A DNA stretch of 64,000 nucleotides from Limnohabitans sp. (GTDB lineage: Bacteria; Pseudomonadota; Gammaproteobacteria; Burkholderiales; Burkholderiaceae_C). The stretch lies in NCBI RefSeq assembly GCF_023910625.1, contig NZ_JAAVVW010000002.1:62001-126000 (forward strand), written 5' to 3'. Shown here piece by piece: positions 1 to 64,000 of this stretch (its first letter is position 1; every line of letters begins with the position of its first letter). The notes below the pieces were generated by a model. The model ran no database searches. It saw nothing but the letters and a program-made list of their open reading frames with translations, and was not told where the DNA came from. Both the position numbers and the translations under genes were made by a program.

Positions 1-108
1 GTCACCGTTAGAGCCCACATCGTCGAAATCGGCATTTATGGCCTGCTGTGGTTGCTGGAGGCTGGCCCTGGCCTGTGGGATTTTTGGCCCGTTATTCTGA
101 TCGGTCAT
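1..108 (-). CDS. virB10: VirB10 homologue, N-terminal fragment (runs off left edge)
   Basis: An ATG at 108 on the minus strand opens a frame that stays open to base 1 (36 codons, beginning MTDQNNGPKIPQ and rich in Gln/Pro/Asp). An AAGG Shine-Dalgarno lies just upstream, next to the virB9 stop at 121-123. VirB10 normally follows VirB9 and begins with a short polar cytoplasmic tail before its membrane anchor, which fits. Only the tail is visible, so the call rests mainly on gene order. Confidence 0.6.
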   Translation of the reverse strand, partial: MTDQNNGPKIPQARASLQQPQQAINADFDDVGSNGD

Positions 109-120
109 AAATCTTGGCCT

Positions 121-969
121 TTATTCTGTAATTCGGACTTGGGCCTTCTCGCCAATCTGCAAGACCCAAATTGGGGCAATGCGATCGATGATCAAAACGT
201 CCCTGTCGCGGGCGTTTTTACGATCAACCACCGTGTAATTGACCGGCATTAGGGTTTCCTTGCCGCGCTGGTTCACCTCGACCATGAATACCGCGGGCAG
301 GTCCTGGATAGCTGGAGGCATGCGTATGTAGGTCCGAATGCCATCGGTATAGGCGTGCATGCCATTGAAGGCAGGGTTGGAGACCTTGACCGTCATGAAA
401 CGGAGATCTTCGGGTTCAATAGAATTGGAGCTGAGATTCTGTGATCGAACTGCATCAGCCCTGGATTGGGCTTCTTCGCGGGCAGCAGATGAGGCAGCTT
501 GCAACCTGAGTTGGATCTTTTCTTCGTCATCTGGGTAGCTAAAAATGGCTTTTTGCACTCTCTCGTTGGGTTTTTGAGTCGCTTTCAACTCGAACTGATA
601 AACCCGTTTGCTGGTTACCAGGCTCAAAGATGTATTGATGTCGGGTGCAAGAGCCTTGATGTACAAGTTCTTCTCATTGCCCTCAACCCGCCACCGGATC
701 TTGTCGCCCAATCTGGGTAACTCAATCAGATCTTCATCTGGCCCGAGCACAATGTGTGTGTGCATTCCGACTGTGACATTCAACCCGTACACAACGTCAG
801 GGGTGTATGCGTAGGTGACCACACGAGAATCAAGGTTGCCTGGCAAGGCCGCCACAAGATTACTGCGGTTCGTAGCGTTGGCCGTTGTGACCAGGGAGGT
901 CAAAGAAAAAAGGCTCGCCGAAATGATCGTTGCGACAGCGAGGCTTGATAAATTTTTGAGATGTTTCAT
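121..969 (-). CDS. virB9: VirB9-like T4SS outer-membrane core protein
   Basis: This 282-residue protein has an N-terminal signal peptide (hydrophobic run around residues 10-30 ending near TANA). The rest is beta-rich and includes a C-terminal stretch with EPEDLRFMTVKV and RTYIRMPPAIQDLPAVF, typical of the VirB9/CagX/TrbG domain. VirB9 joins VirB7 and VirB10 in the periplasmic/outer-membrane core complex. It lies between virB8 (41 bp upstream) and virB10, in the usual order. Confidence 0.88.
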   Translation of the reverse strand: MKHLKNLSSLAVATIISASLFSLTSLVTTANATNRSNLVAALPGNLDSRVVTYAYTPDVVYGLNVTVGMHTHIVLGPDEDLIELPRLGDKIRWRVEGNEKNLYIKALAPDINTSLSLVTSKRVYQFELKATQKPNERVQKAIFSYPDDEEKIQLRLQAASSAAREEAQSRADAVRSQNLSSNSIEPEDLRFMTVKVSNPAFNGMHAYTDGIRTYIRMPPAIQDLPAVFMVEVNQRGKETLMPVNYTVVDRKNARDRDVLIIDRIAPIWVLQIGEKAQVRITE

Positions 970-1010
970 GAATTTTCAAAAGTGGTTGCAATGTTTATCG
1001 ACAGGTCGTT

Positions 1011-1715
1011 TTATTTGCGCTGGCCAGACTCCATTGAGACGCTGAATCCAGAAACAGCCAGGCCTTCCGGGTTGCGAAAGACATCCTCTCTGGTCTTGTG
1101 GCCCACGTTGACGAGGTTGATCGTTGCTGCGTAGGTTGTCTTTTCAGGGTAGGACCCTGGCGAAGGACGGCTAGTAATTTCATACCGCACGATGTACGTC
1201 ATGTTGGCGATCTTGTTGACCGAGATTCGGGAATACTCGCGCACGTACCCAGGCTTGTCGGCCAAAAGCGCAGCCGGGTTGTTGTCTTGTTTTTCAAGAT
1301 AGCTGCGAACCTGATCGGCGGCCGTGCCCACCACTTTGGACTGGACGAGCGTGAGATTTCGTTTCCACAGTGCTGGTGACACTTCCACGAGCTCGGACAG
1401 AAAACGAGACGCCCATGCCATTTGGATGTCCTCGTCTGCAACAAACTTGCTTGTGGCAGATAGGACTTGCACCTGCCCGTTATCGCCCTTGGCGACTTGG
1501 AACACCTCGATATTCGACCGCATGGCCATGGTGACCATGCCTGCTGTACTCACCAAAGCGATGGTTGCAGCGATGAAGCTAGACATACGCCAGGAATTTT
1601 TTTCCAGAGACTGCTTCGATCCGCGCTCAAAGTACATGCGAACTGCAGCTTCTTCCATGGGCCCAGGAACGTGGTCTGCAAGTGGTTGTTGCGATCGTGA
1701 GTTGGGGGAAAGCAT
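1011..1715 (-). CDS. virB8: VirB8-like T4SS inner-membrane protein
   Basis: About 234 residues with a cytoplasmic N-terminus, one transmembrane segment (around FIAATIALVSTAGMVTMAM) and a periplasmic domain with the VirB8 pattern RYLEKQ-type helix, IVRYEITSRP and INLVNVGHKT. VirB8 is an inner-membrane assembly factor. The ATG at 1715 (AGGT nine bases upstream) is preferred over an in-frame TTG at 1745. It opens a separate virB8-B9-B10 transcription unit, because a strong terminator (1847-1874) and a palindromic operator (1809-1830) lie just upstream. Confidence 0.87.
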   Translation of the reverse strand: MLSPNSRSQQPLADHVPGPMEEAAVRMYFERGSKQSLEKNSWRMSSFIAATIALVSTAGMVTMAMRSNIEVFQVAKGDNGQVQVLSATSKFVADEDIQMAWASRFLSELVEVSPALWKRNLTLVQSKVVGTAADQVRSYLEKQDNNPAALLADKPGYVREYSRISVNKIANMTYIVRYEITSRPSPGSYPEKTTYAATINLVNVGHKTREDVFRNPEGLAVSGFSVSMESGQRK

Positions 1716-1808
1716 GCGGGTGGTACCTATATTGATTGGACGCAATAAATGATGACCTGCCTAGATTCGTGCTGTCGAATGAATGACGGCGATTTTTCGT
1801 GATTTTTT

Positions 1809-1830
1809 GACCGCCCAAAATTGGGCGGTC
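1809..1830. promoter_or_regulatory. 22-bp palindromic site upstream of virB8 (variant)
   Basis: Arms GACCGCCC and GGGCGGTC flank AAAATT, one of six copies in the window. A further half-site (CCGCCCAAAATTT) follows at 1830-1842. It lies between the terminator of the upstream unit and the virB8 start, where a promoter is expected. Protein binding is inferred from the symmetry. Confidence 0.6.
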
Positions 1831-1846
1831 CCGCCCAAAATTTCGT

Positions 1847-1874
1847 TAAAAAAAACCAGCCAATCGGCTGGTTT
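1847..1874 (-). terminator. Rho-independent terminator after the virB11-B6 unit
   Basis: On the minus strand ACCAGCC, a GATT loop, GGCTGGT and then a run of T. This is a strong intrinsic terminator separating the small exported protein gene from virB8. Confidence 0.85.
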
Positions 1875-1904
1875 TGGGCGTAGTACGTGGATTAGGCTTT
1901 TCGA

Positions 1905-2276
1905 CTACCAAATTTTTGAGTAACCCTGCAAGGCTGCAACCGGAAATATTGGGTCTGCTGGAGCGATTGGACTGTATCCAGCCGGGACGTTTGAATTGTG
2001 GGCTTGCGTCCGATAAACGGTCGGAGCCACATCGTGCCGATGATCTGTTTTTTCTACTGGTCGAGCAGCGAGACGAGATTGGTTTGCGGCTGTCTGTTGG
2101 CAAATCGAATTTGCTCTCTCTGCACCAAGGGTGTTCTGCCAAACAAGGGGCGCTACAACATCCCCTGATTCAGTCACTTGGCATTGGATCTTGGACTGGG
2201 CGGCAGCCGATCCCGCAAAAATGCACCCAATGAACACGGTGGTTGCAGCCAAGTTAGTGCGAAGAGTTTTTCTCAT
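1905..2276 (-). CDS. Small exported protein in the virB operon (VirB7 position)
   Basis: A 123-residue protein beginning MRKTLRTNL with a hydrophobic segment and a signal peptidase site near SAAAQS. An alternative lipobox-like FIGC is also present. Three Cys residues lie at or after the signal region (FIGC, IQCQ, ICQQ). It sits between virB6 and virB8, where many VirB systems encode the small lipoprotein VirB7, but it is longer than a typical VirB7 and has no clear family signature. An earlier in-frame start at 2318 overlaps virB6; 2276 is preferred because it places the signal peptide at the N-terminus. Confidence 0.65.
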   Translation of the reverse strand: MRKTLRTNLAATTVFIGCIFAGSAAAQSKIQCQVTESGDVVAPLVWQNTLGAERANSICQQTAANQSRLAARPVEKTDHRHDVAPTVYRTQAHNSNVPAGYSPIAPADPIFPVAALQGYSKIW

Positions 2277-2314
2277 GGTAAAAATTCCAGGTTGAATTGA
2301 CACGGCATGAAGGA

Positions 2315-3781
2315 TCATGGTTTTTTACCGCCAGATCCACCAAAATTGGAGTTGAACGAACTTTGGACATTGTTGATCTGACCTTTGGACATTCCAGGGC
2401 CCAAACTGCCAGCTGGCGACACTGGTGATGACGATTTAGCGTCGCCAGTCAAAGTCTCGGCGGCGCGAGTGCCGCTTTGTGCGGCACCCGTAGCCATGCC
2501 TTCCAAGGCCTTTCCGGCGTCAGATGAACGAGCCTGATCTCCAAATGAACTGATTCCGTTGGTGACAATTTTTGCGGCACTCTTGATTGAATCGCCAGCG
2601 CCATTGAGTGCGTTTGTGAGGTTCGTTTTGGCGTTCAATCCAGCAATGGTCGCGTTGGCCACGGCTGCACCGGTAGCAGCAATTTGGCCTGGTCCTGCTT
2701 TGGCCAAGTCAAGGGCCATTTTGGCGCCGGCCATACCGGTGACAGCTCCGGCCAAAAGACCCCCACCCATGCCGCTTGCAATAGATCCACCAGCACCGGT
2801 CCTGCCTGGGAATAAGGCATCTGTGATAGCCGGGACGGACTCGAATAGTTTGGAAAAACTCAAACTCAAAATAGCAACGCCGATCATGCTCATCAGTGCG
2901 CTGTTCCCGCCCACACCAATCCTGTCCACAGTCCCCGTCACGATGGCCGAAATAATCACAAGCACAACTGACGCAACGACCGTCAGCATGGCAGATCCGA
3001 CTAAGAACTCAAACCACTTGTTGAACCATGGCCGGGTGTAATCTGCGGCAAAGGTTGCAATCATTACAGGGCCAAAAACAATCCCGATTCCAAAATACAC
3101 AGGCCCCATCACAAAGATGCCAATAATTGTTGCCAGCGAGGTAACCATTAAAAAAATCACCCCAATCATCACAACAAGGGCTCCCACGGCATCGATGACC
3201 ATAACGGAACCACTAAGAATTCCTACCTCTGACCAAGCGTTTGTGATGTTGGTAAATACTCGGCCCAATGCATCCCAAAAGGTAGATACATAAACTCCAA
3301 TTGCCGAGCTGCCGTTCGGAGCCAGTGAATTCAATAATGAATTCGCAAGATTCCAGATTTGATCAACCACGATTGAATAACTTGTCAACAAGGCCACAGT
3401 GATCGTTGCATAAATAATCACTTCAATCGCAGAACCCATCACAGACTTCTTCTGCAGCATGTCGATGAGCACTTTCCAAACCAAGGATGCGACTGCCAAA
3501 GCTGCGGCCAGGCTCAATGCAATTCGGTTGGTTGTGTTTGCCATGGAAAGTGCAGCTGACTTCACGGTATCTGTAAAATTACCCAGTACACCGTTGACAA
3601 TCCAGTTTGTCATGTCAACAAATGCACCCGCAAGCCCGACAAAATAGCCGGCCCCCAAGGGTGTGGCTGCGTCTCCTGGCTGAATTGGTGCAGCTGCAGT
3701 TCCACCACTTTGAGCGTTCGCCACCTGCACAGCAAGCATGGCGAACGAAACCAGCAGTATTTTCAAAAATGGTTTAAGCAT
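2315..3781 (-). CDS. virB6: VirB6/TrbL-like polytopic T4SS membrane protein
   Basis: A 488-residue protein with an N-terminal signal-like segment ending near ANAQ and several long hydrophobic helices between about residues 75 and 310. The C-terminal third is Gly/Ala/Ser-rich and low in complexity. This layout is typical of VirB6/TrbL proteins of the inner-membrane channel. Its start overlaps the virB5 stop by one base, indicating coupling. The Gly-rich tail is the least conserved part of the family. Confidence 0.85.
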   Translation of the reverse strand: MLKPFLKILLVSFAMLAVQVANAQSGGTAAAPIQPGDAATPLGAGYFVGLAGAFVDMTNWIVNGVLGNFTDTVKSAALSMANTTNRIALSLAAALAVASLVWKVLIDMLQKKSVMGSAIEVIIYATITVALLTSYSIVVDQIWNLANSLLNSLAPNGSSAIGVYVSTFWDALGRVFTNITNAWSEVGILSGSVMVIDAVGALVVMIGVIFLMVTSLATIIGIFVMGPVYFGIGIVFGPVMIATFAADYTRPWFNKWFEFLVGSAMLTVVASVVLVIISAIVTGTVDRIGVGGNSALMSMIGVAILSLSFSKLFESVPAITDALFPGRTGAGGSIASGMGGGLLAGAVTGMAGAKMALDLAKAGPGQIAATGAAVANATIAGLNAKTNLTNALNGAGDSIKSAAKIVTNGISSFGDQARSSDAGKALEGMATGAAQSGTRAAETLTGDAKSSSPVSPAGSLGPGMSKGQINNVQSSFNSNFGGSGGKKP

Positions 3782-4536
3782 TATTTTCGAACCGTTTGGC
3801 GCAGGAATTCGGACTCTCTTTCGGAAAGTCTTTGCGCTGACTCAATGTAGGCTTGTTGAGCGGCTTCCTTCTTTTCGCGATCAATGGCCTCTTGCTGAAT
3901 TTTCTCGCCATCCGCTTGCGCTCCGCTCGACATCATCATCAGCATGGCTTGGTTTTGCTCTATCAAAACACCAACCATTTCAGAGGTTGAAAGCGCCGCA
4001 TCGGTAACGCCTTGGATTTTTGGCATTTCTTTGGCAATTCGCATATGTTTTTCATAAGCAAGCCGGAGTGACTCTTGTCCAGAGTTGGCAGCTTTGTAAA
4101 GAGACTCTGCGGTTTTATCGCCATGAACTCTTCGTTGGCCGATGCTGGCAATAAAGTCTCGCCAAGTCAGGTATTTGTTTCCACCGACGAAAGACCTGTT
4201 CAGATCATTTTGAATTTGACTGACTTGGTAGACCGCACCTTTGAGGTTATTGCCTGTTCGGATGAACTGCTTCATGAGCTGTAACTCGTCGGTATCAAGA
4301 CCCAATTTACCGATGACTACGGAGTCGATATTTCGGGTTGTTTGCCGAACATCCTGAATCGCAGAGATGTAGCTGTTAGCAGTGTTCAAATACTGCTGGA
4401 TTGACGTATATGTATTCTTTGCGTAATTGGACGGGTCGAATACTATCCGCGCCATCGCTACGCCGGGTGCAATCAAAGCAATGAAAGCGAAAATTTGTAC
4501 GTAAATGAGACGGCGAAAAACTACTGAGATGACCAT
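3781..4536 (-). CDS. virB5: VirB5-like minor pilus protein
   Basis: A 251-residue exported protein with a signal sequence (IFAFIALIAPGVAMA). The mature part is almost wholly helical and starts with a FDPSNYAKN-type segment, as in VirB5/TrbJ proteins. The C-terminal part is charged (REKKEAAQQAYIESAQ). VirB5 sits at the pilus tip. Three bases separate its start from the virB4 stop, consistent with one operon. Confidence 0.85.
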   Translation of the reverse strand: MVISVVFRRLIYVQIFAFIALIAPGVAMARIVFDPSNYAKNTYTSIQQYLNTANSYISAIQDVRQTTRNIDSVVIGKLGLDTDELQLMKQFIRTGNNLKGAVYQVSQIQNDLNRSFVGGNKYLTWRDFIASIGQRRVHGDKTAESLYKAANSGQESLRLAYEKHMRIAKEMPKIQGVTDAALSTSEMVGVLIEQNQAMLMMMSSGAQADGEKIQQEAIDREKKEAAQQAYIESAQRLSERESEFLRQTVRK

Positions 4537-4539
4537 GAC

Positions 4540-5973
4540 TCAAGACCTTTCAATTGCGTGATTGATATATGCACTTCTCCAGTCACTCCGTCTTGCAGAT
4601 GACAACTCATCGTAGAGCTTTTGGAACCGTGGTTCAGAGCGAATTGCAGCAAGAATATGATGATCGAAATTGGTTCGTAAGGTACGGCAAATGTTGCCCG
4701 TTACGCGCAAGTAATCACGTTTGGGCATCAGCGTCCCGATCATGTCAATTTGATCGTTGCTCATGCCAAACATGTCCTTGTAGACCCCCCGATGCTGCTC
4801 CAGACGCGGATTAGCACCAAGGATCAGATTGGGGATGTTGTCAGCGATGGTGGCCTTCAAAACCTCAGAGTTGATCCCTGAAATACTTTCGGGTGACTGT
4901 ACTGTCAACCAGACGAATGCATTTTTCTTGCGGAAGGTTTGCAGCCACTCCGTGATGCCAGCTAGGAATGAAGGATTTTTCAGAGCAAAGCTCGCCTCTT
5001 CAACGTAAATGAACGTAGGGCGGCCATCAAGCTTTCTCGCGATACTGGTGAATGCGTGATCGAGGAAAGCTCTTGATAGTCGCTCTGACTTCATGATTTC
5101 TTTCATCTCAATACAAGTCCATGAGGACAGCTCAAGCTGATCAGATGGACCACCGAAAAATGAGAACGGACCGCCATCGACCCATTCATTGAGCTTGATT
5201 TGAATGTCACGCGACAACAACGAATGCAGCGTATTCAAGCTCAGCTCGATATTCTCTGACTTAGCAATCGCACTTATGCGCTGATAAATCTCTTGACGCT
5301 GTTCGGCAGTTAAACGCTCTCCGGCCTCTTCAACGCGACGCACGATAAAGTCAGTCGCCCACACAACCTCCAAGTCAGACTCACGAATGTGAGCCAGTGG
5401 ATTGAGTTGTAACCCTTCGCGCATATCCAGGTGCTCGCCACCAGCAAGGCCTGTGACTATTCGGCAGGAATGATCACGATCAAAAATGATGACTTGTGCG
5501 TCAGGAAATCGACTAAATTTCCCAAGGCAATAATTGACATAAGTTGTTTTACCACCGCCAGTTGGGATGACCACCAAGGCGTGTCCCACCTGACCCACAA
5601 ACGGGTCCATGTGGACCTCAGTACCATACCGTGATGTGAACGTGGCCAGAGCGGGCATGGTTGTGCCATAAACCTCGCTCATGTTCGGTGAGACAGGAGA
5701 GCCAGGTCGCAATGATGTGATTGGCATCATGTTGCTGACAAGCTCGGCATTTGCCAGCATGAGTCGCTGGTTGTGCGCCCATTGGCCTGGAATCCCAGAC
5801 AGAACAGCCGCCTTAAGCCCCAAGCGTTCACGGACGACTGGTAAACGGCCAAGCGACCTCAGCACTGTTGTCGCCAAGGGTGCGAGCGCCATCAGCCGTG
5901 CTGGAGAAGAAACTAAGACTACATGAGTGGTAGATAAATCCGAGGTTCTCAGCATTGTTGCGACGCATAGCAT
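4540..5973 (-). CDS. virB4: VirB4 ATPase, C-terminal part (split gene)
   Basis: This frame (477 codons) holds the ATPase domain: Walker A IPTGGGKTTY, Walker B region FIYVEEASFAL, and the LTVQSPESI and TGNICRTLRTNFD-type motifs near the end. VirB4 energises pilus biogenesis at the inner membrane. Together with the N-terminal frame at 5949-7010 it makes about 830 residues, the family size. The junction reads best through a short third-frame segment (DAMRRNNAENLGFIYHS), so two single-base insertions are implied at roughly 5920-5990. The ATG at 5973 is probably not a real start. Confidence 0.85.
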   Translation of the reverse strand: MLCVATMLRTSDLSTTHVVLVSSPARLMALAPLATTVLRSLGRLPVVRERLGLKAAVLSGIPGQWAHNQRLMLANAELVSNMMPITSLRPGSPVSPNMSEVYGTTMPALATFTSRYGTEVHMDPFVGQVGHALVVIPTGGGKTTYVNYCLGKFSRFPDAQVIIFDRDHSCRIVTGLAGGEHLDMREGLQLNPLAHIRESDLEVVWATDFIVRRVEEAGERLTAEQRQEIYQRISAIAKSENIELSLNTLHSLLSRDIQIKLNEWVDGGPFSFFGGPSDQLELSSWTCIEMKEIMKSERLSRAFLDHAFTSIARKLDGRPTFIYVEEASFALKNPSFLAGITEWLQTFRKKNAFVWLTVQSPESISGINSEVLKATIADNIPNLILGANPRLEQHRGVYKDMFGMSNDQIDMIGTLMPKRDYLRVTGNICRTLRTNFDHHILAAIRSEPRFQKLYDELSSARRSDWRSAYINHAIERS

Positions 5974-7010
5974 CCAAGCACTGAAGCGTATAGATCGTGC
6001 ATCCCTGGATCAACTTCGGCAGGCTGATTGGTCAAATACGCTGCAACGCGTTGGCGCAGCGTGCTCTGGCTCATTTCGTAGTAGTTGGCATTTTCTTGAA
6101 CTGCCTGCCGAGACTTGTCGAGGCTTAGACAGTGCAAAACGTGGACCACACGAAATTCAATTGGCATCGCTACGATGTTCGCCAAAGTCTGTACGTTTCC
6201 CGGGTACCCATTGAGGGAAACGGTGTAGTTGTACTTCGTTGTGTCAGGCCCGTGAAATGCTACAACCTCACGCCCAAACCTGACGTCAGATGCGGATAAC
6301 GCTGTATCGAGCAAAGTCCCCGAGCGCAGGTCAATACCGGCTTCAATGTTCAATGTTGGATTTGCGCACCGATACAACACGTCATCCAGATCCATCCCCA
6401 AGATGGGTTTGAAGCGAAGAGCGGAGTGCGCAGAGACAAAGGCATTGAAACCGATTTTTGCTTGATCAATGTTGACGTCAAGCTGCCGGGCGTCATACAG
6501 CGCCGCCGACTTTGTGGCATTGGATGGATTGAGGGCGTATGCGATCGCAGACATCATGGATGCGCCATCGTCTGTCATGCGTTGGCGGACGTTGTCCATG
6601 AAGCGATATACACCCGTGTCACCCGTAAAAAGGATGAACACGTAGGTTTTGAGCGAGAAAACTTGCCCATCCGAGTATCTGGCTGCATCACGTTGAGAGA
6701 TCAAATCACTCAAAAAGTTGCTTTGCATTCCAGGGAACGGGTCTGCCTCGGTTTTTTTCCGTTTGTCAGTCACGACCCACAAGTAGTAGCGTTCATCCAG
6801 TTTCTGCAGTGAGTCCTGCATTTCAAGGAGTGCCCGAGGCAGGTCTTGTCCACCCTCTTCTTCAATGTCCACACCAATGAGTTCATAGGCCGACATGATC
6901 GAGCCGTCCTTGTTGAGGATGAGCTCTGGCGTGACTTGTACCAGCCATGGCAGGTGTTCGCTCAAATGACCATCCGAACTTGGCAGTGGCATTCTTGATG
7001 GAGTTGGCAT
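5949..7010 (-). CDS. virB4: VirB4 ATPase, N-terminal part (split gene)
   Basis: 353 codons starting MPTPSRMPLPSSDGHLSEHLPW and ending at a TGA after GCYASQQC. It matches the N-terminal CagE/TrbE/VirB domain (VTPELILNKDGSIMSAYELIG, later ALRFKPILGMDLDDVLYRC). It ends just where the linker to the ATPase domain should begin, and that domain continues in another frame from 5973 downward. Either the gene is inactivated or the sequence has base errors. The second is favoured because similar one-base insertions interrupt essential genes elsewhere in the window. Confidence 0.83.
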   Translation of the reverse strand: MPTPSRMPLPSSDGHLSEHLPWLVQVTPELILNKDGSIMSAYELIGVDIEEEGGQDLPRALLEMQDSLQKLDERYYLWVVTDKRKKTEADPFPGMQSNFLSDLISQRDAARYSDGQVFSLKTYVFILFTGDTGVYRFMDNVRQRMTDDGASMMSAIAYALNPSNATKSAALYDARQLDVNIDQAKIGFNAFVSAHSALRFKPILGMDLDDVLYRCANPTLNIEAGIDLRSGTLLDTALSASDVRFGREVVAFHGPDTTKYNYTVSLNGYPGNVQTLANIVAMPIEFRVVHVLHCLSLDKSRQAVQENANYYEMSQSTLRQRVAAYLTNQPAEVDPGMHDLYASVLGCYASQQC

Positions 7011-7038
7011 GGATGACTTGTCCTATAGCGATGAGCTT

Positions 7039-7359
7039 TTAGTGAAGAGGCAGGTTTTGGGCATACCCCCTGGGGCGAGAGACCGATGAAGTACCGTGAG
7101 AAGGAGAGCCCGCGTGCAATGTGTTGGGGACGACCGCGTGGGTGGAATACACGGACAAAATCCGGTGGTCTTTTTCGTAGAGCCAACGCAACCCGAGGTG
7201 CGCCATGGCTCCGAGTGCAAGGCCTAGCAACCCCCATGGAACGCCAAGGATCAACAAAATGATGACCGCAGCAAGCCAGATCATGGTGGCTGTTTTTGCG
7301 CCCACTCCCGCCTTCAAACGGGGTTTTCGTAACGCGGGGTAATCTGACAAATTGCTCAT
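7039..7359 (-). CDS. virB3: VirB3-like T4SS inner-membrane protein
   Basis: 106 residues from an ATG at 7359 that overlaps the virB2 stop (TGATG). It has the VirB3 opening ALRKPRLKAGVG followed by a double hydrophobic segment (TMIWLAAVIILLILGVPWGLLGLALGAM). VirB3 anchors VirB4 in the inner membrane, and virB4 follows immediately. The C-terminus is longer than usual and uninformative. Confidence 0.8.
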   Translation of the reverse strand: MSNLSDYPALRKPRLKAGVGAKTATMIWLAAVIILLILGVPWGLLGLALGAMAHLGLRWLYEKDHRILSVYSTHAVVPNTLHAGSPSHGTSSVSRPRGYAQNLPLH

Positions 7360-7718
7360 CAGCAACCAACGCCGCCTGGCATCACACGCGCAATGATCAT
7401 CGAAGCAGCTGCGATGACAACAAGTGCCATGACAACACTGGTGATGATCTCGGCAAACAACGATGATTTGCCGAACATCGAATTGATGGCGAAGAGGATG
7501 ACTGCGAGAACTGCGGTCGCTTTGGCAATCTGTTTCAAGATGTCCACCAGATTACAAATACCGGAGATATCGACACCCTGCGCAACTGCAGTTCCGCTCA
7601 GCAAGACAGTAGAAGCTAAGATCAGCCAGAAAAATGATTTCCGGCTTGGTTGGATTTGACTTTTATGCAAGTCATAATCATCTTGCTTCGAAAACAAATT
7701 CCATTTCATATGTGCCAT
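7359..7718 (-). CDS. virB2: VirB2-like pilin precursor
   Basis: 119 residues from MAHMKWNLF. A long signal peptide ends near LLSGTAVAQG and is followed by two hydrophobic helices (AVLAVILFAINSMFG and IITSVVMALVVIAAASMIIA), the VirB2/TrbC pilin plan. The start overlaps the end of virB11 by 41 bases with AAAGGA upstream; MKW at 7709 is an alternative. It is the major pilus subunit by family and position. Confidence 0.82.
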   Translation of the reverse strand: MAHMKWNLFSKQDDYDLHKSQIQPSRKSFFWLILASTVLLSGTAVAQGVDISGICNLVDILKQIAKATAVLAVILFAINSMFGKSSLFAEIITSVVMALVVIAAASMIIARVMPGGVGC

Positions 7719-8685
7719 TTTTGGATCCTTTAACAGTTGCGACTTCGGTGACTTTTCTCTGACTTTTGAACAGGCCTTCTTCGTCCCGCCAGTAATTGCG
7801 TGAGCAGTAAACAACCAGGTTGATGCAGCTTGCGATGTATCTCTGGGACTGCTCTGGTCCCATCTGTACGCCCGGTGGAAGCGACATTTGGAAGAGCATT
7901 TCAAGTGTGCTCAAGGCGCCTTCGGCAGACGATGCGTGGAGCGTGGTGACTGATCCGTTATGTCCAGACGAAAGCGCCCGCAGCAAATCGAACGTGTCAT
8001 CCCCGCGGGTCTCGCTCAAGATGAGGCGGTCATATCGCTCGCGCATAGCGTGTTTGACGAGGACCTTGGCAGTGAGGCCGGACTCGGGTGCGGCCAAGTA
8101 ACAGTTTTTGTGCAATACCCGCAGAGACATTTCTCGGGCGTCCTCAATGAGACCAATGCGTTCATGAGACGGAAGATGCATCAAAATGGCGTTGGCCAGC
8201 GTCGTTTTGCCACCCGATGTAGGTCCAGCAAAAATGCAATTGAGCCGCTTGACGATGATGAGATCAATCAACAGATCGGCCGTCTTCTCGTCCAACATGC
8301 CCCACGCAATCAGATTCTCAAGGGTGGGCCTGCTCTCAGGCGGGAGATGTTTGCGAATTGCCAGCGTGGTGCCCAGAGCGTCAACACCTTTGAGGGCGCC
8401 GGCAAATCGCAATCCCCCAATGCTGGTTGACACCACTGCGTTTTCCGTGCCGGACTTGAGATCCTTGCCGTGGCCCCCTGCACTCTTGGCGACAGCCGTC
8501 AGCGCCATTTCGCGAGCGATTTCTGGAAGGACAATCCCTGTGTTCTCGATAGCCCCGCTGCGCTCAACAAAAACGAGGCCGCCGCCAATGACCATGATTT
8601 CCGTGACGAACGGATCATCCATCAGGTGGTTGATAGGCTGCAAGTTCGACGCAATGATGCGTTCGAGATGTGTGGCTGAGAGCAT
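7678..8685 (-). CDS. virB11: VirB11 hexameric traffic ATPase
   Basis: 335 residues with Walker A FAGPTSGGKTTLAN, Asp box LIEDAREM, Walker B-type LILSETRGDDTFDLLRAL and the SGHNGSVTTLHASS His box, all characteristic of VirB11/PulE ATPases. It is the first gene of the secretion operon here, whereas virB11 comes last in the Agrobacterium operon. A palindromic site (8753-8774) and the terminator of the preceding gene lie directly upstream, so this is likely the operon promoter. Confidence 0.93.
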   Translation of the reverse strand: MLSATHLERIIASNLQPINHLMDDPFVTEIMVIGGGLVFVERSGAIENTGIVLPEIAREMALTAVAKSAGGHGKDLKSGTENAVVSTSIGGLRFAGALKGVDALGTTLAIRKHLPPESRPTLENLIAWGMLDEKTADLLIDLIIVKRLNCIFAGPTSGGKTTLANAILMHLPSHERIGLIEDAREMSLRVLHKNCYLAAPESGLTAKVLVKHAMRERYDRLILSETRGDDTFDLLRALSSGHNGSVTTLHASSAEGALSTLEMLFQMSLPPGVQMGPEQSQRYIASCINLVVYCSRNYWRDEEGLFKSQRKVTEVATVKGSKNGTYEMEFVFEAR

Positions 8686-8752
8686 GTGAATGATCTTGCC
8701 AACCCAAAGTCCTCAACAAAACATGAATAACACTTTAAAAAATGGAGGATTT

Positions 8753-8774
8753 GACCGCCCAAATTTGGGCGGTC
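8753..8774. promoter_or_regulatory. 22-bp perfect palindrome upstream of virB11
   Basis: Arms GACCGCCC and GGGCGGTC around AAATTT, perfectly symmetric. It lies 68 bp upstream of the virB11 start and just after a terminator. No T-run follows on either strand, so it is a poor terminator and more likely a dimeric protein-binding site. Confidence 0.65.
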
Positions 8775-8798
8775 CTCAATTTGCCAAATCGCAGACGA

Positions 8799-8833
8799 AA
8801 AAAAACCCCGACTGCGAACAGGCGGGGTTTTTC
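8799..8833 (-). terminator. Rho-independent terminator after the sliding-clamp gene
   Basis: On the minus strand AACCCCG, a 12-base loop, CGGGGTT and a run of T. It insulates the virB operon from the accessory array. Confidence 0.88.
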
Positions 8834-8857
8834 TTGTTAGAACAGTACGTTCCTATT

Positions 8858-10012
8858 TCATGCACGCGATGGCATGACAACGGCCTTCCAATTGGGGCTG
8901 GAGTTCCATGTATCGCCTTCGCGGCTCGCTTGCCGGATGAAGATCTTTGAATCCACCGATTGACCCTTGCGGAACATCACAAACTCGCTTGGAACGCCAT
9001 CCAGGGAGTTACCCAAGACGGCCGAGGAGAAGGAACAGTGCAAGGCCAAGCCAGCAGCTGAACCCTTGATGCTGTGCACAGGTACGAGGTCTTTTTGTTC
9101 GTCATCCAAAGATGAGATCACGACATTTTCGGCCATGAACTCCATCTTGAGATAGTTACCCTCTTTTCCCGACACCGAAGCAACGCGGTTGATTGCGGCT
9201 GCAAGAGACCTGCGCGAAAGGACGACTTCGATGCCCTCTTCACTTGAACGAGTTTCATCGGTGAACAAACGCTCACACTCTGGGAAGAGGCCCTCAATGA
9301 GGTTCGATACCCAGTACATCTTCTCGGTTTTGAATCCGAGCAGTGTCGTCCCCAGCTTCTCAATGGTGATCACCTCGTCTGGTTCAAACACCGAGATCAT
9401 CGCTTCAGCACAATTGTGCGGAATGATGACGTTCAGGTCATTGTCCAGCGCGTGGTTGGTGATGTTTGCGTGCATTGCAAAGCCATCCGTGGCTTCGAGA
9501 ACCAGTTTCCCATCGCGAGACATCAGGTGGACGCCGCAAAGGAAATACCGCATGTCCTTTGTGGCCATGAAGGTTGTGGCTGACTCCGCTGCAAGGCTCA
9601 GTTCCTGACCCGTGAGAGTCACGATGGTGGATCTCGTCATTTTCCGGTGCCTGTTGGGGAACAGGCCCTCGATGTACGTGGTGGGCTTCTTCAGTAAGAG
9701 GCTTGCACGGGCGTATCGAATACGTGCTCCCCGGTCATCTGACGTGACGGTTAACGCCGTGTCATGTTCCTCGCCCGTCAGCAAGACATTGACCAATGAT
9801 GCGTCAATTTCCGCCTCGCAACTGTTCCCAATGGGTCCAGTGTTTGGTACTTTGACCGAGGCATAGCCGCCGGCAGTGGCCGCCTCTACGCGCAGTCCAT
9901 CGCTATCAACGATAAAGATGGCACTTTTTGCGCCCGTGGCGGTCGTAACGCGCTTGAGCGCCGCTTTGAGTTGGCCTACGGTTGTCACTGTAGGGATGAT
10001 TTTTTGGGTCAT
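8858..10012 (-). CDS. DNA polymerase III beta subunit-like sliding clamp
   Basis: 384 residues resembling DnaN. It has three repeated clamp domains (DGLRVEAATAGGYASV, DGKLVLEATDGFAMH, then MEFMAENVVISS) and a C-terminal WKAVVMPSRA that corresponds to the family's terminal VMPMR-type motif. Chromosomal DnaN is about 370 residues, so the length fits. An extra clamp on a mobile element suggests self-directed replication or repair, as in some phages and plasmids. It is preceded by the shared leader and followed by a strong terminator. Confidence 0.8.
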   Translation of the reverse strand: MTQKIIPTVTTVGQLKAALKRVTTATGAKSAIFIVDSDGLRVEAATAGGYASVKVPNTGPIGNSCEAEIDASLVNVLLTGEEHDTALTVTSDDRGARIRYARASLLLKKPTTYIEGLFPNRHRKMTRSTIVTLTGQELSLAAESATTFMATKDMRYFLCGVHLMSRDGKLVLEATDGFAMHANITNHALDNDLNVIIPHNCAEAMISVFEPDEVITIEKLGTTLLGFKTEKMYWVSNLIEGLFPECERLFTDETRSSEEGIEVVLSRRSLAAAINRVASVSGKEGNYLKMEFMAENVVISSLDDEQKDLVPVHSIKGSAAGLALHCSFSSAVLGNSLDGVPSEFVMFRKGQSVDSKIFIRQASREGDTWNSSPNWKAVVMPSRA

Positions 10013-10015
10013 AAG

Positions 10016-10122
10016 ACTCCTTTCGATGCCCCGACATGGGGTTGTTAAAAAAGGAGCAAGCCTGAGTGGCTTTCTGATGCAAACACAAACGTGTTGACAT
10101 GAGAAAGCCCCCGAGGGGGCCT
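10016..10122 (-). promoter_or_regulatory. Shared RNA leader upstream of the clamp gene
   Basis: Terminator-type hairpin GGCCCCCTCGGGGGC (10105-10122). Its 3' arm GGCTTTCT can instead pair with AGAAAGCC further down, around an inner CAACAC/GTGTTG hairpin. CTCCTTT faces the AAAGGAG Shine-Dalgarno around a CCCC/GGGG hairpin. Structures are read by eye. Confidence 0.6.
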
Positions 10123-10125
10123 GTT

Positions 10126-10188
10126 TTAAATTCGCACGCTGGTGATGTCACCGCACTTGAATTCAGGAAGAACACTCGCCAAATGCAT
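10126..10188 (-). CDS. Possible 20-residue peptide with its own leader
   Basis: A 20-codon frame (MHLASVLPEFKCGDITSVRI) sits between two leader copies. The AAAGG of its leader is 16 bases upstream, farther than ideal. It matches no family I recognise. It may be a genuine small protein, a remnant, or simply spacer between two leaders. Confidence 0.35.
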   Translation of the reverse strand: MHLASVLPEFKCGDITSVRI

Positions 10189-10306
10189 GGCGAAATTGAT
10201 TACCTTTTTTTCCCGCAAATGCGGATGTTGATGAAAGGTGAAGCTGGTGGGCTTTCTTGTGAACTCAGAGCGTGTTCACAAGAAAACCCGCCGAAGCGGG
10301 TTTAGG
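10189..10306 (-). promoter_or_regulatory. Shared RNA leader upstream of the 20-codon ORF
   Basis: Terminator hairpin AACCCGCTTCGGCGGGTT at 10284-10303, competing GGTTTTCTTGTGAAC / GTTCACAAGAAAGCC pairing, then CCTTTCATCAACATCC and an inner CCGCATTTGCGG hairpin before AAAGG. Confidence 0.6.
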
Positions 10307-10338
10307 GTTTCAAGCTCTCAAGAAGCTTGATGGTTTGA

Positions 10339-11007
10339 TCATTCAAAGGATCGCACCAAACGAGCCGTGTAGCTGTTGTTGCAGTATTCGCTGGTTTCCC
10401 TGCCGTCCTGAAAATTGAAGCAAGCGGCGTAGAACTCATCACCTTTCTCTTGTGATGATGACCAGAAGATGCCGGCCTTCGGTGCGTTTTCGTGACCGAA
10501 AATGCTTTTCAGCTCATCAATCGTTGGCAGTCGCCAATTCGAGTGACCGAACCCAAGGGCCGGATCTGTGTTGACCTTTGCGATCAACTCGGATGTATCA
10601 CCATCACCAGTTCCCCCCGAGCCTGCCCAATTGGTGAGATTGTTCTCCCCTTCGTCAGGTAAAACAAGCCATTGAAGATCGGGTGTTTCGACAACGCATG
10701 GCTTATGCGCTTGCGGTTCATGGATCGTGATGTGCCGGGGCTCATTAATTTCGGCCCCCTCTTCTGAAGGCACCCAAATCCATGCGCTGACCCATGCACC
10801 ATTCTCCGACGCTGCAATCAAAGGCTCATCGTCAATTTCCAGTTCGTCATTGACCTGGGCCCTTGCGATTGCGATGGCGCCAGCATGATTAATGCGGTCC
10901 TCATCGATCCTTGTGAGTACATTGGAGAGTTCGCGGACAGCGGCCGCGAGATCGCCCTTCTCCCAGTTTTTGACCACTTCGCGAGCGGCCGATTCAATAA
11001 TGAGCAT
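10339..11007 (-). CDS. DUF1566 (Lcl-type lectin fold) protein, paralogue 1
   Basis: 222 residues without a signal peptide. The C-terminal 110 residues carry the DUF1566 pattern: WLVLPDEGENNLTNW, then NWRLPTIDELKSIFG, IFWSSSQ and a final ARLVRSFE. This fold is used as a ligand-binding display scaffold in other systems. It is the most divergent of three paralogues here, and its 3' end lacks the repeated flank of the other two. It lies 11 bp downstream of the 86-residue gene with only a plain Shine-Dalgarno (GAAAGGA), so the two probably form an operon. Confidence 0.7.
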   Translation of the reverse strand: MLIIESAAREVVKNWEKGDLAAAVRELSNVLTRIDEDRINHAGAIAIARAQVNDELEIDDEPLIAASENGAWVSAWIWVPSEEGAEINEPRHITIHEPQAHKPCVVETPDLQWLVLPDEGENNLTNWAGSGGTGDGDTSELIAKVNTDPALGFGHSNWRLPTIDELKSIFGHENAPKAGIFWSSSQEKGDEFYAACFNFQDGRETSEYCNNSYTARLVRSFE

Positions 11008-11018
11008 GGCTCATCCTT

Positions 11019-11279
11019 TCAAAAAATATGAAGTTTTGCTTTACCCAGCAGCGTGAGGGTTGAGAACGCGGGCTGGTGATCGAATGCTTTCCGTAGCATG
11101 GCCTTACTCAATTGCGCGGGGTAACCGAGTTCCTTAAGTTTGGTGTGGTACGGAGTAGCGATGTCCAGCAGTTCTCGTTGCATGGACTGGGTTGGGGCCT
11201 GATTTCTCAGGTGTTTTGATTTGCGTACGAACTCACTGAGGATGGTGTCCTCAATGGTTGTCGTTGTTGCTGTGCTCAT
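11019..11279 (-). CDS. Conserved-looking small protein, 86 residues
   Basis: Starts MSTATTTTIEDTILSEFVRK after a leader-borne GAAAGGC. It is helical and charged with no family signature I recognise. Longer in-frame starts up to 11360 run through the leader and are unlikely. It is co-transcribed with the downstream DUF1566 gene. Confidence 0.6.
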   Translation of the reverse strand: MSTATTTTIEDTILSEFVRKSKHLRNQAPTQSMQRELLDIATPYHTKLKELGYPAQLSKAMLRKAFDHQPAFSTLTLLGKAKLHIF

Positions 11280-11393
11280 TGATGCCTTTCGTGAGCCCAG
11301 TCGGGCGTTTAAGAAAAGGCGCAAGCCGTGTGGGCTTTCTGCTGGACTGATGCTCATCACAATCCAGTAGAAAGCCCCCTTGTGAGGGGCTTG
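11280..11393 (-). promoter_or_regulatory. Shared RNA leader upstream of the 86-residue gene
   Basis: Terminator hairpin AGCCCCTCACAAGGGGGCTT (11372-11392). GGGCTTTCTACTGGA can alternatively pair with TCCAGCAGAAAGCCC. GCCTTTT faces AAAGGC around a GCCC/GGGC hairpin. Confidence 0.6.
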
Positions 11394-11402
11394 GAGCGGT
11401 TT

Positions 11403-12470
11403 TTAAACCGTCTGTGTCTCGGCTTGTGATTTCTTCAAACGTCTCAGTTTGAAGGCCCCAATGTCGCCTTGATTCCAAAGATCATCCCAATCGATGCCCT
11501 GGGTGTCCGGGATCTTGATGATCGCCTTGATACCTGCTTCGACGGCTCTTTCTTTGAGAATCTTGGCGTGATGCAGTCCTGGCCGCAGGCCTGTCTTGGG
11601 GTTCACTGCATCGTGGTCAGAGGCGATGAGAATCGCCTTTGTGCCCATCGGCCACTTAAATTTAGCCAAGTTGCCGCAGCTGATAGCGGCATAGACCGGA
11701 TAACGGTTTTTGCAAGCCATGACCCACGCGAGACCTGATTCGATGCCCTCTGTGACGATGACAAGTGCTCCAGTTGCGGTGTTGAGTTGGATTGATTCGC
11801 CGCCAATCTTCTCCACCGTAGCCGGCATCAGTTTTTTAACCTGATCCGGGCTTACTCCCGCTTTCTGTCCCGTGCTGCTCAGGTAGGTCCTGTGCAACGT
11901 GACTACGTGACTGGGCGATGAGGCATCCACCACCCGCGAAAGCAGACATGGCAAACGCGACTTTTTCGCGGTCTCGCTGTCAAAGTGAAACAACTCATCC
12001 CTGAAACGGAATGATGATGCAAGCCAGGACAGATTCAGCCCCACTACCCTGTTTTGAAGGTACAGCTGAGCAGGAGTGTCAATGATTGCTTTGGCTTTGC
12101 ACCAAGCACGTTTAAGGCCGTCTCTGGCCTTCTCAATCTGCTGAGGTGTTTTGACATCGGGTTCAACCGGTTTGGCTCGTCGAAACTCTGGCTGGTGTTT
12201 AGTCCCGCCAATAGCTCCGCGAATCAGTTGAATTGCTCCGCGAACATCTGTGCCATTGACCTTGGCGACCAAAGAGACGCCGTCGCCGGCACCGCAGTGG
12301 TTACAGATCCACGTCCCTCTTCCCGCTTTGTTGTCAAAGCGGAACCGGGTTTTCCCGCCGCCCTCAATCGGGCATGGCCCGGATCGCTTGGGATTTTCAA
12401 TGAGTGCTGGCTCTACCCCAAGCATTGGCAGCACGCGGTGCCAGTCAAGCTCTGCGAAGTTGATTTCCAT
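11403..12470 (-). CDS. Toprim primase-like protein with N-terminal zinc finger
   Basis: 355 residues. The N-terminus has a CHC2/P4-type zinc motif (CPIEGGGKTRFRFDN ... WICNHCGAGDG), followed by a Toprim-like domain with VTEGIESGLAWVMA and ILIASDHDAVN. This matches the primase halves of phage P4-type alpha proteins, without the helicase. It probably primes element DNA synthesis. SSB is the next gene upstream, and the clamp gene is in the same array. Confidence 0.78.
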   Translation of the reverse strand: MEINFAELDWHRVLPMLGVEPALIENPKRSGPCPIEGGGKTRFRFDNKAGRGTWICNHCGAGDGVSLVAKVNGTDVRGAIQLIRGAIGGTKHQPEFRRAKPVEPDVKTPQQIEKARDGLKRAWCKAKAIIDTPAQLYLQNRVVGLNLSWLASSFRFRDELFHFDSETAKKSRLPCLLSRVVDASSPSHVVTLHRTYLSSTGQKAGVSPDQVKKLMPATVEKIGGESIQLNTATGALVIVTEGIESGLAWVMACKNRYPVYAAISCGNLAKFKWPMGTKAILIASDHDAVNPKTGLRPGLHHAKILKERAVEAGIKAIIKIPDTQGIDWDDLWNQGDIGAFKLRRLKKSQAETQTV

Positions 12471-12583
12471 GTGGTTCCTTTCCGCAATTGCGGGTTGATA
12501 AAAACCACTAAGCGATCAGGAAAATCGCTTGCTGCTGAGCCCTGCAATGCAAGGCATCAGGAGCAAGCCCCCTGGGGGACTTG
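12471..12583 (-). promoter_or_regulatory. Shared RNA leader upstream of the primase gene
   Basis: Terminator hairpin AGTCCCCCAGGGGGCTTG, with GCTTGCTCCTGA alternatively pairing to TCAGCAGCAAGC. GTGGTT faces AACCAC flanking the GAAAGG Shine-Dalgarno around the palindrome CCGCAATTGCGG. Pairing segments differ from other leaders but pairing is kept. Confidence 0.6.
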
Positions 12584-12585
12584 GG

Positions 12586-12613
12586 AGCGCCCAAATATGA
12601 GCGCTCCTTTTTT
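12586..12613 (-). terminator. Hairpin after ssb
   Basis: GGAGCGC and GCGCTCC arms around an AT-rich loop directly after the ssb stop. No clear T-run follows, so termination may be weak. Confidence 0.45.
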
Positions 12614-12615
12614 GA

Positions 12616-13173
12616 TCAAATTGACAAAGCAAAAGCTCGTCGCTTCATTGGGTCAGCGAAGGGGATGTCATCGTCCAGGTCCATGTCGTCAAAACCACCG
12701 CCTCCACCCGCTGCACGGGGTGCAGGTTGTTGAGGGGCACGATTTTGATAACCGCCTTGCGATGGCTGTCCCTGTGCAGGCGCGTTACCTTGCGGTTGCG
12801 CATTCTGACGAGGCTGGCCGCCAGCAGAATCACCGGAATCACGACCGCCGAGCAATTGAAGCTCGGTGGCCACGATGTCGCAGGTATTCTTTTCAACCCC
12901 TGATTGGTCGGTGTACTTGCCGTATTTCAGACGACCTTCGACGTAAACAGGTTTGCCCTTTTTGACGTACTCGCCGGCGATTTCTGCCAAGCGGTCATAA
13001 AAGACGATGCGGTGCCACTGCGTGTCTTCAATGACCTCTCCAGTGGCTTTGTTCTTGCGTCGACTGGTGGTGGCGACACTGATGTTGGCAACAGCCCGAC
13101 CGTCGGGCAGATAGCGAACTTCTGGATCGCGACCGCAATTGCCGATGATTTGGACTTTGTTTAAAGATGCCAT
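12616..13173 (-). CDS. ssb: Single-stranded DNA-binding protein
   Basis: 185 residues with an OB fold opening [21 protein letters not shown] and the [14 protein letters not shown] segment, a Gln/Gly/Pro-rich linker and an acidic DDDIPF tip. Unusually, the tip is followed by 13 more residues ([13 protein letters not shown]), whereas SSB proteins normally end at the Phe of that tip. It coats ssDNA and recruits partners through the tip. Its upstream region has a weaker hairpin (GAAGGGC/GGCCTTTC) and lacks the full leader. Confidence 0.93.
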
Positions 13174-13266
13174 GATTTTTTCTCCTGAAGGAATGATTAG
13201 GGTTTTTAGGCCCGAGAGGTGAATGAATGAAAGGCCTTAGAGCCCTTCATTTGGTTTAGAGGAATT

Positions 13267-14265
13267 TCAAGCTGGGAAAACGCCGTAACAGTTACGGTGC
13301 GACTTTTTCCACTGCCCGTCTTCCTTGACGTCGACGGTCTGCTTTCCATAGGAAACAATCTGTACCCGGTCGCCAGACTTAAAAGCATCTGTGCCGGTGA
13401 ACTTTGATTCCAGGTCCACGCCAGTGAAGGCGACTTCCTGGCCGTTTTCTTTTCGCAAGCGAACCGTAAAACTCGAATATGCGGGTCGACCACCCTTGGA
13501 CGGGTAGTCGCGCATTTCGGCAAACATGACGCGTCCGATGTCACCCTTGGACTTATCGACCGCATTCGCAGTCGAATCGTTGGGCTTCATGCGCTGAGAC
13601 TCCATGGGGGCGTCTTGCTTTGGTGGAGGGCGTGAACTCGCAGGCTGTTCAACACAGGCCTTTTGCTCGTTTTCAGGGGCTTGCTGATGTGAGCTGCTGT
13701 CATCCTTGGCTAACGGCACTGCAGGCGGCTGCTCTTGGGCATCGTCAGTTGCTGGAATGATCTGGCCGGTTGGCGAGACTGCGATCCAGGGGACGGTTTC
13801 TTTGAACACACCCTGGTCGAACTGTCGCAGCGTGTAACGCAACGCAGATCCCAGGTCGTTCTCCATGCCTAACGCACAGAGTTCACCTGGAACTATGATG
13901 CTCAGCTCGATGGGCCCAACGAATCCATTTTCGTCAATATGGCGGATGAAACGACGGAATTCACCATCGTTACATCTTGCGATATTGAGCAGATTCTTTG
14001 GATCAAGCGGATGCTGAACAAAGTCCTCCACAGCTGCTGGTGTCGATGCTGTTGAATAGCCCAATTCCGACTTCCCGTAAAAAATTTCTACGAGTGGAAT
14101 CGTCAATTTTGGCCAAACCGTTTGAAGTGATTCGACGCCAATGATGATGCCAACGAAAAAGCATGGAAGACCAATTGGGGACGTGATGATTCCCCAAAAT
14201 ATCCACGCAAGTGGAGGCGGGTCTTTACTGAAATCTGGCCCAATTGCCAGGTTAGGTTTTTGCAT
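13267..14265 (-). CDS. Membrane protein with C-terminal HRN-type domain
   Basis: 332 residues from MQKPNLAIGPDF. A hydrophobic hairpin lies at about residues 18-50 (WIFWGIITSPIGLPCFFVGIIIG), then a globular part, a Pro/Gln-rich linker, and a C-terminal 95-residue domain (SSFTVRLRKENGQEVAF, GVDLESKF, KKSHRNCYGV). That last domain resembles the small C-terminal domain of some plasmid relaxases and TraC-like primases; this is a weak match made by eye. The start is set by the leader-borne AAAGGA and GGAG. Confidence 0.6.
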   Translation of the reverse strand: MQKPNLAIGPDFSKDPPPLAWIFWGIITSPIGLPCFFVGIIIGVESLQTVWPKLTIPLVEIFYGKSELGYSTASTPAAVEDFVQHPLDPKNLLNIARCNDGEFRRFIRHIDENGFVGPIELSIIVPGELCALGMENDLGSALRYTLRQFDQGVFKETVPWIAVSPTGQIIPATDDAQEQPPAVPLAKDDSSSHQQAPENEQKACVEQPASSRPPPKQDAPMESQRMKPNDSTANAVDKSKGDIGRVMFAEMRDYPSKGGRPAYSSFTVRLRKENGQEVAFTGVDLESKFTGTDAFKSGDRVQIVSYGKQTVDVKEDGQWKKSHRNCYGVFPA

Positions 14266-14385
14266 GGTTTTTTCTCCGATTCTTCCTTTAGAAAAAAGGT
14301 GTTGATGAAACGGTGGGCGATATGAAGTCGCTTTCTGATGGGCGCAACGAACGCACATCAGAAAGCGGCTTAGGAGCCGCTTTGG
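14266..14385 (-). promoter_or_regulatory. Shared RNA leader upstream of the 332-residue gene
   Basis: Terminator hairpin AAGCGGCTCCTAAGCCGCTT, with CGCTTTCTGATG alternatively pairing to CATCAGAAAGCG. The loop differs from other leaders (CGC instead of GGC) and both partners change together, which is covariation. CGTTTCATCAACACC precedes the Shine-Dalgarno. Confidence 0.65.
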
Positions 14386-14390
14386 ATTGA

Positions 14391-14615
14391 TCAGTTGAGT
14401 GGCATGGGCTTTTGTTGTCTGCGCCGCTGGAGAAAAATGAATTTCTTGACCATGGCAACGACAAAAGCAACGATCCAGATGGGTCCACCGAAACAGACGC
14501 GAGTTATCACGACCGTTGGCAGCATCATCAAAAAGACAATCGCCGGCACACATCGCGGGCGTGCCCAGCGAAATACGATGGCGATGTAATGAAACAAGCC
14601 TTTTTTGTTCAACAT
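14391..14615 (-). CDS. Small two-helix membrane protein, 74 residues
   Basis: Starts MLNKKGLFHYIAIVF with AAAGGA upstream. Two hydrophobic segments (CVPAIVFLMMLPTVVI and IWIVAFVVAMVKKF) are followed by a basic tail. No known family. Larger in-frame starts run through the leader. Confidence 0.55.
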   Translation of the reverse strand: MLNKKGLFHYIAIVFRWARPRCVPAIVFLMMLPTVVITRVCFGGPIWIVAFVVAMVKKFIFLQRRRQQKPMPLN

Positions 14616-14722
14616 GAGGTTTCCTTTGATAGCCCATAGGGCATAGATGGCCCCGGAGGGGGATGGAGTTTTTTGGGGACTGGGTCTTGCAACCAAAAAT
14701 GGTTACAAGATCCGGGCTAGGC
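14616..14722 (-). promoter_or_regulatory. Shared RNA leader variant upstream of the 74-residue gene
   Basis: GGATCTTGTAACCA pairs with TGGTTGCAAGACC. A CCCCCTCCGGGG hairpin and a GCCC/GGGC hairpin precede AAAGGA. A diverged member of the family. Confidence 0.45.
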
Positions 14723-14734
14723 TCTCAGTGCAAG

Positions 14735-15172
14735 TTAATGCATTTGCTGGGAGAGATCGATGTAGTGACGCATCCGAAGGATCAGATTTGCCCGCTCTTC
14801 CGGGTGTTGGGCCACCACGGCTTCAAACATTTGCCGAATCTCTTTTGCAAATGTGTGACTGATGCGCCCACGAATGGATTCGGCATCAGCGTTGACCATG
14901 GCGCAGGCTGTATCGAAGGTGATGTAGGCAGGAGTTGCCCACAAGTCGTAGATCCACATGAACTCTTCCCATGCCTCTCGCCTGACTTGCCCAATGGCCT
15001 GGGATTCGCCCAGATTCTTGAGTTTGGCGAGCGTTTCAGCCGTTTGCTTGAGTAGCATGCCGTCGAAGACGACATCTTCGAGCACTCTTTCAGACTCATC
15101 GTTAGTGAATGCTGGCGTCTGCATGGGTTGCCCCCTGTAGACGTTCATTTCTTGACCAAATAGGTCTTGCAT
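14735..15172 (-). CDS. Hypothetical protein, 145 residues
   Basis: Starts MQDLFGQEMNVYRG after GGAAAGGAAAGTC. It is helical and acidic with a central EEFMWIYDLWATPAYITFD segment. I do not recognise a family. It lies downstream of the SbcC-like gene with its own leader. Confidence 0.6.
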   Translation of the reverse strand: MQDLFGQEMNVYRGQPMQTPAFTNDESERVLEDVVFDGMLLKQTAETLAKLKNLGESQAIGQVRREAWEEFMWIYDLWATPAYITFDTACAMVNADAESIRGRISHTFAKEIRQMFEAVVAQHPEERANLILRMRHYIDLSQQMH

Positions 15173-15285
15173 GACTTTCCTTTCCCGACTTAGCGGAGTT
15201 GAATAGCCGTGCAGGGTTTCAACCCTTCCAGGAGTCCTCGCCTTGAGGGCTCTTGGAAGGGCTGCAAGCAGCCCCTCGTTTTATT
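15173..15285 (-). promoter_or_regulatory. Shared RNA leader variant upstream of the 145-residue gene
   Basis: GGGCTGCTTGCAGCCC terminator-type hairpin. Its 3' arm CCCTTCCA can alternatively pair with TGGAAGGG 30 nt downstream. The sequence differs completely from other leaders, but the mutually exclusive arrangement is the same. Confidence 0.55.
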
Positions 15286-15288
15286 GTT

Positions 15289-17724
15289 TTAGATCTTCGA
15301 GACGTCAATGACCGCGTCACACATACCCAGAAGCTCTGGGGTCTGAGTGATCAGGTATTCGCGCTCGTAGCCACCACGCTCAATCACCGCACGCTTCATC
15401 GCCATGTACTGGCGTTTGCGACTGGGATCGAGTGGTCCGTCGGACTCGTCGGAGAACAAAGTCGATGCACGTGTGTCGCTGACCTGGGCCATGTAGAGTG
15501 CAATGGCTCGCACCAGACACTCATTGATCCAGACCTTCTCGCCACCCGACATCATCTCCAAGAACTTCGTCTCGCCGCGTTCGTTGTCTTCAACCTGGAT
15601 TCGGAAAGTTTCCTTGGCTACGCCGGCTTGCGTGTCTTGCTGAGTGACCAGCGAGAGCGCAAACCGACCGCCGTAGCAGTCTTCCAGGAGGTTGTTGGCA
15701 ATGGACGCAATGGCAGGACCAGCATCGTCGATGGACATAGCGATGATCCCGTCGGTTCCCAAGGCCTTGACGAGCAAGACCCAGTGAGCGATTTCCGCAG
15801 CAAGCGCTTCACAGCGCCTGCGTTGCTGGGCCACTACCTCACGACTGAGCCCAGCTTGATGCAGCTTGGCTTGGGCGTGGGCAATGTCCTGACCGCGAGC
15901 GGACAGATCGGCTTGGGTCTTCTCGATATCGGCACGCAAACGTGTCTTTTGGTCGGTGAGGACATTCACGTCGTCGCTTTGCGAGATCGCTGGCAACGTA
16001 ATGCGAATGCGCTCAAGGCCTTCCAATGCATTTGCGTGAGTGGTATTGATGTGCTTGATTTGCACGGCAATCTCACTGTCCACGGCGTTCAGCTTGGCTT
16101 GAGCTTCGCGGACGCGAACCTCTGCCTGGGCCAGATCGTCGAGAGCCGTAGTAAGCCGATCACGTATCGCGGGGATGCTTTCTTGGGCTTGCTTGACCGC
16201 TTCTGCAGCCAAAGCCGTGTTTTGGCACTGCTGCAACTGCACGTCGATCTTGCCGATCTCAGTTCGAATCCCGGTTGCCTCAACTTCGCAGGCCTTGAGC
16301 CGATCAAGCTCCGTGAGTAGCACACTGCGCTGATCAAGCTTTGCGCGATAGCCATCGCGAGCGCCTTGGAGCTTTACCTCGGTATCTGGGATATTTTCTG
16401 CTGCCCCGTTGGCTTGCGTAAGCAGTTTGCAACGACCACTCAAGTCGGTCCCTTGGCAAGGCACCTCACTCAAGAGCTTGGCAGTTTCCTGCGCCGCCAC
16501 AAGTGCGTTGGCCAGATGTTCGCCGTCCTTCTTTGCGTTGGCAAGTTCAGTGGCAAACACCGTGACACCAGACTGCACCGATTCAAGCTTGAGCAACTGC
16601 GGTGTCAACTGATCGAGCCGGCCCTGTTTTGAAGCCTTGTCAGTCTGCAATTGAGGGATGGTACGAACGGCCGCATCTACTTTGGCGAACGTGGCTGCTA
16701 CCTGAGTCAGTCGCTGGAGTTCGTTTTGCAACGAGCCAACAACCTCTCTGGCAGAGCGTTCGCCACTTTGGACAGAGTTGAGTGAGTTGTTGGCCTCACG
16801 GCGCAACTCATCTCGTTTGGCGTCAATCCCGGCCAAAAGGTTTTGGTGGGCGGTGACCGCTTCGTTGAGTTGGCGATTGAAGGCTTCGTGCGCTTGACGA
16901 GCTGCTGCAAGCTGCTCAGCATCTTTACCCGCCGCCGCGATGCGGGCGATGAGTTCGGACTCGCGTGACGTCATTGTTGCCAATTCCGTCTTTGCGATTT
17001 CGCACTGAGCTGAAAGGTCGGCAATGCTCTGAGTGATCACCCCCTCGTCGGGTATGTTCGCCTCAGTGCGGCTAACCTCATCTTGCATCGCCGAGAGTCG
17101 CGGCTTGAGGGCCTTGACGATCTCGTTGGCCTTTCCCGAAAGTTCGGATGACCTGTTGGCGCCAATCATATCAGCGATCAGACGTTTTACGTCACTCGCC
17201 GACATGTTTCCGATTGGCTCTTTCCCCTGTGCGCTGAACTGCGCTTGGAAAAAGACTTCGGGTTTTCCGAGGACCGCCTCGATGGCCCCATCGTAGGTGT
17301 CGGTCTTGCCGTCTGACTGAGCGCCTGTTTTGAGATCTGTCCAAGGTGTTGTCGCACCATTGGCATCGACCACATAGAGGTAAGCCTCTGTCTTTTTGGT
17401 TTTGGCCGTTGAGCGAAACCGCAAAACGCTTTGGTACCGAACACCACAGTGCTCCCACAACAACTCCTTTGAGCCCTCGCCGCCTACGATGTGCTCGTAG
17501 TAGGAGAAAGCCGAAGGACTTGGCTTGGATGCCCGGGAAGGCATCAGCCTGTATGGCGTGAGGTTGTCCATGATGGTCGTTTTGCCTGCACCGTTAGGGC
17601 CGGCAATGGCGACGATTTGGGCGTCCATGGGGACCGACTGTTCCAGATCCAGGATGATCTGTTTCTTGCCTTGTCCGCTGGCGATTCCAGCGAAGTTTTC
17701 CAGTGTGAGACGAAGTGGTCTCAT
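15289..17724 (-). CDS. SbcC/Rad50-like SMC-type ATPase
   Basis: 811 residues. Walker A IAGPNGAGKTTIMDN lies near residue 45, followed by long coiled coils with a central hook-like PCQGTDLSGRC (two Cys eight apart rather than CXXC), and a C-terminal signature MMSGGEKVWINE with Walker B-like STLFSDESDGPLD. SbcC/Rad50 works with a Mre11/SbcD nuclease on DNA ends; the likely partner is encoded at 19969-21219. It is shorter than E. coli SbcC (over 1000 residues), closer to phage-type versions. Confidence 0.85.
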   Translation of the reverse strand: MRPLRLTLENFAGIASGQGKKQIILDLEQSVPMDAQIVAIAGPNGAGKTTIMDNLTPYRLMPSRASKPSPSAFSYYEHIVGGEGSKELLWEHCGVRYQSVLRFRSTAKTKKTEAYLYVVDANGATTPWTDLKTGAQSDGKTDTYDGAIEAVLGKPEVFFQAQFSAQGKEPIGNMSASDVKRLIADMIGANRSSELSGKANEIVKALKPRLSAMQDEVSRTEANIPDEGVITQSIADLSAQCEIAKTELATMTSRESELIARIAAAGKDAEQLAAARQAHEAFNRQLNEAVTAHQNLLAGIDAKRDELRREANNSLNSVQSGERSAREVVGSLQNELQRLTQVAATFAKVDAAVRTIPQLQTDKASKQGRLDQLTPQLLKLESVQSGVTVFATELANAKKDGEHLANALVAAQETAKLLSEVPCQGTDLSGRCKLLTQANGAAENIPDTEVKLQGARDGYRAKLDQRSVLLTELDRLKACEVEATGIRTEIGKIDVQLQQCQNTALAAEAVKQAQESIPAIRDRLTTALDDLAQAEVRVREAQAKLNAVDSEIAVQIKHINTTHANALEGLERIRITLPAISQSDDVNVLTDQKTRLRADIEKTQADLSARGQDIAHAQAKLHQAGLSREVVAQQRRRCEALAAEIAHWVLLVKALGTDGIIAMSIDDAGPAIASIANNLLEDCYGGRFALSLVTQQDTQAGVAKETFRIQVEDNERGETKFLEMMSGGEKVWINECLVRAIALYMAQVSDTRASTLFSDESDGPLDPSRKRQYMAMKRAVIERGGYEREYLITQTPELLGMCDAVIDVSKI

Positions 17725-17834
17725 GGTTGACCTTTCTCCCGAATGAACGGGGTGTTGATGAAAGGGTCAAGCCTGTGGGCTTTCCAAAACTCACTTTTGA
17801 AGTGAGCAATGGAAAACCCACCGAAGTGGGTTGG
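17725..17834 (-). promoter_or_regulatory. Shared RNA leader upstream of the SbcC-like gene
   Basis: AACCCACTTCGGTGGGTT hairpin, with GGGTTTTCCA alternatively pairing to TGGAAAGCCC around a CTCACTT/AAGTGAG hairpin. CCTTTCATCAACACC faces GAGAAAGG around CCCG/CGGG. One of the clearest copies. Confidence 0.65.
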
Positions 17835-17874
17835 GTTGGTCTAAGCCAGGTTTGGTCTTGGCTTGAAAGTGAAT

Positions 17875-18540
17875 TTACAAGTTCGCCTGCGCGTCCTGAA
17901 CGGCCATACCAAATGTCACCCAATCAGGATCGGTGAGTGGATATTTGGAGTCAGAAGCATTTACGGTACCAACATGGATCTCCTTCAAATGCAGCAACTG
18001 TTCAGGCGAGAGTCGTTTTGATTCTTGCTTGGAAATCGGGTAAATCTCTTTACTTGGAACTTTCTGAACTTCCGCATGCGGAATAAGCCGCTCACGCAGC
18101 CTGCTTGCAAAGTGTTGGCAAACATCATGGCTATTGAATGGAATGGCCGTGACGTTTTTCAGTTCCTCTGCAACTGCTTCGTCAAAAGCGCTTGGTAATG
18201 ATTGCTGAGCTTTCCCCGCAATCCATTCTTCCAATGACACTTGATCGCGAGTCCAGTCTTTTTCATCGTGGCAGTATGCAAAACGTGCGCACAAACTTCG
18301 ATGAAAGTTTTTAAACTCGGCTTCCCAATTGCGCTGATTACTGTCGCCTGTTTTGATCATGCCGGGCGGTTGTTGACTCAGATGTTCGGGAAGTTCTTTC
18401 AAGCCCTTGAGACCCAGCAAAAGATGGGGCCAAGTGAGGACCGCGTCCGTATTGATGATTCCGTAAGCAACCAGAACATCAATAATTGCCGCTGCAATCG
18501 TGGCTTCCTGATCGGTTGTGATGGGGTTTAAATTGGTCAT
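17875..18540 (-). CDS. Hypothetical protein, 221 residues
   Basis: Starts MTNLNPITTDQEATIAAAI after GGAGAAAGGGTC. Acidic and helical, with a HLLLGLKGLKELPEHL segment and a KRLSPEQLLHLKEIH segment. No family recognised. The longer frame to 18810 runs through the leader and is not credible. Confidence 0.6.
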   Translation of the reverse strand: MTNLNPITTDQEATIAAAIIDVLVAYGIINTDAVLTWPHLLLGLKGLKELPEHLSQQPPGMIKTGDSNQRNWEAEFKNFHRSLCARFAYCHDEKDWTRDQVSLEEWIAGKAQQSLPSAFDEAVAEELKNVTAIPFNSHDVCQHFASRLRERLIPHAEVQKVPSKEIYPISKQESKRLSPEQLLHLKEIHVGTVNASDSKYPLTDPDWVTFGMAVQDAQANL

Positions 18541-18645
18541 TTGAGACCCTTTCTCCGCAAATGCGGTGTTGTTGAAAAACAAGCAGGCCGGGTGGGCTTT
18601 CTGCTGGGTGGGGCCCAGTAGAAAACCCGCCGAAGCGGGTTTGGT
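18541..18645 (-). promoter_or_regulatory. Shared RNA leader upstream of the 221-residue gene
   Basis: AACCCGCTTCGGCGGGTT hairpin, with GGGTTTTCTACTGGG alternatively pairing to CCCAGCAGAAAGCCC. A CCGCATTTGCGG inner hairpin precedes GAGAAAGGG. Confidence 0.62.
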
Positions 18646-18655
18646 TTTTGAGGCG

Positions 18656-18871
18656 TCAGCACCACTGCAACCGATAACGAAAGCAGTTGTACATGACGTA
18701 CTTGTTGCGAAGGGTTGGTCTGCCGCTGGAGTACCAGACATGGCGAGCCACGGGCCTGGTGCATTGCGCATCGGAATAAAGGACAACATCCGACCGATCG
18801 CCAAGGCCATGAGCCTTTGCGATCGAATCGGTGGTTGCCTCCCGACGCCCGAAGAGCGTCAGGAGTTCCAT
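18656..18871 (-). CDS. Small protein coupled to the DUF932 gene, 71 residues
   Basis: The ATG at 18871 shares its A with the TAA stop of the DUF932 gene (TAATG), so translation is probably coupled. The product, MELLTLFGRREATTDSIAK to RLQWC, is basic and Tyr/Arg-rich at its end. No known family. A longer frame to 19345 is a shadow of the DUF932 gene. Confidence 0.55.
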   Translation of the reverse strand: MELLTLFGRREATTDSIAKAHGLGDRSDVVLYSDAQCTRPVARHVWYSSGRPTLRNKYVMYNCFRYRLQWC

Positions 18872-19836
18872 TACGCAAACGCCATGAGGAGCTTGGACTC
18901 TGCTGCTGCCTTGAGGTTGGCGCTGGCGCCAAACATCGAGCTGCTGAAGCGGTTCTCGGCGTTGCGTGCACGGACATGGTGATCCGCGTACTCTGTCACC
19001 GCGTTGAGTAAGCCCCACGCAGTTCCGCTGACACCTGGAAGTTCTGAGCCCTTGGCCTCGCCGTTGAACAGCCCCATGATCTTCACGAAAGCCTTGGATT
19101 CGCGAACTTCCTTTTCGCCGCCAGTGGTGGCGGGCAAGAGGCTTTCGACGAAGTTTTGGGCGTCGTGTTGGGTCATGTTGACCTTGGCGAGGTTGCGCAT
19201 GTTGCCCAAGAAGTGGCTGAACGCCTGACTTCCGATGAGGCCCATTTGCTCCTTCACAGCGTCCGGGTTGAACACAGTGTTGTGGCGGACCTTGACGGTT
19301 TGACCATCCTCGCAGTGCAACGCGATCGCTTGCGTATTCCAGCAAACAACACGGGTGCTGACAAATTTGGCCGTTGTCGCCAGAGAGCCATCACAGCTCG
19401 TGATGAGCAGCAAATAGGCCTTCAAGCGGTCCGAACCGAACACGTCGTTTTCGATGTTGGTCTTGGCCAAGGCCCAGATACGGCGACCTTCTTTGAGAGC
19501 CCCCAGGGTCTCGATTGTGAAACCTTCTCGCTCGACGAGCGAACGGAAGAATTCAATCACCTGCTTGGGTTGCACCACCTTGTAGGCGGAGCCGACGATG
19601 GACAGGGGTACGTTGTTGTCGCTGCGGTACAGCACCTTGTGTTCGGGGAAATTGCGTAATTCACCATTGGTGAACTGTGCGACCGAATCTTTGATGCTCC
19701 ACTCCAGGTGTCCCAGCTTGAGCCACTCTTCGAGACTTGCGTCAGGAGGAACGACTTGGCCGAGACCGTGCCATGGTTGTGCGCCTGTGTAGGCCATTTC
19801 TGCTTGGCCATTGAAGAGACTGAGATGGTGTGCCAT
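18871..19836 (-). CDS. DUF932 / TIGR03299-type phage-plasmid protein
   Basis: 321 residues with the typical opening PWHGLGQVVPPDASLEEWL, central IWALAKT and CDGSLATTAKFVSTRVVCWNT, and a C-terminal NAVTEYADHHVRAR segment. This family is common on plasmids and phages and has no settled biochemical role. Its neighbours (SbcC/D, primase, SSB) suggest a link with element DNA metabolism. Confidence 0.85.
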   Translation of the reverse strand: MAHHLSLFNGQAEMAYTGAQPWHGLGQVVPPDASLEEWLKLGHLEWSIKDSVAQFTNGELRNFPEHKVLYRSDNNVPLSIVGSAYKVVQPKQVIEFFRSLVEREGFTIETLGALKEGRRIWALAKTNIENDVFGSDRLKAYLLLITSCDGSLATTAKFVSTRVVCWNTQAIALHCEDGQTVKVRHNTVFNPDAVKEQMGLIGSQAFSHFLGNMRNLAKVNMTQHDAQNFVESLLPATTGGEKEVRESKAFVKIMGLFNGEAKGSELPGVSGTAWGLLNAVTEYADHHVRARNAENRFSSSMFGASANLKAAAESKLLMAFA

Positions 19837-19957
19837 CTTGATTTCCTTTCGTTTCCCAATTGGGAAGGGGTTGATGAAAGGAATAAGCCGGGTGGGCTTT
19901 CTGCTGGGTCCTAACTTAGGGACGCCCAGTAGAAAGCCCCCAATGACGGGGGCTTAA
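19837..19957 (-). promoter_or_regulatory. Shared RNA leader upstream of the DUF932 gene
   Basis: AGCCCCCGTCATTGGGGGCTT hairpin, with GGGCTTTCTACTGGG alternatively pairing to CCCAGCAGAAAGCCC. CCTTTCATCAACCCC faces GAAAGG around TTCCCAATTGGGAA. Confidence 0.65.
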
Positions 19958-19968
19958 AGTGGTTGTGT

Positions 19969-21219
19969 TTAGGCTACTGCCGTCACTTTGGCAACCAATG
20001 CCTCGGCAATTTCGCTCGCTGGAGTTGTTTCCAACAATTGCAAGCGTTCACCAAGTGCGTCAACATCTGGAGTACCTGTAACGGTAGCCCAGAGTCGAAG
20101 CTTGTCACCCATGGACACCGTTGAGATGCCTTGAGCGCGTTGCCTTGTGACGATCAGAATTTTTCCCTCAATTTTGAGGTCTGCCGCTTTTTCCAGAATG
20201 AGTCTGATGGCGGCTCTGTCCACATTATGGCGGTACTCCTCGTCAACGGCGTACTGAATGCGAACGTAAGCACCCTCACATTCAACTGCCCGAGCCTTGA
20301 TGACATCAAGATCAGGCGGTCCGTCGAAGACAATGTCCACATTTTTGCGTGACGGCGTGGGCACGAAATCGAGAGATGTCCCCTCCTCCATGGCGTCCTG
20401 TTCGGACGACAAGGTGTTGATGGTCCATTCGATCCAGCCTTTTTCGCCAATCTCACCGTGGTGGAATCGTCCGATCGAGCCGGGGTAAGCGATGACTCGC
20501 CCGCCCTCTTCCCATTGCTGGTGCTTGTGGATATGGCCCAGCATGACTGCGTTGGCCTGCGAGCCAAACAGTGTGTCAACACCAAGTTCGTGATCTGTGC
20601 CCGCCATGGGAACGCCATGCTCCGAGATGGAGTTGAAGACGGTCCCGTGGCTCAGCACCACAGTGGCTCGGCCTTGACGGCGTTGCTCCAGGTGAAAATC
20701 TGCCCAGCCGCGAATGATGCCGCTGATGATTCCCCTGGCATGCTCGCTGGCAGCGTCTACCACACCCTCACACAGCGAAGCCACTGCGGCTTTGTTGAGT
20801 GTTGGCATAGCGCTCACCACCATGGTTGCCGAGCTTTCGACATCGTGGCCTCTGAGCTGGATGAATCCTGCGTTGGGCACAAGTGCCCATTGCGAGATAC
20901 CGTCAGCAACGCTGATGGGGTATTTTTCATTCACCATGGAGATCATCCGCAAGAACCCAGGAGGCTCGTGACTGAATGTCCCTTGAAGCATGAGAACCGG
21001 ACACACTCGACTCAATCTCTTGAGCTGGGCGGCCAGTGCACGTGTAGCCGGTGAATGAGCGTCAAGCGCGTGGTCTGTGCTGTCACCTGTAATGATGACG
21101 GCATCGACACCGCGAGAGATGGCTTCTGTCACGCCCGCCGTGAAGCAGCGATCAGCTTCTTCAAGGTGGTTGGGGCAGTAATGGAGATCACTGAACTGCG
21201 CGATTTTGATGGTTGGCAT
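19969..21219 (-). CDS. SbcD/Mre11-like metallophosphoesterase
   Basis: 416 residues with calcineurin-type motifs: FSDLHY (I), ITGDSTDH (II), VLSHGTV (IV) and GHIHKHQ (V). Motif III is LMLQGTFSHEPPG instead of the usual GNHD. The C-terminal capping region is helical. It probably forms a DNA end-processing nuclease with the SbcC-like protein encoded 2.2 kb downstream. Confidence 0.83.
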   Translation of the reverse strand: MPTIKIAQFSDLHYCPNHLEEADRCFTAGVTEAISRGVDAVIITGDSTDHALDAHSPATRALAAQLKRLSRVCPVLMLQGTFSHEPPGFLRMISMVNEKYPISVADGISQWALVPNAGFIQLRGHDVESSATMVVSAMPTLNKAAVASLCEGVVDAASEHARGIISGIIRGWADFHLEQRRQGRATVVLSHGTVFNSISEHGVPMAGTDHELGVDTLFGSQANAVMLGHIHKHQQWEEGGRVIAYPGSIGRFHHGEIGEKGWIEWTINTLSSEQDAMEEGTSLDFVPTPSRKNVDIVFDGPPDLDVIKARAVECEGAYVRIQYAVDEEYRHNVDRAAIRLILEKAADLKIEGKILIVTRQRAQGISTVSMGDKLRLWATVTGTPDVDALGERLQLLETTPASEIAEALVAKVTAVA

Positions 21220-21312
21220 TGAAATCCTTTCCGCACTTTGTGCGAGTTGATGAAAAAGGACTTACCGATACGTTGGTTGTCGCATCGGCAAGCCTTCTTT
21301 CGAAGGCGTGCT
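21220..21312 (-). promoter_or_regulatory. Shared RNA leader variant upstream of the SbcD-like gene
   Basis: GCCTTCGAAAGAAGGC hairpin, with CTTGCCGATGCG alternatively pairing to CGTATCGGTAAG. CCTTTTTCATCAACTCGC faces GAAAGG around GCACAAAGTGC. Compact copy. Confidence 0.58.
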
Positions 21313-21314
21313 GT

Positions 21315-21422
21315 TTATGGTTGCCAGCGCTCACGCATCTTTTGGATACGTTCGGCCGTTATCTTGGATTTAGTGAATTTGCCGTTGCCAGGTAGGCCGC
21401 GGACGAGGACTAGCTTAGCCAT
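21315..21422 (-). CDS. 35-residue ORF with a P-loop-like start
   Basis: MAKLVLVRGLPGNGKFTKSK resembles the first strand and P-loop of small kinases (GLPGSGKST), but the frame stops after 35 codons. Its ATG overlaps the stop of the 83-residue gene (TGATG). It is either a remnant of a longer AAA/kinase gene cut by deletion or frameshift, or a real micro-protein. Confidence 0.4.
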   Translation of the reverse strand: MAKLVLVRGLPGNGKFTKSKITAERIQKMRERWQP

Positions 21423-21673
21423 CAGAAGAAGAGATCTTCACAATCCAAGTTCAGCCAAGCTGGTTTACCGGCGACATCAGTACCAAGGTACTTATCGATC
21501 CAGTAGCCCCAGCCCACTTTTTCACTCAGGTGCTTTCCAGCTACTTTCTCAAGAGCCAAGGAATTCACGCCAGGAGCGATAAAAAACCGCTGTCCGTCGC
21601 TTTCGCGCACCAGGTAGAACCCGGGCGTAAAGCCTGCGTCGTTGGGAGCTGTTGTCGTGATCAATGCTGCCAT
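21422..21673 (-). CDS. Hypothetical protein, 83 residues
   Basis: MAALITTTAPNDAGFTPGF to NLDCEDLFF. A small, probably globular protein with GWGYWIDKYLG. It sits 8 bp after the 373-residue gene and is coupled to the 35-residue ORF, forming one operon. No family recognised. Confidence 0.55.
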   Translation of the reverse strand: MAALITTTAPNDAGFTPGFYLVRESDGQRFFIAPGVNSLALEKVAGKHLSEKVGWGYWIDKYLGTDVAGKPAWLNLDCEDLFF

Positions 21674-21681
21674 GGGCCACC

Positions 21682-22803
21682 TCAGAACAACGCCGGCTGG
21701 CTTTGCAAAACGAACTCAGCTTTCACCGAGTCGATCACATAACGCAGCGAATTGCAGGAAGGACTGCTGATTTTGGCCAAATCCCCAAACGTAGTGGAGA
21801 ACTGAGGCTGTCCGTCATCACCCTGTCCCAGCAAGTCTCGAACTTCACCGATCTTTTCCTTCATCCAGCGATCAGAATATCCTTCGCAGTCAAACCGAAT
21901 GACGGTGTCATCGGGTAGAGACTTCGGTGACGCAAGGGCATTTTTGAGGGTTTTGAGCAACGGACGCAGCACCTTCTGACCTGTCTTCAGGTGAACATCA
22001 AGCGCGGACTTCACCAGCGCCTGTGTGAGGCAGTAGTTGTCGTACTGAATGCCACCGAAGTAAATCGGTTTATCGTTCAACATGGCCACGAAGGCGTTCT
22101 CTGGATCGGCGCCGTTGCCATAACCGACGTTGATGTCGGTGGCATAGACCTCCAGATCCAACTTCGCCAATTGCTCGACTGCTTGGATTTCGTCTGTTGG
22201 ACCGAAGCTACCATCGGCGTGCAGGCAAGTCATGCCATCGCTATAGCGAAAAACCTTCCATGCTGCGATGCCCTTTCTTCGGGTGCGATGGTCATTGATG
22301 TCGAGGCCGTCGTACTCAACACTGTTGATGATGCCACGCAAGGCCTGAAAATCATCGTCGAGAACAAATTCAACCTTTTGGCTGGAGTCGCCTGGTTCTT
22401 CGATTTTTTCCGCAAGATCAAGGCGACCAATCTCCCGAAGGAATTGGCGAATAGCTGCCCTGTTGTGTGGTGTTATGGCGCCGTAGAAGGCCTTACCGTT
22501 GGTGTTTTCCAACAATACCGTCTCACAACGCATGTGACCCGGCGAGTCAAGCTTTTTGAGCATGGCGTCGATGAAGGCGGTGACAGACTGGCCGCCCACC
22601 TTGAGCATGCCGCTGGCCACCGATTCGGCCATGAGGTAGATGCGCCGGATGATGTCGGCTTTGTTGCCAAACGCCATCACGCACCAGTTGCTATCACCGT
22701 CACCGCGCAGGTCATGTGTTTCCTCTTGCCAGAGGTATACCACCTCACCGGTGGCTGTTGTTCGAGATGTGACGCGGACTGCGTCCAAAACTGTAGCGCC
22801 CAT
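21682..22803 (-). CDS. Hypothetical protein, 373 residues
   Basis: Starts MGATVLDAVRVTSRTTATG after AAAGGGGGCCCT. It has no membrane segment or recognised motif. Features include VEYDGLDINDHRTRRKG and HADGSFGPTDEI. It belongs to the leader-controlled array. The frame extending to 22884 passes through the leader. Confidence 0.6.
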   Translation of the reverse strand: MGATVLDAVRVTSRTTATGEVVYLWQEETHDLRGDGDSNWCVMAFGNKADIIRRIYLMAESVASGMLKVGGQSVTAFIDAMLKKLDSPGHMRCETVLLENTNGKAFYGAITPHNRAAIRQFLREIGRLDLAEKIEEPGDSSQKVEFVLDDDFQALRGIINSVEYDGLDINDHRTRRKGIAAWKVFRYSDGMTCLHADGSFGPTDEIQAVEQLAKLDLEVYATDINVGYGNGADPENAFVAMLNDKPIYFGGIQYDNYCLTQALVKSALDVHLKTGQKVLRPLLKTLKNALASPKSLPDDTVIRFDCEGYSDRWMKEKIGEVRDLLGQGDDGQPQFSTTFGDLAKISSPSCNSLRYVIDSVKAEFVLQSQPALF

Positions 22804-22977
22804 AGGGCCCCCTTTCGTTTCTCCGTTATGGAGTGGTTGATAAAAGGGTTGAGCAAGGCTGCTCAGGTGTGCCGTTTGGCACAACTCAGCGGCCTAAAAA
22901 TTGATTTTTTATAAAGGAGACGCCAGAGGCTTTCTGATGCGATTGGTACGCATGAGAAAGCCCCCGAAGGGACTTAG
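22804..22977 (-). promoter_or_regulatory. Long shared RNA leader upstream of the 373-residue gene
   Basis: AGTCCCTTCGGGGGCTTT hairpin, with GGCTTTCTCATGCG alternatively pairing to CGCATCAGAAAGCC. An extra hairpin (TGTGCC AAAC GGCACA, flanked by GCTGAG/CTGAGC) is inserted before CCTTTTATCAACC and GAAAGG. Confidence 0.6.
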
Positions 22978-23008
22978 GTTGAACAAGTCGGTCGAGAGAC
23001 TTGATTGG

Positions 23009-23695
23009 TTATGCGTACAAGGCTTCCATGCTGGACAAGTTGCCTTTGAACTCCGTCTCAGGGATTGTGGCAAGGTGCTTGATCACATCGATGGCCGAAA
23101 CTGAATCCAGATCAAGGAACGCACCGAGGTGTTGACGCTCAATTAAGATTTCTCCGCATGTGCTGACCTCCACCAAAGTACGGTACAACCGAAAACTTTC
23201 AATGGACTCGGTTATTGCTTCACGGAGCAGATCAGATGCCTCAATTTCTGATGTTGCCAAGTCATGGCCAACAGTGACTTGCGCTGGTATTTGCCAGCCA
23301 CTGTCTTCGACTTTGATTCGCAAAGAAGTCATCCACTTGTTGGCGGAGAACCAATCCAAGATCAAGCCTCCGAGGGTGGCAATTTCGCCACGAACTCGAA
23401 CTTCTTTTGCCCTCGCGGTAAGTCTTGCGAAATGCGCTGCATGACCGTTGCCTCTTGCAAACCCACCATCGTCTTTTTTGCTGCACAGGGCATCGACAGG
23501 CGTGAGAACCGTTTGCTCAGTGGGATGCACTGGAGCGTCCCAACTGCGGATGCTTGTGTGCCCACCATCTAGCCACGTTGGCCCGACACAACCGAAGTTA
23601 TCTTTGGCGATTTTTTGGGCTTGTTCGTAAGTTGAGGCTTCGATCTCCACCACTGCGGTGAACATGGCCTTAACATGGATTTCGTGAGTTTTCAC
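23009..23695 (-). CDS. Hypothetical protein, 228 residues
   Basis: The N-terminal 35 residues (VVEIEASTYEQAQKIAKDNFG) resemble the short beta-alpha module seen in DpnD/PcfM-like plasmid proteins. The rest is unrecognised. Three stop-proximal acidic helices follow. Leader-controlled. Confidence 0.6.
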   Translation of the reverse strand: MKTHEIHVKAMFTAVVEIEASTYEQAQKIAKDNFGCVGPTWLDGGHTSIRSWDAPVHPTEQTVLTPVDALCSKKDDGGFARGNGHAAHFARLTARAKEVRVRGEIATLGGLILDWFSANKWMTSLRIKVEDSGWQIPAQVTVGHDLATSEIEASDLLREAITESIESFRLYRTLVEVSTCGEILIERQHLGAFLDLDSVSAIDVIKHLATIPETEFKGNLSSMEALYA

Positions 23696-23808
23696 ATGAC
23701 CTTTCTTTTCCTCATGTCTGAGGTTGTTGATGAAAGGATTAAGCTGGCGAGCTTTCTGCTATTCACACCAAATGGGAAGAACAGTAGAAAGCCCCCGAGG
23801 GGGCTTAT
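23696..23808 (-). promoter_or_regulatory. Shared RNA leader upstream of the 228-residue gene
   Basis: AAGCCCCCTCGGGGGCTTT hairpin, with GCTTTCTACTGTTC alternatively pairing to a GCAGAAAGC segment. CCTTTCATCAACAACC faces GAAAGG around CTCAGACATGAG. Confidence 0.6.
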
Positions 23809-23813
23809 GGAAA

Positions 23814-23936
23814 TCAGAACAGGGCTTTGCGCAGGGCCTGTTTCTCGCAGATGCGCTTGGCCTTGTTCGACTTGCGGTGGACCTTGGTGCCGCCGCCTCG
23901 CTTGAGGAGCGCCAAGGCTACGTGGTTGCGTTGCAT
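23814..23936 (-). CDS. Very basic 40-residue protein
   Basis: MQRNHVALALLKRGGGTKVH to CEKQALRKALF, about one-third Lys/Arg/His. AAGG lies ten bases upstream of the ATG. It follows the lipoprotein gene without a full leader. Short basic proteins of this kind are common in mobile elements and may bind nucleic acid, but no function is visible. Confidence 0.5.
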   Translation of the reverse strand: MQRNHVALALLKRGGGTKVHRKSNKAKRICEKQALRKALF

Positions 23937-23975
23937 GTCAGATGCCTTATTGAAATTGAGACCAGGAAGCCAAAT

Positions 23976-24437
23976 TCAATTCATGGGGGCAATCCGCTCG
24001 CCCCCGATAAACAGCACCAATTGGCCTTTTGCGAAAACAACGCCGTCAGCTGTGTTTTGAACAAGCGTGACGATGTTCCCACTTTTCAGGATGATAGAGA
24101 TTTCCTGGCCTTTCAACGATTTGTTTGACCTTCGAGCAACTTCGGCGCCAGCGGCTCCAACAACTGTTGTGCCTAAGGTTTGTCCGACGTATCCTCCTCC
24201 AAGCTCAGACCCAATTGCGTGACCAACCAGGCCACCTATGACAGCTCCAAGAACTGCTCGCTGGGGCGAATTGGTAGTCACAACAACGTCTCTCACCGAG
24301 ACGACCATGGCTTGCTCAGCCCTCTGAGCTTGTTGCACACGCTCGTAACCCGTTGATGTACCGGACATTGGGTTGGTGGCGCAACCAGTGAGGGCAAGGG
24401 TGCCTACGGCCACCATAAGGGCGAAAAATTTTTTCAT
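23976..24437 (-). CDS. Glycine-zipper outer-membrane lipoprotein (SlyB / 17-kDa antigen type)
   Basis: 153 residues. The signal peptide has a clear lipobox, LALTGCATN, and is followed by a glycine-zipper segment (AVLGAVIGGLVGHAIGSELG) and a C-terminal beta-rich part. This layout matches SlyB/17-kDa surface antigen proteins. It would be anchored in the outer membrane. The in-frame extension to 24680 is leader and palindrome sequence. Confidence 0.78.
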   Translation of the reverse strand: MKKFFALMVAVGTLALTGCATNPMSGTSTGYERVQQAQRAEQAMVVSVRDVVVTTNSPQRAVLGAVIGGLVGHAIGSELGGGYVGQTLGTTVVGAAGAEVARRSNKSLKGQEISIILKSGNIVTLVQNTADGVVFAKGQLVLFIGGERIAPMN

Positions 24438-24545
24438 GATTACCTTTCTATTCCGCAGTTGCGGTGTTGATGAAAGGCGGGCCTTGAGGCTTTCTGATGG
24501 AGCTAAGGGGGTCCATGAGAAAGCCCCCCGGTTAGGGGAGCTTTG
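24438..24545 (-). promoter_or_regulatory. Shared RNA leader upstream of the lipoprotein gene
   Basis: AAAGCTCCCCTAACCGGGGGGCTTT hairpin region, with GGCTTTCTCATGGA alternatively pairing to TCCATCAGAAAGCC. CCTTTCATCAACACC faces AGAAAGG around CCGCAACTGCGG. Nearly identical to the leader at 32980-33086, the two belonging to one duplicated block. Confidence 0.65.
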
Positions 24546-24605
24546 ATTTTGTGGTTTTGGCTTGAGTTTGCGTAATCGAATGACGACGCTTTTGGCCCAC
24601 CTTTT

Positions 24606-24627
24606 GACCGCCCAAATTTGGGCGGTC
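24606..24627. promoter_or_regulatory. 22-bp perfect palindrome downstream of DUF1566 paralogue 2
   Basis: Arms GACCGCCC/GGGCGGTC around AAATTT, about 50 bp after the DUF1566 stop. A GCGGC-GCAA-GCCGC hairpin lies between it and the stop. Confidence 0.6.
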
Positions 24628-24676
24628 GTGGGTTTTGCCTGGCGCTCATGATCAAAAGCGGCTTGCGCCGCCCAAA

Positions 24677-24800
24677 TCACTGACGGGCACGCACCAACCG
24701 AACTTGGCCGTTGTAGTTGCGGTTGCTGTCGTAGACGTAGCCGTCGTCGAAATTGACGTTCCAGGCGCCGCTGCTATTGCCCACATGCGGCGAAGACGAC
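24677..24800 (-). repeat. Candidate variable region (VR) 1
   Basis: Codons 707-760 of the 24-kb block (24707-24760) are nearly all NNC/NNT. Compared with VR 2, twelve of eighteen differ and only one differs in its third base. The flanking 24677-24706 block and the 22 bases beyond the stop are identical in both copies. Confidence 0.55.
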
Positions 24801-25267
24801 CAGAACCAGCCACTTTCGGGTTCGGACTTAGTGCCTATGAGGCTTTTGAGATCCTCAATCGTTGGCAAACGCCAGTCGCTGTGCCCCAGCCCAAGGGCAG
24901 GATCACCGTTGGCGTTGGTCACCAAGGAGGATGCGTCACCCTCGCGGCCATCACCGTGGTTGGTGTAATACTTCTCTCCCTCGTTGGGGAGAACCAGCCA
25001 CTGCAAACCAGGGGTTTCGACGATCTTGGGTTGCAGTTGCATCTTTTCTGCATCCTCGGCGAGCATCTCATCCAAGGCTTCCTTGGCATCTTTGCCCACA
25101 TGCGGACTCTCCAAGCCGCTGATGGTGCCCTCAACCACGAAGGCCGTAAAGTCATCCTCGTGATTGCTTTGCGTGGCAAGCCATTCAAGCTTAGCCTTCT
25201 CGGAATTGAACTCATGGAGTTCTGGGCCGCAAGCGGTGATCGCTATAACGCAAAAAATCTTCTTCAT
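24677..25267 (-). CDS. DUF1566 lipoprotein, paralogue 2 (candidate variable protein)
   Basis: 196 residues. A very short signal peptide ends in a lipobox-like AITACGPE, which would place the protein on the outer membrane. The C-terminal DUF1566 domain has WLVLPNEGEKYYTN, SDWRLPTIEDLKSLIG and WFWSSS, and ends in a variable stretch before QVRLVRARQ. Its last 45 codons pair with those of paralogue 3 in a pattern typical of diversity-generating retroelement targets. The start follows AGAAAGGCAAT. Confidence 0.75.
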   Translation of the reverse strand: MKKIFCVIAITACGPELHEFNSEKAKLEWLATQSNHEDDFTAFVVEGTISGLESPHVGKDAKEALDEMLAEDAEKMQLQPKIVETPGLQWLVLPNEGEKYYTNHGDGREGDASSLVTNANGDPALGLGHSDWRLPTIEDLKSLIGTKSEPESGWFWSSSPHVGNSSGAWNVNFDDGYVYDSNRNYNGQVRLVRARQ

Positions 25268-25370
25268 ATTGCCTTTCTGTCCCCAAATATGGGTAGTTAA
25301 AAAAAGCATAGGCCAGTAGGCTTTCTCATGGCCTCGTAGAACCCATGAGAAAGCCCCCGAAGGGGCTTGA
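25268..25370 (-). promoter_or_regulatory. Shared RNA leader upstream of DUF1566 paralogue 2
   Basis: AAGCCCCTTCGGGGGCTTT hairpin, with GGCTTTCTCATGGG alternatively pairing to CCATGAGAAAGCC. CTTTTTTTAACTACCC faces GAAAGG around CCCATATTTGGGG. Confidence 0.6.
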
Positions 25371-25386
25371 AAAGTCGTGATGTGAA

Positions 25387-26013
25387 TCATGCAAACAATA
25401 GCTGCTGATCTTGCATGCCGACATCCTCTTGCGAGGGTTTTGCAGGCTGGTTAGCTGCCGTTGTAGCAATGACGCATGGTTGCAGAGCCGCTAGGACGGA
25501 TCGTTTTGCTCGGTACGTGCTGCAGTACAACCACTCACCATTTTTGAAGATCTCGTGTTCCACGGAAAAGTGGCGATTGTCAGAATGCGCATTGACGACT
25601 TTCAGCCGATCACCGTTCCATTGGAACGTGTCGCCAGCCTTGATCGACCGTGCACGCTTTCGGGTCGAAGCCGCCTCTTGATGATGCTGCTCGACACGTT
25701 CTCTCCACGCTATTTCACTCGGATCTTCTGTTGGCGCTAAAAGCGCAAGCAGAGAAAGAGGCATGTCGACTTCATCACGTTCAGACACACTCTTGTGCCC
25801 CCAACCATGATGAGGCCAGCCGGATTGGATGAGGTACAAGGCCGGTGAAATTTCCCCGGTGCCCGTGTGCTTGACGATCATCCAAAGGTGGTTACCCACC
25901 AGTCGATGTTCGACAAGTCTCCAGACCGCATCGTCTGACTTTTGCCAGGCAACGAGCCTGTTGACCTCGGCGGCTTTGTTGTGGCTTTTGTCGATGGCGT
26001 AAGACCAGCCCAT
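25387..26013 (-). CDS. Hypothetical protein, 208 residues
   Basis: Starts MGWSYAIDKSHNKAAEVNRL two bases after the stop of the 135-residue gene, so the pair is an operon. A WRLVEHRLVGNHLWMIV segment and a basic middle (TRKRARSIKAGDTFQW) are visible. No known family named. Confidence 0.58.
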   Translation of the reverse strand: MGWSYAIDKSHNKAAEVNRLVAWQKSDDAVWRLVEHRLVGNHLWMIVKHTGTGEISPALYLIQSGWPHHGWGHKSVSERDEVDMPLSLLALLAPTEDPSEIAWRERVEQHHQEAASTRKRARSIKAGDTFQWNGDRLKVVNAHSDNRHFSVEHEIFKNGEWLYCSTYRAKRSVLAALQPCVIATTAANQPAKPSQEDVGMQDQQLLFA

Positions 26014-26014
26014 T

Positions 26015-26422
26015 TCACACCTCCCGTCCGATGCGCCATGACTCACGCCAAGATTCCACATCAGATGAGTTGGCGAACAAGGCCACACGTGCATCTACCA
26101 GCGTGAGTGCGGCATCAAACTCTGCAGCCGTTAAGCTGCAAGTATCGCGGTTGCCGCCATCCAGGCACAGCCCTTCATTCGAAAATTCCCTGAACTTCAG
26201 GGTGGTGTAGTAGTACCGCGAAACGAACCAGCCGCGGCCATCTTGCATGCGACCGTTGGAATTTTTAAGATAAAACTCCACCAGAGGTTCGGCTTTCTCC
26301 CATGTGAGCACGTCATTCAGGCCGTATTTCATGCCCTTACGAACGATGCGCACACCGAAGTTGCCGATGTTGCCATCAAGATCATCGCCATTTGTCAGCG
26401 CGATTTGTTTGTCAGTTTCCAT
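26015..26422 (-). CDS. Hypothetical protein, 135 residues
   Basis: METDKQIALTNGDDLDGNIG onward, with aromatic GWFVSRYYYTTLKFREF in the middle and Asp/Glu-rich ends. The leader-borne GAAAGGAAGTC precedes the ATG. Function unknown. Confidence 0.58.
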   Translation of the reverse strand: METDKQIALTNGDDLDGNIGNFGVRIVRKGMKYGLNDVLTWEKAEPLVEFYLKNSNGRMQDGRGWFVSRYYYTTLKFREFSNEGLCLDGGNRDTCSLTAAEFDAALTLVDARVALFANSSDVESWRESWRIGREV

Positions 26423-26535
26423 GACTTCCTTTCGTTCCCCCGTGTTTATGGGGTTGTTGATGAAAGGAAAAAGCCGGTGGGCTTTCCTTTGTGGCCATGG
26501 CGGGCCCTCAAAAGAAAACCCGCCGAAGCGGGTCT
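26423..26535 (-). promoter_or_regulatory. Shared RNA leader upstream of the 135-residue gene
   Basis: GACCCGCTTCGGCGGGTTTT hairpin, with GGGTTTTCTTTTGAGGG alternatively pairing to an AAAGGAAAGCCC segment. CCTTTCATCAACAACCCC faces GAAAGG around an AT-rich inner hairpin. Confidence 0.6.
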
Positions 26536-26567
26536 AATGATCGAACTGTCACGGTAGGTTTACCGAC

Positions 26568-26984
26568 TCAGTTATTTGTTTTTGTTGCCTCATAGGCAAG
26601 TGCGAAGGTGCGCACCAAACTGGCATGCAAGGTCCCGATCTTTGGTGAAGAGCCGTATGGCGTCCCTGGCGCGGTTCGAAAAAATCTCTCAGTCCAAGGC
26701 AGGTCAACGATCGTCTTCATGTTGAACTTGGTGTCATATGAAAGACCGGCTGTTCTGTAGCCTTCTGGGCTCAGAAGCTGACAGATGGCCACCTCACCAG
26801 TTCTGAGATTGTTTAGCTGTTTAGATGTGCCGTATACGACTCGAACGATCGCTCCATCTGATTTCTCAATGACACCAAAGACAAGCGCAGGCCTTGGTTT
26901 GGGACCGGGTTTTAGTTCTGGTAACTCTGGAAACAAGCACCAGACTATATCTCCGGGTGTTGGTAGCTTACCCGGCGGCCTCAT
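26568..26984 (-). CDS. PemK/MazF-like toxin
   Basis: 138 residues. The N-terminus PTPGDIVWCLFPELPELKPG with PKPRPALVFGV matches the MazF/PemK beta-barrel (PGDIxW...RPxLV). Members cleave RNA. The gene overlaps the antitoxin-like gene by four bases (ATGA) with the antitoxin first, the usual toxin-antitoxin layout. It lacks the shared leader, as expected if it is regulated by its antitoxin. Confidence 0.65.
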   Translation of the reverse strand: MRPPGKLPTPGDIVWCLFPELPELKPGPKPRPALVFGVIEKSDGAIVRVVYGTSKQLNNLRTGEVAICQLLSPEGYRTAGLSYDTKFNMKTIVDLPWTERFFRTAPGTPYGSSPKIGTLHASLVRTFALAYEATKTNN

Positions 26985-27259
26985 CCGAACAAAACCTCTT
27001 CTCGAATGGTTTCCCCAATGGGCAAAAGGTCGTTTGCATCACGTCTCACTGCTTTGATTTGCCTTTCGCTAAGTGGCCCATCGTCTGGCTCGTAGCTAGG
27101 CAGAATTTCGGATGCCAATTTAGACAAAGCCAAGTGAACCACCTGGGTTTCATTGACATCCAATTGTTGAGCAAGCGCTTTGACAGTGAGTCGAGTCACG
27201 CCGTGCAAAGAGTCTCTGGTTCTGAACTTCAACAAGAGAGAGTCGTGAGTAGTTGCCAT
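26981..27259 (-). CDS. Antitoxin-like protein of the MazF/PemK pair
   Basis: 92 residues from MATTHDSLLLKFRTRD, with a helical RLTVKALAQQLDVNETQVVHLAL part that could be a ribbon-helix-helix or HTH DNA-binding domain, and a C-terminal acidic part. GGAG lies nine bases upstream. An in-frame start at 27352 has an even stronger AAGGAGG and would add 31 residues, so the start is uncertain. An AT-rich inverted repeat covers the region between the two starts. Confidence 0.55.
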   Translation of the reverse strand: MATTHDSLLLKFRTRDSLHGVTRLTVKALAQQLDVNETQVVHLALSKLASEILPSYEPDDGPLSERQIKAVRRDANDLLPIGETIREEVLFG

Positions 27260-27264
27260 GGCAT

Positions 27265-27300
27265 TTGCTCCAAAAATATATTTTGAATATATATCTTTTA
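27265..27300. promoter_or_regulatory. AT-rich inverted repeat, probable toxin-antitoxin operator/promoter
   Basis: ATATATT-CAA-AATATAT is a perfect 7-bp inverted repeat just upstream of the MATTHD start. TTGCTT and TATATT lie near -35/-10 spacing on the minus strand. This is typical of autoregulated toxin-antitoxin operons. Confidence 0.45.
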
Positions 27301-27371
27301 TTGGATTAAAGCAATTGGAGTTGCAAATCTGACTGGACTGTTCATGAGACATATTGCCTCCTTCTAAAAAA

Positions 27372-27394
27372 AGAAAACCCGCCGAAGCGGGTCT
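27372..27394 (-). terminator. Terminator after the 27402 gene
   Basis: GACCCGCTTCGGCGGGTTTTCTTTTTTT: a TTCG-loop hairpin followed by T-rich sequence. Same type as in the leaders but without the competing arm. Confidence 0.75.
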
Positions 27395-27401
27395 GTGATG
27401 G

Positions 27402-27777
27402 TCACCCTGCGGCATGCGCCCGGGCGATGTCTTGACACTGCACCTTGAGCCGATTGAGTCGGCGCAGGCGATTTTTCTTGGCAACCGAGAACTCGTCGCG
27501 GCCAATGCCAGAGACATGGAACTCGCCGATGTTGAGCTTGCGGCCAAACGTCTCAATTGCTGCTTGGTCCAGGGCCTTTTCGTAGAGGCCTTGCAGCCGC
27601 TGTTCAAAGTCCTTGAATTTTGCTACGGCCAAGCGATGCTCTTGGGCGCCGAACTCCGGGAAGAGTTGGCGGATCATTCGACGATGCATCCCACGGTTCG
27701 CGAACGAACTGAAGATCGTGACTGGGCCGCTGATGAGGCGGAATTTAAATTGGTGCTGGTACCGTTGAAGGTTCATG
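27402..27777 (-). CDS. Basic protein, 124 residues (internal start behind its own leader)
   Basis: MNLQRYQHQFKFRLISGPV to ARAHAAG, rich in Arg/Lys (NRLRRLNRLKVQC). The leader-borne GAAAGG is six bases upstream, so translation probably starts here, although the frame is open far upstream into the preceding gene. No known family. Confidence 0.55.
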
Positions 27778-28580
27778 CAGTCCTTTCGTTTCCCCGCGTG
27801 GGGTTGTTGATGAAAGGTGGGCCTTGAGGCTTTCATATTTGTTGGCTGGGCCAACAGATACGGAAACCTCCTCCGTTGAAGAGGGCAAAGAAAAACCCAC
27901 GCCTCAAGGAGACGTGGGCTTCTATCGTCAAGTAGCGTGCCGCTATTTGACTTGTGAAGCATGCTTTTAGGCGTGAGCAAGGGTGACCAATGTCCTCCCT
28001 TGGTGATCCACTCCGGTGAGCAAGGGACCCAATGGTTTGGGTCAACCACCGTTAGCGTTTGTGCTGCCTTCGCTTCAGCCTCAAGTACCTCAATGCGCTC
28101 GGATAATTCCGTCAAGGTGTTGACAACCTCGTCCACAGACTTTGCGTAGACCTCGTGGCCGCTGCCATCGCCCGGCACAATGGCAAGCATGATTCGTCGC
28201 ACATCAAGGTGTTCTGGCACAAGTGCTGCGGGGGCTAGATGCTTCTCAAGCAGTTCCGCAGCCTCTAAACATCGGTCAATGCTGTCGCGCCATGTGTGGT
28301 GATCTTCACGCAAGCGTCGAATGGTCCCTGAAAAGGCAGCATTCGCCACAGGCTCCTGCACCGGTGGTGCGGTGGGGATGGTGTAGAGCGTGTCAATACT
28401 TTTGAGCAACGCAGTGCGATACTGCCCAAGGCTCTGAAAGCTCACGGCCAATGTGTCATCAGCAATAACTCGTCGAAGGTCAGACAGCGCCGATTGCGTT
28501 GGCGCTGGCTGTGAGGATGGCACGTCGGTTGATGTGACTGGTTTAGCCTCAACCACTGGTGTGATTTTTTCATTCGTCAT
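27402..28580 (-). CDS. Hypothetical 392-codon ORF reading through a leader; upstream gene probably ends near 27920
   Basis: From MTNEKITPVVEAKPV the frame encodes a Pro-rich start, a helical region (DVRRIMLAIV, TLTELSERIEVLEAEAKAAQ) and NHWVPCSPEWITKGGHW. It has no stop before an intrinsic terminator (27887-27918) and continues in frame through the leader into the 124-residue gene. The last plausible part of the upstream protein is around 27930-28000. Either a stop was lost by a base error or a fusion exists. Confidence 0.5.
   Translation of the reverse strand: MTNEKITPVVEAKPVTSTDVPSSQPAPTQSALSDLRRVIADDTLAVSFQSLGQYRTALLKSIDTLYTIPTAPPVQEPVANAAFSGTIRRLREDHHTWRDSIDRCLEAAELLEKHLAPAALVPEHLDVRRIMLAIVPGDGSGHEVYAKSVDEVVNTLTELSERIEVLEAEAKAAQTLTVVDPNHWVPCSPEWITKGGHWSPLLTPKSMLHKSNSGTLLDDRSPRLLEAWVFLCPLQRRRFPYLLAQPTNMKASRPTFHQQPHAGKRKDCMNLQRYQHQFKFRLISGPVTIFSSFANRGMHRRMIRQLFPEFGAQEHRLAVAKFKDFEQRLQGLYEKALDQAAIETFGRKLNIGEFHVSGIGRDEFSVAKKNRLRRLNRLKVQCQDIARAHAAG
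27778..27918 (-). promoter_or_regulatory. Terminator plus shared RNA leader inside the open frame
   Basis: Intrinsic terminator CCCACGTCTC/GAGGCGTGGG with a T-tract (27887-27918). Then TGTTGGCCCAGCCAACA, and CCTTTCATCAACAACCCC facing GAAAGG around CCCCACGCGGGG. The competing arm is less evident than in other copies. Confidence 0.5.
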
Positions 28581-28690
28581 AAATTACCTTTCTTGCCTCA
28601 AAAGTGGCTGTTAATAAAGGCGTGAAACCGAATGGCTTTCTCATGCACCCTGACATCTGGACGCATGAGAAAACCCACCCGCGTGAGCGG
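28581..28690 (-). promoter_or_regulatory. Shared RNA leader upstream of the 392-codon ORF
   Basis: CACCCGCGTGGGTTTTC-type hairpin, with GGTTTTCTCATGCG alternatively pairing to GCATGAGAAAGCC. CCTTTATTAACAGCC faces GAAAGG around GCCACTTTTGAGGC. Confidence 0.55.
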
Positions 28691-28700
28691 ATGAGTTTGG

Positions 28701-28730
28701 AAAAAAGAACCGACCCACGAGGGGTCAGTT
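28701..28730 (-). terminator. Rho-independent terminator after nrdJ
   Basis: AACTGACCC, CTCGT loop, GGGTCGGTT, then TCTTTTTT on the minus strand. Confidence 0.85.
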
Positions 28731-28738
28731 CATTTCGT

Positions 28739-31700
28739 TTAGCCGCAGCTACCAATAGTGCCGCAGTTGGTGCAGAAGTCGCAGCCGTCTTTTTTGATGA
28801 CGGCGTGCGCACCGCACTCCTTGCATTCCTTACCGGCCACGACCTGGGAGCTGCCGTGAGCAGTATTCCCTTGGTGCGTATGCCGCTCGGTTTGCTCGGA
28901 TTGCAACGGTTTGGCGCGTACCTTGGTGGGCACAGGATTGCCATCGACGTCCAGGACGCCTTTGGAGATCAGTGCCTCCTGGACCGCATAAGCGATCAAG
29001 GCCACCTCGGAATTGTGGAAATCGTGGCACTTTCGTACCGTCATCCTTCTCGTACCAGCCATAGCGCACACGTCCTTTGTCGGAGCGAACGGCACGGCCA
29101 TCTTGGAGCGCCTTGGCCAGCATCGGCACACCGGAGCGGGCCAACAGTGATAGGCTTCTGGCATGGATCGCAATCCACTCGCCGGGTACGCCATCAGGCG
29201 AAGCAGTGATGAACACTTCGACGGGTCTCTCGACCTCGACATTGACGCCACCAACAACCCCTTGCACGCTGGCAAAGGAGACAGTCAGGTACATCGATGA
29301 GTCGCCGGTAGAGCCGCTGTAGGCGACCTTCTTGACGACAGCTTGGAGGTCATCGCCACCGGGGCGGTGCGTGAGCACCACACTTGCGGGGTCCACGTCG
29401 GCGGACACAGTCACCTTTTCTTCTGGCTTTTTGGTTTCAGTCGCGGGCGCAGCGGGTGCAGCAACCAGGACAGATCCCAAAATGGCGTTTGGACGGTAGC
29501 AAGCTACGCCCTTAAGCCCCAGTTTGTTGGCTTTGAGGTAGATGCCCTTGAAGTCTTCGAACGGGTAATCAGCGGGGACGTTGATCGTCTTGCTGATGGC
29601 CGCATCGATGTAAGGCTGCACCGCCGCCAAGACGGACAGGTGCTGATCGACCGAGAGCGTCTGTGCAGTCACGAATGACTTAGGCAGAACATCACTGACC
29701 TTGTAGGACTTAGCGTCGAACTCAAACTCAGTTTTGAACTGCACAATCGCATCAAGCAAGGCCTGCTTGAACGCCACCGCATCGCCTCCGACGTGTGCCG
29801 ATACATCGCCAACCTCAATGAACACGCGCAAGGCGTGATCGAGGACCGCGAAGCTCTCTTTGCCGCCGTCTGCCGTACGCTTGTTACGCATATAGGCCAA
29901 CGAAAACATAGGCTCAACCCCGTTTGAGCAGTTGTCACCGAATGCCAAGCTGACCGTGCCCACGGGGGCAATAGACAGCAAGTGGCTGTTGCGCAGGCCA
30001 TGTTCGCGAATTCCTTCGCGTATGTGATCTGGCAAGCGATTTGCAAATCCACTTTGCAAGTACTTCTCGCGATCGAGCAATGGGAATGTCCCGCGCTCTT
30101 TGGCGAGTTCGATCGACGCTTCGTATGCCGCATCGCGCATGGCACAGGACACGGACGAGGCGAAATCATCACCGTCGGCGCTGCCGTACTCAATGCCCAA
30201 CATCGCCATGCAAGAGCCAAGGCCCGTGAAGCCACCGCCAATGCGACGCTTGTTTTGCGCCTCTTGACGTTGCTGCTCAAGCGGCCAATGGGTCACGTCA
30301 AGTACGTTGTCCAAGAAGCGCACAAGCGTCTTGACGGTCGCTTTGAAATGGTCGAAATTGAACGATGAGTCCTTCGAAAACGGCTTACTCACGAACTTGG
30401 GCAGAATGATCTGACCGAGGTCGCAGCAACCGTATTTAGGCAGGGGATGCTCCGCGCAGTTATGCACATACAAACCATTTGCATCAAATGCGTGCACATC
30501 GTTGACCGTCACATCAAAAACTTCTTCATTTCCAATGCTGACCAGGTCAATCACTTCGGAAAAGAATCGTTCTTTGTTTGGCGTCCGTTTGTAGCTTGAA
30601 AGAAGCGATTTCAGTTTCTTGGCTTTAGCGTGGTGTTTAAACCCAACTTGATTTTGGAAGAATTGCAGACTGTCGCCCGACACAACCAAATCATGCGTTG
30701 GCTTTGTTTTGTACATGCGCTTTTTCCCTTTGCCGTCAGGCAAAAGCATCTCCGCATTGTTACGGCGATTTTGGTAAATCGTCGATATAACGCCAAGTCT
30801 CGCCAACATACGCTGAACAGTCTTCAAAGATTCAGGGCTAGATTGCGACAGCCGAACGCTGACGCCTTTCTGTTGTTGTCCTTGAACCGAACCATCTGCA
30901 TCAAAGAAGCCGCAAAGGAATCCTTTGTAGAAATCCGAGGAGCCCTCTTCTACGGTTGCCGGGATGCTTTTGATACCAGAAGTAATGCCAAATTTCGCGG
31001 CAAGGTCACCCAGTCCGCGTGATTTAAGCCGATACTCTGCACGTCCAGAAATTTTCGAGAAACCTTTGAAATCAGAACGACTTTTAAGATCCCGAATGGA
31101 TTTCCGAACTGTTGCCATCATCGACAACGCACTTTCGTCAAGCACGTCTTTTCTCTCGGTCCACACACTGATCTGCCCCACACCATTGCTGGAGTGAACA
31201 AAGCCGTCGCCGAACAATACGCCAAGCATGTAACCCTCATTCCAAGATCCTTTGCCCGCCCACTGTGAAAAACCACGGTGGTTGTGCAAAACGACCTTAT
31301 CACCGGCATTCAAATTTTTGGCCTCAACCCAAACTTGCTCGCTGCCCTGCTTGACCAAAACCTTGTGGTTTCCTGTCAACTTGAGATCAAAGCCTTTGGA
31401 TGTTCTGAGCAAGAACACTTCCTTCTTGCCGGTCTCAAAGAAGCCATCGCTTACGGTGGCATAGCCTTCGCCGTTGACCACCGCAGAAAACTTCTTGCCA
31501 ATCAGGTCCTTGACTTGACGAGGCCCGTCGGTAGTTGTCACCCATGTATCACGAGTGACGCAAGGATTGGTTGCCTCAAGTTTTTCGCAGTACCAGAGGT
31601 TGTTTTCACGGGTGAAATTGCTGCCCAGCAAAATGCCTGGTTCAGCGAAGTCGTAGTTCGACTTCATGACCGTGTCCCACATTTCCTTGGCTGACACTTC

Positions 31701-32447
31701 ACGGTAAACCCACAGACCGTCAGCACGCTGACGCACACCGGGGTTGTTGGCCACGAAGCGATCGCTGGGCTTGGCTTTGTGGACCAATTCCCATGTCTCA
31801 CCCGCTTCCAGTGCTTCAAAGAAATTGTCTTCGACGAACAAACTCACGTTGAAGTTGTTCCAGCGCCCGGGGGTGCGTTTTGCCGTGATGAAATCGAGCA
31901 CGTCTGGGTGATCCATTCGCAAGACGCCCATTTGGGCACCTCGCCTGGCGCCGGCACTTTCTACGGTGCCACAGGACTTGTCAAACACGTCCATGTAACT
32001 GCAAGGGCCGGATGCCTCAGAGTGAGTGCCGCCCACGAAAGCGCCTTGGGGGCGAATGCGCGAGAAGTCATACCCCACACCACCACCGCGACGCATAGTC
32101 TCGGCGGCTTCACGAAGGGCCTCGTAAATGCCGGGATTTCCATCCTCGTCAAGACCTTGAATGCAGTCACCCACAGGCTGAACGAAACAATTGATGAGGG
32201 TGGCCTTGATGTCGGTGCCTGCGGCGCTCATGATGCGACCGCCGCCGACGCCGCCGTCGTGCATCATTTTCAAAAAAATCTCAGCAAACTGCTCGCGCAT
32301 CTCTGGGGTTTTTTCGGCTTGAGCGATGCCTCGGGCTACTCGAACGAAAAGATCGTCTGCGGTGTTTTCACCGGATTTGAGGTACTTCTCGGCCAGAATG
32401 ACCGAACTGATTTTTTGAGGGCTCAAAGAGACCAGATTGTTTGACAT
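28739..32447 (-). CDS. nrdJ: Class II (B12-dependent) ribonucleotide reductase with intein; frameshifted near 3' end
   Basis: About 1235 codons including a 368-residue intein. The exteins show class II RNR features: ATLINCFVQPVGDCI, GGGVGYDFSRIRP, the NPCAEHPL active-site loop (split by the intein), and a C-terminal Cys-rich tail (CKECGAHAVIKKDGCDFCTNCG) for thioredoxin or Zn interaction. The unbroken frame runs 32447-28830. One extra T at about 29019-29021 shifts it, and the true end (HNSEVALIAYAVQEAL to GSCG) continues in another frame to 28739. It makes dNTPs independently of oxygen and fits the element's replication genes. Confidence 0.88.
30459..31562 (-). other. Intein with LAGLIDADG-type homing endonuclease in NrdJ
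   Basis: 368 residues between NP|C and HN|C in NPCAEHPLPKYG. Block A CVTRDTWVTTTDGPRQV, block B TGNHKVLV, LAGLIDADG-like GYMLGVLFGDGFV and YKGFLCGFFDADGSV, block F VFDVTVNDVHAFDANGLYVHN. The first Cys, last His-Asn and +1 Cys are all present, so splicing should be possible. It sits in the active-site loop, a common RNR intein site. Confidence 0.9.
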
Positions 32448-32550
32448 TGCAAACTCCTAAAAATTGCAGCATTGAGCTGCGTGGTTGAAAAAGCGGGCAT
32501 AAGAAAACCACCCAAAGCTTGTCGCCAGGGGTGGTTTTGTTTTGACGCCT
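32448..32550 (-). promoter_or_regulatory. Leader and terminator region upstream of nrdJ
   Basis: AAAACCACCCCTGG and GGGTGGTTTT arms form a terminator-type hairpin, whose GGTGGTTTTC could alternatively pair with AACCACGC. GCAGCTCAATGCTGC lies before AGGAG. No cobalamin-riboswitch elements are visible. Confidence 0.45.
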
Positions 32551-32559
32551 TGTGAGGGT

Positions 32560-32979
32560 CTAGCGGGCGTAGTGAACTGGTCGCTCGTAGCGGCCCTTTT
32601 CATCCCGGTAGACGCTCACGAAATGGCCGTTCTTGCTTCCGTCATCGAAAGTGAAGGAGAACGTCTCCCCGTAGGCAAGCGACTTGCCCAGAGGCCAAAC
32701 ACCCACCAGCCCTTCCGCGGCAAGCGCTTCGTTGAGGACTGGAAAGTAGTTATGACGGCTCACCTTTGCAGGTGTCTCGGTTGTTTCGTAGAGGTGCGTC
32801 GCGCTGCCATCTGATTGCATTTGCATGGTGACCGTTAGCACCGATTCGCAAGTGTCTTTTGGCCGCATGGTGATGGTCATGCGCCCTTGGGAGAGCATCT
32901 GCACAGAGCACTGGACGGGGCTTGCGATGGACGCAGCCAACTTCATGAACTCACTGGGTGTGAGCTGTTTTTTTGACAT
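32560..32979 (-). CDS. Hypothetical protein, 139 residues
   Basis: MSKKQLTPSEFMKLAASIA onward, probably beta-rich (MTITMRPKDTCESVLTVTMQMQ; ETFSFTFDDGSKNGHFVSVYRD). The GAAAGG from its leader is eight bases upstream. No family recognised. Confidence 0.58.
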   Translation of the reverse strand: MSKKQLTPSEFMKLAASIASPVQCSVQMLSQGRMTITMRPKDTCESVLTVTMQMQSDGSATHLYETTETPAKVSRHNYFPVLNEALAAEGLVGVWPLGKSLAYGETFSFTFDDGSKNGHFVSVYRDEKGRYERPVHYAR

Positions 32980-33086
32980 TGGAGCCTTTCTATTCCGCAG
33001 TTGCGGTGTTGATGAAAGGCGGGCCTTGAGGCTTTCTGATGGAGCTGTTGAGGTCCATGAGAAAGCCCCCGGTTAGGGGAGCTTTG
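32980..33086 (-). promoter_or_regulatory. Shared RNA leader upstream of the 139-residue gene
   Basis: GCTCCCCTAACCGGGGGCTTT hairpin, with GGCTTTCTCATGGA alternatively pairing to TCCATCAGAAAGCC. CCTTTCATCAACACC faces AGAAAGG around CCGCAACTGCGG. Nearly identical to the copy at 24438. Confidence 0.65.
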
Positions 33087-33146
33087 ATTTTGTGGTTTTG
33101 ATTGAGGGTTGTGCGTTTGAATAACAACGCATTTGACACACCTTTT

Positions 33147-33168
33147 GACCGCCCAAATTTGGGCGGTC
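33147..33168. promoter_or_regulatory. 22-bp perfect palindrome downstream of DUF1566 paralogue 3
   Basis: Same arms and centre as the other perfect copies, about 50 bp beyond the DUF1566 stop. Part of the duplicated block shared with 24.4-24.7 kb. Confidence 0.6.
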
Positions 33169-33218
33169 GTAGGTTTTGCCAACCCGCCAGATGACCAAAG
33201 CGGCTTGCGCCGCCCAAA

Positions 33219-33345
33219 TCACTGACGGGCACGCACCAACCGAACTTGAAAGTCGTAGTAGCTGAAGTTGTAGCCGACGTAGTCGTCGCTGAAACTGACG
33301 CACCAACCGCTGTAGCGGCTACCGCGCACATACTGCGAAGAAGAC
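33219..33345 (-). repeat. Candidate variable region (VR) 2
   Basis: Partner of VR 1. Variable codons at 33249-33302 are followed by an invariant block to the stop and beyond, including a GCGGC-GCAA-GCCGC hairpin. Confidence 0.55.
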
Positions 33346-34097
33346 CAGAACCAGCCGCCTTTGGGGGCGGACTTAGTGCCGACGAGGCTTTTGAGTTCCT
33401 CGATCGTTGGCAAACGCCAGTCGCTGTGCGTCAGCCCGAGGGCAGAGTCAGCGTTGACTTTCGCCACCAGCGCAGACGCATCGCCCTCTCGGCCGTCGCC
33501 CCAGTTGGTGTAGCGGGTATCGTCTTCATCGGGCAAGATCAACCAATCAAGCCCTTCTGTGACCACAATGCGGTGCTGTTCAGGCACTTCAACTTGCAAG
33601 CTCCCAAGGCTGTCATCTCCTTCTTTGCCTCGTGTGTACACGTCGACGACGATGCCTTTATGAGCAAGGTCGCGGATGCGAACGCTGAAGTTAGGGGTGC
33701 CCAGCCAGGCTGCGCCATCGGTTAGCTCATAGTCGCCATCGGGCAACTCCAGATCTGAGGCTTGGAGCCGCAATCCAAAGTCGCTTTTGAGCGTCATGAG
33801 CTCGATGCACGTAGTGCTGCAGTTGAACCCGTCGTGGCTCACTGTTTCGAAATGCACGGCGTCTGCGCTGACGACCATCTTTTCAACCTGGGTGTTCAAG
33901 ACGTTGCCGTCTTTGTCGGCCCAACTCACGACCGTGGACAGGGCTGTTGCTGTGACGAGCTTTTGGTCCAGCACCATCTGTGCAAGTTCGATGATCTTGG
34001 CTGCGATCGCCTTGTCGATCATCGCTGTGGCGATAACGATCTTGACCATTGGTTCGCCGGCATGACGGGAATGCAGTTGGTAGCTTTTTGAGTCCAT
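33219..34097 (-). CDS. DUF1566 protein, paralogue 3 (candidate variable protein)
   Basis: 292 residues with no signal peptide. The N-terminal 180 residues are unrelated to paralogue 2 (MDSKSYQLHSRHAGEPMVK; later FSVRIRDLAHKGIVVDVY). The C-terminal domain has WLILPDEDDTRYTN, SDWRLPTIEELKSLVG and WFWSSSQYVRG, and a Tyr/Asp/Ser/Phe-rich variable end before QVRLVRARQ. The shared domain and 3' flank on different N-termini suggest module shuffling or retrohoming. The start follows GAAAGGAAGTCCC. Confidence 0.72.
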   Translation of the reverse strand: MDSKSYQLHSRHAGEPMVKIVIATAMIDKAIAAKIIELAQMVLDQKLVTATALSTVVSWADKDGNVLNTQVEKMVVSADAVHFETVSHDGFNCSTTCIELMTLKSDFGLRLQASDLELPDGDYELTDGAAWLGTPNFSVRIRDLAHKGIVVDVYTRGKEGDDSLGSLQVEVPEQHRIVVTEGLDWLILPDEDDTRYTNWGDGREGDASALVAKVNADSALGLTHSDWRLPTIEELKSLVGTKSAPKGGWFWSSSQYVRGSRYSGWCVSFSDDYVGYNFSYYDFQVRLVRARQ

Positions 34098-34203
34098 GGG
34101 ACTTCCTTTCGATTCCCCGTAACTGGGGTGGTTGATGAAAGGAATAAGCTGGTAGGCTTTCTGATACGCCCGCCGGACGCAGTAGAAAACCCGCCGAAGC
34201 GGG
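34098..34203 (-). promoter_or_regulatory. Shared RNA leader upstream of DUF1566 paralogue 3
   Basis: ACCCGCTTCGGCGGGTTTT hairpin, with GGTTTTCTACTGCG alternatively pairing to CGTATCAGAAAGCC. CCTTTCATCAACCACCCC faces GAAAGG around CCCAGTTACGGGG. Confidence 0.6.
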
Positions 34204-34238
34204 TGTGGTGATCCTAGACAGCCTACGCCGCCTGGTTG

Positions 34239-34568
34239 TTACTGGGCAGACTCGTAGTAGCCCTTTGCACGCTCACGGATCGCATCAAGCTTTGTCATTG
34301 CCGCCGCATGCGCGGTGTCAATCAGCTTTTGCGTTACGCGTGCGCAAGGAGCCTTGGAGATCACCTCGGCAAAGTCGCCTTTGCCAAATTGACTTATTGA
34401 GTAGGCATGGCTTTTGAGACCATCCTCACCCAACCAATAAACCATGGCGCCTGACTTGAGATTACCCGACGACTTGTCGGTCTCGATTTCGAGTTGCGCT
34501 TGCTCAGCGCGACCCATCTCATTGCGGCGCAATGGCAGCATTTCTTTGTGCAAGGCTTTGTTCGCCAT
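34239..34568 (-). CDS. Hypothetical protein, 109 residues
   Basis: MANKALHKEMLPLRRNEMG onward, with a GAMVYWLGEDGLKSHAYSI core and a helical C-terminus (KLDAIRERAKGYYESAQ). GAAAGGAATAT precedes the ATG. Function unknown. Confidence 0.58.
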   Translation of the reverse strand: MANKALHKEMLPLRRNEMGRAEQAQLEIETDKSSGNLKSGAMVYWLGEDGLKSHAYSISQFGKGDFAEVISKAPCARVTQKLIDTAHAAAMTKLDAIRERAKGYYESAQ

Positions 34569-34778
34569 ATATTCCTTTCGATTCCGCAAGCGCGGTTGTT
34601 GTAAAGGAATGGGCATAAGTCCATGTCTGCCACAAGGCAGGCATCGAATCACGACTCGAACTAATCTACCAAGAACCTACTAAAAACGGTGCTCGAATGT
34701 TGCCGTTGTAGTCGAAGCATTTGGGCTGGCTTTCTTCTGGGCTCATTGAGCGCAGAAGAAAGCCCCCGAAGGGGCTTA
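34569..34778 (-). promoter_or_regulatory. Long shared RNA leader with about 100 bp insertion
   Basis: AAGCCCCTTCGGGGGCTTT hairpin, with GGCTTTCTTCTG alternatively pairing to CAGAAGAAAGCC. About 100 bp follow, with a CTGCCTTGTGGCAG hairpin and no convincing gene, before CCTTTACAACAACC and GAAAGG around CCGCGCTTGCGG. Confidence 0.5.
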
Positions 34779-34802
34779 ATGCGACCTGGCCTGGCCGCTG
34801 TT

Positions 34803-36221
34803 TTAACCTGTAGCTTGCGCCAACCTGTAGGCCGGAACAGTTGAGGTATGGGTCTCTGCACAAGATTCCAAGGACTGACCAATGCGCTTGAACAACGCCT
34901 TGACGGGCGCGTACAAAACACTTTGGCCCAGCAATTCATGTGCTTTGGTCTGGGACATGCCTTCTACCAAATGCTCAGGAATTTGCTTGATCCTAGCGTG
35001 CTCCTTGGCCGTAAAAAGCCTATACAGGCCTTCCTGGCTCGGATGCTTGAGCAGCGGATCTGTTGAGCCGCCTTTATGGTAGCCCTTGCGCAACACCGGG
35101 ACGCTGGTGTCGGACGGGTCAACGATTTGCATCGCAAACCCATTGCCCTTCTCCGCGTCACGCACAGCCTTGGTCTTGAGGTACTGGAAGTCCCGCCACG
35201 ACGCGTCGTTTTCGGGGATTTGCTCCAGCACCTCGCCAACGGTGCGCACCGGTGTACACACTGGAGCCATGGCGTCCAGATCGATGGTGATGCCGTTGGT
35301 GGCGGCAACCATGAACCAGCGAGTCCGGTTTTCCAGGACGCCAAAATCCTTCCCGTTGAGAATGACTTCGTTGACCTGGTAGCCGCTGTCTCGCAGGTGC
35401 GACCGGATGATCTGTGCGGATGCCGTTTTCTGGTACTCCTTCACGCACTCCACCACCACGATTGCGGGCTGAACACGTTGAACCGCCAAAAGCAAGCTCG
35501 CCGCGAGGTGACCGACTTCTGGATGGTCTTCCATCATCTCAAGTCCCCGTTTGGACACGCCAGCTCGGGAGGCTCCCGAGCAAGGAATGCCTACGGCCAA
35601 GATATCCACGGGTGGCAGACGATTCATCAGCCACTCATCCTGAACTGCTTCCTGCATGGGTGCTGCGATGCCGATACTGTCCGAATCCCAAACATCGTTG
35701 ACCGAGCTGGAGTGTTCCAGTAAGGCGCCGTCGAGTTCGTTGGCAAAAGCCAACTCAGGCTTGATGCCAGCTTCCTGGAGACCGTGGTGAGCTGCATTGT
35801 CCAGAATCCCACCGCCATGAGACAGTGAGGCGCTAACGATGCGGCCGTTTGCCAGGTTCTCACGCAGGCGGGCGATTCGGCGCTTGGCGTTTGCTTGAGA
35901 CGCGGTAGCCATCATGCAGATCATGCCATCCTGAATCACCAGGCGAACGGCTTTGAGGCCGTCAAGAGGGCTTAAACCATCTTTGCTGTTGATGTCGATG
36001 ACCGGCACCGTCTCGCCGCCCTTGTCTTTTTTGGAGACGGTGTAGCGGCCGTTTTCATGCAGGCGCAGGATGAGCTTGCCCTCCTCTTTCAAGCGTTCAT
36101 ACGTAGCGCCGGGTGTGAAACCGGCAGACGTGAGGGCCATGGTATCGAGGTAGATGCGTGGTGCTCCGCGGTGCTCTCCGATTTCTCGGACTATGTAGCG
36201 GCGAATCATTGAAGCGCTCAT
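34803..36221 (-). CDS. DNA C5-cytosine methyltransferase-like protein
   Basis: 472 residues. After a 125-residue N-terminal region come the SAM-binding motif I (VSASLSHGGGILDNAAHHG), the catalytic motif IV GIPCSGASRAG, motif VI VVVECVKEY (ECV in place of ENV), motif VIII ENRTRWFMVA and a C-terminal motif X-like LLGQSVLYAPVKALF. It is probably an orphan methyltransferase, with no restriction partner next to it. The start overlaps the 45-residue ORF by ATGA, within the radC operon. Confidence 0.72.
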   Translation of the reverse strand: MSASMIRRYIVREIGEHRGAPRIYLDTMALTSAGFTPGATYERLKEEGKLILRLHENGRYTVSKKDKGGETVPVIDINSKDGLSPLDGLKAVRLVIQDGMICMMATASQANAKRRIARLRENLANGRIVSASLSHGGGILDNAAHHGLQEAGIKPELAFANELDGALLEHSSSVNDVWDSDSIGIAAPMQEAVQDEWLMNRLPPVDILAVGIPCSGASRAGVSKRGLEMMEDHPEVGHLAASLLLAVQRVQPAIVVVECVKEYQKTASAQIIRSHLRDSGYQVNEVILNGKDFGVLENRTRWFMVAATNGITIDLDAMAPVCTPVRTVGEVLEQIPENDASWRDFQYLKTKAVRDAEKGNGFAMQIVDPSDTSVPVLRKGYHKGGSTDPLLKHPSQEGLYRLFTAKEHARIKQIPEHLVEGMSQTKAHELLGQSVLYAPVKALFKRIGQSLESCAETHTSTVPAYRLAQATG

Positions 36222-36355
36222 AGGATCACCTTTTTTTCAAAAGAGGCGTCTGCAACATTCGCCAGCCATTGAGGGCCAAGTTGGTTACGAGCCCGAATGC
36301 TCAGCACCACAGGGTGACCGAATGCCTTGTTGGCTTGCAATGTCTGAGCGTCCAT
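36218..36355 (-). CDS. 45-residue ORF between radC and the methyltransferase
   Basis: MDAQTLQANKAFGHPVVLSI to EKKVIL. Its ATG shares a base with the radC stop (TGATG) and its stop overlaps the methyltransferase start (ATGA), so all three are translationally coupled. No family recognised. Confidence 0.5.
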   Translation of the reverse strand: MDAQTLQANKAFGHPVVLSIRARNQLGPQWLANVADASFEKKVIL

Positions 36356-36927
36356 CACATCAACCCCATTTGTGCCATGCTGGCGATCTCGGTGCGCGTC
36401 ACGATGAAATGGTCCAAGACCCCGACGTCGATGAGCGCAAGAGACGCTTTGATGGTTTGTGTGAGGAGCTCGTCGGCACGACTGGGCGTCGTAGATCCGC
36501 TGGGGTGGTTGTGAGCCAGGATGACCGCGGCTGCATTGTTGTTCAATGCAGCCTTGACGATTTCACGCGGGTAAACGCTGCATTGACTGAGCGTGCCCGT
36601 TGCGAGCTTTTGGGTCGTAATGACTTGGTTTTGCGAGTCCAAAAACATGACCCAGAACGACTCAAAAGACTCGTGCCCAATGATTTGCCGGATCTTCTCT
36701 TTGACTGCATCTGGTGAAGTCATCGTGGGCAGCTGACTCAGTGCCATGCGCTTTTGAATTTCCATGGCAGCATCGAGTCTGGAGCGCAGTGGATCGCTGT
36801 GCCAGTCCATCGCGAAGTGTTCGCCATGCCGCGGGAAAAACTGCTGTTCAGCTTCTTCGGCCTTTTTGCCATTTACGCCGAAAGCAAATGCGATCAGCTG
36901 GCTGTTGGTTAATGTTGACAAGTCCAT
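36355..36927 (-). CDS. radC: RadC family JAB-domain protein
   Basis: 190 residues starting MDLSTLTNSQLIAFAFG. The JAB/MPN metal motif is AAVILAHNHPSGSTTPSRAD, preceded by FWVMFLDSQNQVI. RadC-like proteins are frequent on ICEs and plasmids; their role is unsettled. The strong GGAGGAAAG decides the start at 36927 over in-frame ones to 37083. First gene of a three-gene operon. Confidence 0.9.
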   Translation of the reverse strand: MDLSTLTNSQLIAFAFGVNGKKAEEAEQQFFPRHGEHFAMDWHSDPLRSRLDAAMEIQKRMALSQLPTMTSPDAVKEKIRQIIGHESFESFWVMFLDSQNQVITTQKLATGTLSQCSVYPREIVKAALNNNAAAVILAHNHPSGSTTPSRADELLTQTIKASLALIDVGVLDHFIVTRTEIASMAQMGLM

Positions 36928-37100
36928 TCTTTCCTCCAGTGGGGGGTTAAAAAAAGGACGAGCGCAGATGCGCATTGCGTTGACAGAAAGACTGCCAAAG
37001 CAATGCGCACCAGATCGATTTTTGTGTTTTCTTGTCGGTAAAGTGATTACCGAGCCCCATAAAGGCCAAACCCCCCAACCCACGAGGGGCTGGGGGGTCT
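36928..37100 (-). promoter_or_regulatory. Shared RNA leader upstream of the radC operon
   Basis: GACCCCCCAGCCCCTCG and TGGGGGGTT arms form a terminator-type hairpin. GGTGCGCATTGC pairs with GCAATGCGCATC around GGCAGTCTTTCTGTC. CCTTTTTTTAACCCCCC lies opposite GGAGGAAAG. Confidence 0.5.
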
Positions 37101-37592
37101 ACTGAGAGTTGACAATATGTCAACCACTGACGTTGAGGGTAGGCGAATCCACACAAGACCCACATGGGTCTTGCGCGTGGTTGATGCGCATCCCATGTGG
37201 GTCCATGATCTTTCTCGTGCTTTTAACTACGAGCAAAGACGGCAGGTTCACCGTTTGTCTGACAAAGACAATTGCCTCAACGGGCGCATTCGAGCTGGGG
37301 AGTCTGTTCCAGCAAGGGACCGAAGTCCGGTTAACGGTGATCTCAGTCTAGGAGCAACTAGGTTTTTGAGATCACCACCTTCCGCAGATGCGGTGTGGTT
37401 AGTGGTTCTATTATGTCGGTGTGCATTTTTTTTTGTAATTGATTGATGCTTATAAATCGAGCCTATTTAAAAGATTTTTGGGCCCTCTTATCTTGGTTTG
37501 TCCTGGACTCTGCTTGGCAAATGTCAGGTTTGTTAAGTGGTTATGAATAGTGCCCCGATTGCGTGAATTTTCAGCAGTAACTGCGCTTGCTC
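37101..37592. promoter_or_regulatory. Non-coding, strongly structured region between divergent units
   Basis: No convincing gene in about 490 bp. It holds GTTGACA-ATA-TGTCAAC (37111-37127), AAGACCCACATGGGTCTT, GGACTTCGGTCC, a 10-bp stem GGTGATCTCA/TGAGATCACC (37338-37377) enclosing CTAG repeats, and an orphan leader-like CCGCATCTGCGGAAGG with no gene behind it. The right part is AT-rich and could carry the promoters for radC and for the plus-strand gene at 37593. Confidence 0.5.
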
Positions 37593-38222
37593 ATGCTGAC
37601 AATCAATTACATGACCAATGCACTTCTCACTTCTTCCGACAGCATCCCCGAATCACAGCTTTTGGCTGCTGAGACGTTGAACGCTGAGATCGATCTTTCC
37701 ACCGACCCCCTGGTGGTGCAAATGAAGAACACGGATCGTCTGGAGCGCATCCGAACGAGCATGCTGGCCAGAGCCGACCTCATCTTCCAAACGTCACCCG
37801 TGTCACGCGTCATGCGCCGGGATTGGAACATTGTGAGTGCCAAGCTGTTTTTGAATTCTCTCGATCCGAAAATCCGCCAGCGAATTTCGGAGGACCTGGT
37901 GGAGCTGGTCTGGCAAAGTACGGACCTCCTGGATTCCCTGCAAACCCTGCGCAAGCCAGACGATGAGAACTTGTGGATGCGACCCCGCAAACTTCAACTA
38001 CAAGTCATCCACCCTCTGGCCGCGCAGTGGCTGCGCTGCATGCGAAACATTGATTCGTGCTACCTGATCATGATCAATGCCGAGAAATCGGGTGTCATCA
38101 CCCGCAAACACCGCTGGGCCATGCTTGGCCCCACACAGATGGCCTATATGGGTTTCAAGGCGAGCGCCATGAATCTTCCACTCCGCGCCGCCAAAGATCT
38201 GCTTGAAGAGATCGGACTCTAA
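37593..38222 (+). CDS. Possible DUF1845/AcaB-like ICE protein
   Basis: 209 residues. The C-terminal half (IHPLAAQWLRCMRNIDSCY, EKSGVITRKHRWAML, MAYMGFKASAM) resembles DUF1845 proteins found next to TraD in SXT/IncC-like elements, a weak match by eye. No good Shine-Dalgarno precedes the ATG at 37593 or the in-frame ATG at 37611. Confidence 0.5.
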   Translation: MLTINYMTNALLTSSDSIPESQLLAAETLNAEIDLSTDPLVVQMKNTDRLERIRTSMLARADLIFQTSPVSRVMRRDWNIVSAKLFLNSLDPKIRQRISEDLVELVWQSTDLLDSLQTLRKPDDENLWMRPRKLQLQVIHPLAAQWLRCMRNIDSCYLIMINAEKSGVITRKHRWAMLGPTQMAYMGFKASAMNLPLRAAKDLLEEIGL

Positions 38223-38248
38223 GGTCCAAGTTTTTAGGGAAAAACGAC

Positions 38249-38270
38249 GACCGCCCAAATTTGGGCGGTC
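38249..38270. promoter_or_regulatory. 22-bp perfect palindrome, copy 1 of a close pair
   Basis: Same arms and AAATTT centre, located 27 bp after the stop of the plus-strand gene, in the gap between convergent genes. Centre-to-centre spacing to the next copy is 50 bp. Confidence 0.6.
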
Positions 38271-38298
38271 AAATAAAGTCGAATTTCATGCGCCTTTT

Positions 38299-38320
38299 GA
38301 CCGCCCAAATTTGGGCGGTC
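38299..38320. promoter_or_regulatory. 22-bp perfect palindrome, copy 2 of a close pair
   Basis: Identical core to copy 1, 15 bp before the end of the DUF4400 gene. A convergent-gene position allows a terminator role, but T-runs are lacking. Confidence 0.6.
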
Positions 38321-38335
38321 CACAAAAAACACGCT

Positions 38336-38965
38336 TTAGGTACCCGTTTGGAGATTGGCTGCGGTGGTCCACAGGGAGAGCGCGACCCCTGCAACGGCCA
38401 AATAAAGCACCGTGACGCTGATTGGAATGGGAAGAAGCGGCAAAATCATAAAAACGCCCGCAACACTGATTGCGCTGTGTGCTGAAGCCCAAAAAATCAC
38501 CGGGTTATGCTGCCTGAACTGGTCCAATTTACGCCCACGAATGGCCAGTCCGTCAACGATGGCTGGCAAAACGACACACAGCAGCAGCACTGACAAGACG
38601 GGCCATAGACCCGCGATTCTCCAGACGGCCCTGTAGACCAGGTGCCAGAACCCGAGGACGTAGCTGTTGCTGACATCAGCGGCAACTTTGACACCGTGTT
38701 GTGTGATTGGTGTCGCTGTCGTCAACAATGAATGTGAATATGCCACGGCTCCCGTGTCCACGAACGCGCTTCGAAAGATCGCGTTGGCCTGTTCTGTGAT
38801 GGCCTTTGTATCTCTGCCAAGGGTCTTCAATGTCTGGATCTCTTCTGCAGGAACCTTGAAATCCTCAGAGTCCAGCATGACTGGAGCCAACAAAAGAAAG
38901 AGGACCGGGAGGGTCACTATCCAGAAAAGGATATTGCGGGCAAATTGGTTTTTGATCTCAATCAT
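38336..38965 (-). CDS. DUF4400 (TIGR03747-type) ICE membrane protein
   Basis: 209 residues with four or five hydrophobic segments (NILFWIVTLPVLFLLLAPV; WPVLSVLLLCVVLPAIVDG; AISVAGVFMILPLLPIPIS; VTVLYLAVAGVALSL). Between the first two is a soluble part. This is the pattern of the DUF4400 protein that follows traD in SXT/TOL/PFGI-type elements. It overlaps the traD stop by four bases. Confidence 0.75.
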   Translation of the reverse strand: MIEIKNQFARNILFWIVTLPVLFLLLAPVMLDSEDFKVPAEEIQTLKTLGRDTKAITEQANAIFRSAFVDTGAVAYSHSLLTTATPITQHGVKVAADVSNSYVLGFWHLVYRAVWRIAGLWPVLSVLLLCVVLPAIVDGLAIRGRKLDQFRQHNPVIFWASAHSAISVAGVFMILPLLPIPISVTVLYLAVAGVALSLWTTAANLQTGT

Positions 38966-40914
38966 GCCGGTGCAACCCTTTTCGCTTCGATGAACTCAAC
39001 GACGCCTTTGAACATTCCACGGCCAGCCACAAACGCAAAATAATGCAGTGGCGGCAAGCGCATCAGCAACTCGGGCGGCACGAGGGCCGAGGCCTGAGAT
39101 TTGAGCGAGCGTGACGTGTTGGAGCGGAACTCAGTGAACGCCTGACTCGATTCTGAGCCCGAGCTGTATGACACCTCCATAGAGCGTGTCATGACCTCTC
39201 CGAACATGTCGCTGACGTATTTCGCCGTGTCCACGCTGCGCACGCGTAGGCTGATCAGGTTATTGAGGTTGGCCAGCACCTGCTCGGCCTTGTCTTTGGA
39301 CCCCAGGCGGACCACCAAGTCCGCAATGGACTGCATGGCAAGAAAACACTTGATGCCCGCGCCACCACCCTTGTTGAGGATCTGGATGAGTTGGTCGTTG
39401 GCCACCTCGGCTACCTCGTCGACAAAAAGGTAGCAGTCAGCCGGTGTCTTGAAGTTGTAGATGGCGCCCAAGGTAGATGACAGATCGGCCAACAGGATCG
39501 AGCCGATGGCCGATGCAATGATTTTGTTGGACAGCGAGTCCAGGCCGATATACAGGACGGCCCCCTCGTCGATGACCTTGGCCATGTCGTAGATCGGGCG
39601 CGTGTCGTTTGTATCGAGCGGATCGGGCGAGAGTAATTCACCGATCTCACTGGAGCCAAGCATTTCCAGCAGTGGCTCCAGAACCTGAACCATTTTGGAA
39701 AAGTGCTCCTTGGAGTGCTCAACCATGGAAATCATGCCTTCGATGGCGTCGTCACTGTGGCCTTCTTTGCGGAACTTGGCGATCATCAGCTCCAATCGCG
39801 TGACGGCTCCTTTTTTGTCTTGGCCAGGCGTCGCTTGCAAGTTCTTGATGTCCTTGTCCCACTCCGGGCCGCCCAGCTTGGCGAAGTGCAGGCTCAAGAT
39901 TTTTTCAGTCAAACCTTCCACACCCATTTGGACGTACCGCTTGGTGCTCTTGATGTCTGGACGCTCACCGGCGGCGATGATGGCCCTGTGGACCCTGTAG
40001 ATGGTTTTCCAAGCGAACGCCGCGAACGAGCCGTCAGCATCCACAAGCTGGCCGATGCGGGTGGCCGGCTCTGAAATGTTGTTCCAGTTTTGCAGGGGGT
40101 TCAGGCGAATGCTTTTTTCGGGCTTGGCGGGGTCGAAGTAGAGAAACTTGCGCCCCGTCTTTTGGCACATGGTGTTGAGCATGGCCACCCAGTCGGCATC
40201 CTTTTTGGGATCAATGACGATGAGCGCAGGTGGCTTTCCACCTTGTTTTGAGGGCGGGAGGCAGACGATTTGAGCCGTCAACGCTTCATACAGTCGGGTT
40301 TTCCCTGCCCGCGTGGTGCCCGTGATCATCGTGTGGCCGGGCATGGCAGAAAACGGGATGCCGATCTCTTTTTCTTCGGTCACGCCAATCCCATGTATCC
40401 AGGGGGTGCCGATATCCGAATCCAGAACGGGCTTGCTGTTGGCGGGCAGGATGTTTTTGATCGCCATTTCAATCGCCTTGTCCACCATCGTGCGTTTTGC
40501 TCTTTGGATGGCTTCGAGGCGGGTCAGCTGGTTCTTGATGAAGTTCGGGACATCTGGCAGCTCGTCGGGATTGCGGTTCAGGATCTGGGTGGCGATTTCC
40601 GCATGGCGCTGGGACCAAGGGAATCCCATTCCCGTCGGGAGAATTTGACGGGTGGACTGAAGCCGGCGCAATCTGGCTACCAACCTGGACAGCTTGATGG
40701 TGCGCATGCGAGAGAGGGTGATCGACGCCCTGAATCGCCACAGCCTGATTACATCCAAGCTTCGCAGGCAGCTCATGGCAAGCGTGGCAATGGCAATACC
40801 CCACCAGTACGGCGGCCGATAAATAACCAACCCTGCGGTCGCTATAGCCCAAACGACAACAGCGGACGCCTCTTGAGATGGACGGAAGAGGTTTTCGAAC
40901 TGTCTTGTACTCAT
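38962..40914 (-). CDS. traD: TraD-type conjugative coupling protein (SXT/TOL subfamily)
   Basis: 650 residues. Two N-terminal hydrophobic segments (VVVWAIATAGLVIY; WGIAIATLAMSCL) come first, then Walker A MITGTTRAGKTRLYEAL, Walker B CYLFVDEVAEV and ECLAMQS-like FLAMQSIADLVV. The length and order fit the TraD family of SXT/TOL elements. It couples the relaxosome to the secretion channel at the inner membrane. The same unit encodes the DUF4400 protein and the relaxase-like protein. Confidence 0.9.
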   Translation of the reverse strand: MSTRQFENLFRPSQEASAVVVWAIATAGLVIYRPPYWWGIAIATLAMSCLRSLDVIRLWRFRASITLSRMRTIKLSRLVARLRRLQSTRQILPTGMGFPWSQRHAEIATQILNRNPDELPDVPNFIKNQLTRLEAIQRAKRTMVDKAIEMAIKNILPANSKPVLDSDIGTPWIHGIGVTEEKEIGIPFSAMPGHTMITGTTRAGKTRLYEALTAQIVCLPPSKQGGKPPALIVIDPKKDADWVAMLNTMCQKTGRKFLYFDPAKPEKSIRLNPLQNWNNISEPATRIGQLVDADGSFAAFAWKTIYRVHRAIIAAGERPDIKSTKRYVQMGVEGLTEKILSLHFAKLGGPEWDKDIKNLQATPGQDKKGAVTRLELMIAKFRKEGHSDDAIEGMISMVEHSKEHFSKMVQVLEPLLEMLGSSEIGELLSPDPLDTNDTRPIYDMAKVIDEGAVLYIGLDSLSNKIIASAIGSILLADLSSTLGAIYNFKTPADCYLFVDEVAEVANDQLIQILNKGGGAGIKCFLAMQSIADLVVRLGSKDKAEQVLANLNNLISLRVRSVDTAKYVSDMFGEVMTRSMEVSYSSGSESSQAFTEFRSNTSRSLKSQASALVPPELLMRLPPLHYFAFVAGRGMFKGVVEFIEAKRVAPA

Positions 40915-40929
40915 GGCTTTTTGTGACGA

Positions 40930-42111
40930 TTAGCTGGATGAACGGCTGGCTTTTGCTGCGAGGTAGATGGCAGCTGCTGCGGCGGTAGTCTCTATCCCAT
41001 CTGTAAGCTTTTTGTCCATATGGCCTGCGTCAAGCAGCATGCGAGAGTTGACGGTAGGCAAGGCGCCGAAGCCCATGGCTTTGCGCTGGAGCAAGATACG
41101 CCCCCCACTGATTTCGGTGACGTAGGGGTCCATTTCTGTCATTGAGCCCAAGGCAGTCAGCCATTCGCGGGACTTGACTTGCGCTGGGTTTTCCTTGGGT
41201 GCTGATTGAGGGGATGGCGCGGATATTTCACCGGTTTCCTCGTCAATGGTCAGGTCCGTACTGGGTTGGCCCGGGGGACTGGTCATTGGACTCTGAGGGG
41301 GTGCAGCGTCGCCGCTTGCCGTGGCTGGATTGCCCGGAATAGGCTGACCGCTGGAATCTGCAGGGCCGGGTGTGGCTGTTTGCCCGGTAGAAGGCGGTTG
41401 TTCAACCCAGCCTGAAATCATGCTTTTTTCATCCGCGATGATTCGCTCAATCGCTTGGCGAACGATTCGGGCGAGAGGCCCCTCCGCAGAGGGCGTGGCC
41501 AGTGAGGGGTTGATGGCGGCCCCAAAGTCTGAGGTCAATGTCCTGGGCAGGTGCGCAAACTGGCCCGGGAAAAACAGTGGGGAGAGGTGCGGGTGCAGCC
41601 GGCTCAGTAAATACTGTGGTTTGTTCACCCAAGCCATTTTTAGTGTGGGGCACCAGTCGATGAGGTGGGTGTCGTCGCTCCAGCTGTAAGTTCTGGAATC
41701 TTGTCCGTCGTCAGAAAGCACATCGACACTGGCAGTGCAGATCAGGTAAACAGTGCTCAGGGCGGCGCAAAACGCGAGCCAGCGGTATCTGGCATCGTTA
41801 GTCAGCCTTTCGGAAGCGCCGGCCGTGGGGGAAAAGATCGTCGCATCACAGGCCCGCAATGCCAGGGTGGAGGACCTGACGCCGCAAGCAAACGCGCCGC
41901 CCAGCGATGCGAATGCGGCCTTTTGTAGCGGCACTTCCTGGACGCGATCGGCGAACCGCTCCAGAACAGGCAGATAGTGACCGTTGAAGGCCTCAGCGCC
42001 TCCGACGTTGACGATCGCATCGTCAATCAATCGCATCAGTTCATACCGATGGACGAGCTGGGCGAGACTGGTGGATTGGGTTTTTGCAATGATCACAAAC
42101 CGAGATTGCAT
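40930..42111 (-). CDS. TraI/MOBH relaxase-like protein lacking the HD metal ligands
   Basis: 393 residues. The N-terminal 190 align by eye with the TraI_2 domain of MOBH relaxases (FNGHYLPVLERFADRVQEVPL, then RYRWLAFCAALS). The HHH and GGL..H motif is replaced by AFASLGGAFACG, and HDIGK by STVYLICTAS. The middle is Pro/Ser/Gln-rich, and the C-terminal part (RILLQRKAMGFGALPTVNSR) resembles the conserved TraI C-terminal domain. It may be a non-catalytic relaxosome partner or a decayed relaxase. It lies 15 bp upstream of traD. Confidence 0.65.
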   Translation of the reverse strand: MQSRFVIIAKTQSTSLAQLVHRYELMRLIDDAIVNVGGAEAFNGHYLPVLERFADRVQEVPLQKAAFASLGGAFACGVRSSTLALRACDATIFSPTAGASERLTNDARYRWLAFCAALSTVYLICTASVDVLSDDGQDSRTYSWSDDTHLIDWCPTLKMAWVNKPQYLLSRLHPHLSPLFFPGQFAHLPRTLTSDFGAAINPSLATPSAEGPLARIVRQAIERIIADEKSMISGWVEQPPSTGQTATPGPADSSGQPIPGNPATASGDAAPPQSPMTSPPGQPSTDLTIDEETGEISAPSPQSAPKENPAQVKSREWLTALGSMTEMDPYVTEISGGRILLQRKAMGFGALPTVNSRMLLDAGHMDKKLTDGIETTAAAAAIYLAAKASRSSS

Positions 42112-42226
42112 GACTCGCTCAATCCATCAAAGTCAAATACTGTCGATTTCGATTGATTATTCAAATTTGACAACGGGTTCCCATGGTTAATCCTAGAGGC
42201 GTTTCAACAACTAGGAGCACCACGCC
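42112..42226. promoter_or_regulatory. Divergent promoter region between traI-like and plus-strand genes
   Basis: On the plus strand TTGACA lies about 16 bp before a weak TAATCC/ATCCTA. CCTAG and CTAGG arms flank the region up to the AGGAG of the next gene. AT-rich repeats (TCGATTTCGATTGATT) lie near the minus-strand start. Confidence 0.45.
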
Positions 42227-43246
42227 ATGCAATCCAATCTTGCAGTTATTCCAACGCAAATTTCCCTTTTGGGGGTCGATGAAGCGACTGAGCGCCACCA
42301 AGCGATAATGGCCCACGCCATTTCCGTGGTCCAGAACTACGCCGCCATGAAAGAGAGCGCCGCCCGTTTGTGCGTCTCTTTGTTTGCCTGCCATTCGGAA
42401 TTCAAACAGTCGGGCGAAGTCGGCTGGGAGAATTTCTGCGCCGTTAACTTCGCGCCGCTGGGTCTGAGCCAGGGCAACATACGCTCAGCGATCAAGGCTG
42501 GCCGGGCCATCTCTCACTACCTCAGCAGTCTTCAATCACGGGGCGAAACGGCTGAAATCAAGCAACTCGAAACGATGTCTCGGTCGGCCTTGATTGTTCT
42601 TGGCGAAGCGCCCGATGATGTGCGCGACCAACTGATTGACCGTGTTGTCCAGGCCAACGAAATGATGGGCTCTGCCATGCCGGCCAGGGGGGTCAGCAGC
42701 GAACTCGAACGAATCCAGCGCGAACGTGACCAGGCGAATGAAGATCTGCGTACCGCCGAGGGCCGATTGACCCAAGCCGGCACAGCGACGCAACGGCTGA
42801 ACGACCTGGTGCGGGACAGAGAGTCTCAGATCGAGGAGCAGCAAACCAAGATCGATGAGCTGTCGAATCGCCTTCGCGAACTCTCAAACGCCCCCAAAGT
42901 CGAGGTGCTTGAACCCAATCCGAATTCACGTGCGGATTTGGAGGCTCGTCGCAATCTGGAGCAACAGCTGTCAGATCTGAATCACCAGGTCTCCGTGGCA
43001 TCGGCCGATCTCAGCGCTCACAAATCAGAGTTGGAAAAAATTAGTCGCCAGGCGTCGTTGCGCAAACAGACTGACAACGCCATGGGGGAGCTTGAGCAAC
43101 AGGTCACGCGGCTCAAGGCCCAATGGTCTGACGCCTACGCACAAAAAATCCGCGCCACCGACCCTCACCAGTATGGCCCGGTGCTGTCCCGCATTGCCAA
43201 CGACATGAGGCTTTTGGCGGACCAGCTCGACCCAACGCTTTGCTGA
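42227..43246 (+). CDS. Coiled-coil protein with helical N-terminal domain
   Basis: 339 residues. The N-terminal 110 form a globular helical domain (ENFCAVNFAPLGLSQGNIRSAIKAGR), possibly DUF3102-like. From about residue 150 to 310 there are long heptad-rich coiled coils (RERDQANEDLRTAEGRL). Proteins of this shape on plasmids are often KfrA-like partition or chromatin accessory proteins; that is inference only. First gene of the plus-strand regulatory/integration operon. Confidence 0.55.
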   Translation: MQSNLAVIPTQISLLGVDEATERHQAIMAHAISVVQNYAAMKESAARLCVSLFACHSEFKQSGEVGWENFCAVNFAPLGLSQGNIRSAIKAGRAISHYLSSLQSRGETAEIKQLETMSRSALIVLGEAPDDVRDQLIDRVVQANEMMGSAMPARGVSSELERIQRERDQANEDLRTAEGRLTQAGTATQRLNDLVRDRESQIEEQQTKIDELSNRLRELSNAPKVEVLEPNPNSRADLEARRNLEQQLSDLNHQVSVASADLSAHKSELEKISRQASLRKQTDNAMGELEQQVTRLKAQWSDAYAQKIRATDPHQYGPVLSRIANDMRLLADQLDPTLC

Positions 43247-43260
43247 TTAAGGAGATTCAC

Positions 43261-43860
43261 ATGACCAAGAAATCAGCAGAAAAAAGCACCCCAAAAAGCA
43301 CCAAAGCCTCGCGCTCACCGGCCCCAGCTGCAGCACAGGACACGAACAAAAGTCCAGGTTCAGAAGCCAACCATTCTGTGGTTAAGGCGCCGCGATCCCT
43401 GGGCAAGAAGCAACTCGCTCGTGCCGCCGCCCTGGTAGCCACAGACGCCCCGCTGCCTCGCCAGCTCAAAACTGAATCATTCGCCTCCAGCGATTTTGAG
43501 CAACTGCCGCACGTCAGTGCGGTGGCCGGCGCCGCTTTGCAGGCCGACATCGTCGAGGTCAACAGGGCGATTATCCGACTGCTCAAAACCGCTGCACGCA
43601 TGGGTTCCGCAGAGCCTCTGTCGCCCATTTTACTGGGGACGACCCAAGAGATGATCGATCTGTTTTTCAGCCCGAGTGCGGGCGAAAGACTGCTCAGCCA
43701 GTCGATTGGCTTCCCCCTGTTCCAACTTCGCATCCACGACGTCGGGGTGATGCGCCAACTGCTGTCTGACGGGCTTGTGAGCGCAACATCAGTACAGGCG
43801 CTCACGAAGACGTTCCCTCTCGAAGTCGTGCAGACATCCACGCGTCAACGGAGGTTTTAA
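43261..43860 (+). CDS. FlhD-like transcriptional activator subunit
   Basis: 199 residues starting MTKKSAEKSTPKSTKASR with AAGGAG eight bases upstream. A basic, Ala/Ser-rich N-terminal extension of about 85 residues precedes a FlhD-like domain (VNRAIIRLLKTAARMGSAEP, LGTTQEMIDLFFS, FQLRIHDVGVMRQL). FlhD-like partners (SetD, AcaD) work with FlhC-like ones as master activators of SXT and IncC transfer. The FlhC-like gene follows two bases later. Confidence 0.68.
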   Translation: MTKKSAEKSTPKSTKASRSPAPAAAQDTNKSPGSEANHSVVKAPRSLGKKQLARAAALVATDAPLPRQLKTESFASSDFEQLPHVSAVAGAALQADIVEVNRAIIRLLKTAARMGSAEPLSPILLGTTQEMIDLFFSPSAGERLLSQSIGFPLFQLRIHDVGVMRQLLSDGLVSATSVQALTKTFPLEVVQTSTRQRRF

Positions 43861-43862
43861 CC

Positions 43863-44441
43863 ATGGGCACTTCAAACGCTTCTTTGTCGCACCCGGCTTA
43901 CCCGTGGGCAGTCATGATGGTGCGTATGGGTGCCCGCGCTTGTGTCGTCTCTCAAATCACCGGCCTCGCCCAGTTGGATGCACGCACAATTTGGAAACAA
44001 ATAATGGGCGAAAGCTCGCCCAGCGGACAGCAACCAAACGACATGCTTTGGTATACACGCACACCGCAACGCAGGAGTCATGCAGCCCTTTTGGTAAGGC
44101 TCTATGACAAGGCCTGCGCGACCTTACCCGATTATGCGGCCTTCGCGCACGCTTACTACCACTACGCACGCATGACAGCATCCCCTGCCACTTCTAATTC
44201 ATGGGTGAGCAGGGATGAGCCGGCATTCCGCCGCAGTGAGCAAGACTACGTGATTCCGTTTGGTCGTGGCTTTTTCTTGTGCCAGTCTTACACCGATGAT
44301 ACCTTTGCCGGGGGCCGGCGCAAATGTGAGCTGATCATTCGTCGGTGCCGAAAATGCCAAGGCCAGTACATGTCACACGATAGCGAAGCCGCGCAAGTCT
44401 GCCCAAACTGCGGTAAAGATCATTTGGCAGGAGATGGTTGA
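43863..44441 (+). CDS. FlhC-like transcriptional activator subunit
   Basis: 192 residues. The N-terminal part (AVMMVRMGARACVVSQITGL, KQIMGESSPSGQQPNDMLWY) follows the FlhC pattern. The C-terminus has a four-Cys zinc site, CRKC and CPNC about 20 residues apart, as in FlhC. With the FlhD-like protein it probably forms the element's transfer activator, analogous to SetCD/AcaCD. Co-transcribed with its partner. Confidence 0.72.
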   Translation: MGTSNASLSHPAYPWAVMMVRMGARACVVSQITGLAQLDARTIWKQIMGESSPSGQQPNDMLWYTRTPQRRSHAALLVRLYDKACATLPDYAAFAHAYYHYARMTASPATSNSWVSRDEPAFRRSEQDYVIPFGRGFFLCQSYTDDTFAGGRRKCELIIRRCRKCQGQYMSHDSEAAQVCPNCGKDHLAGDG

Positions 44442-44443
44442 TT

Positions 44444-44665
44444 ATGGAGACGACCATCCGGGCCACCCCCGAAAACGCGCCCCTCATGCGCAAGGTTATT
44501 GCGGAGTGGCCAGAGCTCAACAATTGCATCGACAGTCTGCGCCAGCAGGGGGTGTTTCCTGGGCTTCGGGTGATGTCGATCACGGTTCCCGAGGGTTGCA
44601 CCCTCGATGACCTGATCAAGCCTCACGACACTACAGAAAAGAACAAAGGATCGCCAAATGAATGA
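44444..44665 (+). CDS. Hypothetical protein, 73 residues
   Basis: METTIRATPENAPLMRKVIA onward, acidic with a short C-terminal Lys/Glu tail. A TTG at 44438 lies closer to the GGAG and is an alternative start. Sits in the operon behind the FlhC-like gene. No family recognised. Confidence 0.5.
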   Translation: METTIRATPENAPLMRKVIAEWPELNNCIDSLRQQGVFPGLRVMSITVPEGCTLDDLIKPHDTTEKNKGSPNE

Positions 44666-44816
44666 CTTGCCCCATGCCTTGGACGAACTCATACAGGCCC
44701 AAATCCGAGATGATCGGTGCTTCAGATCCGCAAAGGATCAAAACGCTCATCCAGTCTCTGTGTACGAATTGGAAACCAACTGGTTCGCCTCAGCAACAGG
44801 TAAGGGGCGGACATGA
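44658..44816 (+). CDS. Hypothetical protein, 52 residues
   Basis: MNDLPHALDELIQAQIRDD to ATGKGRT. AAAGGA lies eight bases upstream. The start overlaps the previous gene, and the stop overlaps the next ATG (ATGA), so it is embedded in a tightly coupled operon. Function unknown. Confidence 0.45.
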   Translation: MNDLPHALDELIQAQIRDDRCFRSAKDQNAHPVSVYELETNWFASATGKGRT

Positions 44817-45085
44817 GCCTCAACCGCCAGCAACTTTGCGCCGCCTTGGCAATCAGCGAAAGCACCGTCCGCAGACTTGAGCTTTCTGGTCTGCCTTACA
44901 CTCCCGTCGGCGTGCGGTCTAAGCGCTACGACTTGGACGAGTGCAAAACGTGGCTGAAGGAGCATCAACCGTGTCAATCTGGGACGACAAGAAGGGCCGC
45001 AAGCACATCGGGATCATGGTCGATGGACAACGGGTCCATCGCATCCTTGCGCCGGGTGCAACTGCGGGTGATGCCAAGCGCATAG
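44813..45085 (+). CDS. Probable excisionase / HTH_17-type DNA-binding protein
   Basis: The first 55 residues (LNRQQLCAALAISESTVRRL, RSKRYDLDECKTWLKEH) form a winged-helix/MerR-like domain typical of Xis-type directionality factors. The C-terminal 35 residues are encoded over the start of the integrase gene in another frame. It lies directly before the integrase, as expected. GGGGCGG-type Shine-Dalgarno upstream. Confidence 0.65.
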   Translation: MSLNRQQLCAALAISESTVRRLELSGLPYTPVGVRSKRYDLDECKTWLKEHQPCQSGTTRRAASTSGSWSMDNGSIASLRRVQLRVMPSA

Positions 45086-45936
45086 AAGCTGAGCTGCGGG
45101 CGGCCATGGCCAAGGCCTCCGGCAGCTCCCCGCAACTGGGCGACATGCCCATGACCACGGCGCTGCACCTGTACATTCAGCACGCTGCCAGCTTGCGCAG
45201 CGCGTCCACCAGCGAACAGCACGCCTTGCGCCTTGCCCCTTGGGCCGAAAAGTACACCGCCGCCCAAGCGCGTGAATTCACGGCGCACGCGGTCAAAGAC
45301 CTGAGCACCCAATACGCCCCGGCCACGGTCAACCGGTCGCTGGCCACGCTCAAAAAAGGCCTGACCATTGCATGGGAGCGCGGTCTGACACCTGAAAACT
45401 TCGGCCTGCGCATCAAGTTTGTGCCGGTGAACAACAAGCGCGAGGTGTTCCTGAGCATCGAGCAGGTCGGCCAGATCGCCCAGCATTGCACAAAGCAGGT
45501 GCAGGCGGTCATTTGGGCGGCACTGCTCACCGGGGCCAGGCGCGGCGAGCTGGTGAAGATCCGCGCCGAAGACATCGGGCCCGACACCATCAACCTGCCA
45601 AGCAGCCACACCAAGACCCTGAAGGCCCGCGTGATCCCAATCATCCCGGCGCTGCGCCCGTGGCTGGTGTACTTTCCGACCGAGGTGGGCGTGGAAGGCA
45701 TCAAGACCGCTTGGCAGCGTGCGCGGGTCAAGGCGGGTATGGAGCATGTGAATTTTCATGACCTGCGCCACAGCTGCGCGTCGATCATGCTGGGCTTGGG
45801 CGTGGACCTGTACACGATCAGCAAGATTTTGGGGCACAGCACGGTGCAGACCACTCAGCGGTACAGCCACCTGCAAGTGGACGCTCAGCGCCAGGCGCTG
45901 GAAAAGCTGGGAAATTTGATGGTGAAAGTGTCTTAG
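44971..45936 (+). CDS. Tyrosine recombinase (integrase) of the element
   Basis: 321 residues. The GTG at 44971 is chosen because AAGGAG is eight bases upstream; an in-frame GTG at 44941 has no such site. The catalytic set is visible: Arg in TGARRGELVKI, HDLRH, GHS and the nucleophile Tyr in TTQRYSHL. It is oriented toward the tRNA-Val gene 26 bp away, the usual arrangement for ICE integrases that use a tRNA 3' end as the attachment site. Confidence 0.93.
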   Translation: MSIWDDKKGRKHIGIMVDGQRVHRILAPGATAGDAKRIEAELRAAMAKASGSSPQLGDMPMTTALHLYIQHAASLRSASTSEQHALRLAPWAEKYTAAQAREFTAHAVKDLSTQYAPATVNRSLATLKKGLTIAWERGLTPENFGLRIKFVPVNNKREVFLSIEQVGQIAQHCTKQVQAVIWAALLTGARRGELVKIRAEDIGPDTINLPSSHTKTLKARVIPIIPALRPWLVYFPTEVGVEGIKTAWQRARVKAGMEHVNFHDLRHSCASIMLGLGVDLYTISKILGHSTVQTTQRYSHLQVDAQRQALEKLGNLMVKVS

Positions 45937-45951
45937 CCGGATGAGTCCACC

Positions 45952-45972
45952 ACCGCGAAGGTGGTGGGCGGT
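45952..45972. other. Candidate attachment-site end at the tRNA 3' terminus
   Basis: The element side abuts the tRNA 3' end. CCACCACC-GCGAA-GGTGGTGG forms an 8-bp hairpin that includes the CCA end and may also terminate the tRNA transcript. The other att copy lies beyond the left edge, so the core cannot be delimited. Confidence 0.5.
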
Positions 45973-46036
45973 GCAGGTTTCGAACCTGCGACCCCCACAG
46001 TGTGAATGTGGTGCTCTACCCCTGAGCTAACCGCCC
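45962..46036 (-). tRNA. tRNA-Val (anticodon CAC)
   Basis: Full cloverleaf on the minus strand: acceptor GGGCGGT/ACCGCCC, D arm GCTC/GAGC, anticodon stem CCACA/TGTGG with loop TTCACAC, T arm GCAGG-TTCGAAA-CCTGC, discriminator A and encoded CCA. The element lies on its 3' side. Confidence 0.93.
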
Positions 46037-46083
46037 GGTTTACACATGAAATTACACAGGGCGCGTGTAACTTGTTGATTCTT

Positions 46084-46137
46084 AAGGGCTAAGCAGTGCA
46101 GTGTGAATGCAGTGCTCTACCGCTGAGCTAATCGCCC
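46084..46137 (-). pseudogene. Truncated second tRNA-Val (CAC)
   Basis: GGGCGAT, the D arm and the anticodon arm (TGCA TTCACAC TGCA) are intact, but the variable loop and T arm are gone, with only a degenerate acceptor complement (TTAGCCC) left. It lies 47 bp from the intact copy and shares the same anticodon. Probably a scar of a deletion or of an earlier integration. Confidence 0.7.
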
Positions 46138-46247
46138 TGCGCTTTGCAGCGAGGACAGCCATTATGACACACAAAGCCTGGTGTTTTTGCCGACGAAGGG
46201 ACTGGATGGATTGTGAGGCGGCTGCATAGACCCCAAGGCAGGCGGGT

Positions 46248-46958
46248 TCAGCTCGCCTGGGTTTGTCGCCAGACGGTTTTGCCGCCGCTGGATTTGTCGA
46301 GTTGCAACAAAAGCTCTTCGTGGGCAGCGATTTCCTGTGGATTGGCCGTCAGAACGGGCAGTGCATATTGGCTGAGATCGGCCCCCACCAACGAGGAGTG
46401 CGCGTCTCCTGTGGCATCGGCGGCAACGATCAGCAAAGCCTCTTGGCCGCGTGTCATGTTGATGTACACATCGGCCAGCAATTCAGCGTCGAGCAAAGCG
46501 CCGTGCAGGGTGCGACCCGAATTGTCAACTTCCAGACGATCGCACAGGGCATCGAGGCTGTTGCGTTTGCCTGGAAACATTTCCTTGGCCATGACCAGGG
46601 TGTCGATGACGTTGCTGACGTAGGATTTCAGAGGTTGTTTGCCCACCCGCTCCAGCTCTTTGTTCAAAAAGCCCATGTCGAATGCGGCGTTGTGGATGAT
46701 CAGTTCCGCATCACTCAGGTATTTGAGGATGTCATCGGCCAGCTGGGCAAACTTGGGCTTGTCACGCAAAAATTCGTTGCTGATGCCGTGCACCTTGAGC
46801 GCGTCTTCATGGCTGTCGCGCTCGGGGTTGAAATAAAAATGCAGGTTGTTGCCGGTGAGCTTGCGGGCATACAGCTCCACACAGCCCAGCTCGATGATGC
46901 GGTCGCCACCTTCGGCCGACAGGCCCGTGGTTTCGGTGTCCAGAACGATTTGACGCAT
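46248..46958 (-). CDS. dnaQ: DNA polymerase III epsilon subunit
   Basis: 236 residues with the three DEDDh exonuclease motifs: VLDTETTGL, HNAAFDMGF and HGALLDAELLADVY. It is the proofreading 3'-5' exonuclease of the replicase. The start is MRQIVLDTE at 46958; the longer frame to 47042 lacks support. Host gene, 14 bp from fdx. Confidence 0.93.
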   Translation of the reverse strand: MRQIVLDTETTGLSAEGGDRIIELGCVELYARKLTGNNLHFYFNPERDSHEDALKVHGISNEFLRDKPKFAQLADDILKYLSDAELIIHNAAFDMGFLNKELERVGKQPLKSYVSNVIDTLVMAKEMFPGKRNSLDALCDRLEVDNSGRTLHGALLDAELLADVYINMTRGQEALLIVAADATGDAHSSLVGADLSQYALPVLTANPQEIAAHEELLLQLDKSSGGKTVWRQTQAS

Positions 46959-46971
46959 GGTTCGACTTCGC

Positions 46972-47310
46972 TCAGTGCAGCTCTTTGGCGTGGTTGATGG
47001 TGTAGCGCGGGATCTCGATGACCAGATCGCTCTTGGCCACAAAGGCCTGGCAGCTCAGGCGCGAGTTGGGCTCCAGGCCCCAGGCGCGGTCGAGCAGGTC
47101 TTCTTCGGTTTCTTCCATCTCACCCAGGCTTTTGAAGCCTTCGCGCACCACCACATGGCAGGTGGTGCAAGCTGCGCTCATGTCGCAGGCGTGTTCGATG
47201 TTGATGTGGTTGTCGAGCAGCGCTTCGCAGATGCTGGTACCCGCAGGCGCGGTGATTTCTGCACCGTTGGGGCAGTATTCGGCGTGGGGCAGGATTTTGA
47301 TGACGGGCAT
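46972..47310 (-). CDS. fdx: ISC-type [2Fe-2S] ferredoxin
   Basis: 112 residues. Ligands lie in CDMSAACTTC (C-X5-C-X2-C) and LSCQAF. It supplies electrons for Fe-S assembly. Last gene of the isc cluster. Confidence 0.93.
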   Translation of the reverse strand: MPVIKILPHAEYCPNGAEITAPAGTSICEALLDNHINIEHACDMSAACTTCHVVVREGFKSLGEMEETEEDLLDRAWGLEPNSRLSCQAFVAKSDLVIEIPRYTINHAKELH

Positions 47311-47341
47311 AGGGGTCTTTGAATTCGATACAGGGCAGACT

Positions 47342-49208
47342 TTACAAGGACTGGATGTTTTGACCAGACAGCGCCTTTTGGATGCTGTGGTTCATGCGCT
47401 CGGCCGCAAAGGCTTCGGTGCCCTTGGCCAGCGCCTGGGTGCAGTCTTCCAGGGCCTTGGCGTCTTGCTCGGTCTGGACAGCCGCTTGCAAGGTGGTCAT
47501 CAAGGCGTCGATGCTGGCGCGCTCGGCAGCGCTCAGCAATGGGCCGTCAGCGGCCAAGGCGCTGCGCGTGGCCAGCAGCATGCGGTCGGCGTCCACTCGC
47601 GCCTCGACCAAGGCGCGGGCTTTCATGTCGGCTTGGGCTGTGGTGAAGCTTTCCTGCAGCATGGTGGCAATCTGTTCGTCGCTCAAGCCATACGAAGGCT
47701 TGACGTCAATGCGCGCCTCCACGCCGCTGATTTGTTCTTTGGCACCCACGCTCAACAAGCCATCGGCGTCCACCGTGAAGGTGACGCGGATGCGGGCCGC
47801 GCCTGCGGCCATGGGCGGGATACCGCGCAGCTCAAAGCGGGCCAGGCTGCGGCAGTCTTGCACCAGATCGCGCTCGCCCTGCACCACATGCAGCGCCAGC
47901 GCAGTTTGGCCGTCCTGATAAGTGGTGAAGTCTTGCGCCATGGCGGTGGGGATGGTCTGGTTGCGCGGGATGATGCGTTCGACCAAACCGCCCATGGTCT
48001 CGATGCCCAGAGACAACGGAATCACATCGAGCAGCAGCAACTCACCTGCGGCGTTGTTGCCTGCCAGTTGGTTGGCCTGAATGGCCGCACCCAAGGCGAC
48101 GACTTCGTCGGGGTTGAGGTTGTTGAGCGGGGCCTGGCCAAAAAACTCGGCCACGGCCTGCTGAATTTGCGGCATGCGGGTGGAGCCACCCACCATGACC
48201 ACGCCTTGCACATCGTCCTTGGCCAGTTGCGCATCGCGCAGCGCTTTGCGCACGGCGGTGATGCAGCGGGCTGTCAGGGCTTGGCTGGCTTGCTCGAAAT
48301 CTGTGCGGCTGATTTGCACCAGCAAGCTGCCGCAGGACAAGGCCGCTTTCAACGTGACCGCATCGGCGCTGCTGAGGGCTTCTTTGGCGGCGCGGGCAGC
48401 GGCCTTGAGCACGGTCTTGTCTTGGGCCGTGGCCGCCTGCAAGTCGGGCTGGCGGGCCATGGCTGCATCGGCCAAGGCTTGGTCGTAATCGTCGCCACCC
48501 AGGGCTGAGTCGCCGCCAGTTGACAAGACCTCGAACACGCCTTGAGTCAGGCGCAGGATGGAGATATCAAAAGTGCCGCCACCCAGATCGAACACGGCGT
48601 AAACGCCTTCGCTCGAATTGTCCAGGCCATAGGCAATCGCCGCGGCAGTGGGTTCGTTGATCAGGCGCAACACATTCAGGCCCGCCAATTGCGCGGCGTC
48701 TTTGGTGGCTTGGCGCTGGGCGTCGTCAAAGTAAGCGGGCACGGTGATCACGGCACCATACAGGTCGTCGTTGAAGGTGTCTTCGGCGCGGTAACGCAGC
48801 GTGGCCAAAATTTCGGCGCTCACTTCAACAGGCGACTTGGGGCCTTGCACGGTCTGGATGCTGAGCATGCCCTGATCGCTGGCGGTGAACTCATAGGGCA
48901 GCTTGCTGCGGTCGGCAATGTCTTGCAGGCCACGGCCCATGAAGCGCTTGACCGAGGCGATGGTGTTGACCGGGTCTGAGGCGGCAGACTGCACCGCATC
49001 AAAACCAATCTGACGGCCCTGCCCCGGCATGAAGCGCACCACCGACGGCAGGATCACCCGGCCATCGTCGTCTGGCAAACATTCGGCCACGCCGCTGCGC
49101 ACCGAGGCCACCAGCGAATGGGTGGTGCCCAGGTCGATGCCCACGGCAATGCGGCGCTGGTGCGGGTCGGGCGACTGGACCCGGTTCGGAAATCTGCAGT
49201 AAGGCCAT
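47342..49208 (-). CDS. hscA: Fe-S chaperone HscA (Hsp70 type), frameshifted near N-terminus
   Basis: About 620 residues. The main frame (from 49144) starts inside the nucleotide-binding domain ([14 protein letters not shown]) and includes [14 protein letters not shown]. The true N-terminus [10 protein letters not shown] lies in another frame from 49208. One extra base near 49179-49182 (GGGTCCAGTCG) joins them. HscA acts on IscU with HscB. Confidence 0.88.
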
Positions 49209-49225
49209 GGTCAATCGGGAGGAGG

Positions 49226-49744
49226 TCAGTTCAATCGGTCGAGTTTAGCGTTCACTTCTTGCGTGAAGCGCTCAATGAACATGAGCGCCCTCACCTGCCC
49301 CACGGCTTGGGCGGGGTCTTTGGCCACATCCAGCAAATCGCCCAGCGTTTGCTCGACAAGGCGCTGCTCTGCAGCCACCTCATCAGCCAGGGCTTCAAGG
49401 CCTTGGACACTGCCCGTCTCTTCCAGACTTTCGCGCCATTCCATTTGCTGCATCAGGAATGCTGGGGGCATGGCGGTGTTGTTTTCGGCCTGCACGGGCG
49501 CACCTTGCAGTTCGCACAAATAAGCCGCGCGTTTGAGCGGGTCTTTCAGGCGCTGATAGGCCTCGTTGATGCGCACCGACCACTGCATGGCCACGCGTTG
49601 GGCAGCAGCGCCATCGGCAGCAAAGCGGTCGGGATGGGCTTCGCGTTGCAGGGCTTTCCAACGGGCATCGAGTTGAGCGCGGTCCTGTGCGTACTGCACA
49701 GGCACATCAAACAGCTCGAAGTCGTTGGCTTGAAGCGAAATCAC
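49226..49744 (-). CDS. hscB: J-domain co-chaperone HscB
   Basis: 172 residues from a GTG that overlaps the iscA stop (GTGA). The J domain has the HPDRF motif ([13 protein letters not shown]). The C-terminal helical bundle binds IscU. Stimulates HscA ATPase. Confidence 0.9.
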
Positions 49745-50067
49745 ACGCGGAAAGACTCACCGCAACCGCAGCGGTCACGCTCGTTGGGGTTGTTGAAGCG
49801 GAAGCCTTCGTTCAGGCCTTCGCGCACAAAGTCGAAGTTCGGTGCCGTCGATGTAAGCCAGACTTTTCGGGGTCCACCAACACCTTGACGCCGTGGCCTT
49901 CAAAGACCACAGTCTTCGGGGGCGATGTCGTCCACGTACTCAAGCTTGTAAGCCAAGCCCGAGCAGCCCGTGGTCTTGACGCCCAGACGCACACCCACAC
50001 CCGAGCCGCGTTTGGCCAGGTAGCGGGTGACATGCCGAGCTGCGGCAGCAGACAGTGAGATGGCCAT
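49741..50067 (-). pseudogene. iscA: A-type Fe-S carrier IscA, three apparent one-base insertions
   Basis: Reads MAISLSAAAARHVTRYLAK, GVKTTGCSGLAYKLEYVD, then stops. Restoring the frame three times (about 49918, 49862-49866 and 49842-49846) gives [38 protein letters not shown] and CGCGESFRV, a complete IscA of about 107 residues. Three hits in one small housekeeping gene that return to frame point to sequencing error. The three conserved Cys are present. Confidence 0.85.
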
Positions 50068-50068
50068 G

Positions 50069-50455
50069 TCAGTTCAGGTGTTTCTTTTTGTAGTCTTCCA
50101 CGGCCGCCTTGATGGCGTCTTCGGCCAGGATGGAGCAGTGGATTTTGACCGGTGGCAGCGCCAGCTCTTCGGCGATTTCGCTGTTCTTGAGGGCTGCAGC
50201 CTGGTCCAGGGTTTTGCCCTTGACCCATTCGGTGACGAGTGAGCTGGACGCGATGGCCGAGCCGCAGCCGTAGGTTTTGAAGCGCGCGTCTTCGATCACG
50301 CCGGTGGCCGGGTTGACCTTGATCTGCAACTTCATCACGTCGCCGCAAGCCGGTGCCCCGACCATGCCGGTGCCCACGCTGTCGTCGCCCTTGTCAAAAG
50401 AGCCGACGTTGCGGGGGTTTTCGTAGTGGTCAACCACTTTTTCAGAATATGCCAT
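50069..50455 (-). CDS. iscU: Fe-S scaffold protein IscU
   Basis: 128 residues with the three ligand Cys in ACGD, YGCGSAIASSS and HCSILAEDA, and the LPPVK motif recognised by HscA. Host isc cluster. Confidence 0.95.
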   Translation of the reverse strand: MAYSEKVVDHYENPRNVGSFDKGDDSVGTGMVGAPACGDVMKLQIKVNPATGVIEDARFKTYGCGSAIASSSLVTEWVKGKTLDQAAALKNSEIAEELALPPVKIHCSILAEDAIKAAVEDYKKKHLN

Positions 50456-50487
50456 GGTGTTTTCTCCGTGTTCAGGTCAGTGTCAAC

Positions 50488-51705
50488 TCAGTGGGCAGCC
50501 CACTGAATGGTGCTTAAATCAATGCCATCTTGGTGCATTTCCCACAGGGGGCTGAGTTCGCGCAGCTTGGCCACGTTCTCGCGGATGGTTTGGATCGCGT
50601 AGTCGATGTCTTCTTCGGTGGTCCAGCGGCCAATGGTCATGCGCAAGCTGCTGTGGGCCAACTCGTCGCTGCGGCCCAGGGCGCGCAACACATAGCTGGG
50701 CTCCAGGCTGGCCGAGGTGCAGGCCGAGCCCGACGACACCGCCAAGCCCTTGATGCCCATGATCAGCGATTCGCCTTCGACAAAGTTGAAGCTCATGTTG
50801 ATGTTGTGCGGCACGCGTTGGGTCGCGTGGCCGTTCAGGAACACCTGCTCCATGTCGCTCAGGCCATTGATCAGGCGGTCGTGCAAGGCACGCGCCTTGG
50901 CGTTGTCTTGCGCCATCTCCAGCTTGGCAATGCGAAACGCCTCGCCCATGCCCACACACTGGTGGGTGGGCAAGGTGCCCGAGCGCATGCCGCGCTCATG
51001 ACCGCCACCGTGCATTTGTGCCTCCAGCCGCACGCGGGGCTTGCGCCGCACATACAAAGCGCCGATGCCTTTGGGGCCGTAGGTTTTGTGCGAAGCCAGG
51101 CTCATCAGATCGATGGGCAACTGGGTCATGTCGATCTCGACCTTGCCGGTGGCTTGGGCCGCATCGACGTGGAAGATGATGCCTTTTTCGCGGCACAGGT
51201 TGCCAATCGCGGTCACATCCTGGATCACGCCGATTTCGTTGTTCACGAACATCACGCTGATGAGGATGGTGTCGGGGCGAATGGCGGCCTTGAGCGCATC
51301 CAGGTTGAGCAAACCATCGGCCTGCACGTCCATGTAGGTCACTTCAAAGCCCTGGCGCTCCAGCTCGCGCATGGTGTCGAGCACGGCTTTGTGTTCGGTC
51401 TTGACGGTGATCAGGTGCTTGCCGCGTGACTTGTAAAAGTGCGCTGCGCCCTTGATGGCCAGGTTGTTGGACTCGGTGGCGCCGCTGGTCCAAACGATTT
51501 CGCGGGGGTCGGCACCGATCAAGTCGGCCACTTGCTCGCGGGCTTTTTCGACAGCGGCCTCGGCCTCCCAGCCCCAGGCGTGGCTGCGCGATGCAGGGTT
51601 GCCAAAGTGTTCACGCAACCAGGGGATGATGGCGTCCACCACGCGCGGATCGCAGGGGTTGGTCGCGCCGTAGTCGAGGTAAATGGGGAAATGTGGGGTG
51701 GTCAT
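50488..51705 (-). CDS. iscS: Cysteine desulfurase IscS
   Basis: 405 residues. The PLP lysine lies in [16 protein letters not shown] and the catalytic Cys in [16 protein letters not shown]. Supplies sulfur to IscU. Second gene of the cluster. Confidence 0.96.
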
Positions 51706-51725
51706 GGCTTGTACTGCTTCATCGA

Positions 51726-52262
51726 TCAGGATTTTGCGAACATGTTGCCCAAGTCAAACACCGAGTTGGGCACATTCACGCGGATGGGTTGGCTGATCGG
51801 CATCGGGGCAATCGCGCGCTTGAGGCTGGGCTTGTTTTCAACAACCAAGCCTTTGGCCAATTGGTCGTCCACCAACTTTTGCAGGGACACCGAGTCCAAG
51901 AACTCCACCATTTTGGAGTTCAGGGAAGCCCACAGGTCGTGCGTCATGCAGCGGCCCTCGCCGCCATTGCAATTTTCTTTGCCGCCGCAGTGGGTGGCGT
52001 CAATCGGCTCGTCCACCGACAAAATGATGTCGGCCACCGTGATTTCAGTGGATTTGCGACCCAAGGTGTAACCGCCGCCAGGGCCACGGGTGGACTCCAC
52101 CAGGTTGTGTCGACGCAGCTTGCCGAACAACTGCTCCAAATAAGACAGTGAAATCTGTTGGCGCTGGCTGATGGCGGCCAATGTCACAGGGCCTGCGTCT
52201 TGACGCAAAGCCAAGTCGATCATGGCGGTGACGGCAAAACGACCTTTGGTGGTTAAACGCAT
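51726..52262 (-). CDS. iscR: Fe-S responsive regulator IscR (Rrf2 family)
   Basis: 178 residues. Winged-helix [19 protein letters not shown], then the cluster ligands in [17 protein letters not shown] (three Cys and a nearby His). First gene of the isc operon, likely autoregulated through the site at 52313-52336. Confidence 0.94.
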
Positions 52263-52312
52263 GGCAGACTCCTGAAGTGGTGAGAGGCTTGGCCCGCAAC
52301 CTGCTTGACAGG

Positions 52313-52336
52313 TTCCCGAGTAAAGAAGTCAAGTAT
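52313..52336 (-). promoter_or_regulatory. Probable IscR type-1 operator / isc promoter
   Basis: On the minus strand ATACTTGACT, a 4-5 base AT-rich spacer and ACTCGGGAA, 50 bp upstream of iscR. It resembles the known IscR type-1 consensus. TTGACT may also serve as the -35. Confidence 0.55.
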
Positions 52337-52374
52337 ACCTAATCCCGATCAAATCACTCGGGTTATAGGGCCAT

Positions 52375-54487
52375 TCAGGCCCTGATGAGCGGCACGATGG
52401 GGTCGCCCCCTGCCGCGCCAAAGGCCTGCTCCTTCAGAACGGTCAGCTGGTCGCGCACCTGAGCGGCTTTTTCGAACTCCAGGTTGCGGGCGTGCTCCAT
52501 CATTTGCTTTTCCAACTGCTTGATGGCTTTGGCGATGTCTTTCTCGCTCATGTCCTCCACTTTGGCCCGTTGCACCGCCGCCAGTTCCAAGCGCTCGGCT
52601 TCTTTGCCCGACTTTTCGCTGTACACGCCGTCGATGAGGTCTTTGACCTTTTTGACAATGCTCTTGGGCGTGATGCCCATGAGCTCGTTGTGGGCCACTT
52701 GCTTGACGCGGCGCCGCTCGGTCTCGCCGATGGCTTTTTTCATCGACTCGGTGGTGCGGTCGGCGTACAAAATCGCCCGGCCGTTCAGGTTTCGGGCCGC
52801 ACGACCTATGGTCTGAATCAAGCTGCGCTCGGAGCGCAAGAAGCCTTCTTTGTCGGCGTCCAAAATCGCCACCAACGAAACCTCTGGAATATCCAAGCCC
52901 TCGCGCAGCAGGTTGATGCCCACCAGCACATCGAACGCGCCCAAGCGCAGGTCACGCAAAATTTCCACCCGCTCCACCGTGTCCACGTCGCTGTGCAAAT
53001 AGCGCACCTTGACGCCGTTGTCGCTCAGGTAATCGGTGAGCTGCTCGGCCATGCGTTTGGTCAGCGTGGTGATCAGCACCCGCTCGTGCTTGTCCACCCG
53101 GATGCGGATTTCTTGCAGCACATCGTCCACCTGGTGCGTGGCGGGGCGCACCTCGACCTGCGGATCGACCAAGCCCGTGGGGCGCACCACCTGTTCGACC
53201 ACTTTGCCCGAATGCGTTTTTTCGTAGTCGGCGGGCGTGGCCGACACAAAGATGCACTGACGCATGCGTTTTTCAAACTCTTCAAACTTGAGGGGGCGGT
53301 TGTCCAGTGCGCTGGGCAAGCGAAAACCGTATTCCACCAGCGTGGTTTTGCGCGCCTTGTCGCCGTTGTACATGGCGTTGAGCTGGCCAATCATTTGGTG
53401 GCTCTCGTCCAGAAACATGATGGCGTCAGGCGGCATGTAGTCGGTGAGTGTGCTGGGCGCATCGCCCGGGGCCGCGCCCGACAAATGACGGGTGTAATTC
53501 TCAATGCCCTTGCAGTGGCCCACTTCGGACAGCATTTCCAGGTCAAACCGGGTGCGCTGCTCCAGGCGTTGCGCCTCGACCAGCTTGCCCATGCCCACCA
53601 GCTCTTTGAGGCGTTGGGCCAGCTCCAGCTTGATGGTTTCCACCGCCGCCAGCACTTTGTCGCGCGGCGTCACATAGTGGCTCGACGGGTAGACCGTGAA
53701 GCGCGGGATCTTTTGCCGAATGCGCCCAGTCAGCGGGTCAAACAGTTGCAAGCTCTCAATCTCGTCGTCAAACAGCTCGATTCGAATGGCCAGCTCGGAG
53801 TGTTCTGCCGGGAACACATCGATCGTGTCCCCCCGCACCCGGAACTTGCCGCGTGAAAACTCCATGTCGTTGCGCTGGTACTGCATGCGGATCAGCTGCG
53901 CGATCACGTCGCGCTGGCCCAGCTTGTCGCCGGTGCGCAGCGTCATGATCATGCGGTGGTAGCTCTCGGGCTCGCCAATGCCGTAGATGGCCGACACCGT
54001 GGCCACAATCACCACATCGCGCCGCTCCATGATGCTTTTGGTGCAAGACAGCCGCATCTGCTCGATGTGCTCGTTGATCGCGCTGTCTTTTTCAATGAAC
54101 AAATCACGCTGCGGCACATAGGCCTCGGGCTGGTAATAGTCGTAGTAACTGACGAAATACTCGACCGCGTTCTTGGGGAAAAAACTCGCGGAATTCGCTG
54201 TACAACTGCGCCGCCAGCGTCTTGTTGGGCGCAAACACAATGGCGGGCTTGCCAATTTGTGCGATCACATTGGCCATGGTGAAGGTCTTGCCCGAGCCGG
54301 TCACGCCCAGCAGGGTCTGAAACACCTCGCCATCGTGCACGCCTTCGACCAACTGCTCAATCGCCACGGGCTGGTCGCCAGCGGGCGGGTAAGGCTGGAA
54401 CAGCTCAAAGGGCGAACCCGGGTAGCTGACGAATTGGCCATCGAGGGGGACAGCTGTGACCTCTGACAGAGGAATGATTTCAGACAT
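52375..54487 (-). CDS. uvrB: Excinuclease ABC subunit B, frameshifted
   Basis: About 703 residues in two frames. The N-terminal part from 54487 has Walker [15 protein letters not shown]. The rest continues in another frame from [20 protein letters not shown] to the UVR motif and end at 52375, with [19 protein letters not shown] and IGRAARN visible. The break is one extra T in a six-T run (54179-54184). UvrB is the damage-verification helicase of nucleotide excision repair. Likely a base error. Confidence 0.92.
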
Positions 54488-54559
54488 GGGAACTCGTTTT
54501 TTGTGGAATGAGGAGCGACTGACCGGACTGAATCTGCCTGCTCAGAGCACGTCCTGAGG

Positions 54560-54874
54560 TCAATAGCCGCCCAACAAGATGTCGAGCGCATTGACCACCT
54601 CGGGTGCTTGGGCGCGCAAATTCAACAGCGGCGCACCCAACCAGCGCACAGGCACTGCGGCCAATGCGGCACTGTCCAGCACCAGTTCCTGACCCTCCAC
54701 CGTGCAGACAGGGTTGAGGTCACGCATCGGCAAAGGGGCGTATTCGGCGCTGCGCAAGGGGATCACAACACGCGTGGCAATCTTGTCCAAAAAGCTGTTT
54801 TGCACGTCCAGCAAATAGGGCGTGCGCTCGCGCATGCGGGCATCCGGGTGGGGATAAACGTCGAACTGGGCCAT
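54560..54874 (-). CDS. ccdB: CcdB-like gyrase-poisoning toxin
   Basis: 104 residues starting MAQFDVYPHPD, with YLLDVQNSFLDKIATRVVIPL and LNPVCTVEGQ as in CcdB. It lies three bases after the antitoxin gene. Chromosomal ccdAB pairs are common in Proteobacteria. Confidence 0.88.
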   Translation of the reverse strand: MAQFDVYPHPDARMRERTPYLLDVQNSFLDKIATRVVIPLRSAEYAPLPMRDLNPVCTVEGQELVLDSAALAAVPVRWLGAPLLNLRAQAPEVVNALDILLGGY

Positions 54875-54877
54875 GGC

Positions 54878-55117
54878 TCAGAAGCTGCGGTAAGCGTCCA
54901 GGGGCAAGCCCTCTTGCTCGATGCGGGCGTTGTAGCTGGCAATGGCATCCAGGTTTTGCGTCTGCCAGCGCGCCCAATACTGGCGCTTGACTTCTTGGGC
55001 CAGCAAGGCATCCACCGTGCGCGACACATTCATGTCCAACTCGCGCGCCATGGCCAGCACCTCAGCATTGAGCGATAAATTGACAGGTTTTTTCGGGGCA
55101 TCTTCAAAGCGCAACAT
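54878..55117 (-). CDS. ccdA: CcdA-like antitoxin
   Basis: 79 residues: KKPVNLSLNAEVLAMARELD is a ribbon-helix-helix DNA-binding part and RWQTQNLDAIASYNARIEQEG the CcdB-binding tail. GGAGGTTCCAC lies before the ATG at 55117; the long frame to 55510 is not supported. Confidence 0.85.
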   Translation of the reverse strand: MLRFEDAPKKPVNLSLNAEVLAMARELDMNVSRTVDALLAQEVKRQYWARWQTQNLDAIASYNARIEQEGLPLDAYRSF

Positions 55118-55328
55118 GTGGAACCTCCGAGAAGTATGCGCATAGTTTATGCGCAAAACAGCATCAAAGTGCTTTGCAAGGCCAAGTGCCTGCGGCCCAA
55201 TCCATCTGCCCAAGGCCCAAAGCCCATGGATTGTGGCGCGCATCGCGTCTTGGGTTTGGACGCGCCGGTGCAGTGGTTTGAGCCTAAAATGGAGGGCTTT
55301 TTCCCATCGACTACACAGGATTGTCACC

Positions 55329-56526
55329 ATGTCTTTGTTCTCCGCCGTCGAAATGGCCCCCCGCGACCCGATCCTGGGGCTGAATGAGCAATTCAACGCC
55401 GACACCAACCCCAACAAAGTGAACCTGGGCGTGGGCGTGTACTTCGACGACAACGGCAAACTGCCCCTGCTGCAATGCGTGCAAGCCGCCGAAAAAACCA
55501 TGATGGCCACCCCTACAGCCCGTGGCTACTTGCCGATTGACGGCATCGTGGCTTATGACAACGCCGTCAAGGCGCTGGTGTTTGGTGCTGAATCGGACGT
55601 GGTCAAGTCGGGCCGCGTGTCCACCGTGCAAGCCATTGGCGGCACGGGCGGCCTGAAAATCGGTGCCGACTTCCTGAAAAAAGTCAGCCCCAAGGCCAAA
55701 GTGCTGATTTCCGACCCCAGTTGGGAAAACCACCGCGCCATCTTCGTGAACGCCGGTTTTGAAGTCGAGAACTACGCTTATTACGACGCGGTCAAACGCG
55801 GCAGTCAACTTCGAAGGCATGCTGGCCAGCCTGAACTCAGCTGCGGCGGGCACCATCGTCGTGCTGCACGCCTGCTGCCACAACCCGACCGGCTACGACA
55901 TCACTGCGTCCCAGTGGGACCAGGTCATTGCCGTCGTCAAAGCCAAAAACCTGACCGCCTTTTTGGACATGGCATACCAAGGCTTTGGCCACGGCATTGC
56001 CGAAGACGGCGCGGTGATCGGCAAGTTTGTGGCTGCGGGACTGAACATCTTTGTCTCCACCTCGTTCTCCAAGAGCTTCAGCCTCTACGGTGAGCGCGTG
56101 GGCGCCTTGTCGGTGGTGGCTTCAGACAAAGAAGAAGCTTCCCGCGTGCTCAGCCAACTCAAGATCGCCATCCGCACCAACTACTCCAACCCACCCATCC
56201 ACGGCGGTGCGGTGGTCGCGGCAGTGCTCAACAACCCCGAACTGCGCGCCCAGTGGGAGCAGGAACTGGCCGAGATGCGTGTGCGCATCAAGGCCATGCG
56301 CCAGAAACTGGTCGATAGCCTCAAAGCCGCTGGCGTGCAGCAGGACATGAGCTTCATCACCACCCAGATCGGCATGTTCAGCTATTCGGGTCTGACCAAA
56401 GACCAGATGGTGCGTCTGCGCAGCGAATTTGGTGTGTACGGCACCGACACCGGCCGCATGTGCGTGGCGGCGCTGAACAGCAAAAACATCGATTACGTAT
56501 GCGCCTCGATTGCCAAAGTGGTTTGA
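55329..56526 (+). CDS. Aspartate/aromatic aminotransferase (class I), frameshifted
   Basis: About 399 residues in two frames joined at about 55793, where an extra T breaks YYDAANAAVNFEGML. N-terminal part MSLFSAVEMAPRDPILGL, GGTGGLKIGADFL. C-terminal part CCHNPTGYD, PLP lysine in STSFSKSFSLYGERVG and GRMCVAALNSKNI. AspC/TyrB family. The start at 55329 follows AGGATTGTCACC. Probable base error. Confidence 0.9.
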
Positions 56527-56683
56527 TCTGACTGGTATGGCGTTTGCAGCAGCCTGCAACGGGGCAAAACCTATTGAGCGGTGCAGAAGGTGTCGGCCAA
56601 TTAGGGGACACACTCAAAAAATACCCTGGGGTCTCCTGTAGTATCGTCGCACCGCATCATTTTGTTGCAAGGGAAATTGTCAA

Positions 56684-58174
56684 ATGCTTTACCAGATTTT
56701 CGAAACGCAGCGCTCGATCATGGAACCCTTTTCCGATCTGGCGCAAGCAGCGGCCAAGCTGTACAGCAACCCTCTCAATCCCATGGCGCAAACCCCTTTG
56801 GCACAACGCGTGTCTGCAGGATATGCCTTGATGCACCGGTTGGGCAAAGACTACGAAAAGCCAGAGTTCGGCATCAAGACCGTCAAGGTCAACAAAATCG
56901 ATGTGGCCATCCATGAGCGCATCGAGATCGATAAGCCTTTTTGCGAGTTGCGCCGCTTCAAACGTTTTTCTGACGATGCCGCCACGCTGAGCGTTCTCAA
57001 GACCCAACCCGTGGTGCTGATCGTCGCACCGCTGTCAGGTCACTACGCCACCTTGTTGCGCGATACCGTCAAGACCATGCTGCAAGACCACAAGGTGTAC
57101 ATCACCGACTGGAAAAACGCCCGCCTGGTTCCCCTGTCTGACGGTGAGTTCCATCTGGATGATTACGTCAACTATGTGCAGGAATTCATCCGCCACTTGC
57201 AAACCAGCTATGGTCATTGCCATGTGGTCAGTGTTTGTCAGCCCACTGTGCCGGTGCTGGCCGCTGTGTCCTTGATGGCCAGTCGTGGTGAAAAAACGCC
57301 AGTGACCATGACGATGATGGGTGGCCCCATCGATGCACGCAAATCTCCCACCTCGGTGAACAACCTGGCAACCAACAAGAGCTTCGAGTGGTTTGAGAAC
57401 AACGTCATCTACCGCGTGCCGCCCAACTTCCCCGGAGCAGGCCGGCGCGTGTACCCCGGCTTCTTGCAGTACACCGGCTTTGTGGCCATGAACCCCGACC
57501 GACATGCCAGCAGCCATTACGACTATTTCAAGGACCTCATCAAGGGCGACGACGCCAGTGCCGAAGCCCACCGCAAGTTCTACGATGAATACAACGCCGT
57601 TTTGGACATGGACGCCGATTACTACCTGGAAACCATCCAGACGGTGTTTCAGGACTTCAAACTGGTCAATGGCACTTGGGACATCAAGGGTGTGGATGGC
57701 CGGATCGAGCGCGTTCGACCCCAAGACATCAAGGGCACGGCCCTGATGACGATTGAAGGCGAACTGGACGATATCTCCGGCTCAGGCCAAACGCGGGCAG
57801 CGCAAGACCTGTGCACCGGTGTGCCCGCAATTGAGCGCAAACATATGGAAGTGGCGGGTGCGGGCCATTACGGCATCTTCAGCGGCCGCCGTTGGCGCGA
57901 TATGGTTTACCCACAATTGGTGAAGTTCATCACCAGCCACGCCCCAGAAGCCAAGTCCGTTGCGCCCAAAACGATGACGAAGACCCCGGCCAAGACCACC
58001 AGCACCCCAGAGGCCAAGCCAGCAGCCAAAGCCGTCAAGCGCGCCGCCGCCAAGAAGCCTGCTGCAAAAGCCGTGACCAAAGTCGTGGCCACAGCGCCTG
58101 CTGATAGCGGCAAAGCAAGGGTCAATCCGCAAGGTGCCATCAAAACCACCTGGGTGGTGGCCCCAAAAGCCTGA
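56684..58174 (+). CDS. phaZ: Intracellular PHA depolymerase with Ala/Lys/Pro-rich tail
   Basis: 496 residues. The PhaZ catalytic motif with Cys nucleophile is VVSVCQPTVPVLAA, and HYGIF near residue 400 may carry the catalytic His. The last 85 residues are AAAKKPAAKA-type, like histone H1 or PhaM/PhaF tails, and may bind DNA or granules. GGGAAATTGTCAA precedes the ATG. It degrades stored polyhydroxybutyrate. Confidence 0.85.
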   Translation: MLYQIFETQRSIMEPFSDLAQAAAKLYSNPLNPMAQTPLAQRVSAGYALMHRLGKDYEKPEFGIKTVKVNKIDVAIHERIEIDKPFCELRRFKRFSDDAATLSVLKTQPVVLIVAPLSGHYATLLRDTVKTMLQDHKVYITDWKNARLVPLSDGEFHLDDYVNYVQEFIRHLQTSYGHCHVVSVCQPTVPVLAAVSLMASRGEKTPVTMTMMGGPIDARKSPTSVNNLATNKSFEWFENNVIYRVPPNFPGAGRRVYPGFLQYTGFVAMNPDRHASSHYDYFKDLIKGDDASAEAHRKFYDEYNAVLDMDADYYLETIQTVFQDFKLVNGTWDIKGVDGRIERVRPQDIKGTALMTIEGELDDISGSGQTRAAQDLCTGVPAIERKHMEVAGAGHYGIFSGRRWRDMVYPQLVKFITSHAPEAKSVAPKTMTKTPAKTTSTPEAKPAAKAVKRAAAKKPAAKAVTKVVATAPADSGKARVNPQGAIKTTWVVAPKA

Positions 58175-58179
58175 GGCCC

Positions 58180-58866
58180 ATGCCCATGAAGCCCACAGCG
58201 CCTGAGACCCAGGCGCTTTTTCTTTTGCTCAACGAGGCCCTGCCGCAAACGCAGTGCACGCGTTGCGGGTTTCCGGACTGCGCCAGCTACGCCATGGCCA
58301 TGGCCGAGGGGCAAGCACCGATCAACCAATGCCCACCTGGCGGACAAGAAGGCATACAACGGCTTTCAGCGCTGACAGGCCTGCCTGCCTTGCCCCTGAA
58401 CCCCAAACACGGCCATGAAGGGCCACGCCATGTGGCCATCATCGATGAGGCTTGGTGCATCGGTTGCACGTTGTGCATCAAAGCCTGTCCGACCGATGCG
58501 ATTTTGGGGGCCAACAAAGTCATGCACACCGTGATTGAGCCATGGTGCACGGGGTGTGAATTGTGCATCCCGGTGTGCCCGGTGGACTGCATTGCGCTGG
58601 AGAATGTGACTGACACACGCACCGGCTGGGCAGCATGGTCCGCGCAAGAAGCTCAGACAGCCCTCACGCGGTATGCGTCACGCCAAAAACGCCTGGCGCA
58701 TGAAGAGGCCGCCCACCAAGCCCGGCTGATCACTGAGGCCGAGCACACCTTGGACGACTTGACCGCCCACACCAAGGGCACCGGCAACGCGCCCGAAGTG
58801 GACCGAAAACGCGCCATCATCGAAGCGGCGCTGGCCAAAGCCCGTGCCAAACAACATCCAGGCTGA
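58180..58866 (+). CDS. RnfB/RsxB-like dicluster ferredoxin
   Basis: 228 residues. An N-terminal CTRCGFPDC cluster motif and two ferredoxin motifs, CIGCTLCIKACP and CTGCELCIPVCP. It lacks the membrane anchor of true RnfB, and the other rnf genes are absent nearby. Five bases after phaZ. Confidence 0.85.
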   Translation: MPMKPTAPETQALFLLLNEALPQTQCTRCGFPDCASYAMAMAEGQAPINQCPPGGQEGIQRLSALTGLPALPLNPKHGHEGPRHVAIIDEAWCIGCTLCIKACPTDAILGANKVMHTVIEPWCTGCELCIPVCPVDCIALENVTDTRTGWAAWSAQEAQTALTRYASRQKRLAHEEAAHQARLITEAEHTLDDLTAHTKGTGNAPEVDRKRAIIEAALAKARAKQHPG

Positions 58867-58921
58867 CCGCCCGACATCGGCCTTGATCGCGGTCGCAGAC
58901 CGCTCCTGCACCGAACCTGTT

Positions 58922-59401
58922 TTAGACGGCGGAGGCTAATTTCTCAAAAGCACTGACCACCTCGGGTGGGGCCTGCACCAATTCGATCAACACACCCTCG
59001 CCGCCCACCGGGAACTCTTCATTCGCCTTGGGGTGCAAAAACGTGATGTCAAATCCAGCAGCGCCCTTGCGGATGCCACCCGGCGCAAAGCGCACGCCTT
59101 GTGACGTGAGCCACTCCACCGCCACCGGCAAGTCGTCAATCCACAAACCGATGTGGTTGAGCGGCGTGGTGTGCACGGCGGGCTTTTTTTCGGGGTCAAG
59201 TGGCTGCATCAGATCGACCTCGACCTTGAACGGACCCGTGCCGATGGCGCAGATGTCTTCGTCCACGTTCTCGCGTTCGCTTTTGTAGGTGCCGGTCACC
59301 TCCAGTCCGAGCATGTCAACCCAGAGTTTTTGCAAACGCCCTTTGTCAGGCCCGCCAATGGCGATTTGCTGGACGCCCAGCACTTTGAAGGGGCGCGTCA
59401 T
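58922..59401 (-). CDS. VOC-family protein, possible methylmalonyl-CoA epimerase
   Basis: 159 residues with the glyoxalase fold: [41 protein letters not shown] and a final [12 protein letters not shown] with the metal Glu. It abuts pccA, so a role in methylmalonyl-CoA metabolism is likely; plain lactoylglutathione lyase activity cannot be excluded. Confidence 0.75.
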
Positions 59402-61450
59402 TTATTCAAACTCCACGATCATCTGGTCCACAGTGAGCGATTCTCCTTTGGCGGCCACCACTTTCTTCACCACGCCGTCTTGAGCAGCGAACAACACGTT
59501 TTCCATCTTCATGGCTTCGATCACGGCCACGCGTTCACCCGCTTGCACCTTTTGGCCCACCGACACGGCCACCTCGACCAACAGGCCGGGCATGGGTGAC
59601 AAGACAAAGCGGCTGAGGTCTGGCGCTGCCTTGTAAGGCATGAGCTGGTGCAGCTCGGCCATGCGGGGCGACATGACCAGCGCTTCGATGCGGGTGCCGT
59701 TGTGCTGCACTTGCAACGCCAACGGGTTCTTCAAGGTACCACGCTCGATTTGCGCGGTAAACGGCTTGCCGTTGCAAGTGCCTTCGATGCGGATGTCGTT
59801 CAAACGCGATTTGCTTTCGATGGCGTAGGTCTTGCCCGCCACCGTGATTTGCGCCACGCCAGGCTTGCCGGTAAATTCGTCCACGTGCACCGGGACATAG
59901 CGGTTGTTGACGCCTTGTCCCAACTCGACCACCGCATAGTCCTGGCCAATCTTGACGTCGTAACCAGGCAACTGACCGCTGAGGTTGGCAGCGCGTTCGC
60001 GAGACTTGCGACGAACGAAGGCCGCCAGGGCGGCCAGGAAGTCGTGGTCGTCGTGGGGCACTTCTTCAGCGCGGAAACCTTGGCTGTACTGCTCGGCAAT
60101 GAAGCCGGTGTTGAAGTCGCCCGACACAAAACGGGGGTGGGCCAACAAAGCCGACTGAAAGGGGATGTTGGAGCTGATGCCACGGATGACGAAGCCATTC
60201 AGGGCTTCGCGCATTTTGGCAATGGCATCCAAGCGGTCTTTGCCGTGCACGATCAGCTTGGCGATCATCGAGTCATAGAACATCGGAATTTCGCCGCCGT
60301 CTTGCACGCCCGTGTCCACACGCACGCCATACAGATGGGTGGTGTTGGCCTGAAACATGGTGGTTTGCGGCGTCTGAAAGCGCACCAAGCGACCCGTAGA
60401 TGGCAAGAAGTTGCGGAACGGGTCTTCGGCGTTGATGCGGCACTCGATGGCCCAGCCGTTGCGCTGCACGTCTTTTTGCTCGATGGACAATTTTTCGCCA
60501 GCGGCCACGCGGATCATCTGCTCGACCAAGTCCAGGCCCGTGATGGCTTCGGTCACCGGGTGCTCGACCTGCAAACGGGTGTTCATCTCCAAAAAATAAA
60601 AGCTTTGGTCCTTGCCGACCACAAACTCCACCGTGCCCGCCGATTGGTATTTCACCGCCTTGGCCAACTGCACCGCCTGCTCGCCCATGGCTTTGCGGGT
60701 GGCTTCAGAGATGAAGGGTGACGGCGCTTCTTCGATCACCTTTTGGTGACGGCGCTGGATCGAACACTCTCGCTCGTTCAAATAAATCACGTTGCCGTGG
60801 CTGTCGCCCAGCACCTGAATTTCGATGTGACGAGGCTCTTCAACAAACTTCTCGATGAACACACGGTCATCGCCAAAACTGTTGCGCGCTTCGTTGCGGC
60901 AAGAGGTAAAGCCTTCAAACGCTTCCTTGTCGTTGAAGGCCACGCGCAGGCCTTTGCCGCCGCCGCCAGCCGAGGCTTTGATCATCACCGGGTAGCCGAT
61001 GTCCTTGGCAATTTTGACGGCTTTTTCTGCCGTCTCGATCGCATTGTTCACGCCGGGAATGCAGTTCACGCCCGCAGCGCCCGCCAATTTCTTGGACTCG
61101 ATCTTGTCACCCATGGCGGCAATTGAGAAATGGCGCGGCCCAATGAAGGCAATGCCTTCGTCTTCGCAGCGCTTGGAGAACTCGGCGTTTTCGCTCAAAA
61201 AGCCGTAGCCAGGGTGAATCGCCTGGGCACCGGTGGCCTTGGCTGCGGCAATGATTTTGTCTGCCACGAGGTAGGACTCTCGCGAGGCCGCCGGGCCAAT
61301 CAGCACGGCCTCATCGGCCAGCATCACATGGCGGGCCTCCTTGTCGGCCTCAGAGTAAACGGCCACCGTCTGGATGCCCATTTTTTGGGCGCTGGCGATG
61401 ACACGGCAAGCGATTTCGCCACGGTTGGCAATCAGGATTTTGGTAAACAT
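59402..61450 (-). CDS. pccA: Propionyl/acetyl-CoA carboxylase biotin-containing subunit
   Basis: 682 residues. Biotin carboxylase domain (KILIANRGEIACRVIASA, ATP-grasp KASAGGGGKGLR, EMNTRLQVEHPVTE), a middle PCC-BT-type domain and a C-terminal biotinyl domain with EAMKMENVLF. With PccB it forms the alpha6beta6 carboxylase making methylmalonyl-CoA. Confidence 0.93.
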   Translation of the reverse strand: MFTKILIANRGEIACRVIASAQKMGIQTVAVYSEADKEARHVMLADEAVLIGPAASRESYLVADKIIAAAKATGAQAIHPGYGFLSENAEFSKRCEDEGIAFIGPRHFSIAAMGDKIESKKLAGAAGVNCIPGVNNAIETAEKAVKIAKDIGYPVMIKASAGGGGKGLRVAFNDKEAFEGFTSCRNEARNSFGDDRVFIEKFVEEPRHIEIQVLGDSHGNVIYLNERECSIQRRHQKVIEEAPSPFISEATRKAMGEQAVQLAKAVKYQSAGTVEFVVGKDQSFYFLEMNTRLQVEHPVTEAITGLDLVEQMIRVAAGEKLSIEQKDVQRNGWAIECRINAEDPFRNFLPSTGRLVRFQTPQTTMFQANTTHLYGVRVDTGVQDGGEIPMFYDSMIAKLIVHGKDRLDAIAKMREALNGFVIRGISSNIPFQSALLAHPRFVSGDFNTGFIAEQYSQGFRAEEVPHDDHDFLAALAAFVRRKSRERAANLSGQLPGYDVKIGQDYAVVELGQGVNNRYVPVHVDEFTGKPGVAQITVAGKTYAIESKSRLNDIRIEGTCNGKPFTAQIERGTLKNPLALQVQHNGTRIEALVMSPRMAELHQLMPYKAAPDLSRFVLSPMPGLLVEVAVSVGQKVQAGERVAVIEAMKMENVLFAAQDGVVKKVVAAKGESLTVDQMIVEFE

Positions 61451-61542
61451 GTTCGATGAGCGTTAAGCTTTGAGTGTTGAGCAGAAAAATCAGGTGTGGC
61501 TTCGGTTCAACCGTCTGAACACTGAGCGCCAAACGCTGAACC

Positions 61543-63075
61543 TCACAGCGGAATGTTCCCGTGCTTGCGCCAGGGGTTTTCAATCTTCTTCTCTTTGAGC
61601 ATCACCAGCGAACGGCAGATCCGCTTGCGCGTCTCATGCGGCTGGATCACGTCGTCAATGAAGCCGCGCGCGCCCGCCACAAAGGGGTTGGCAAAGCGGG
61701 CTTTGTATTCGGCTTCTTTGGCGGCCAGTTTTTCCGGGTCGCCTTTGTCTTCTCGGAAAATGATTTCCACAGCGCCCTTGGCACCCATCACTGCAATCTC
61801 GGCATTGGGCCAGGCAAAGTTCACATCGCCACGCAGGTGCTTGGAGGCCATCACGTCGTATGCGCCGCCGTAAGCCTTGCGTGTGATGACGGTGATTTTG
61901 GGCACGGTGCACTCGGCATACGCGTAGAGCAACTTGGCACCATGCTTGATGATGCCGCCGTATTCTTGGCTGGTACCGGGCATGAAGCCGGGCACGTCCA
62001 CAAAGGTGATGACGGGGATGTTGAATGCATCGCAAAAACGCACAAAGCGCGCCGCTTTGATGGCGCTTTTGATGTCCAGGCAACCGGCCAACACTGTGGG
62101 TTGGTTGGCCACAATACCGACGGTTTGGCCTTCCATGCGGGCAAAACCGATCAGGATGTTCTTGGCGTAGTCCGGTTGCAGCTCAAAAAAGTCACCATCG
62201 TCTACGGTTTTGACGATGAGCTCCTTCATGTCATAGGCTTTGTTGGGGTTATCGGGCACCAGGGTGTCCAGGCTCATGTCCATGCGGCCAGACGGGTCAC
62301 CGCTGGAGCGCACTGGCGCTTTTTCGCGGTTATTCAGCGGCAGGTAGTTGTACAGGCGGCGCACCATCAGCAGGGCTTCCACATCGTTTTCAAACGCCAT
62401 GTCGGCCACACCGCTCTTGGTGGTGTGGGTCAATGCGCCGCCCAGCTCTTCGGCCGTGACTTCTTCATGGGTCACGGTTTTCACCACTTCAGGGCCCGTC
62501 ACAAACATGTACGACGTGTCCTTGACCATGAAAATGAAATCGGTCAGTGCAGGCGAGTACACCGCGCCACCGGCGGATGGGCCCATGATCATGCTGATCT
62601 GGGGCACCACGCCGCTGGCCATCACGTTGCGCTGAAATACTTCGGCATAACCACCCAGCGAGGCCACACCTTCTTGAATGCGGGCACCCCCCGAATCGTT
62701 CAAGCCGATCACGGGCGCGCCCACCTTCATGGCCTGGTCCATGACCTTGCAAATTTTTTCGGCGTGCGTCTCGGACAAAGCGCCGCCATACACGGTGAAG
62801 TCCTGGCTGTACACAAAAACCAAACGGCCGTTGATCATGCCGTAGCCGGTGACCACGCCGTCGCCGGGGATCTTGTTGTCTTGCATGCCGAAGTCGGTAC
62901 AGCGGTGCTCCACGAACATGTCCCACTCTTCGAAGGTGCCTTCGTCCAGCAAGACCTCGATGCGCTCACGGGCTGTCAGTTTGCCTTTGGCGTGCTGCGC
63001 ATCAATGCGCTTTTGCCCGCCGCCCAAGCGGGCCGCAGCGCGCTTTTTTTCCAATTGTTCAATGATGTCTTGCAT
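61543..63075 (-). CDS. pccB: Propionyl-CoA carboxylase carboxyltransferase subunit
   Basis: 510 residues. Carboxyltransferase motifs [38 protein letters not shown] and [15 protein letters not shown]. Partner of PccA, 92 bp upstream of it in transcription order. Confidence 0.94.
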
Positions 63076-63094
63076 GCTGGGTCTCTCTCAAAAA

Positions 63095-64000
63095 TCAGGT
63101 GGGGCGTTCATCCGCGCGAACGGGTTGGGAATGGGCTTGCGCGGCCAGCAACTGGCGCGCAGCCGTCGATGCAGCCAACTGGCCAGAAGCGACTTGTTGA
63201 CTCAGTTGGGGCAGCAGCGTTTGCACGCGCGGCTGCGCCCGAAAATTGTGTTTGAGCCCCGCGTCGATGCGCTCCCACATCCACGACAGGGCCTGGTGCT
63301 GACGACGATCGGCCAAGCGGCCATGGGCTGTTTGCAGGGTCCTGAATTCGGACACTGCCGCCCAGAATGTGTCGACGCCCTGGCCAAGCAAAGCGCTCAG
63401 CTGCACCACCTTGGGGTGCCACTGGGTCGCATCGGCGTGCGCGTGGCCCGAACCGCCGTGCATGCCCAGCAGTTGCAAAGCGCTGGTGATCTGCAACGCG
63501 GCGCGGGTGGCTGCAATCGCATCGATGTCGGCCTTGTTGATGACCACCAAATCGGCGATTTCCATCACGCCTTTTTTGATGGCCTGCAAATCGTCGCCCG
63601 CATTGGGCAGCTGCATCAACACAAACATGTCGGTCATGTTGGCCACGGCGGTTTCGCTTTGGCCCACACCCACCGTCTCGACGATCACCACGTCGTAACC
63701 GGCGGCTTCACAGACCAGCATGGACTCGCGGGTTTTCTCGGCCACACCGCCCAAAGTGCCGCTGCTGGGGCTGGGGCGGATGTAGGCGCGCTCGTGCACG
63801 CTGAGCAACTCCATGCGGGTCTTGTCGCCCAAGATGGAGCCGCCCGACACGGTGGAAGAAGGGTCAATGGTCAGCACCGCCACGCGGTGGCCTTGGCCGA
63901 TCAAATACAAACCCAGCGCCTCGATGAAGGTGGACTTGCCCACGCCCGGCACACCGCTGATGCCCAAGCGAAATGACTTGCCCGTGTGCGGCAGCATGGC
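63095..64000 (-). CDS. meaB: MeaB/ArgK GTPase chaperone of methylmalonyl-CoA mutase (partial)
   Basis: At least 300 residues; the frame is open to the right edge. G1 [15 protein letters not shown]3 [10 protein letters not shown] and G4 NKAD are present. MeaB protects B12-dependent methylmalonyl-CoA mutase, whose gene is expected beyond the right edge. It completes the propionate route with PccA/PccB. Confidence 0.92.

Follow-up and report, generated by a model that had tools for sequence, protein, structure and literature searches.

In the diversity-generating retroelement (DGR) of Bordetella phage BPP-1, mutagenic homing is directed into a variable region (VR) that is followed by the IMH and then by a GC-rich hairpin, and the reverse transcriptase (RT) and the template (TR) lie alongside. 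According to the cited portion of PMC3240598, hairpins of phage DGRs have a stem of 7-10 bp and a GRNA loop, that of BPP-1 combining an 8-bp stem with a GRNA-type loop. Annotated DGR targets have C-type-lectin folds, as stated in the part of the survey PMC8144416 used here. The passages cited from PMC4891356 describe Treponema denticola isolates harboring DGR target genes in the absence of RT and TR; many of these orphan targets are lipoproteins with lectin-like ends, and the templates of other isolates directly display adenine mismatches. Orphan DGR targets are therefore a kind already known.

We describe here two genes, designated A and B, that resemble the T. denticola orphans in being putative VR targets in a genome in which neither RT nor TR of a DGR was found. 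In contrast to the orphans described in those passages of PMC4891356, A and B are located on an apparent conjugative element, and no cognate template was found for them. Their likeness to BPP-1 would consist in mutagenic homing into a VR and in an IMH-like tail with a putative GC-rich hairpin behind it. They differ from the phage system, as presented in the cited portion of PMC3240598, in having neither RT nor TR alongside and in the form of the hairpin, since its stem of 5 bp is under the range of 7-10 bp and its loop is GCAA rather than GRNA. The C-terminal domain of Legionella Lcl (Pfam Lcl_C; PDB 8q4e) is similar to that of A and B in family and predicted fold, whereas the N-termini are different and Lcl itself was not tied to a DGR in this analysis.

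The window, i.e. the whole stretch of 64,000 nucleotides that was analyzed (C2:62001-126000; positions within it are prefixed by w), belongs to a genome of 3.17 Mb assembled in 3 contigs and rated 100% complete. Five matches to the domain of A were clustered within ~43 kb on one strand of contig C2 (A to E; Table 1), a sixth Lcl_C domain of the genome being located on C3. The Lcl_C scores of A and B were 59.5 and 51.3 bits, respectively (cut-off 34.9). The suggestion of the earlier note that the variable region belongs to a surface lipoprotein was retained for A, which contains in its N-terminus the sequence MKKIFCVIAITAC, presumably a lipobox-like motif, but not for B, which starts with MDSKSYQ and has no lipobox.

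Table 1. Positions of genes A and B, of their parts, and of the paralogous domains of contig C2.
Feature	Position	Strand	Description
Gene A	w24677..25267	(-)	196 aa; N-terminal lipobox-like motif; C-terminal Lcl_C (PF07603)
A variable core, DGR VR-like	w24707..24790	(-)	28 codons
A invariant tail including stop, IMH-like	w24677..24706	(-)	Identical to B
A hairpin 3' of stop	w24658..24671	(-)	5-bp stem GCGGC/GCCGC, loop GCAA
Gene B	w33219..34097	(-)	292 aa; N-terminus unlike A; C-terminal Lcl_C
B variable core, DGR VR-like	w33249..33335	(-)	29 codons, one more than A
B invariant tail including stop	w33219..33248	(-)	
B GC hairpin 3' of stop	w33200..33213	(-)	Same sequence as A
Gene C	w10339..11007	(-)	Lcl_C paralogue, domain 47% identical, without A/B tail
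A domain match	w24680-24955		C2
B domain match	w33222-33500		C2
C domain match	w10348-10608		C2
D domain match	C2:52574-52846		
E, fragment	C2:58189-58320		

Scanning of 20 ORFs around A and B revealed matches to conjugation and type IV secretion families (TrbL, coupling protein, and TraI_2, with a TraG match just under its cut-off), and the region therefore looks, from its gene content, like a conjugative element. Further matches among these ORFs were to the DnaN central domain, an SMC/AAA-type ATPase, a DNA methylase, and an intein-containing ribonucleotide reductase. The large subunit of the latter, with its LAGLIDADG-containing intein, occupies w28830-32447, and the apparent conjugative element encodes, at w8858-10012, a protein with the central domain of DNA polymerase III beta.

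Repeated sequences were also observed in the window. A 22-bp perfect palindrome, GACCGCCCAAATTTGGGCGGTC, is present at w1809, 8753, 24606, 33147, 38249, and 38299 (5 of these copies being exact and 1 containing one mismatch; chance expectation 0), a single copy lying downstream of A and a single copy downstream of B. A stretch of ~114 kb of contig C2 contains 8 exact copies of it, including 3 beyond the window. The sequence CTTTCATCAAC was found 9 times, every copy being on the minus strand (w10227, 17754, 19870, 23726, 24466, 26456, 27806, 33008, and 34131; chance expectation 0.03), and a longer form, GAAAGCCTNNNAGCTTNNTCCTTTCATCAAC, 4 times with at most 3 mismatches, one of these copies being directly upstream of the start of B. 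The two forms look like a repeated gene leader of the conjugative element.

Comparison of A and B revealed an unusual distribution of substitutions. Twelve of the 18 codons preceding the invariant block differ, all by nonsynonymous changes distributed 9/8/1 over codon positions 1/2/3 of the codon alignment, in agreement with the single third-base difference reported in the earlier note. In the wider core, which comprises 28 aligned codons and an indel codon (B having one extra codon within the variable stretch), 19 codons differ, of which 19 are nonsynonymous and 0 synonymous, with differences distributed 14/11/2. The two third-base differences are at alignment codons 68 and 87, the former depending on gap placement because it is close to the indel. 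The 57 upstream codons, used as a control, displayed a distribution of 9/5/19, with 13 nonsynonymous and 12 synonymous codons. The proportion of differences at positions 1 and 2 versus position 3 was different between upstream and core regions (Fisher, p=4.1e-5), as was the frequency of third-base differences (19/57 upstream versus 2/40, p=8.5e-4). Thus, third bases diverge normally in the 57 codons upstream, and the pattern is not accounted for by equally low third-base divergence elsewhere. The preference for codons ending in C or T held on recounting (core, 25/28 in A and 26/29 in B; upstream, 37/57 in A and 34/57 in B), as did the identity of A and B over the 30 bases through the stop codon and exactly 22 bases past it. 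The last ten codons of the two genes are identical.

A structural model of the A domain based on 14 sequences reached a pLDDT of 74 and a pTM of 0.72, the five models spanning 61 to 74. In a Foldseek comparison it matched 8q4e, the C-terminal domain of Legionella Lcl (E=1.3e-4), which was also the sole match of the sequence profile in the PDB, whereas C-type lectins were matched only weakly (E of 0.27 and above). The C-terminal VR is thereby predicted to be located in a C-type-lectin-like domain, which may bind a ligand.

The aligned domains A to D served to retrieve relatives of the targets, and 81 loci (15 viral and 66 from genomes) were fetched. An adenine-biased repeat pair, defined by at least 85% of the mismatches falling on adenines of one copy, was present in 11 of the 81 loci (10 viral and 1 genome). 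The repeat pairs having been selected by this filter, they derive their weight from an independent criterion, the RT match: a DGR RT profile, built from the reverse transcriptases of 8 of the 11 loci, matched in the same 11 loci and in 0 of the other 70. Likewise, the finding that 285 of 285 mismatches were on adenines is without evidential weight, as it follows by construction from tracts ending before the first non-adenine mismatch. DGR-bearing viral contigs hold 10 of the 15 viral relatives, L043 and L044 being apparently one virus seen twice. For 7 loci without a DGR RT nearby, a search of the corresponding genomes or records gave a single weak match (E=1.4e-12, genome of L055). Pairs of VRs located beside intact DGRs in the 11 RT-bearing loci and in the congeneric genome G060 displayed 115 differences, 0 of them at third bases (8 of 12 pairs, those with a single open frame, the 4 with two open frames being excluded). 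The pattern observed between A and B is thus typical of DGR targets, in a slightly blurred form.

From the conserved Trp on, the relatives' templates display a regular comb of codons whose first or second base is adenine. This comb was superimposed on A and B using 7 template rows, L039 and L043 being dropped because they are one codon longer, and L040 because its gene copy was unmatched to its template at the offsets tried. Template-adenine columns comprised 11 of the 12 columns variable between A and B versus 4 of the 14 constant columns (p=0.0016). The match was best at zero shift, shifts of -2 and +1 still giving p=0.011 and 0.029, respectively. Because there is no template against which A and B could be aligned, we infer the probable adenine specificity of their changes from the comparison of two copies. 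Changes at adenine-derived positions with sparing of third bases are therefore seen indirectly, from the two copies and the templates of relatives, and with two third-base exceptions.

A and B end with GTTCGGTTGGTGCGTGCC CGT CAG TGA TTTGG, followed by GCGGC GCAA GCCGC. In 7 of the 11 DGR loci examined (L039-L043, L046, and L049), the homology between template and at least one VR ends with GGT or AGT and then CAGT, the stop codon often adjoining. A separate table of tails covers 44 of the 81 loci, 8 of these 44 being without a clean frame. The hairpin folded better than the majority of shuffled sequences, 8 and 12 of 200 of these equalling it, and no comparable hairpin was present in 18 of 23 VR rows of the DGR loci. 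The exact 18-base tail had 0 matches in the viral contig collection, and a longer tail was found only in the present genome among 399 genomes of the order, a sample that does not contain the congeneric genome G066. The top-scoring viral relative of the domain (L037:7962-8261) is 45% identical; its end is VR-like and its tail reads GCCAGTCAGTAATTGG, but a search of the 31-kb record gave no RT match, and a template was not found within the locus. It may be another orphan target or a fragment. Since the tail motif is also present in this RT-less record, it marks a target family and does not prove an adjoining DGR.

The domain of A was matched in 4 of 90 congeneric genomes (G000, G060, G066, and G100) and the DGR RT profile in 2 of the 90 at E<=1e-20 (present genome included in the search). 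The DGR of genome G060 (L130:7485-11573) comprises an RT, a template, and three VRs, its tail being unlike that of A and B. In G066 (L131), two Lcl_C genes flank an Avd ORF (phrog_3206, E=4.2e-8) and a partial RT, which has the motif YVGDF in place of YVDDF and covers positions 91-187 of 205 of the Pfam profile (20.6 bits, under the cut-off). No template was found at this DGR, which is decayed. Its targets end with GTTCGG(T/G)TGGTGCGTGCCAGTCAGTGAT, nearly identical to the tail of A and B, and a GC-rich inverted repeat is present past the stop codon. The G066 locus therefore shares with A and B the domain and the target end, and differs from the present genome in retaining the Avd ORF and part of the RT. 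Within a single genus, therefore, one DGR has RT, template, and VRs, another is decayed, and orphan targets are found in the present genome. Elsewhere, the A domain was found only in the own genome in a comparison with 59 relatives, and no match was obtained for the protein query P0001 against plasmids and phages or for w24000-45000 against plasmids; four stretches matched by P0001 in viral contigs were not confirmed.

A search of the whole genome for a DGR RT and an AAC-rich template, as recommended in the earlier note, recovered neither in the 3-contig assembly. The genome encodes seven RTs (PF00078), matched by the DGR RT profile over partial stretches and with E-values of 6e-15 or weaker, as compared with 1.6e-97 for the RT of G060. 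For the three that were typed, the top NCBIfam model was the group II intron maturase TIGR04416 (410, 349, and 276 bits for a cut-off of 300). Three of the untyped RTs have a 392-aa frame, the same length as the 276-bit RT, and the fourth has 453 aa. Given that the three typed RTs best fit the intron maturase model, the RTs of the genome were rejected as the enzyme responsible for mutagenesis. A template search with a degenerate VR query returned A, B, and one 32-base match (E=0.745); a search for the tail with at most 3 mismatches returned, in addition to A, B, and E, four sites devoid of VR-like sequence. Fragment E was rejected as a template because it has many non-adenine differences from A and B, another tail, and variable columns that are mixed rather than AAY-rich. 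No bAvd was detected in the genome at E<=1, a weak negative since the Pfam scan (E<=0.01) also missed the Avd ORF of G066 called with PHROGs.

Together, the substitution signature, the match to template adenines, and the tail of G066 speak for the initial proposal of a DGR footprint in the C-type-lectin/DUF1566 end (Pfam Lcl_C) of these genes. The genome contains no complete DGR, however, and this is half of the refuting observation named in the earlier note. We consider it very probable that A and B originated as DGR targets, whether as relics or as targets served in trans. In the proposed mechanism, copying of an adenine-rich template by a DGR reverse transcriptase, with misincorporation opposite adenines, would have yielded a cDNA that replaced the VR ahead of the invariant IMH-like tail by retrohoming in the lineage. 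Surface residues of the C-type-lectin-like domain would thus be randomized, with sparing of the third bases (C or T of AAY codons). Later loss of the RT and template would leave A and B as orphan targets with fixed variants. This is the reading that we favor as the probable one, and relic status is likelier than service in trans. The two third-base differences and the one-codon indel are contrary to a single shared template.

A and B could instead be live targets rewritten in trans by a DGR located on a phage, a plasmid, or another element that is missing from the assembly or transient. This is conceivable, although rather unlikely: the target end is intact in both genes, with 52 identical bases about the stop codon, remote DGR targets are known (cited parts of PMC8144416 and PMC4891356), and related targets are mostly on DGR-carrying viral contigs (10/15), whereas no RT or template is present in an assembly rated 100% complete and the exact 18-base tail is missing from the viral contig collection. 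It is doubtful that the conjugative element carries A and B as RT-less client targets, with ends kept under selection, in a split, satellite-like DGR; incoming DGRs, arriving on phages or encountered in new hosts, would then diversify the two genes in trans.

A history without retroelement, in which duplication was followed by positive selection fixing replacing changes in a ligand-binding loop, is improbable. It would fit the location of the variable residues within a lectin-like domain and the general divergence of Lcl_C domains, but not the concentration of 25 of the 27 differences at the first two codon positions, the count of 0 silent codons, the coincidence of variable columns with template-adenine columns, or the target end common to a congener's decayed DGR. 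Antigenic variation by gene conversion from silent cassettes, for which E offers a VR-only fragment ~28 kb from A, is most improbable, as a single E-like fragment was found, E has many third-base and tail differences from A and B, and conversion would homogenize all codon positions.

A and B, which are probably orphan targets that have lost their RT and template, bear a clear DGR footprint that is legible in the absence of both, here on an apparent conjugative element. The titles and abstract openings searched in the open-licence literature announced no case of orphan DGR targets carried by conjugative elements, which does not prove their absence. Surveys starting from the RT would overlook orphan targets such as A and B. 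Because the DGR of G060, the decayed DGR of G066, and the orphan A and B coexist in one genus, the loss of DGRs and the possible service of their targets in trans are testable there.
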